Assembly: GCA_003697105.1 (NCBI GenBank)
Contig: RFFQ01000099.1
Span: 1 to 31,850 of the forward strand
Reading direction: 5' to 3'
Source of the DNA: Gemmatimonadota bacterium
Lineage (GTDB): Bacteria; 4572-55; J002
DNA length: 31,850 nt
Shown here: positions 1 through 31,850 of the stretch, in pieces
Layout: each line of letters begins with the position of its first letter
Position numbering within the stretch: the first letter of the stretch is position 1
Translations under genes and position numbers: made by a program
Notes under the pieces: generated by a model
What the model was told of the DNA's origin: nothing
Databases searched by the model: none
Seen by the model: the letters and a program-made list of their open reading frames with translations, nothing else

Positions 1-106
1 AATGGGTATCCATTTCATTTCCCTCCAAAACGGTGAAATGATAAGATAACTCACATTCCGAAAAATACAATTTCTAAAAACAGGGGTACGGAAAGTCAGG
101 TTTATA

Positions 107-124
107 CTGAAATGACTGAAATGA
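107..124. repeat. Tandem 9-bp direct repeat upstream of efflux operon
   Basis: CTGAAATGA occurs twice in perfect tandem. A further TGAAATGA lies at 34-41 and the inverted form CATTTCA at 11-17. The repeat begins at the end of a possible -10 element (TATACT, 103-108) that has no recognisable -35. This layout would suit a regulator-binding site for the efflux operon, but no regulator gene is adjacent in the window, so the role is inferred. Confidence 0.4.
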
Positions 125-188
125 ACTATTTTTTTACCGGTGAACCCATGTTGGCCGGAGCGACCCAATCATGACGAAGGAGTACAAT

Positions 189-1526
189 ATGACCGTTCGT
201 AATATCTTGCTGGTACTATTAGTTAGTACAATTGGAGCCATGCAAGCGGTTGCCCAATCCGAAGTAGTGCATCTTTCGCTGGACGAGGCGCTGGATTTGG
301 CGCAGCGGCAAAATCATCAAATTTTGATCGCCCAGCAAGAGGTGATTCAGGCAAAAGGGGCACACAAAGAGGCGTGGAGCGGCTTTTTGCCTCAAATATC
401 TGTAAGCGAGACCTATCTGAAATCAACCGATCCGGTAGCCGCTTTCGGAACAAAATTGCGGCAAGGTGTGTTCACCATGCAAGATTTTGACATTGATGCG
501 CTGAATCACCCAGATGAAATCGATGATTTTGCGAGTCTGGTGTCCATCCAGCAACCGTTGTTCAATCTGGATGCTATTTACGGCAAACGGGCCGCGAATA
601 TGGCGTTAAACGCACGGGAACAAGGCATGATTCGCACGCAGGAGACGATTGTACTGGAGGTCAAAAAAGCCTATTTTGGATTGATTCTTGCCTTTCGCCA
701 TCGGGACGCGATTGCGCAAGCGATTCAAGCGGCGGAAGTCCATTATCAGGAAGTATCTGTCGCTTATGAAAAAGGACTGGTGACGGAGTCCGACCGGTTA
801 GCCGCACAGGTGCGTATAGGAGAACTTACCGAACAGCACGTTATGGCAGAACATCAGATTGACCAGGCAAGTGATGGGCTTTGTTTTTTGCTCGGTTTAG
901 AGCAATACACCCGAATCCAACCTACCGGCAGTCTGGAGGTGACGGAAGCGCTACCATCATTGGATGTAGCGGGTATTGATACCGGCGTTTCGCGAGCCGA
1001 TTTGCGCGCCTTAGCTTATCAGCATAAAGCGGCACACTACCAGCACAAAATGGAACTCGCCAGTTGGCTACCTCGCTTGAATGCTTTTGGAACGGCAGAA
1101 TGGCATGGCACAGACCCTTTTGGTACAGCAGGTGACCACTGGACACTAGGCGCCCGCTTGGAGTGGAATCTATTTGACGGCTTAGGGCGTTATGGTCGCT
1201 GGGAACAGACCGCCGCGGCTGCTAAAAAGGTTGAAATTCAGTACCGGCAAGCCTCCGAAAAAAGCAAAATAGACCTCCGGCAAAGCTGGCGGGCAATGCA
1301 ATCTGCCCAAAAACGGATTCAGGTAGCGCGGCAGGCGGTAGAACATGCCGAGGAGGGTTTGCGGATTGTTGAGGAACGTTTCCGCGAAGGGTTGGAAAAA
1401 TCTTCAACCGTGCTGGATCATGAAGTGGCGCTGACCCGTGCCCAGTTGCGTTTGGTGCAAGCTCAGTATGATTTTAAGATCGCTTATAGTGAATTTGAAT
1501 TTTATCAAGGACAACCGGTAGATTAA
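189..1526 (+). CDS. TolC-family outer-membrane efflux protein
   Basis: Outer-membrane channel component of a tripartite efflux pump; it would form the trimeric duct that joins the periplasmic adaptor to the outside. The protein is 445 residues, usual for the family. It starts with a signal peptide (hydrophobic core NILLVLLVSTIGAM, likely cut near AVAQ). Two long helical repeats follow, typical of outer membrane efflux proteins, with Ala/Gln/Glu-rich helices such as the stretch around QSAQKRIQVARQAVEHAEEG in the second half. The ATG at 189 is preferred over the in-frame ATG at 171, because AAGGAG at 177-182 sits six bases before it and the signal peptide then begins at once. It is followed 25 bases later by the adaptor gene, so it is the first gene of an efflux operon. 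Substrate cannot be told from sequence. Confidence 0.9.
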   Translation: MTVRNILLVLLVSTIGAMQAVAQSEVVHLSLDEALDLAQRQNHQILIAQQEVIQAKGAHKEAWSGFLPQISVSETYLKSTDPVAAFGTKLRQGVFTMQDFDIDALNHPDEIDDFASLVSIQQPLFNLDAIYGKRAANMALNAREQGMIRTQETIVLEVKKAYFGLILAFRHRDAIAQAIQAAEVHYQEVSVAYEKGLVTESDRLAAQVRIGELTEQHVMAEHQIDQASDGLCFLLGLEQYTRIQPTGSLEVTEALPSLDVAGIDTGVSRADLRALAYQHKAAHYQHKMELASWLPRLNAFGTAEWHGTDPFGTAGDHWTLGARLEWNLFDGLGRYGRWEQTAAAAKKVEIQYRQASEKSKIDLRQSWRAMQSAQKRIQVARQAVEHAEEGLRIVEERFREGLEKSSTVLDHEVALTRAQLRLVQAQYDFKIAYSEFEFYQGQPVD

Positions 1527-1551
1527 GACCTAAAAATTGCAGGAGGATGTG

Positions 1552-2646
1552 ATGAATTTATCCCTTCGTACCAACCATTTTGGATGGTTTAGTATCATGT
1601 TTTTTTTCTTTGTCGGCTGTGGTCATAAAGAAGCGGACGTCGCTAAAATAGAAGACCTGCCACCCGTGGTGGTTTCAGCAGTGCTAGTCAACTCGCAAGT
1701 TACCCAAGCGCCGGTAGTCTATTCCGCGACAATTGAGCCGGTAGATCAGGCGCAGATCGCCACGAAAGTGATGGGACAAATCAAAGCCATTCACGTGGAA
1801 GAAGGCGAAGCGGTGCAACGGGGGCAGTTGCTGGTTGAACTGGACTCCAACGACATTCAGGCAAAGTTGGCGCAAGCAGAAGCGGGCATTGCAGAAGCCA
1901 CCGCTCATTTTGGAAACGCCGAACGCAATCTGGCGCGTTTTGAGGAGCTATTTGCCAAAAATGCGGCGACTCAAAAGGAAGTTGATGATGTTCGGGTCAT
2001 GTTTCAGAGTGCCAAAGCGCGTCTGGAAGGCGCAAAGCAGATGAAAAAGGAAGTTGAAGAGTTGTTGCAGTACACCCAGTTGTTGGCTCCGTTTAGTGGG
2101 GTTGTCACCAAAAAACATGCGGCTGAAGGGGATTTGGCAAAACCGGGTTTCCCTATTATAACCCTTGAAAATAACCGCCAAGTGAAAATCACTGCCCTAA
2201 TTCCCGAAAATCGGATTCATTTAGTTCGGGAAGGTATGCCTGTGCGGGTGGTCATTCCCAGTGTGGGCGAAGGGAATGCCACTTATGATGCGACTATTGA
2301 CCAGATTTTCCCCTCTGCCGATCCGCAGAGCCACCAGTTTGAAATCAAAGTGGTAATGGAAAATCCAAGCGGTGACCTCAAAGCCGGCATGTTTGCGCGA
2401 GTTTTGATTGAAAAATCCCGTCAAGAGACGATCCGGATTCCGCGGGAAGCGATCTTTCAGCGGGGGCAATTAGAGGGTGTATATGTGGTGAGCGAGGATA
2501 ATCGTGCCCGGTTGCGGTGGATTCGCACCGGTCGTTCGTTTGGCAGTGATGTGGAAGTGATAGCGGGGTTGGATGCCGGTGAACGCGTTATTGTGAATTA
2601 TGAGGGTAACTTGAAAGATGGGCAGCGAGTGGAGGTGCGTTCATGA
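1552..2646 (+). CDS. RND efflux periplasmic adaptor (membrane fusion protein), lipoprotein
   Basis: Periplasmic adaptor that bridges the inner-membrane RND permease and the TolC-like channel. The chosen ATG at 1552 follows AGGAGG (1541-1546) with five bases between; an in-frame TTG at 1537 lies upstream of that site and is rejected. The N-terminus is a lipoprotein signal with a lipobox (FVGC, Cys about residue 23), so the adaptor is probably lipid-anchored. Next come a barrel-sandwich/biotinyl-lipoyl-like half motif (IATKVMGQIKAIHVEEGEAV), an alpha-hairpin, the second lipoyl half (APFSGVVTKKHAAEGDLAKP), a beta-barrel domain and a membrane-proximal domain ending in a GLDAGERVIVNYEGNLKDGQ-like segment, in the usual HlyD/AcrA order. 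Its stop overlaps the start of the permease (ATGA), which indicates translational coupling. Confidence 0.92.
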   Translation: MNLSLRTNHFGWFSIMFFFFVGCGHKEADVAKIEDLPPVVVSAVLVNSQVTQAPVVYSATIEPVDQAQIATKVMGQIKAIHVEEGEAVQRGQLLVELDSNDIQAKLAQAEAGIAEATAHFGNAERNLARFEELFAKNAATQKEVDDVRVMFQSAKARLEGAKQMKKEVEELLQYTQLLAPFSGVVTKKHAAEGDLAKPGFPIITLENNRQVKITALIPENRIHLVREGMPVRVVIPSVGEGNATYDATIDQIFPSADPQSHQFEIKVVMENPSGDLKAGMFARVLIEKSRQETIRIPREAIFQRGQLEGVYVVSEDNRARLRWIRTGRSFGSDVEVIAGLDAGERVIVNYEGNLKDGQRVEVRS

Positions 2647-5600
2647 AAAGCGGCATTGCGGGCAAACTTGCCCAGATGTTCATTGATTCCAAACTAACAC
2701 CGTTGTTGATGGTGGCGGCATTGTTGGTTGGGCTATTTTCCACCTATCTAACGCCGCGTGAAGAAGAACCGCAGATTGTGTTGCCGGTTGTGGATATTTA
2801 CATCCCGTATCCCGGTGCTTCCGCAAAAGAAGTAGAAGCGCGGGTCACTAAACCCCTCGAAAAGATCGTCTCCAGCATTTCGGGGGTAGAATATGTGTAC
2901 TCGACTTCCCAACCAAATTTCGCTTTACTCACTGTGCGCTATTATGTGGGTGAAGATCGGGAAGAGAGCCTCGTAAAACTCTGGGCGGAAATCATGCGCC
3001 ACTTGGATAAAATGCCGGCGGGCGTGCAATTCCCACTGTTCAAAACCGTTAGTATTGATGATGTGCCGGTACTGACCCTAACTTTGTGGAGCCATACATA
3101 TGATCCGCACCAATTGCGACGGGTAGCAATGCAATTGGGGGATGAGATCAAAACCATCCGTGATGTGGCAGAGGTTACTGTTAAAGGCGGCTTAAAACGC
3201 CAATTAAAAGTAACCTCAGACCCTGCCCGTGCCAGAGCGTATCAGATTACCCCTTTGCATATTGCCCAGCAGATTCAAGCCGCGAATCAGCAGGTTACAG
3301 CGGGTGAATTTCAGCGCTCGAATACCGAATTTGTGGTGAAAACCGGCCAGTTTATTGAGACGGCCGAAGATTTGGAAAATTTGGTGGTCGGAGTTTATAA
3401 TGGCAGTCCGGTTTACTTGAAAGATGTGGCAGATGTGACGGACGGTCCCGAAGAGATCAATAATTACACCTTTTTTGGTTTTGGGGTCGCCGGCAAAACC
3501 GGTAATCCAGCACAGTTTGAGGCGGTAGATTGGACGCAAGAATACCCTGCGGTGACACTCACCATCACAAAGCGCAAAGGTGCGGATGCCATGCGTGTGG
3601 CGGATCGGGTACTGGAAAAAACAGATGCCCTACAAGGTCAATTGATCCCCTCGGATATTTACCTCACGGAAACCCGCAATTACGGGGAAACGGCTTCGGA
3701 AAAAGTGTTCACGTTGCTGGAACATCTGTTAGGAGCAATCATCGCGGTGACGATTGTGGTCGGGATTTTTCTTGGCTGGCGCGGGGGTCTGGTAGTTTTC
3801 GCTTCGGTGCCGATCACCTTTGCTTTAACCCTGTTTGTGTACTACTTGTTTGGGTACACCCTCAACCGGGTGACGCTGTTTGCTCTGATTTTTGTCACCG
3901 GTATTGTGGTGGATGATTCAATCATTATTGCAGAGAACGTCCACCGCCACTTTTTGATGCGGCGTTTACCCAAATTACAAGCCGCCATTGCCGCAATTAA
4001 CGAGGTGGGCAACCCGACAATCCTTGCTACATTTACGGTGATCGCCTCCGTCCTACCGATGGTTTTTGTGCGGGGTTTGATGGGTCCGTACATGAGTCCC
4101 ATGCCGATTGGGGCATCCTTGGCGATGCTGTTCTCCTTGTTGATCGCCCTTGTCGGGACGCCGTGGCTAGCGTATCGTCTGATCAAAGATACCGGGCACG
4201 ATGAGGAATACGATCTGGAAAAGACATTTATCTTTAAGGTGTATGACAAAACGTTGCGTCCGGTTCTGCGCCGTCCGGTGTTGGGGTGGAGCATGTTAGG
4301 CGGGGTGGGGGTTATTCTGCTTCTGGCGATCAGCCTTTTTCCGTTGCGTGTAGTCGAAGTTAAGATGTTGCCCTTTGACAATAAAAGTGAATTTCAGGTG
4401 ATTATTGACATGCCGGAGGGTACCCCACTGGAACAGACCGCTCGGGTAGCAAAGGAGATTGCCGCTTATATCCGCACCGTCCCCGAAGTGATGAATTATC
4501 AATACTATGTGGGTACGGCGGCGCCGATGAGTTTTAACGGTTTGGTGCGTCATTATTACTTGCGGCAAGCGCCCCACATGGCAGATATTCAGGTCAATTT
4601 GGTACACAAACATTACCGCCAAGCTCAATCGCATGATATTGCCAAACGGGTACGAGAACCGGTTCAGGCGATTGCTCGTCGTTATCACGCCAATGCCAAA
4701 ATTGTGGAAGTGCCACCCGGACCCCCGGTACTTTCTACCCTCGTGGCAGAGATTTACGGACCCGACTATGACGCTCAAATTGCCCTTGCCCGGCAGGTGC
4801 GGGAAGTGTTTGAAAATACGCCCGGCGTGGTCGATGTGGACTGGATGGTTGAAGCCGATCAGGAAGTGTTCCGCCTGAATGTGGATAAGGAAAAAGCGGC
4901 TTTGCGCGGGGTCAATACAGAGCAAGTGGTGCAATCTCTCCGGATGGCGCTTACCGGAGCAGAGGTCGGCTTGTTGCATTCTCCCACTGAATTGGAGCCG
5001 GTTTCGATTTATCTCCGGTTATCTCCAGAGCATCGCACCTCCATTGAAGATTTGGAGAACATTTATGTCCGGTCTGTGACGGGCCAGTTGATCCCCATCT
5101 CCGATGTGACACGTGTTCAACGCGAAATTGAAGATAAAAGCATTTTCCGCAAGAACTTACAGCGGGTGATATATGTCACCGGAGATGTCGCCGGTGTCGC
5201 GGAAAGCCCGGTCTATGCTATGTTGGATATGGATAAACAATTGGCGGCATTAACCACACCGGATGGAAAAACCGGTATTAGACCGCTGTACACCCACCAG
5301 CCTTTCATGGAAGATGATTTTGCCATAAAATGGGATGGTGAATGGCAAATCACCTTTGAAGTCTTTCGCGATTTGGGGATTGCTTTCGCAGTGGTCTTGG
5401 TGATTATTTATTTGTTGATCATCGGCTGGTTTCAGTCCTTCAAAACCCCATTAGTGATGATGATCGCCATCCCACTTTCACTTGTCGGTGTGATTCCGGG
5501 ACATTTTGTACACGGTGCCTTTTTTACGGCAACGTCGATGATTGGGGTGATCGCATTGGCGGGGATCATGGTGCGAAACTCTGTCTTGCTGATCGATTTT

Positions 5601-5900
5601 ATCGAGTTGCGTCTCTCGGAAAAGGCGAGTTTACAACAAGCGGTGATTGAATCCGCCGCGATTCGGACACGCCCCATATTGCTCACCGCCGGAACGGTTG
5701 TTATCGGTGCGGTTGTGATTCTGTTTGACCCAATCTTTCAGGGTCTGGCGATCTCACTGATGTGGGGGGCGTTCGGGTCCACTGCGTTGACTTTGGGGGT
5801 AGTACCGCTGGTATATTATCTTGTCGAACGCCGTCACTACCCGCTCCAACCGGATGAAATAAGCTCTCCGGATGACGATGACACCGAAGAACTCCAATAA
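2643..5900 (+). CDS. RND family efflux permease (AcrB/CzcA superfamily)
   Basis: Inner-membrane proton-driven pump of the resistance-nodulation-division superfamily, 1085 residues, close to the usual 1030-1080. The first transmembrane helix is at about 18-37, followed by the porter domain, where PYPGASAKEVEARVTKPLEK is a family hallmark. A group of helices lies at about 360-570, then a second porter domain, then a final helix group from about residue 910. TM4 carries GIVVDDSIIIAENV with Asp424-Asp425, matching the Asp pair that relays protons in AcrB, so the pump should be active. A second-half signature (GIMVRNSVLLIDFIE) is also present. The start codon overlaps the adaptor stop. No metal-specific motif was recognised, so I leave it as an RND pump of unknown substrate. 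An organic or drug-like substrate and a metal ion both remain possible. Confidence 0.94.
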   Translation: MKSGIAGKLAQMFIDSKLTPLLMVAALLVGLFSTYLTPREEEPQIVLPVVDIYIPYPGASAKEVEARVTKPLEKIVSSISGVEYVYSTSQPNFALLTVRYYVGEDREESLVKLWAEIMRHLDKMPAGVQFPLFKTVSIDDVPVLTLTLWSHTYDPHQLRRVAMQLGDEIKTIRDVAEVTVKGGLKRQLKVTSDPARARAYQITPLHIAQQIQAANQQVTAGEFQRSNTEFVVKTGQFIETAEDLENLVVGVYNGSPVYLKDVADVTDGPEEINNYTFFGFGVAGKTGNPAQFEAVDWTQEYPAVTLTITKRKGADAMRVADRVLEKTDALQGQLIPSDIYLTETRNYGETASEKVFTLLEHLLGAIIAVTIVVGIFLGWRGGLVVFASVPITFALTLFVYYLFGYTLNRVTLFALIFVTGIVVDDSIIIAENVHRHFLMRRLPKLQAAIAAINEVGNPTILATFTVIASVLPMVFVRGLMGPYMSPMPIGASLAMLFSLLIALVGTPWLAYRLIKDTGHDEEYDLEKTFIFKVYDKTLRPVLRRPVLGWSMLGGVGVILLLAISLFPLRVVEVKMLPFDNKSEFQVIIDMPEGTPLEQTARVAKEIAAYIRTVPEVMNYQYYVGTAAPMSFNGLVRHYYLRQAPHMADIQVNLVHKHYRQAQSHDIAKRVREPVQAIARRYHANAKIVEVPPGPPVLSTLVAEIYGPDYDAQIALARQVREVFENTPGVVDVDWMVEADQEVFRLNVDKEKAALRGVNTEQVVQSLRMALTGAEVGLLHSPTELEPVSIYLRLSPEHRTSIEDLENIYVRSVTGQLIPISDVTRVQREIEDKSIFRKNLQRVIYVTGDVAGVAESPVYAMLDMDKQLAALTTPDGKTGIRPLYTHQPFMEDDFAIKWDGEWQITFEVFRDLGIAFAVVLVIIYLLIIGWFQSFKTPLVMMIAIPLSLVGVIPGHFVHGAFFTATSMIGVIALAGIMVRNSVLLIDFIELRLSEKASLQQAVIESAAIRTRPILLTAGTVVIGAVVILFDPIFQGLAISLMWGAFGSTALTLGVVPLVYYLVERRHYPLQPDEISSPDDDDTEELQ

Positions 5901-5916
5901 GATAATGAAAATAAAG

Positions 5917-5940
5917 CCTTAGGGATATTATCCCCTAAGG
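5917..5940 (+). terminator. Hairpin between RND permease and PII-like gene
   Basis: CCTTAGGG (5917-5924) pairs perfectly with CCCTAAGG (5933-5940) across an 8-base loop. No T-run follows, so it is not a standard intrinsic terminator. It may be an RNA processing or stability element separating the pump genes from the small downstream gene. Confidence 0.45.
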
Positions 5941-5972
5941 GTGTAGTAAACCAACAAATAGGGAGAGTCGTC

Positions 5973-6272
5973 ATGAAATTGGTTGCATTGATGGCACTTG
6001 CCAAAGATATGGATTGCATAAAACGGGTGTTTCAAGATCATCATGTGCAGATTTATAGCGAGGTAGAGATCACCGGGCACACGTTTGCCACCTTGAAACA
6101 GTATGGATGGTTTTCCAAACGGGATATCCCGACGTATTCATCCCTCTGTTTTGCTCTTGTCCCCGCGGATGTGGCGCAAGTTGTAATGGATGAAGTCGAG
6201 CAACTCCAGCAGGAAAATCCCAGTGACCATCCGGTGCATGGGTTTGTGATCGATGTCGAAAAAATGATTTAG
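5973..6272 (+). CDS. Small PII/CutA-like (ferredoxin-fold) protein downstream of RND pump
   Basis: A 99-residue soluble protein with no signal peptide or membrane helix. The pattern of an N-terminal strand (KLVALMALAKDMD), helix, strand (QIYSEVEITG), a loop, then strand-helix-strand ending in GFVIDVEKMI resembles the ferredoxin-like fold of PII and CutA proteins. Small proteins of unknown function with this fold (for instance DUF3240) are known to sit beside RND operons. It starts at an ATG preceded by GGGAG with seven bases between, 72 bases after the permease, and is probably co-transcribed through the intervening hairpin. A regulatory or sensor role for the pump is an inference from context. 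No ligand-binding residue can be named with confidence. Confidence 0.65.
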   Translation: MKLVALMALAKDMDCIKRVFQDHHVQIYSEVEITGHTFATLKQYGWFSKRDIPTYSSLCFALVPADVAQVVMDEVEQLQQENPSDHPVHGFVIDVEKMI

Positions 6273-6279
6273 CAGAAAG

Positions 6280-6368
6280 GAGTTTGGGAGTTAGGGAGTT
6301 TTACGAGTTGGGGAGTTCGGGAGTTGGGGAGTTTTATGAGTTTGTGAGTTTTACGAGTTTGTGAGTTG
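6280..6368. repeat. Degenerate GAGTT tandem array (8-9 bp units)
   Basis: About eleven units beginning GAGTT (GAGTTNNN or GAGTTTTAY) run head to tail with periods of 7 to 10 bases, mostly 8 or 9. The array fills most of the gap between the convergent PII-like and acyl-CoA synthetase genes. Units differ from each other, which suggests an old or slipping low-complexity repeat. No coding or palindromic structure was seen in it. Confidence 0.75.
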
Positions 6369-6381
6369 CGATTTTCGTTCC

Positions 6382-6416
6382 CCCTAATCCCTGCTTCCTA
6401 ACCCCTGATCCCTTCA
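6382..6416. repeat. Degenerate CCCTNAT heptamer repeat
   Basis: Five 7-base units in tandem: CCCTAAT, CCCTGCT, TCCTAAC, CCCTGAT and CCCTTCA. The last unit overlaps the stop codon of the minus-strand acyl-CoA synthetase gene. The heptamer period differs from the 8-9 base period of the adjoining GAGTT array, so the two are recorded separately. Confidence 0.65.
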
Positions 6417-9116
6417 AATGAGTTCTATTGTCGCTTTGACGACGTCCTCATCAAAATCGTGGCGCAATGTGAACCCCACTTTTTTGCTAACGATTTGCAT
6501 ACCCCGATTTTCCGGCAGAATGTCTGCCACAATGCGGGTTAATCCTTCTGCCCGGCCAATTTCCACTAACTTGCGGAGTAAATGGGTGCCTAATCCCGAC
6601 CGTTGGGCGTGATCACTAATGATAATGGCATATTCTCCCTCGGTAGTGCCAGTCCGTTTACTAAGTCGCCCGACACCAATAATTTTGTTCTCGTGTACGG
6701 CGACCAATGCCATTTCGCGGTCATAATCGATGAAACACAGCCGGGAAAGGCGTTCGTGTGCTACGCGTTGTTCCAATCCAAGGGGATGAAAATAGCGGAA
6801 GTAGATGCTTTCATCAGACAGCGTGCGATGAAAATCAACCAGCAACGGTTCATCTTCTGGACGAATGGGGCGGATCAATACATCTAACCCATTTTTTGTT
6901 GTCCAATGTTCCATCAGATGGCTGGGATAAGGGCGGATTGCCGGACGCGGTAGTTCATCATCTTGGACCTGAGGTGGATGGAGTACCATCCGCGCATCGA
7001 GAGCAACAATGCCTTGCGGGGAAATCTGTAATGGGTTGATGTCAATAGCTCGAATACGGGGCTGATCGAGTACAAACTGGCTGAAACGCACCAGTATTCC
7101 TTCCAGTTCTGCGGCACGTTTGGTACCGTGGGGGAGTTTTTTCAGGATGTTGTAAATCTGAGTTTGTTCCATCATCCGCCGGGCGAGTGTGGAGTTTAGA
7201 GGGGGTAATCCAACCGCCCGGTCGTGGTATGCCTCTACCAACCGCCCTCCTAACCCGAAGAGTAATGCCGGTCCGAATTGGAGATCGATGTCACTGCCAA
7301 TAATTAATTCAATACCGCACGTGCGCACCATGGGTTGTACCGTTACGCCCGCAAAATGACCACTCCCCAGTTGGCGGGTAACTGTTGTTTCAATTTGCCG
7401 GTAAGCCCGGCGTACTTCCGCTTCATTCGGAATGCCAAGAATGACACCGCCGATATCGGCTTTGTGAGTGATGGTTTGAGAATACAGTTTAAGCACCACC
7501 GGGAAACCGATCTGGTTTGCCCATCTAACGGCTTCGGTTTCATTTTGGGCAAGATAGGTCTCGACGGTTTGGATGCCGTATTCATTTAAAATCTGTTTAG
7601 ATTCCACTTCCGTCAGCATACAACGGTCTTGTGTCAGGGCATTCTCGATAATCGTGCGGATTTTCATTTCGTCGGGGGGGTGATCCGCATCATAATTGTG
7701 GGGGAGGGGGGTTTCGTAAATCCCTTTTAAGGTATAGGCGTAGCGCCACATGTAGTTAAATATCCGGGTGGCGGTATCGGGAAAGGGAACGGTGGGGATG
7801 CCGGCATCATTTAGCATGGTTTTACAGGCATGGATTTCCCTACCGCCCATTGTACTGGTCAACACCGGTTTATCGGAATGGGGGAGGATTTGCACCAATT
7901 TTTGGGCGATTGCCGCCGGATCACTCGTTGCTTGGGGGGTAATGATTGTTAGCAGTCCATCAACTTGATCGTCGTTTAAGAGTGGAATGAGCGTGTTCGC
8001 GTACTGTTCTGGAGTAGCGTCGTTCATCATATCTACAGGGTTTTGCTGGCGCCAGTTGGGGGAAAGAACCCGGTTCAGATGCTCGATGGTTTCAGGGCTA
8101 AACTCGGCTAATTGTCCACCTTCCCGGATGAGTGAATCGGTTGCCAAGACTGCCGGACCGCCAGCATTGGTGATGATGGCAAGCCGGTTGCCTTGTGGGA
8201 TGGGCTGTTTGGAGAGTACCTCTGCTAAGGCAAAAAGGTCTTCCACGCTATCCACGCGCAACACACCTGTACGTCGGAAAGCGGCGCTCAAAACCTCATC
8301 ACTGGCTAAAATAGCGCCGGTATGGGCGGTGGCGAGTCGTCCGGCATCACTGGTTCGTCCGGCTTTAATCACAATAATGGGTTTGGAGAGTGCCACTTCC
8401 CGCGCGGCAGAGAGAAATAAGCGGGCATCACCGATGGATTCCATATAGAGTAAAATACTGTTCGTGTGATGATCATCACCAAAATAACCGATCAGGTCAC
8501 CCCAATTGATGTCCGCCATCGTCCCAATTGAGACAAAGGCACTGAAACCGGCATTTTCCTGTAAACTCCAATCCAAAATGGCATTGCAAATTGCCCCACT
8601 TTGACTGATAAATGCGACGCTACCCGGTTTTGCCATCTGGTGAGTTATGGAGGCATTCAATCTACTGTGGGGACGCATTAGCCCGATGCAGTTGGGCCCG
8701 ATCACCCGGATGCCATTTTGACGGGCGCGGCGGAGCACTTCCGCTTCCCGTTGCGCGCCCGTTTCGCCAGATTCCCGGAAGCCGCTGGAGATGATGATGG
8801 CGCCTTTAACACCATTTGCGCCGCATTGGTCGATCACCGGGGGTACCCGTTCTGCCCGCACCGCGATCACCGCAAGATCGATGCTTTCCGGAATCGCATC
8901 CACTTCAGGATATGCTCGGATACCAAGGACACTTTTACGCGTCGGATGGACGGGAAAGACGGTTCCCCCGAACGGGTTACGGATTAGATTCCACAGCAGG
9001 AGACGGCCGACACTGTTCTCCCGATCTGTCGCACCGATCACAGCAACCGTCCGCGGGGCAAAAATGGCGTCGAGTGACCGCCGGTCATAACGGTTTTTCG
9101 TGGTAACAGGTGGCAT
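6414..9116 (-). CDS. ADP-forming acyl-CoA synthetase fused to GNAT acetyltransferase
   Basis: A 900-residue fusion. Residues about 14-150 are a CoA-binding Rossmann domain ([15 protein letters not shown]), 155-460 are succinyl-CoA-ligase-like domains, 486-710 an ATP-grasp domain (FPVVLK around 538-543), and 742-900 a GNAT domain with acetyl-CoA loop [10 protein letters not shown] (838-847) and Glu828 in GEYAII. The acyl-CoA synthetase half would interconvert acetyl-CoA plus ADP and phosphate with acetate plus ATP; His265 in ATAHTGA matches the phosphorylated His of that family. The GNAT half resembles Pat-type protein lysine acetyltransferases, in which an NDP-forming synthetase-like domain precedes GNAT. 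The His is retained here, so both catalytic and regulatory roles remain possible. The ATG follows a GGAGG about ten bases upstream. It lies 75 bases downstream of the PLP enzyme gene on the same strand. Confidence 0.9.
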
Positions 9117-9191
9117 TAATGACCCCCCCTCCTGAACAGAACAATGATAAAATTAAAACCGCAGAGAGATGTCTTTCCTCTGTTTTGAATT

Positions 9192-10391
9192 TTACACTAA
9201 CCCAATGTTTTTCAAGCATTTATGGATGCGATCAAAGCTCAGTTGAATATTGTGATCCAGCCCGACAGACATCCGAACGAGCCCGCCACTGAGTCCGATT
9301 TCCTCTTGTTCTTCTTTGGGGATTTCCGAAGAGGTGCTATGACTGGGGGAACTAAACAATGTCTTAAAATAGCCCAAACTCACTGCCAAATAGCCCACTT
9401 TTTCTTCTTGCATTAATTTCATCAACTGATCGGCGGTTTCATCATCTTTGGCATCGATTGCTAGCATTCCACTGTAGCCAAAGCCTTCATTTTTCAGTTG
9501 GTTCATCAAGTCGTGCTGTGGGTGAGATGTTAAACCCGGATAAAAAACGGTTACTCCCAATTTTTGCAGGTGTTCCGCCAGAAACAGTGCGTTTTCACTA
9601 TGTTTCTGCATTCGGATATGCAGGCTATGCAAATTTTTGAGAATACTTGCGGCGCGATAGCTGTCCAATACGGGTCCCAACAACATGGACGCGCCGGCGT
9701 TAATATCGGTCAACGCATGGATGAATTCTGAAGAAGAGCAGACACAGCCAGCAACACAATCACTGGTGCCATTGATGTATTTGGTCATACTGTGGATGAC
9801 GACATCCGCGCCCCACTGGATCGGCGAAATGATCATCGGACTAAACGTGTTGTCGATGACGAGCGTCAGGTTGTGTGCTTTGGCAATCCGGCTCAATTCG
9901 GGGATATTGGCGACTTCCAGCAAAGGATTACTGACGGACTCACCGTACAGCATTTTGGTGTTCTCCGTGATCGCCGCCTTGACCTCGTCCAAGTTGGTCA
10001 TATCCACAAACTTGACGGTAATGCCCAATTTCGGCAGGAAATTTTTAAAGAAGGCATACGTACCACCGTAAATAGTATGGCTGGCAACAATTTCATCACC
10101 GGCACGGCAAATTTGGAGAGTTGTGCTACTGATCGCACCCATTCCAGAAGCGGTGACAAGTGCCATTTCACTGCCTTCCATTGCCGCTAGGGCTTCGGAT
10201 AGATGTCGGTTGATTGGATTCCAATGCCGGGAATATAAAAAGCATCCCTCAATTTCATGATCGAAGATTTCGTTCATCGTCTGCGGGTCTTTAAATGTAA
10301 AGGTAGATGAATCGGTGATAGAGGGGTTTACATCACCGTATTCTCCGAAGACTAAAAAATCTTGGATGCCACGAGTTGGATCGAATGCCAT
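9192..10391 (-). CDS. PLP-dependent Cys/Met metabolism enzyme (gamma-lyase or sulfhydrylase type)
   Basis: A 399-residue fold-type I PLP enzyme of the cystathionine gamma-synthase/lyase family. Visible are YSRHWNPI (Tyr53, Arg55, phosphate and substrate contacts), SGMGAISST (PLP phosphate), HTIYGGTYAFF with Tyr108 stacking on PLP, Asp180 in VIDNTFSP, and the Schiff-base Lys204 in HSMTKYINGTSD. The C-terminal LVRMSVGLD is the usual end motif. Best guesses are methionine gamma-lyase, cystathionine gamma-lyase or O-acetylhomoserine sulfhydrylase. The Cys that follows Tyr-Gly in typical methionine gamma-lyases is Gly110 here, which argues against a confident lyase call. The start ATG has AAAGGA about ten bases upstream. 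It is followed on the same strand by the acyl-CoA synthetase fusion. Confidence 0.85.
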   Translation of the reverse strand: MAFDPTRGIQDFLVFGEYGDVNPSITDSSTFTFKDPQTMNEIFDHEIEGCFLYSRHWNPINRHLSEALAAMEGSEMALVTASGMGAISSTTLQICRAGDEIVASHTIYGGTYAFFKNFLPKLGITVKFVDMTNLDEVKAAITENTKMLYGESVSNPLLEVANIPELSRIAKAHNLTLVIDNTFSPMIISPIQWGADVVIHSMTKYINGTSDCVAGCVCSSSEFIHALTDINAGASMLLGPVLDSYRAASILKNLHSLHIRMQKHSENALFLAEHLQKLGVTVFYPGLTSHPQHDLMNQLKNEGFGYSGMLAIDAKDDETADQLMKLMQEEKVGYLAVSLGYFKTLFSSPSHSTSSEIPKEEQEEIGLSGGLVRMSVGLDHNIQLSFDRIHKCLKNIGLV

Positions 10392-10694
10392 GATTATGTG
10401 TCCTTTCTATTATAAGGGTTTATAAGTGCATACGATAAGGGATTGATCTGGAGGCTTATCTCAATGTTCGCCGGCGTTCGTTATAGAATATTAGAAAAAT
10501 CGACCGATAAGCCGTTTTCTGAAACATAATATGCGGCGGATCAAAAAGCAATGATCTTCGGGATATTTTTGGTAATTCTCGGAGAAGGGTCACGGGTACA
10601 CAAACTGCTTGACTTTATTCCTGTCTCGTTCTACTATTGCCATGATATGGATATTTTGGGTTTCTGGTAGCCGTAAAAGTGTAGGGTTCGCGGT
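10392..10694. other. Divergent intergenic region
   Basis: This 303-base gap separates the minus-strand PLP gene from plus-strand comF. It holds a good plus-strand promoter (10609-10637). For the minus strand only weak AT-rich -10-like sequences were found. No RNA gene, long inverted repeat or open frame of note was seen. Confidence 0.6.
10609..10637 (+). promoter_or_regulatory. Sigma70-type promoter for comF and kinase
   Basis: TTGACT at 10609-10614 and TACTAT at 10632-10637 are separated by exactly 17 bases. Transcription would start near 10644, about 50 bases before the comF-like start codon. Confidence 0.7.
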
Positions 10695-11441
10695 ATGGCT
10701 GGGTTTATCAGTGCTTTGATCGACTTTTTTTATCCCCCGTATTGTCTTCTCTGCGACAACCGGTTGGATGGTGTGGAGAAGTTCATCTGCCCCATCTGCT
10801 GGAATCGATTAGAGCCAGCGGAGATTTCCGAATATGATCTCCGGCGGACAGGTGGCTGGATCGACCAACTGGTCTCTCTGGCAGCGTTTCGGGAGAAGGC
10901 GTTTTTTAATGAACTGGAAGATGAGATTTATGAGCCGGTCATGCAACAGATGCTTCATTTGCTCAAATATGGAAACAAGCGCAGTTTAGGGGTTCAGTTA
11001 GGGCGTAAACTGGGGCAGGTCATCCGTAGGGCAGAATGGCACGAGGCGGTAAACCGGATCATACCGGTGCCGTTACACTCTGTACGTTATCGTGAGCGGG
11101 GATATAATCAAAGTGAACGGATTGCGCGGGGTGTTGCGCAAGTGCTGAATATACCCGTGGATACCACCTCGTTGAAGCGCACCAAAATGACACAATCCTT
11201 GACACATCTCAATGCGTATGAACGGCAACGGACGGTGGCGGATGCGTTTCACATCGCGAACGGGTCTGACATCGATGGGCAAGTGGTATTGCTGGTGGAT
11301 GATGTGTTCACCACAGGTGCCACCTTAACCGCGTGTGCCCGTACCCTGAAAAACCAAGGCGGTGTTGCGATTGTCATGGCGGCGACGGTTGCGAAAACCC
11401 CCCTCACCCCAAAGGAAGAAGAGGATGATGGCAAATCATAA
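10695..11441 (+). CDS. ComF family phosphoribosyltransferase-like protein
   Basis: A 248-residue protein of the ComF/GntX family. The N-terminus has a zinc-finger-like set Cys17-x2-Cys20 and Cys32-x2-Cys35. The C-terminal half is a type I phosphoribosyltransferase domain with the PRPP loop VLLVDDVFTTGAT (about 198-210) and the family motif RYRERGYNQSERIARG (131-146). ComF supports DNA uptake in transformable bacteria, but the family is widespread in non-competent species, so a competence role is not established here. The Shine-Dalgarno is weak (AGGG about ten bases upstream). A strong promoter lies upstream, and the end of the gene overlaps the histidine kinase start by about 17 bases, which indicates co-translation. 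The C-terminus is an acidic tail. Confidence 0.88.
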   Translation: MAGFISALIDFFYPPYCLLCDNRLDGVEKFICPICWNRLEPAEISEYDLRRTGGWIDQLVSLAAFREKAFFNELEDEIYEPVMQQMLHLLKYGNKRSLGVQLGRKLGQVIRRAEWHEAVNRIIPVPLHSVRYRERGYNQSERIARGVAQVLNIPVDTTSLKRTKMTQSLTHLNAYERQRTVADAFHIANGSDIDGQVVLLVDDVFTTGATLTACARTLKNQGGVAIVMAATVAKTPLTPKEEEDDGKS

Positions 11442-12594
11442 CGATTTATTGCGGAATATTTCATTTTTTAAAATGCTCTCTGACGCGGATTTAAGTGAGA
11501 TCAGTGCCGTACTCACGGAGGAATTTTATCCGGCAGGGACGTTGATCTTTGAAGAAGGAAGTGTGGGGCATACCTTTTATATCATTAAATCTGGGCGGAT
11601 CGAAATTACGAAGCGCGTGGGCGAGAGCAAGGAGCATCTTGTGGCGATTGAGGAAGTCAACGACTTTTTCGGTGAAATGGCACTGTTAGAACATAAACCC
11701 CGTTCCGCTACGGTCAGATCACTTGAAGATACATATTTATTAGGCTTATCCCAAACGGATTTTGATCAACTGTTAGCAAAAAATCCGGTAACATATTACC
11801 AGATTGCCCGGGCGTTAAGTTCCCGGTTGCGGGAGGCAAATGACCGGATGATCCGGGATTTGCAAGCCAAAAATCGAGAATTGCAGCAAGCCTATGATGA
11901 ACTCAAACAAGCCAAGACAGAGCTGGTTGCCCGTGAGAAATTGGCAATGATCGGTTCGGTTACCAGCCGTATTGTGCATGACATCAAAAGCCCTATTACC
12001 TGTATCATGGGTTATGCGGAGTTGATTTACAAACAATCTCCGGAAAGTCGGAAATATTGCCAGACCATCAGCCATGAAGTGGAGCGGCTCACTGATATGA
12101 TTCAGGAAGTTCTTGAATTTGCACGTGGAGATGATACCCAGCTCAATTTAGATCGCTATAACCTCACCCACTTTTTAGACCAAGTGATGGATTTTGTGCG
12201 GATGGATATCGAACGTTTACCGATTGACCTTGAAACCGATTACGATCTGGAAGTGTACGGGGTTTTTGATGGAGATAAGATGCGCCGGGTATTGCATAAT
12301 TTGATCGCAAATGCCGTTGAGGCCGTTCATCAAGGTGGTTTAGTTCGGGTGAGCGCCGCCGTGGACGGGACGACCCTCATCTTACAGGTGTTTGATTCCG
12401 GCAGTGGTATTCCTGCAGAAATCGCGGAGCATTTGTTTGAGCCGTTTGTGACATTTGGTAAGCCGCGGGGCACGGGTTTAGGGTTGGCAATCTGCAAAAA
12501 TATCATTGAAGCACATCGCGGGACGATTTCGTTTCAACATGCCGCCGGTGAGGGCACAACTTTTACAGTCACGTTACCAGATGCGATCCGTTAG
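11425..12594 (+). CDS. Cyclic-nucleotide-binding-domain soluble histidine kinase
   Basis: A 389-residue cytoplasmic sensor kinase with no membrane segment. Residues 10-130 form a cNMP/CRP-type sensor domain with a phosphate-binding cassette GEMALLEHKPRSATV (83-97) that retains the Glu and Arg expected for cyclic nucleotide contact. A coiled coil follows at about 135-172. The HisKA domain has His185 in SRIVHDIKSPITCIMGY. The HATPase_c domain shows an N box (LHNLIANAVEA, 290-300), a G1 box (FDSGSGIP, 323-330) and a G2 box (GTGLGLAICKNI, 349-360). The start is ATG 11425 or the next ATG at 11428, with AGGAAG upstream; an in-frame ATG at 11362 lies inside comF and lacks support. The response regulator gene follows 92 bases later and is the likely partner. 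Whether cAMP or another ligand binds is unknown. Confidence 0.9.
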   Translation: MMANHNDLLRNISFFKMLSDADLSEISAVLTEEFYPAGTLIFEEGSVGHTFYIIKSGRIEITKRVGESKEHLVAIEEVNDFFGEMALLEHKPRSATVRSLEDTYLLGLSQTDFDQLLAKNPVTYYQIARALSSRLREANDRMIRDLQAKNRELQQAYDELKQAKTELVAREKLAMIGSVTSRIVHDIKSPITCIMGYAELIYKQSPESRKYCQTISHEVERLTDMIQEVLEFARGDDTQLNLDRYNLTHFLDQVMDFVRMDIERLPIDLETDYDLEVYGVFDGDKMRRVLHNLIANAVEAVHQGGLVRVSAAVDGTTLILQVFDSGSGIPAEIAEHLFEPFVTFGKPRGTGLGLAICKNIIEAHRGTISFQHAAGEGTTFTVTLPDAIR

Positions 12595-12606
12595 ATGGAA
12601 AAACAC

Positions 12607-12635
12607 GTTGACAGTGCCGAATTTTGCCAATATTT
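12607..12635 (+). promoter_or_regulatory. Sigma70-type promoter for response regulator
   Basis: TTGACA at 12607-12612 and TATTTT at 12630-12635 have a 17-base spacer. Transcription would start near 12642, 45 bases before the regulator start, so this gene can be expressed apart from the kinase. Confidence 0.7.
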
Positions 12636-12686
12636 TGATAGTTAGTGGGTGAATGTTATGTGGAACATTTGGCTAAGGGATTACCA

Positions 12687-13334
12687 ATGGCGACCATTTT
12701 GATTGTGGATGATGAGCCGGCAATTTTACGCCTCTGCTATGATTCGATTATGAAGCGGGGTTACGTAGCACTGACAGCGGAATCCGGTCCGGCGGCGTTA
12801 GCCCTGATGAAAGACCCCCAGACCACGGTGGATTTGGTCATCACGGATTTTATGATGCCCAATATGAACGGGGTGGAATTTATGACGGCGCTGCATCAAA
12901 TCAAGCCCAATGTCCCCGTGATTGTGATGACCGCCCACCATACATTGGATAAAACGATGATGTCTATGGCGAAAGGAGCTTTTGATTATATCCGAAAACC
13001 GTTTCGAGTCTCTGCCCTAATTCAACTGATTGATCGAGCACTGTTGGAATCCGGTAAGCAACACCCCGGAACCCATGCGGCAGAGGCTAGTTCCGCATCA
13101 CCGGTAGTGTCGCACCGTCCGCCGCCACAACTGGTTACCCCCAATCCTTCCGGTGAATCCAAAAACAAACCTACCATGAATTTCAACCAGTTATTTTGGG
13201 AAGGATACCGGCTATATAAGGCACAAAAGTACGAAGAAGCCCGCGAATATTGGAATCGTGCTTTGGCATTGAAGCCCAACGACCCCAAAATATTAGCCAA
13301 TCTTAAATTGCTGGATCAAAAACAGCCTTCTTGA
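12687..13334 (+). CDS. Response regulator with C-terminal TPR-like output
   Basis: A 215-residue receiver protein. Residues 1-120 are a REC domain: acidic pocket Asp8-Asp9, phosphoacceptor Asp54 in ITDFMMPNMNG, Thr82 in MTAHHT, and Lys104 in YIRKPF. A Pro/Ser-rich linker (about 124-165) leads to a single TPR-like helical pair (about 168-210, LFWEGYRLYKAQKYEEAREY, then ALALKPNDPK). There is no DNA-binding domain, so output is likely protein-protein. The start at 12687 is supported by AAGGGA six bases upstream; an in-frame GTG at 12645 falls only a few bases after the predicted transcription start. The cNMP-domain kinase immediately upstream is the probable phosphodonor. Confidence 0.9.
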   Translation: MATILIVDDEPAILRLCYDSIMKRGYVALTAESGPAALALMKDPQTTVDLVITDFMMPNMNGVEFMTALHQIKPNVPVIVMTAHHTLDKTMMSMAKGAFDYIRKPFRVSALIQLIDRALLESGKQHPGTHAAEASSASPVVSHRPPPQLVTPNPSGESKNKPTMNFNQLFWEGYRLYKAQKYEEAREYWNRALALKPNDPKILANLKLLDQKQPS

Positions 13335-13395
13335 GGTCTTCATTCCTGTTTTATGCCCCGATCCATTTCTTTTTTGTTCCGCGCAAAAAAACATA

Positions 13396-13424
13396 TTGAC
13401 AAACCGCTATAAGTCTTCTATTAT
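13396..13424 (+). promoter_or_regulatory. Sigma70-type promoter of the ATP synthase operon
   Basis: TTGACA (13396-13401), a 17-base spacer and TATTAT (13419-13424) give a near-consensus promoter. An A-tract just upstream (13384-13391) could act as an UP element. Transcription would start near 13431, at the edge of the Rex-type operator. Confidence 0.85.
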
Positions 13425-13432
13425 TCACGCGG

Positions 13433-13454
13433 CTTTGAGAATAATTTCACAAAG
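13433..13454. promoter_or_regulatory. Rex-type operator overlapping the atp operon start
   Basis: The core TTGAGAATAATTTCACAA (13435-13452) matches the Rex consensus TTGTGAA-N4-TTCACAA at 13 of 14 defined positions, with the symmetry extended by CT and AG on the two sides. It lies about 3-24 bases downstream of the predicted transcription start, where a bound repressor would block the polymerase. A rex gene is in the same window (21851-22513). The match is visible in the sequence; binding and repression are inferred. Confidence 0.75.
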
Positions 13455-13471
13455 TCATTTTTTTATCGGCT

Positions 13472-13843
13472 ATGGATACCGATTTTATCACTCAAGTTTA
13501 TCGCACTACTATTTACGTCGCGCTTGTTTTTATTGCGTTGTGTCTTTCGCAACAATTGTGGGCGTGGGTTTTAGGATTAAGCGCGGGTACGTTACTGGGG
13601 CTTGGCGTTGTCAAATCGATAGAACTTTTTGTCGAGTATGCTTTGACACCTTCCCAACGGCGATTATGGGTGATTCCGTTGGTTTTATTGAAATACATTG
13701 GTATCGGGTTGCTTTTGTACGTGTTGTTACGCTATTTTGGTTTGAACCCGATTCCGCTGGCTGCCGGGTTCAGCATTATTTATCTGGTAATTACCTTAAA
13801 AGCAGTGGGTCATATCATTTTGCAGTATCTTGAGAAGGAGTAA
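13472..13843 (+). CDS. atpI: AtpI-like ATP synthase accessory membrane protein
   Basis: A 123-residue hydrophobic protein with about four membrane helices (around 14-30, 32-50, 68-88 and 92-112). It is first in the ATP synthase operon, the usual place of atpI/uncI, whose product assists c-ring assembly in some bacteria. The call rests mainly on position, size and topology, since AtpI sequences diverge strongly. The Shine-Dalgarno is poor, so expression may be low. The predicted promoter and Rex operator are immediately upstream. It ends just before atpB, with the atpB ribosome-binding site inside its last codons. Confidence 0.75.
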   Translation: MDTDFITQVYRTTIYVALVFIALCLSQQLWAWVLGLSAGTLLGLGVVKSIELFVEYALTPSQRRLWVIPLVLLKYIGIGLLLYVLLRYFGLNPIPLAAGFSIIYLVITLKAVGHIILQYLEKE

Positions 13844-13846
13844 TGA

Positions 13847-14569
13847 GTGAAACATCCGCCGACTTGGTTTAGTATCGTATATGATTCCCTCACACATAGC
13901 CATCTAGCACCGATGGCGCAGATTTTAATTGTTACGGGCGTTGTTGCCGCCTTACTGATTTTTCTGTCATGGTGGTTGACCCGCGGGTTGACTGCTGGGG
14001 CTCCCTCCAAACGTCAAAATTTTGCCGAAGTTTTGGTTGAGCTTACCGAAAAAGGGGTAATCGATATTGTAGGCCCGCACGGTAAAGAATACGCGGCATA
14101 TATCGGTACCCTCTTCTTTTATATTTTGTTTCTCAATTTGTTTGGGTTGGTGCCCGGGTTTTTAGCGCCGACAAGCAGTCTGTCCACGACCGCGGCACTG
14201 GCAATTGTGACGTTTTTTTATGTGCAGTGGAAAGGGATTAAAGCGCTCGGTGTAAAAGATTATAGCTTGCACTTTGTGGGCGAGCCACTTTGGTTAGCGC
14301 CACTCATGTTTCCTTTGCACATTATTGGTGAATTGGCAAAGCCACTCTCACTCGCCCTGCGTTTGTTTGGGAATATCTACGGTAAAGATATGGTCATCAT
14401 TATTTTGCTGTGGTTCTCGGTTGACCTGTTCATGGGGTTTGTTCCGTTGCAACTTCCCATTATCTTTTTGGGTGTCTTGGTGAGTGCGTTGCAAGCGCTA
14501 GTGTTTGCGATGCTTTCTTGCATCTATTTGGCTTTGATTACCGTTCATCATGGTGATGACCATCATTAA
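13847..14569 (+). CDS. atpB: F1Fo ATP synthase subunit a
   Basis: Membrane stator subunit that forms the ion half-channels against the c ring. It has 240 residues and several membrane helices. The hallmark IIGELAKPLSLALRLFGN (159-176) contains the essential Arg172 and the neighbouring Glu161. The start is GTG at 13847, six bases after AAGGAG; a nearby ATG at 13843 is out of frame. The C-terminus ends in a His/Asp-rich tail (HHGDDHH), which is not a usual feature. It lies three bases after atpI and is co-transcribed with the rest of the operon. Confidence 0.95.
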   Translation: MKHPPTWFSIVYDSLTHSHLAPMAQILIVTGVVAALLIFLSWWLTRGLTAGAPSKRQNFAEVLVELTEKGVIDIVGPHGKEYAAYIGTLFFYILFLNLFGLVPGFLAPTSSLSTTAALAIVTFFYVQWKGIKALGVKDYSLHFVGEPLWLAPLMFPLHIIGELAKPLSLALRLFGNIYGKDMVIIILLWFSVDLFMGFVPLQLPIIFLGVLVSALQALVFAMLSCIYLALITVHHGDDHH

Positions 14570-14645
14570 GAAATTAAAAAAACTCTATATTCATTTGTAT
14601 TCAATCCCTTTTTTGTGACACATCCGTTTAAGGAGGATTTTCAGA

Positions 14646-14939
14646 ATGTTGTATCTTAGCATGTTAGCGTTGGCTGTCGGTTTTGGTTTGCCTCTTGCCG
14701 CTTTTGGTGGTGCTTTGGGTCAAGGTAAAGGTCTGGCGGCGGCGATGGAAGGTATTGCTCGCCAACCGGAAGCTGCAGGTAAAATCCAAACGGCATTAAT
14801 TATTGGTTTGGCGCTGATTGAATCTTTGGTGATTTATGCGTTGTTGTCGTTTTTCATGTTACAAGGCAAATTACCGGCAGTTAACCCGGATATGCTTCGG
14901 GAGCTTGCTGGTGCGGCGCTGAAAGCAGCGGGTCATTAA
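14646..14939 (+). CDS. atpE: F1Fo ATP synthase subunit c
   Basis: The 97-residue rotor-ring subunit, two membrane helices joined by the polar loop ARQPEA (38-43). Glu59 in [10 protein letters not shown] is the ion-binding carboxylate. Gln26 in the first helix is 33 residues before Glu59, the same spacing as the Na+-ligand pair of Ilyobacter-type rings. Ser60 and Tyr64 are also present, but the Thr after the Ser is Leu61. This is a partial Na+ signature, so ion choice is open. The C-terminus extends about 20 residues beyond the usual end with a second polar helix ([17 protein letters not shown]). A strong AAGGAGG site lies nine bases before the ATG, fitting the high copy number needed. An intrinsic terminator follows directly. 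Confidence 0.95.
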
Positions 14940-14949
14940 ATTCTTAAGG

Positions 14950-14990
14950 GCTAAGCATAATCTGTAATGGGGGTTATGCTTAGCTTTTTT
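14950..14990 (+). terminator. Intrinsic terminator inside the atp operon, after atpE
   Basis: GCTAAGCATAA (14950-14960) pairs perfectly with TTATGCTTAGC (14974-14984), 11 bp with a 13-base loop, followed by TTTTTT (14985-14990). It begins ten bases after the atpE stop codon. Downstream genes continue without another clear promoter, so it is probably a partial terminator that raises atpE RNA over atpF onward. Confidence 0.88.
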
Positions 14991-15032
14991 ATGTGCATCC
15001 GGTTCACTCAACTAGCAAGAGATAGAGAAAAT

Positions 15033-15680
15033 ATGAAAACAAACAACTTGGTTTTCATCAGTCAATTGTTCTGTTTGATTTTGGTCTTTGTACTGGCATT
15101 TTCAGTCGCGACGGGGTTTGCGGCGGATGATGGCGGTCACGGCGGGGGCCATGATGAAGGACATAGTGAAAATCCGGTTTCCATTGATTGGGCGGCATTG
15201 GTTTCGCAAATAGTTGCCTTCCTGATTTTACTCTGGGTGATGAAGGCATTTATGTTTGGTCCGATTGGGCGTATTTTGGAAGAGCGTCGCTCCAATATCC
15301 AGACCCAATTGGAACAGATCGACCAAGACCGTCAGGATATGACCCGGTTGAAAGGGGAATATGAGTCTCGTTTAAGTGACATCGAGGCGGAAGCTCGCAA
15401 GAAAATCCAAGAAGCGATCAATCGTGGAAATGAATTGGGTGAGCATGTACAGGAGGAAGCCCGCAAAAAAGCGGATCAGATGCTTCAAAAAGCGCATGAG
15501 GCGCTAGAATACGAAAAAAATCGGGCTACCCTAGAAATGCGAACTCAAATTACGGAATTAGCCCTGGATATGGCGTCCCGTTTGATTCACAAGGAACTGA
15601 ATCCTGAATTACATAAAGAGTTAATCGATAAGTTTATTAACGAAGTGGAAGAAAAAGTGGCTCACGAGGGTAATGTATGA
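15033..15680 (+). CDS. atpF: F1Fo ATP synthase subunit b with N-terminal signal and His-rich segment
   Basis: Peripheral stalk subunit, 215 residues from the chosen ATG. Residues 1-30 look like a cleavable signal peptide (hydrophobic core LVFISQLFCLILVFVLAFSV, then ATGFA). A short Gly/His/Asp-rich stretch follows (about 32-48, with repeated GGH and EGH), then the true membrane helix (53-72) and a long charged coiled coil to the C-terminus. Most b subunits begin directly with the membrane helix, so the signal and His-rich segment are unusual. In-frame ATGs at 14967 and shortly after lie inside or right at the terminator hairpin and would put an unlikely extra segment before the signal peptide, hence 15033. 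The Shine-Dalgarno is weak. The stop overlaps the start of atpH (ATGA). Confidence 0.88.
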   Translation: MKTNNLVFISQLFCLILVFVLAFSVATGFAADDGGHGGGHDEGHSENPVSIDWAALVSQIVAFLILLWVMKAFMFGPIGRILEERRSNIQTQLEQIDQDRQDMTRLKGEYESRLSDIEAEARKKIQEAINRGNELGEHVQEEARKKADQMLQKAHEALEYEKNRATLEMRTQITELALDMASRLIHKELNPELHKELIDKFINEVEEKVAHEGNV

Positions 15681-16252
15681 GAGCAAAAGTTGCAAAACGC
15701 TATGCAAAGGCACTATTTGATGCGGCAATAAAGGCAAACGCGCTGGAAGCAGTTCATCAGGGCTACCTGCAATTGGCAGGCGTGGTCCGTGATTCCGAAA
15801 ATTTGCGTTATTACCTCGGCGAACCCCGTATCCCTATTGAGCGAAAGCGAAAAACCATCCAATATATCTTTGATGAGTTTCGGAAATCCGTGACGGAGGA
15901 TCAAAAAGCGGGTCTGGATTTGATCGCAGATTTTATCGATCTGCTATTGAAGAAAAACCGCCAAAGTATTCTTCTGGATGTCAATGATGAGTTGGATGAG
16001 CTTTATAATCGCCATCATAACCGGTTGCCGGCATATGTTACGACCGCCGTGCCACTCTCCGACGAGCAGGCAACGCAATTAAAGGCACGGTTGGAAGCTG
16101 CAACCGGTAAATCCATTGAACTGATTCAAAACATCGATGAACGCATTATCGGTGGGGTGGTGGTTCGGATTCAGGATTTGCTGATCGATGGCAGTATTCA
16201 AAGTGCTATGCGGCATATGCGTCAAAGGCTTTTATCACGAGTGAGTCATTAA
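15677..16252 (+). CDS. atpH: F1Fo ATP synthase subunit delta
   Basis: A 191-residue stator protein linking the top of F1 to the b stalk. The N-terminal helical domain begins with KVAKRYAKALFDAA, typical of the family. The C-terminal signature DERIIGGVVVRIQDLLIDGS is clear. It is translationally coupled to atpF through an ATGA overlap. A 64-base gap before atpA contains the atpA ribosome-binding site and no clear promoter. Confidence 0.95.
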   Translation: MRAKVAKRYAKALFDAAIKANALEAVHQGYLQLAGVVRDSENLRYYLGEPRIPIERKRKTIQYIFDEFRKSVTEDQKAGLDLIADFIDLLLKKNRQSILLDVNDELDELYNRHHNRLPAYVTTAVPLSDEQATQLKARLEAATGKSIELIQNIDERIIGGVVVRIQDLLIDGSIQSAMRHMRQRLLSRVSH

Positions 16253-16316
16253 TCGATTTTACCAAAATTAAACCGTATTCATCGACTGATAATACAGAAA
16301 TATGTAGGGAGATGAA

Positions 16317-18002
16317 ATGTCAGCTACAACTAATGTTGCAATTCGGGCTGAAGAAGTTAGTAGTATTATTCAGCGGGAATTAGAAGAATATCGATCCGAG
16401 ATCGAGTCCGTAGATGTAGGCACCGTCCTCCAAGTAGGTGACGGGGTGGCGCGAGTCTATGGCTTAAAAAATGTGATGGCAAGTGAGTTATTGGAGTTCC
16501 CGGGCGGTGTCATGGGGTTAGCACTGAACTTGGAAGAAGATAACGTCGGTTGCGTGTTGCTGGGTCCCGATACGGAAATTAAAGAAGGTGATATTGTCAA
16601 GTGTACCGGTCGCATCATGGAGGTTCCGGTCGGTAAGGAGCTTTGTGGTCGGGTGGTTAATGCGCTGGGGCAACCGTTGGATGGTAAAGGTCCGATTGCT
16701 TCGAATAAATCCTATCGCGTGGAAACCATTGCCCCGGGTGTGGTGGATCGAATGCCGGTGAAGGAACCCCTGCAAACCGGACTGAAAGCGATTGATAGTA
16801 TGATCCCGATTGGACGGGGGCAGCGGGAATTAATCATCGGCGACCGCCAGACCGGTAAAACCGCGATTGTCGTTGATACCATTATCAACCAGAAAGATAC
16901 CGATGTGTTCTGTATCTATGTGGCGATTGGGCAAAAACAATCCACGGTGGTTCAAGTGGTTGAAACGCTGCAAAAACATGGAGCGATGGATTACACGATT
17001 GTGGTGATGGCAAATGCTTCTGATCCAGCGCCGTTGCAGTTTATTGCCCCCTTTGCCGGTAGTTCCATGGGTGAGTATTTCCGGGATACCGGACGTCATG
17101 CGGTGGTGTTCTATGATGACCTTTCCAAACACGCCCAAGCCTACCGCCAAATGTCGCTTTTGCTACGGCGCCCGCCGGGACGTGAAGCTTACCCCGGGGA
17201 CGTGTTCTATCTGCACTCGCGCTTGTTGGAACGCGCCGCAAAATTGGAAGAAAAGTTTATCATTATCCCGAAAGGTAAACAAGATGACTCGCCCGAGACC
17301 GGTGTAAATGGAAAGCTCTACCGCAAACATATTGAAAGTAGCGCGGAAGAACTGGAAAAAGACCTTAAAGACCTCGGTGAAGATAAACATGACGTTTACA
17401 AACTACCCAACAGCGGGGGTTCGTTGACGGCACTTCCGATTATTGAGACCCAGTTAGGTGACGTTTCGGCATATATCCCCACCAACGTGATTTCAATTAC
17501 GGATGGTCAAATCTATCTGCAAAGTGACCTCTTCTATTCCGGGGTTCGTCCGGCATTGGATGTGGGTATTTCCGTTTCCCGGGTCGGGGGTTCGGCACAG
17601 ACCAAAGCGATGAAATCCGTCGCCGGTCGCCTGCGCTTGGAACTGGCGCAATTTCGTGAACTGCAAGCGTTTGCACAGTTTGCCTCTGACTTGGATGAAG
17701 CGACACAGCGGCAATTAACACGAGGGACACGGTTGGTTGAAATCCTGAAACAACAGCAATACCAACCGCTTCCATTTGAAAAACAAGTGATGATCATCTA
17801 TGCCGGTACCAACGGCTTTCTGGATGATATTGATCTTGAACACATCGATGCCTTTGAGCGCGACTTTTATGAGTTTATGGATGAGAAATACCCTGATGTG
17901 GCGTTAAACATCAAAAAAACGCTCAAACTGGATGATGCGACCATCGATACCCTGAAAAAAGCCCTGAATGAATTCAAAAAAGATTTTGTTGAATCCCATT
18001 AA
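16317..18002 (+). CDS. atpA: F1Fo ATP synthase subunit alpha, with insertion
   Basis: Non-catalytic nucleotide-binding subunit of F1. It has the Walker A motif GDRQTGKT (175-182), the conserved [12 protein letters not shown] with the arginine finger Arg422, and the strongly conserved [19 protein letters not shown] (372-390). The length of 561 residues exceeds the usual 500-515. Compared with the E. coli protein from memory, the stretch between ERAA and GSLTALP is about 59 residues instead of 19, so about 40 residues are inserted around 311-366; this part is rich in Lys, Glu and Asp. The ribosome-binding site GGGAG sits about five bases before the ATG. It is followed 19 bases later by atpG. 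Confidence 0.97.
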
Positions 18003-18021
18003 ATGGAAAAGAGATTAGAGG

Positions 18022-18891
18022 ATGGCTGCAGGAGTACGCGAACTCAAACGTCGGATTAAGGTCGTTAAAAATACGCAGAAAATTACCCGCGCAATGGAAA
18101 TGGTCGCGGCGGCAAAATTGAAAGTGGCTCAAACCAAGATTGAAGCCGCCGCCCCATATACGGATAAAATGCAAGGGATTTTAAATAATCTGCTGGCATC
18201 ATCCGGCACATTGGAACATGCCCTAACGGAAGTGCGTCCGACCGTAAACCGGATTTTATTGGTGTTACTCACCTCAGACCGGGGGTTGTGCGGCAGTTTT
18301 AACGCCAATATCAATCGTTTGGCTCAGAATTTCATCAAAGAACAAGGACAAGACCGGGTTGATATATTTGCGATTGGGCGGCGCGGACGAGACTTCTTCA
18401 CGAAACGCGGTTATAATGTCGTGGATTCCGAAACCGGCTTAAACCCCAAATTGACGTTCATGGATGCCCGGCAGATTTCAGATCGTATCAAAACGGCGTT
18501 TATCCATGGCGGCTATGATGAAGTGCATATCTGCTATGCGGAATTTAAGAATGTCGCCGCGCAAATCCCAACACACTTCCGATTTTTACCCTTGCAACCG
18601 GAAGCCACGGAAGAGATTCAACTAAACAACGATTACATTTTTGAGCCAGAGGCGGCGACGCTCTTCAATAGTTTGATCCCTCGCTATGTGGATACACAAG
18701 TGTATCGCTTGTTGATTGAATCCTTAACCAGTGAATTTGCCGCGCGGATGCGGGCGATGAAAACAGCAACCGACAATGCCAAAGATGTGATCCGGACGTT
18801 GACGATCAAATACAACAAGACCCGTCAGGCGGCAATTACGGCGGAATTGATGGACATTGTTGGTGGAGCAAATGCTTTAGAAAATCAATAG
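18022..18891 (+). CDS. atpG: F1Fo ATP synthase subunit gamma
   Basis: Central rotor shaft of F1, 289 residues, a usual length. The N-terminal helix begins ELKRRIKVVKNTQKITRAME and the C-terminal helix contains MRAMKTATDNAKDVI and IKYNKTRQAAITAELMDIV; together these form the coiled coil inside the alpha/beta hexamer. The middle contains LLTSDRGLCGSFNANINR, a family hallmark. No cyanobacterial-type redox insertion was seen. It lies between atpA and atpD with short gaps, in the standard operon order. Confidence 0.96.
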   Translation: MAAGVRELKRRIKVVKNTQKITRAMEMVAAAKLKVAQTKIEAAAPYTDKMQGILNNLLASSGTLEHALTEVRPTVNRILLVLLTSDRGLCGSFNANINRLAQNFIKEQGQDRVDIFAIGRRGRDFFTKRGYNVVDSETGLNPKLTFMDARQISDRIKTAFIHGGYDEVHICYAEFKNVAAQIPTHFRFLPLQPEATEEIQLNNDYIFEPEAATLFNSLIPRYVDTQVYRLLIESLTSEFAARMRAMKTATDNAKDVIRTLTIKYNKTRQAAITAELMDIVGGANALENQ

Positions 18892-18909
18892 TATTATCAA
18901 AACTAATAA

Positions 18910-20328
<1,419 letters not shown>

Positions 20329-20336
20329 GGTGAACT

Positions 20337-20705
20337 ATGGCTCAGGAAAAATCATTTGTAATTGATATTGTCACGCCAGATAAAATGGCACTCAGTTTGA
20401 AAGCGATTTCGCTTTCCGCACCCGGCGTTGAAGGATATTTTGGGGTGTTAGCAAACCATGCCCCGATGATGACCGAATTGAAACCCGGTAAACTTAAAAT
20501 CGTTGAAGTGGATGATATGCGGGCAATTGTGGTCATTGGCGGCGGGTTTTTGGAAGTCGAAAACAACAAGGTGGTTATTCTCGCCGACAGTGTTGATTAT
20601 GTAGAAGAGAAAAAAGTACGTGACTTTGACGGATTGAACATGGCTCAAGCCGATATCGCGCTGGCGGATGCAGAACAACGGTTGAAAGCCCTGCAAGCAA
20701 ACTAG
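20337..20705 (+). CDS. atpC: F1Fo ATP synthase subunit epsilon, short form
   Basis: Rotor subunit of 122 residues. The N-terminal beta-sandwich is complete ([47 protein letters not shown]). After ILAD only about 38 residues remain, against about 57 in E. coli. The remaining helix ([20 protein letters not shown]) aligns best with the second C-terminal helix, so the first helix appears to be missing or very short. Since the two-helix domain gives ATPase inhibition, this enzyme may have weaker intrinsic inhibition; that is an inference. It is the last gene of the operon, and a terminator follows 24 bases later. Confidence 0.93.
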
Positions 20706-20729
20706 CCACAAATCAATCAGAATTGAGAG

Positions 20730-20764
20730 AAGCCCTTGATGCCCATCGTCAAGGGCTTTCTTAC
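20730..20764 (+). terminator. Terminator at the end of the atp operon
   Basis: AAGCCCTTGA (20730-20739) pairs perfectly with TCAAGGGCTT (20749-20758) across a 9-base loop, followed by TCTTA. The T-run is imperfect, so some read-through into prfA is likely; no clear promoter was found between this hairpin and prfA. Confidence 0.75.
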
Positions 20765-20785
20765 GTATGTAAGGAGACTTTTATC

Positions 20786-21859
20786 ATGATAGATGCCTTA
20801 GAAAAGGCACTAAATCGCTACCAAGAATTGGAAACCCTGCTGGCAGACCCCAACGTGATTTCCGATATTGAACGGATGAGAACGATTGCCAAAGAACACA
20901 GCGACCTAGCCGACCTCGTCCAATTGTACCGGGAATATAAAGACGTGCTTCAAGAACTCGAAGGTGCAAAAGAACTTCTCAGCACGGATGACCCCGAGAT
21001 GCGAGAACTCGCTGAAATGGAAGTCGCCGAACTCTCTGAACGCGAAGAGCAAATGCGGAATGAACTGCGGAAATTATTGCTCCCCCAAGACCCCAATGAT
21101 AGCAAAAATACCATTGTGGAAATTCGCGCGGGTACGGGTGGTGAGGAAGCGGCGTTGTTTGCGGCGGAACTCTTTCGGATGTATTCTAAATATGCAGAAA
21201 ATAAAGGGTGGAAAATCGATGTTATGAGTTCCAATGAAACCGGCGTTGGTGGGCTTAAAGAAATTATATTTTTAGTGGAAGGAAAAGATGTGTACCGCCG
21301 TTTGAAACATGAAAGTGGCGGGCATCGGGTTCAACGTGTGCCCGTTACCGAAACCAGCGGCCGGATTCATACCTCTGCGGCAACGGTAGCCGTTCTACCC
21401 GAAGCAGATGAGGTCGATGTCGAAATTAACATGAATGACCTGCAAATTGATGTTTATCGTGCGAGTGGCGCGGGTGGACAGCATGTCAACACCACCGATT
21501 CTGCCGTTCGGATGACCCATATCCCCACCGGACTCGTGGTGACATGCCAAGATGAACGTTCCCAACACAAAAATCGAGCGAAAGCCCTGAAAGTACTCCG
21601 GGCGCGGTTGTACGAAAAGGCGCAGGCAGAAGCGGCGGCAGAACAGGCACAGGCACGTAAAAGTCAAGTGGGTAGCGGTGACCGTAGCGATAAAATCCGA
21701 ACGTATAACTATCCTCAAAACCGGGTTACCGACCACCGGATCGGCTTAACACTATATCGCCTCAATGAAATTTTAGAAGGTGACTTAGATACCCTGATCG
21801 ATGCCTTGATTGAAGATGAACAAGTTAAACGATTGGAAGCTCAAGCCCTGTCAACCTAA
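20786..21859 (+). CDS. prfA: Peptide chain release factor 1
   Basis: Translation termination factor for UAA and UAG, 357 residues from the chosen start. GGQ (230-232, in [18 protein letters not shown]) is the catalytic tripeptide for peptidyl-tRNA hydrolysis. The codon-reading tripeptide PVT (186-188) in [15 protein letters not shown] identifies RF1 rather than RF2. The ATG at 20786 has AAGGAG nine bases upstream. An in-frame ATG at 20723 lies before the terminator hairpin and is rejected. The usual partner gene prmC is not downstream; instead the end overlaps the convergent rex gene by nine bases. Transcription probably comes from read-through of the atp operon or from an unrecognised promoter. 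Confidence 0.96.
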
Positions 21860-22513
21860 TGGTGAGGGGCGATGTTCGTGAGTTAAGTGATACGTCAATC
21901 CTTCGAGTTCAATTGCCAGATTCACGTTGCGTAACTGAACATTGGAGGGCACAATCAGCGTCCGGGGAGCAAAATTCAAGATCGATTGAATACCGCTGGC
22001 AACCACGATGTCGGCAACGGCTTGTGCCTCTGACAATGGAACGGCAATAATTGCAATTGTTACGGAAAGCGCTTGAACCGTATCACTAAACTCATCCATA
22101 TGCTGTATTTTGAGTTGGTTCCACATCTGACCCACTTTTGCGGGATGCTTATCAAATACTGCCACGATTTCAAATCCCTGACGCTTAAAATTTTTGTACG
22201 AACAAAGCGCAGAACCTAAATTGCCCGCACCGATCAACGCAATTTTCCACTGCTGATGTAACCCCAGTATCCGAGCTAATTTCTCCTTCAATTCGGGTAC
22301 GGTATATCCGAGTCCTCGCCGCCCAAAATTTCCGAATAGAGATAAATCTTTTCGGACTTGTGCTGATGTCACCCGACTTAACTCCCCTAATGTTTCTGAG
22401 GAGACTACGGTCACGCCATTTTGATTCAGTTCATCCAAGATGTGGTAATAAATGGAAAGTCGCCGTACGGTAAAATCTGAAATGGTTGAGGGTGTTGTCA
22501 GTTTAATGGTCAT
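21851..22513 (-). CDS. rex: Redox-sensing transcriptional repressor Rex
   Basis: A 220-residue homodimeric repressor that senses NADH/NAD balance; NADH binding releases it from DNA. The N-terminal winged helix (about 11-72) contains [22 protein letters not shown], with its recognition helix. The C-terminal Rossmann domain has GAGNLG (95-100) and Asp121 in [10 protein letters not shown]. The final helical part swaps between subunits in known Rex structures. It lies 14 bases downstream of the archease gene on the same strand, hence probably one operon. A strong Rex-type operator lies at the start of the atp operon in this same window. The end overlaps prfA tail to tail. Confidence 0.95.
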
Positions 22514-22527
22514 GGTGTCGCCTGTGA

Positions 22528-22938
22528 TTAGAGATCGAAAATAATTTGAGCCGTCCAGTAAGCCCCATTATACCCAACATGTAAATTATGGTAGGTCACC
22601 GCTTTAATTTCGGTGTTTAGAATATGTTTTTGGGGGTCTAGTGGTTCACCCCAAATGGTCGCAGTTAGTGCCGTCTGACAGATCGTATTGATCGTAAATG
22701 AACAAAACAGCATTTGCTCGGTCTCGTGTAAAAAAAGGAGTTCCTCCAACCAATAGACCATCAGCCGTACCGGTGTAGAAGCGCTGACCTGAATTTTTTT
22801 CGACTGGCGGGGTTCTACCGTATCCAGATCAGCAATGATGCGAAACATGCCTTCTGCCGCTTCGGTAAATAAGGCGGAAAGCGTGTTTGCTTGTACCGCC
22901 AGTCCTACGTCCGCCGTGTGATCAAAATATGAAATCAT
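22528..22938 (-). CDS. Archease
   Basis: A 136-residue protein of the archease family. FDHTADVGLAV near the N-terminus is the family signature with Asp10, and the C-terminus ends in IIFDL, where the terminal Asp is a conserved metal ligand. Archease helps the RNA ligase RtcB work through multiple turnovers in archaea, eukaryotes and some bacteria. No rtcB gene is in the window, so it is either elsewhere or this protein has another client. It is the first gene of a two-gene unit with rex. The intergenic region shared with the capA gene probably carries its promoter, but I could not identify one clearly on this strand. Confidence 0.9.
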   Translation of the reverse strand: MISYFDHTADVGLAVQANTLSALFTEAAEGMFRIIADLDTVEPRQSKKIQVSASTPVRLMVYWLEELLFLHETEQMLFCSFTINTICQTALTATIWGEPLDPQKHILNTEIKAVTYHNLHVGYNGAYWTAQIIFDL

Positions 22939-23042
22939 GATGAGATCGGTCTTGACAGGTAAAAGAGAATCGATTAACTTAATTCCCTATACTTTTATGC
23001 TTAAAATTTTTAGATAATATAACCTCGACCTGTGCCCTATCC

Positions 23043-24131
23043 ATGAGATACTTCTTGCTATTTTTACGGTTTTTTGTCACGCTGGTGATTGTCTTTTTTC
23101 ATCTTCAGATGCCTGTGTTGGCGGCTGAAAATAGCGTGACAGTGATGTATACCGGAGATGTCATGCTGGGAGGGCGATTGATCTCCATTATGGATGAGAA
23201 AGGCTTTGCCTACCCCTTTCAGGAAACCCAAGCCCTATTGGATAGTGCTGATCTGGTCATCTGTAATCTGGAAGCTCCATTCAGCGCAAACGGCACACCG
23301 TTCCCCAAAGATTATCACTTCCGTGTTCCCCCTCAATACGCCCAAGCCTTAAAAATTGCTGGTTTTGATGTTCTTGCCATTGCCAATGATCATATTTTAG
23401 ATTATGGTGAATCTTCGTTAAGAACTACTCAGGAGAGTCTTACCGCTTTAGGTCTGAAGACCCTCGGGGCAGGGGATAATGTTGTGGATGCCCGAACACC
23501 ATTGGTTGTGGAAATTCATGGTGTTAAAATTGGTTTACTGGCATATTCCAAGAGTTTTCCCACATCCTTTTACGCTACGGAAGATCGGTATGGTACCGCT
23601 CCCGGATTTGAGCAATTTTTACGGGAAGACATTCCGGCATTGCGGGATAGTGTAGATTTTCTGCTCGTTTCATTCCATTGGGGCACCAGCCAACGAAAAT
23701 ACCCCAAGCGGTACCAGCGTCATTTAGCGCATTTGAGTATTGATTTAGGTGCGGATGCGGTAGTTGGGCATCATTCGTACCACCTTCAGCCCATTGAAGC
23801 GTATAATGGCGGAGTTATTGTATATAATATTGGGAAGTATGTTGCAGGTTCGCTGGTTCGGGCGTCTCGCATGGGGGCACTGATCCGCTTTCAGATCCGG
23901 CAAGAGGGCCGCCATACGCTGGAAGTTATCCCCATCCATCCCGGGGAGTATCAATATTATTTTCAACCCATTATTGCCACTGGGGATAAAGCCCTTGATA
24001 TCTTGGAATATATTCAGCACCAATCGATCAATTTGCCGTTCCAAATGGATCGGGGACGGGCTATCTATCACTTCGGAAGCCGTCAAATTCGTGCCAATTC
24101 GCCGGCTTCCAAAGTGATGCGTTCCGATTAA
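23043..24131 (+). CDS. CapA-family (PGA_cap) metallophosphatase-like protein, exported
   Basis: A 362-residue protein with an N-terminal signal peptide (hydrophobic about 4-26, ending VLAAEN). The calcineurin-like CapA fold is shown by [10 protein letters not shown] (Asp39), ICNLEAPF (Asn75, Glu77), ANDHILDYG (113-122), SFHWG (His212) and [11 protein letters not shown] (His243, His244). CapA participates in poly-gamma-glutamate capsule synthesis in Bacillus, but most family members are uncharacterised and no capBC genes are here. The usual ANNH is ANDH in this protein, a small departure. No Shine-Dalgarno is evident. Upstream, TTGACA (22952-22957) has only a weak -10 at the right distance. 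The stop codon shares bases with the gyrA stop on the opposite strand. Confidence 0.85.
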
Positions 24132-26623
24132 ACTTTTTCAATAATAGCTTGCGCCGCCGTTACGTCCTCATTGTTGTTTTCAACGCCATTTTCGTCATCC
24201 TTTGTCGCCACTCGTGCGACATCCACCAAAAAGTCATCCGCATCGAGTGAGATCAAGCGGACGCCCTGTGTATTCCGCCCAATAATACTGATACTGTTGA
24301 TCGGCACCCGGATGATGACCCCATTTTTGGTCATCAGCATGAGTTCATCTTCATCCATGACTTCCCGCAATGCAATCACGTGTCCATTCCGTTTGTTGGT
24401 TTTGATGGTGATAACACCTTTACCGCCCCGGTGTCGCACCGGATATTCTGAAATTTCGGTACGTTTACCATAGCCATTTTCGGTCACGACTAAAAGAGTG
24501 CTACCGCGTTTGACCACGATCCCATCTACTACCTCGTCCCCATCACGGAGGTCGATCCCTTTTACTCCACGGGTACCGCGCCCGGTGGGACGGACATCTT
24601 TTTCGGAGAAGCGGATAGCGAATCCTTTCCGGGTCCCGATAATAAGGTCTTGGCTTCCATCGGTGATAGAGACGGAAACCAAATCATCGTCTTCATCCAG
24701 ATTGATCGCGTTAATGCCGGTGACTCGAGGGTTGCTAAACGCACTGAGAACGGTCTTATTCACCAGTCCCTTGCGGGTGAACATGGTCACAAACAGGTCT
24801 TCCTTAAATTCCCGGATGGGCAACACGGCTTTAATCGTTTCGCCACTGCTAAAGTTAATCATATTAACAATTGCACGTCCTTTGCTGGCACGACCACCTT
24901 GGGGGATGTCGAGTACTTTCAGCCAGTAGCAACGTCCTGTGCTGGAAAACACCACCAGCCAACTATGGGTGGATGCGACAAAGACACTCTCAACCCAATC
25001 ATCATCTTTGGTGGTCATACCGGTCACGCCGCGCCCACCGCGTCCTTGTCGCCGGTAATTATGCACGGGTAACCGCTTGATATAGCCTTGATGGGTGATG
25101 GAGATCACGTTGTCTTCTTCGGCAATGAGGTCTTCAATGGTCAGTTCCGTGGTATCCGCGACGATTTCGGTGCGGCGTTCATCACCAAATTGCTTCCGGA
25201 TATTTTCCAATTCCTCCTTGACGATGGTGTACACTTTGTCCCGGCTTGCCAGAATCGATTTGAGATATTCAATTTTTTTCAGGATTTCGATGTATTCATC
25301 TTCAATTTTTTGCCGCTCCAGACCGGTCAGCCGTTGCAACCGCATATCCAGAATGGCTTGTGCTTGAACATCCGTCAAGCCAAATTGTTCTATTAAACCC
25401 TCTTTGGCAACTTTGGGGTCTTTGGCGCCGCGAATCAACTTGATGATCGCATCCAAATTATCAAGTGCAATTTTTAATCCCTCTAAAATGTGTGCTCGCG
25501 CTTCCGCTTTGGCGAGTTCATATTTTGTACGGCGAATAATGACCTCTTCCCGGTGGTGCAGGAAGTGAACCAGCATCTCTTTCAGGGTTAAAATTCGGGG
25601 AACGTTATCCACCAGCGCCAGCATTAACGCACTGAAATTTTGTTGCAGTTGGGTATGTTTGTATAATTGGTTCAGCAAGATGCGGGGTTCTGTACCCCGT
25701 TTCACATCGATCACAATTCGCATTCCATCCCGATCCGACTCATCCCGGATATCCGAGATACCTTCTAATTTGCGATCCCGTACTAAATCAGCGGTTTTCT
25801 CAATCAGACGTGCTTTATTGACGGTGTAAGGCAACTCCGAAATCACAATGGACGTTTTGTTGTTGCTGTGACTTTCAATATTTGCCCGTCCGCGCACTTT
25901 AATCGAGCCACGTCCGGTCGTGTAGGCATCAATAATACCGCGTTTGCCAAAGATGATCCCCCCGGTAGGGAAGTCTGGACCCTTCACATAAGTTAGCAAA
26001 TCTTCATTGGTCAACTCTGGGTTTTCGATCAATGCTACCAGCGCATCGACCAGTTCCCCCAAATTGTGAGGCGGGATGTTGGTGGCCATGGCGACCGCAA
26101 TTCCAGATGAGCCGTTCATCAATAGATTGGGAATGGCGGCGGGTAATACCTCCGGCATTTGAAGACTATCATCAAAGTTTGGCACCATATTGACCGTCTC
26201 TTTGTCCAAATCTCGCATCAATTCGTCGGTAATGCGTGCCATCCGGCATTCGGTGTACCGCATTGCCGCCGGTGGGTCGCCGTCAATGGAACCAAAGTTT
26301 CCTTGCCCATCCACCAGCGTGTACCGCATGGAAAAGTCCTGTGCCATTCGTACAAGGGTATCGTAAATAGCGGCGTCCCCGTGCGGGTGATACTTACCCA
26401 TCGTTTCCCCCACCACGCGGGCACTTTTTTTATAGGGTTTGTTGTAACCTAAGTTCAGTTCGGTCATGGCGTATAATACCCGCCGGTGTACCGGTTTTAA
26501 GCCGTCCCGGACATCGGGTAGTGCCCGACCAATAATCACGCTCATGGAATAATCCAAATATGCGTTTTTCATCTCCTCTTCAATGTTGACCGGTATGATC
26601 TTTTGACGAACTTCAAACGCCAT
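24128..26623 (-). CDS. gyrA: DNA gyrase subunit A
   Basis: An 831-residue type II topoisomerase subunit that cuts and rejoins DNA. Catalytic Tyr123 lies in AMRYTECRM. The quinolone region is [18 protein letters not shown], with Ala84 where E. coli has Ser83 and Asp88 where it has Asp87. The C-terminal beta-pinwheel carries a GyrA box QGRGGRG (526-532), which marks gyrase rather than ParC. The ATG at 26623 follows AGGAG; an in-frame upstream ATG at 26662 would add 13 residues that do not resemble GyrA and lies against the terminator-like hairpin, so it is rejected. The C-terminus ends with an acidic, Asn-rich tail. The leader contains a promoter followed by a terminator-like hairpin. gyrB is not adjacent. 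Confidence 0.97.
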
Positions 26624-26639
26624 AACGAGTCTCCTGATC

Positions 26640-26655
26640 TGTATAAATTTACACA
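26640..26655. promoter_or_regulatory. AT-rich near-palindrome in the gyrA leader
   Basis: TGTATAAATTTACACA is a 16-base inverted repeat with one mismatched pair, placed between the T-run of the leader hairpin and the gyrA ribosome-binding site. On the gyrA strand it reads TTGTGTAAATTTATACAG, a weak resemblance to a Rex box (10 of 14 positions). Function unknown. Confidence 0.35.
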
Positions 26656-26663
26656 ATGACATG

Positions 26664-26697
26664 AAAAAAATAGCGGATTGCCGGTTGACAACCCGCT
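26664..26697 (-). terminator. Intrinsic terminator or attenuator in the gyrA leader
   Basis: On the minus strand AGCGGGTTG (26697-26689) pairs with CAATCCGCT (26680-26672), nine positions with one A-C mismatch, over an 8-base loop, followed by A and seven Ts (26670-26664). It lies after the antiporter-ATPase gene and also about 12 bases downstream of the predicted gyrA transcription start, so it could end transcripts of the upstream gene and also attenuate gyrA. Confidence 0.75.
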
Positions 26698-26715
26698 GAT
26701 ACTTAATTGAGCCTA

Positions 26716-26744
26716 AATATAGTATTTTCAGTGACTTTTGTCAA
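26716..26744 (-). promoter_or_regulatory. Sigma70-type promoter directed at gyrA
   Basis: Read on the minus strand, TTGACA (26744-26739), a 17-base spacer and TATATT (26721-26716) form a near-consensus promoter. The -35 lies inside the last codons of the antiporter-ATPase gene. Transcription would start near 26709, giving a leader of about 86 bases that holds the terminator-like hairpin. Confidence 0.78.
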
Positions 26745-29700
26745 GGGGAATGTCGGGTTTGGCTGGGTATGATAAGATGTTTAATTGCTGTAATTTACGG
26801 ATGATCTGCCGGTACACAATTGGGTTGAGGCTATAACCATGTGCCGGTGGGGTGGGTTGGTAAATCAAATAATGATGGTGAAGTTCTGCCAGTAATGCGG
26901 TCGCTTCTGTCCGATCAATGGCAAAGATTTCGGCAAGTTCTTCGACTTGAAGGGTGCCGTGTTGGGCGATAGCGCCCAGCGTCAATAACGGCTCCCAGTC
27001 CAATTGTTCCAAAATGGGGACTTGGGGCATCACCGGTTCGACCGCGCGAAGTCGATTCTCATCGGTCTCATCATTGGTGATCGCGTGTAACCAAACGTAG
27101 AGGGCGATAAAAATGTTTCCGTCTGCAATATCGGCTAACCGGTTAAAAAATTGTATCTTTTTCTGTTCTTCGCTTTCGGTGGGGGAGACCGATTTTTCCC
27201 TGAATTTCCACCATGAGGGTGCGGGTGCGGTTTCGGGAGATGTGAACTCCAAGTGTTTACCACTGATGGTATGCCGAACTTCTATTGCCCGGCGGATATC
27301 CGTCGCCGAGAGGGTATCTACAAAAATGGGTTCGTTAAAAAAAGCGGCTAATGAGCTGGCATGTTGAAGGTAATCCCATGCATAGTGATGGATACTGGTA
27401 ATCCAAAGCACGTGTGATTGGGTCTCCTGCACAAGGTGCAAAAACGAATTTAAGACCGCGAATCCACCAATCTTCTTCAGATATAGCTTGTGCAGATGTT
27501 CGACGACAAACACCTGCTGTCCGCGCAATTTTAGCAGATGGGTGCGGATAGTTTCCAGTGTGGGGGCATCCGTGGGGGCTATCTCCAATGCCTGTGCCAG
27601 ATGTGCCGCTAGCTCCCGTTCGGAGCGAACCGTCTCTGTAAAAATGACCTGCCGGTGTGTCCAACCGGTAAAATGCGTTTTTAAGGCGATATTGATCAAA
27701 CTGGTTTTGCCACTTCCTTTTTCCCCTACAATGGCGATGTTGACGGGTGCGCCGTTGAGCCAATGCTGTTGGAGTAATTGAATCGTTGCTAACTCAGATT
27801 CCCGCCCTATCAGAAAATCCTCTATTTCCAGCGGCTTAAAGCTGAACAGGCGTTGGTAAATAAAGGATAGGTGTTGGGTCTGCGCCACATTTAAGTGGTG
27901 TGGGTGGATGTGCTGAATTTCACGGAGCCGCTGTTCGATCCGCTGGTGCTGTAGCTCGGTGGCTGAGACCGGTGCCGGCGGGTGCCCGTACCGGGTTTCC
28001 CACCAGTTTTCCAGACGTTCCCGCTGCCGGTTTAACGCACGGGTGGTGATCCACATCCATTGACGAAAGTTTTGATCCTCCGGTATCAAAACGGTACCTT
28101 GTTTGGAACCAAATTGGGTCAACTTCTCACCTAAACGCCGTACACTATATGCCGCTTTCTGGATGATGTTTTCCGCCAATTGATCGTTGAACGCATCCAC
28201 TTCCTCGATCAATTCGTCCAAGCGGCTAATGACCGCTTTGATGCCCCCGATTGCCAATTTTTGGACATGCTGAATTGCTTCCCGTGCCGTAAGGGTGCCC
28301 TCGGGTTGCGGGTCTGAGGTGAACTGGGACGTTTCGCGGAGAAGATCGCCGAAATCGATTTCGGCATCATCCGGTAAAGCGGCAAATTCTTCTATGGCAG
28401 CGCCCAAATTAAATTCGATCACGCGCGTTGCTTCTACCACCATCTGGCTGATTTTCTCGGCTTCTTCCCGAATCTGGGCGCTAACATCCCCTAAACTTCG
28501 GGTAAATTCTATCTCCAAAAAGGAGCGCACCGTCTCCCGCAAGGGTACGTATTGCACGACGACCGTATCCGGTAAGGTGCGTTCATTGAGATCAAAGTAA
28601 TGGGAATCCACTACCGGATAGGCGTCTGGGCTTTTACCGGATAGCTCGTGAAACCGGCGAAGCATAATGTCCACAAGCGATTCGAGCCGGGTGGTTGTTG
28701 GGATGTTGGCAATTTTTTGGACTGTCCGGTGTTGCAATAAATCCAGCAATTCGTCGCGTTCCGCTTGAACGGTATGCATCCAGTGGTGGCGATCAATGGT
28801 GTATGCTTTGACAATTGCTTCCATACTGGTTTGGCAGTGCTGTTTGGCATCCATCAGGAATTGCTTGAATTGGGAACTGGTGTTGCGCCGGATGTTGAAG
28901 TTGGTTTCATCGACGATGTTCCGAACTCGCCCTTCGATGAGTACGATTTCCATCCGCAGGCTAAACCGCCCGCAAAATCCTTGATGGATATTGCGCCAAT
29001 TCCGAATATTTTCGGTGATTTCCGCCTTTTTACGCTCAGATTTAGCGTAAATTTGGGAGAAATTGAAACTTTTAGCCGGTCGTTCAACTGTGCCGACGAT
29101 TTCGGTCTCGCGCAAAATTTGGTTATATGTTTCGACCAATACGCGGTGTAGCTCCTCGCTAATATCGGCTTCTAATCGATCCAATTCCGTCCGGGTGAAT
29201 TCGTATGTTTCGCGCAGTTCTTTGCGTAGATTTTCCAAATAGGTTTTGAGGTCTTCGGCTACCAGAGTCTCGCCGGTAATGCCATCCAGATACAGCAGGA
29301 GTGCTTGATTGCTGGCAATCATTTCCTCAAATATAATCTGGCTTTTTTGGAGCATAAAGAGCCGCTGGTAGCCGATCAAATTCATCAAAAAGAGGAATTT
29401 TTCTGGGAAGTCACGGCTCATCACGAATTTAATGACCGGCTGTAAAGGGACGATATGGGTAAATTGATAGTTCGCGTTGAACAGGCGGTATAGCTCTCGC
29501 CGGATTCGTTTTAGTGCCTTTAGTACCCGGATTTTCGGCGAATCTCCCGGCTGCGGGGTAAAGCGTGCCTCATTTTGGTTTACCAGATAGGTTTTGCCCA
29601 GTTCCGAGAGGGTATCAATATCGTTTAGTAAATTTCGAGCAAATCGTTCGAGTGATTCCGTGTCCGTGTACTCCCGGCGGATGGTATCTATCTCTTTAAT

Positions 29701-31362
29701 GAAACGATAGGTATAATCGATGCGGTTAGCGCGGATAGCTTCTTTAAGCTGACCCACAGTTTGTTCATCCCCACTGAACACGCTACCGAGTTTTAACAGG
29801 CTGGCGGCACTCCACTTATGCAATTTTTCCACTGCCGCTTTTTGCTCACTGGTACGGGGATGCAAGAGATGATTCCGGAAGTGATGTTCGATCTCTTGAA
29901 ATGCTTCGCGTAAATCCAGCAACGCTTCGTTCATCCGGCTGGACGATGACTGTGGTTGAGCATATTCCACCCGTGTTACCGGTTCCGCCTCCGGAGCGGT
30001 GGGCTCCGCAACGATACGGCTGGGTTCATCCTGAATGATGCTGCGCCGTTCCCGGGTCTCACCTACATGGGGGAGCAAGCCACGAAACAGAATCCCGCCA
30101 CCGGTTAGATTGAGTAAAATGCCGGACATCCCAATTGGCAGGATCAAGTGCTGCAATTGGGGCATATCTGGAAGCCATGCCATTGCCAAAACCAGAATAA
30201 ATTCCCCCTGTGGCAGAAATCCTGCCCACGCATTGCGGCGGAATGCCGCCGATTTTTTTAAGAGCCTTGCCGCTAAATAACCTCCGGTGAAAATGGCACA
30301 TACCCGAATCAGAATGATCAGAATTGAAAGTAGCAATACGCTGTTGAACGGGACCGCCGAAAGTTCCAACTGGTGTGCCAGAAGTACGAAAAACATCAAG
30401 TATAGGATAGGTAACGCCGGTTTGAGTTGATCAATGAGGGCTTGCTTGCCGGTGTTGACCAGCACCACTCCGGCAACGAACGCCGAGAGGATCGGGTCGA
30501 ATTGGAAAAACGGAATGTAATGATGGACGTAAATTGCGTGCAACGCGAGGGCGAGTATCCCGCCGGTAAGGACAATTAGGGTCTCTTGCGGGAAATAACG
30601 CTCAATAAACATCACCCCTAGCCCGAATAGCAGTCCCGTGAGGATGGACATGCCAATCTGCCCGAAAAGTGCCCCGGTCTGAAATGGGATGCCAAAGGGT
30701 TCGCCAGAGAATAGATAAAATAGACCTCCCATTATTAGGATTGCCGCCACATTTTTGAGGACTACTGCTTGTAGAATTAGATCGGTGGCGGTGCCTTCGG
30801 ATTCACTCTCGTGGATAATGGCGTGTGTGGTACTAGGTGAGGTCGTGCTCATTAGCACCGCACCAAATGCCGCGCCAACATAGATTATACCGGAAGTCCG
30901 AATTCCAGCGGGGATCAACGCGGGAAAGAAGGTTCCACACAACATGATTACCCCGAAAACCGCACCCATTGTCAGAATCAGCGGAAACAGCATCCATAAC
31001 AGACTTTCCACTTGAAGGCGCTGGCGAAAATGAAAATAACGGCTGATGTAAAGGATGATTAGAGCCAGGCAGGTATCGTACAAAAAGTGGAGGGGTTGGA
31101 GAAACAACGCCGATTGCCAGTTGGAGGGCACACCTAGCCACTGCCAGAGTATTGAAGTGGTTAATAACCCAACCCCAAACCCGGCAACGCTGGCCGGTAT
31201 ATCAATACGCTGTGCCAACCGCCCGAGGACATACGCCGTAAGAAAAACACCTCCCAAGCCCAAAATAGAGATCGCCCACATCGCTATTACCGGCTGTTGC
31301 CATAAATAGGGCAGTAGGATAATCAAGCTGACAAAGAGGAGGATGAGAATACGTTTGTACAT
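26728..31362 (-). CDS. Cation/proton antiporter (CPA2-like) fused to a long helical region and a P-loop ATPase
   Basis: A 1544-residue single open frame. Residues 1-430 hold about 13 membrane helices with CPA2/Kef-like features, including [20 protein letters not shown] (164-183). At the helix usually carrying a proton-binding Asp (QDIAAI in KefC) it reads LKNVAAI, with Asn204. A Glu/Pro-rich linker (about 432-478) leads to a mostly helical, charged cytoplasmic region (about 478-1170) with no domain I recognise. Residues 1183-1400 form an AAA/STAND-like ATPase: entry motif LIGRESEL, Walker [10 protein letters not shown] (1213-1221), and a Walker-B-like [10 protein letters not shown] (1284-1293) with Glu-His instead of Asp-Glu. 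Residues 1450-1525 look like a winged helix. No TrkA-N domain was seen. It follows a small unknown gene after four bases, with no clear ribosome-binding site, suggesting coupling. Function is unknown; ATPase-controlled ion flux is an inference. Confidence 0.85.
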
Positions 31363-31366
31363 GGGT

Positions 31367-31831
31367 CTAATGCGAGTGTCCCGTTATTTCATGGAACATC
31401 TCCAAAGCGTGTTGGTACTCCGCTAAATTCATAATCCACAGGCTGATGGTGGCTTTTCCCCAGTTTGTGTTGGCGTTATCAAAATCAGTAACCAACCTGT
31501 CTAGGATATCTTCGGGGAGTTGGGGTGGGTTTTCTAAGCTCTGCACAAGTGCCTTCGGATTTATTGGTTGGGACACTTCCAGATAGTCTAGAAATGCCAT
31601 CGTCCATGCCGTAAAAATCTTGGGGTCCTCAACCTGGTATTTCTGTTTTAGCCAGTTTGTGACATTATTGACCTGAGTTAGCTCCAAAAAGCTCAAACTC
31701 TCGAGGTTTTGGGTTAGTTTCGGCATATATTTATGTAATGATTCCATTACCTCCGGCGGGATGGACTGTGCGGTGCGTTTATGGAAATTGTTTAGCAAGG
31801 CGTTAATCTGTTCCTGTGTGATTTTTTTCAC
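31367..31831 (-). CDS. Small all-helical protein of unknown function, upstream of antiporter-ATPase
   Basis: A 154-residue protein I do not recognise. It has no signal peptide and no membrane helix and appears fully helical, with a hydrophilic composition (LNNFHKRTAQSIPPEVMESL near the start, ALEMFHEITGHSH at the end). The start is chosen as GTG 31831, because AAGGAG (31845-31840) lies eight bases upstream; a TTG at 31837 would be only two bases from that site. It ends four bases before the antiporter-ATPase start on the same strand, so the two are probably made together and may interact. The gene begins 19 bases from the window edge, so its promoter and any earlier operon members are not visible. 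Confidence 0.7.
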   Translation of the reverse strand: MKKITQEQINALLNNFHKRTAQSIPPEVMESLHKYMPKLTQNLESLSFLELTQVNNVTNWLKQKYQVEDPKIFTAWTMAFLDYLEVSQPINPKALVQSLENPPQLPEDILDRLVTDFDNANTNWGKATISLWIMNLAEYQHALEMFHEITGHSH

Positions 31832-31850
31832 CGGCAATTCTCCTTGAGTG

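Follow-up and report, generated by a model that had tools for sequence, protein, structure and literature searches.

A divergent antiporter-like member of a widespread ATPase family encoded beside MscS-type channel genes

The window analysed here, a stretch of 31,850 bases that makes up an entire contig of a 4.18 Mb genome, carries a gene, P0001, in which an antiporter-like membrane domain is joined to a large helical and ATPase-bearing module. Our main reading, to which we give a probability of roughly 0.58, is that P0001 belongs, as a divergent copy, to a widespread family of ATPases that serve transporters and MscS channels, and that the family acts in ATP-dependent control of ions or turgor. 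To maintain ion or osmotic homeostasis, the ATPase would adjust both the transporter and the MscS channel. The architecture, its recurrence, the genetic partnership, the co-divergence and the state of the motifs are observed; the physical complex, the direction of control and the osmotic role are what we infer. The features of the locus are listed below (window positions; residues are those of P0001 unless stated).

26728..31362, minus strand: whole fusion gene P0001, 1544 aa, antiporter-like domain, helical modules, ATPase and winged helix
31367..31831, minus strand: upstream gene, 154 aa, GTG start with AAGGAG upstream, 4 bp before P0001
30073..31362, minus strand: membrane domain of the CPA (Na+/H+ antiporter) superfamily, residues 1-430, 10 hydrophobic segments
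30751..30753, minus strand: Asn204 (codon AAT) at the antiporter TM5 aspartate position
30304..30306, minus strand: Arg353, invariant in 26/26 aligned antiporters
29098..29955, minus strand: first helical module, residues 470-755 (model, profile comparison)
28093..29097, minus strand: second helical module, residues 756-1090, including an 86-residue helix
27043..27885, minus strand: AAA+/STAND-like P-loop ATPase domain, residues 1160-1440 (Pfam, structure match)
27703..27726, minus strand: Walker A GEKGSGKT, residues 1213-1220, intact
27499..27501, minus strand: Glu1288, acid of Walker B (VVEH), with His in place of the second acid
26758..27000, minus strand: C-terminal winged helix, residues 1455-1535 (Pfam, structure match)

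An earlier note on this DNA had described one unbroken frame at 26728-31362. The frame is real, with 1544 codons from an ATG at 31362 to a stop at 26730-26728, but it lies on the minus strand; the plus-strand reading of the interval contains many stops. Because both a stand-alone module and stand-alone antiporters exist, one could suppose that an assembly error had joined two genes. Recurrence and codon statistics refute this, and its probability is negligible. The GC content at the three codon positions was.55,.38 and.57 in the first part of the gene,.58,.36 and.56 in the second, and.57,.36 and.54 in the third; it is thus even along the gene, and the same as in gyrA, which indicates that there is no seam. 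Eighteen other fusions have the same order and colinear homology, and they span residue ~440, where homologues had been suggested to be always split if the frame were artificial. Homology, recurrence and even codon statistics together confirm a genuine antiporter-helical-ATPase fusion. The gyrA gene lies downstream, after a gap of 65 bp. The 154-aa upstream gene is probably co-transcribed with P0001; no homologue of it was found in either of the two genomes of the phylum, among the neighbouring ORFs searched or in PHROGs, so its membership in the system is uncertain. The contig ends shortly upstream of the locus.

Across 84,980 species genomes, a scan that used just the ATPase domain as query yielded 32 loci. 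They belonged to Calditrichota, KSB1, Neomarinimicrobiota, Balneolota, Bacteroidota and Ignavibacteriota, and to Acidobacteriota, Myxococcota, bins labelled Pseudomonadota and one Methanoperedens archaeon. Four forms could be distinguished: a soluble, unfused form (~1000 aa), a form fused to an SLC12-type transporter (~1700 aa), a form fused to a CPA antiporter (~1500 aa), and one from Myxococcota, in which five to six hydrophobic segments lie in the middle of the protein. Sequence homology of the ATPase and winged helix, together with a colinear helical region, places P0001 in this family; with an Ignavibacteriales protein it is colinear over the full lengths, at 21% identity. The 18 other CPA-helical-ATPase fusions came from 15 genomes of the Ignavibacteriales class, from two Acidobacteriota (of the class of a Blastocatellia genome) and from one KSB1 genome. 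In the Ignavibacteriales class, 294 genomes were searched, giving 14 fusions beyond the query, one of them cut by a contig end. The same architecture recurs in several phyla with a constant partner, as the earlier note had asked to see. The existence of a stand-alone module is consistent with modular fusion.

The window's genome, one of two from its phylum in the searched set, holds three of these forms. Besides the CPA fusion it encodes a 1063-aa paralogue without a transporter (C86), with an MscS gene 8 bp after it, and a 1715-aa paralogue (C144) made of an SLC12-type cotransporter and the module; its gene shares 4 bp with an MscS-like one. Such coexistence would suit parallel ion-handling roles. 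In the other genome of the phylum, an SLC12 fusion gene has an MscS-like neighbour in divergent orientation. The transporter part of an SLC12-fused member was recognised by Pfam as AA_permease (1e-44) and SLC12 (1.6e-6). The module had been proposed as the regulatory part of a Kef-type transporter; this description is too narrow, since the module also occurs fused to SLC12 or unfused. Three different classes of ion-flux protein thus share one module. Ion or osmotic homeostasis is the simplest common denominator, because exchangers, cation-chloride cotransporters and MscS channels all handle ions or turgor.

The most constant feature of the family is its genetic partner. The ATPase gene has an MscS-family gene as its immediate neighbour in 50/50 evaluable homologous loci from about ten phyla, loci that are only partly independent, since 13 come from one class. 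Among these, 48 were called by script and two have longer overlaps; one contig that ends early was left out, and no locus other than that of the window departs from the pattern. In the multi-phylum scan alone, where loci were picked without reference to MscS, the count was 31/31. The two genes are usually within 20 bp of each other or overlapping, and Pfam recognises the MscS beta-domain in the partner (PF00924, 1e-22 and 3e-18). One annotated NCBI record, that of the Novosphingobium megaplasmid pLA3, has the same pair: an ATPase labelled just 'AAA family ATPase' and, after a 2 bp gap, a 'mechanosensitive ion channel family protein'. The constant partner that the earlier note had looked for thus exists, and it is an MscS channel; the window itself, however, lacks it. 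Among the CPA fusions, 13 loci of the Ignavibacteriales class and two of Acidobacteriota form a three-gene unit, composed of an antiporter A gene, the fusion of antiporter B with the module, and the MscS gene, usually overlapping or nearly touching. At the KSB1 CPA locus, the A gene is ~3 kb upstream. Antiporter A and B pairs without the module were also found, including in the window's genome.

The phylogenies of the two partners were then compared. In the ATPase tree, the SLC12 fusions form one clade (support 100/100) and the Myxococcota proteins another. The MscS tree mirrors it: the SLC12-linked MscS proteins form one clade (99), and 11 unlinked MscS proteins fall apart from the linked ones. 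For 39 ATPase-MscS pairs the distances correlate, with a Mantel r of 0.675 compared to at most 0.309 in 5000 permutations. Part of this correlation is due to shared species descent. This does not apply to the two paralogous ATPase-MscS pairs of the window's genome, each of which resembles its own type and not the other pair.

The ATPase part of P0001 gave Pfam matches to nSTAND1, AAA_16 and AAA_22 near the cut-off (E ~1e-5). The AlphaFold model of the ATPase and winged helix matched Orc1/Cdc6 (VIA Z ~16), and Foldseek retrieved AAA+ proteins including Apaf-1, CED-4 and NLR (E 2e-7 to 1e-4). These Pfam and model-based matches agree with the AAA/STAND-like P-loop domain and winged helix that had been read from the sequence, and indicate that P0001 has a P-loop AAA+ core followed by a winged helix. 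Walker A is retained in nearly all family members, P0001 included. The canonical Walker B pattern is hhhhD[DE]; in the family it is mostly h-E-N/D/H, with a canonical DE in one SLC12-type member (G001) and non-canonical pairs such as E-N, E-H, N-D and I-N in many. For this reason the domain may bind nucleotide, perhaps without hydrolysing it, and predicted hydrolysis is uncertain across the family.

STAND-like folds are often conflict switches and not housekeeping regulators. It is therefore worth considering a STAND-type conflict or cell-death system, in which a trigger such as phage or stress would cause an assembly like that of Apaf-1 or NLRs, opening the channel or transporter and collapsing the ion gradients. 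The likeness of the ATPase and winged helix to Apaf-1, CED-4 and NLR (Foldseek) and to nSTAND1 (Pfam) fits such a system, and pore opening would be a plausible effector. On the other hand, Orc1/Cdc6 and TnsC match the ATPase model as well as Apaf-1/NLR or better, and the neighbours are housekeeping genes (gyrA in the window, ruvB and thrS near C86). Furthermore, the tree groups track lineage or fused transporter, and an SLC12 or CPA fusion would be an odd design for a toxin. PADLOC returned nothing for P0001 at E<=0.001, and for 20 family members it gave weak matches at the level of the ATPase, the best being 1.6e-4. Death, TIR, WD40 or TPR domains were not found in the family. Having no specific PADLOC match, no phage copy and just two plasmid records, the family is unlikely to be a known defence system, and we consider a conflict role in general quite unlikely.

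Between the membrane and ATPase domains, residues ~470-1130 were predicted as well-folded helices (mean pLDDT 84, pTM 0.74) in an AlphaFold model built on a 20-sequence family alignment. This corresponds to the ~700 residues that had been noticed as an unrecognised helical region, and a Foldseek search with it gave no significant solved relative (best E 0.43). Profile comparison of its two halves with hhalign gave a homology probability of 97% in global mode and 92% in local mode, and a VPLR-like segment is common to both. The two helical modules are hence most likely a tandem duplication, as judged from their profiles. By VIA structural re-alignment, the region resembled designed bundles and, more weakly, bacterial dynamins (Z up to 13.7). 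Such similarity is what any long helical bundle would give, and does not assign the region to a known fold.

Long rod-like modules with an 86-residue helix could also belong to a structural or assembly factor, which would anchor or cluster the transporter and MscS or assist their biogenesis, without nucleotide turnover controlling flux. The often degenerate Walker B fits this explanation, as does the weak helical likeness to bacterial dynamins, although helical arrangements of common kinds give a likeness of that order. It accords less well with the conservation of Walker A in nearly all members and of the winged helix and RHxxSG segment across the family, as in regulated AAA+ switches. We judge a purely structural role unlikely, and retain the regulatory reading.

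We now turn to the membrane part of P0001, in which 10 hydrophobic segments were counted in residues 1-430 by a simple hydropathy scan. It had no direct Pfam match, but is 27% identical to two antiporter paralogues of the same genome (E 1e-19 and 1e-14), which themselves match Na_H_Exchanger (PF00999) at 3e-27 and 3e-26; two fused relatives, L221 and L113, match this family directly (9e-21 and 2e-17). By homology, residues 1-430 can therefore be assigned to the CPA superfamily, which bears out the proposed antiporter-like membrane part (E 1e-19 to a Na_H_Exchanger paralogue). No RCK/TrkA_N domain was present among the Pfam matches of P0001 at E<=1, where AAA/STAND matches were found instead, and a Kef/RCK reading was rejected.

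The ion-binding TM5 aspartate, needed for canonical exchange, is absent from P0001, where Asn204 takes its place. In 17 other fusions that could be aligned, the position is Asp in 14, Glu in two and Ser in one, and in the aligned stand-alone B-type antiporters it is Asp in 8/8. Mutating this aspartate abolishes transport in the CPA proteins studied. The antiporter A subunits of fused operons are also without it, which suggests that in complete CPA systems probably only the B subunit transports.

Could P0001 still exchange Na+ or K+ for H+ under the control of the ATPase that it carries? Its CPA fold retains a conserved TSP-like segment in TM4 as well as Arg353, and most fused relatives keep the Asp. 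Against this, Asn204 replaces that conserved residue, and both the second antiporter gene (A) and the MscS gene are missing at the locus. We consider an active exchanger improbable. Given Asn204 and the VVEH Walker B, ion exchange and ATP hydrolysis by P0001 itself are both doubtful, and so is the earlier suggestion, as applied to P0001, that flux is gated by nucleotide hydrolysis. With the exchanger site altered and no MscS gene adjacent, P0001 is most likely an antiporter-like protein that regulates or senses, perhaps together with a channel encoded elsewhere. In the ATPase tree its branch is long, at 1.49 changes per site. An unlinked MscS on another contig (C7) groups with the ATPase-linked MscS proteins, nearest to the CPA-linked ones of KSB1 and Acidobacteriota. 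This grouping is weak (83% SH-aLRT, on a long branch), and the gene has no ATPase neighbour and uninformative neighbours; it is a candidate in-trans partner of P0001, no more.

Taken together, the predicted features would fit the following mechanism. The cytosolic module, with its two tandem helical modules, ATPase and winged helix, would serve membrane ion-flux proteins. The AAA+/STAND-like domain would bind nucleotide and change conformation with nucleotide state, and the helical arm would relay this conformation to the membrane partners. Exchanger activity and MscS opening would be set jointly, resulting in ATP-dependent control of cytoplasmic ions or turgor. A more specific version, in which an AAA+/STAND motor jointly controls a CPA pair or an SLC12 protein and a dedicated MscS, the antiporter of P0001 being a non-transporting sensor, is put forward tentatively, at somewhat less than even odds.

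Transporters and mechanosensitive channels are usually seen as separate arms of osmotic control, with MscS as a passive tension valve. If the proposal is true, some MscS channels would be actively gated by an ATPase and not by membrane tension alone, and the family would represent a new class of ATP-driven ion-homeostasis machine, present in about ten phyla of bacteria and in at least one archaeon. The conserved MscS-ATPase unit would allow direct tests of whether ATP governs MscS and whether uptake and release are coordinated; cultured carriers include Gracilimonas, Rhodohalobacter, Polaribacter, Fulvivirga and Novosphingobium.

In the open-access full text that was searched, no paper describes such an operon, in keeping with the earlier impression that the layout is undescribed. 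Two large surveys of STAND proteins mention neither MscS nor antiporters (PMC7159879, PMC8195603). The components are known, and their combination is apparently undescribed; should the ATPase prove to gate MscS, this would be a new kind of system.

Several known systems share parts of it. CPA2 antiporters that carry RCK/TrkA-N domains, KefB/KefC among them, likewise join a CPA membrane domain to a regulatory part that lies C-terminal in the cytosol and binds nucleotide. In P0001, however, this part is ~1100 aa long and consists of helical modules, an AAA+/STAND-like ATPase and a winged helix instead of an RCK Rossmann domain, and in its relatives an MscS channel and a further antiporter are encoded alongside. 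The SLC12 cation-chloride cotransporters, including prokaryotic ones, are represented by a recognisable SLC12 transporter in one branch of the family, to which ~900 aa of helical and ATPase module and an adjacent MscS gene are added. MscS-family channels (MscS, MscK, YnaI) have in common with the partner the MscS beta-domain (PF00924), but the partner proteins form their own clades and are encoded with a large ATPase; to our knowledge, no such obligate ATPase partner is known for MscS. Finally, STAND NTPases and Orc1/Cdc6-like AAA+ proteins (Apaf-1, CED-4, NLRs, nSTAND1, Cdc6) likewise have an AAA+ core and a C-terminal winged helix, whereas in this family the ATPase is joined through helical modules to transporters or channels, and its Walker B is often E-N or E-H.

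An unlinked MscS gene is carried by the same genome on contig C7 (7528-8370; locus L225 of the homologue survey). It clusters with the ATPase-linked MscS genes of CPA type, and is a candidate in-trans partner of the window protein. Two genes in the window itself were also considered:

31367-31831, 154-aa gene, lying 4 bp upstream of the fusion gene
6414-9116, 900-aa frame, read from the sequence only

Relatives of the 154-aa gene were sought in the other genome of its phylum, and none was found. The 900-aa frame resembles a fusion of an ADP-forming acyl-CoA synthetase with a GNAT acetyltransferase domain at the C-terminal end.

Variant forms of the ATPase were encountered at other surveyed loci. 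In a Methanoperedens archaeon (L039, 9986-11835), a 342-aa ATPase frame is immediately followed by MscS; this short ATPase is possibly a minimal form that has no helical modules in its frame. In the Myxococcota-type form (L037, L038, L040, L042, L046 and L047), five to six hydrophobic segments separate the N-terminal part from the ATPase, and this membrane part had no Pfam family match in the two members scanned.

The motifs also vary. Among the fused antiporters, the TM5 aspartate is replaced at L127, L128 and L129 (by Glu in two, Ser in one), and the Walker B motif is degraded to LLIN in L127 and L128. This aspartate is often absent, too, from antiporter A of the stand-alone pairs, in which two distinct CPA antiporter genes, A and B, occur together (L004, 1489-4091; L114; L116; L222, 11598-14089; L224). 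Such a pair looks like a heteromeric exchanger.
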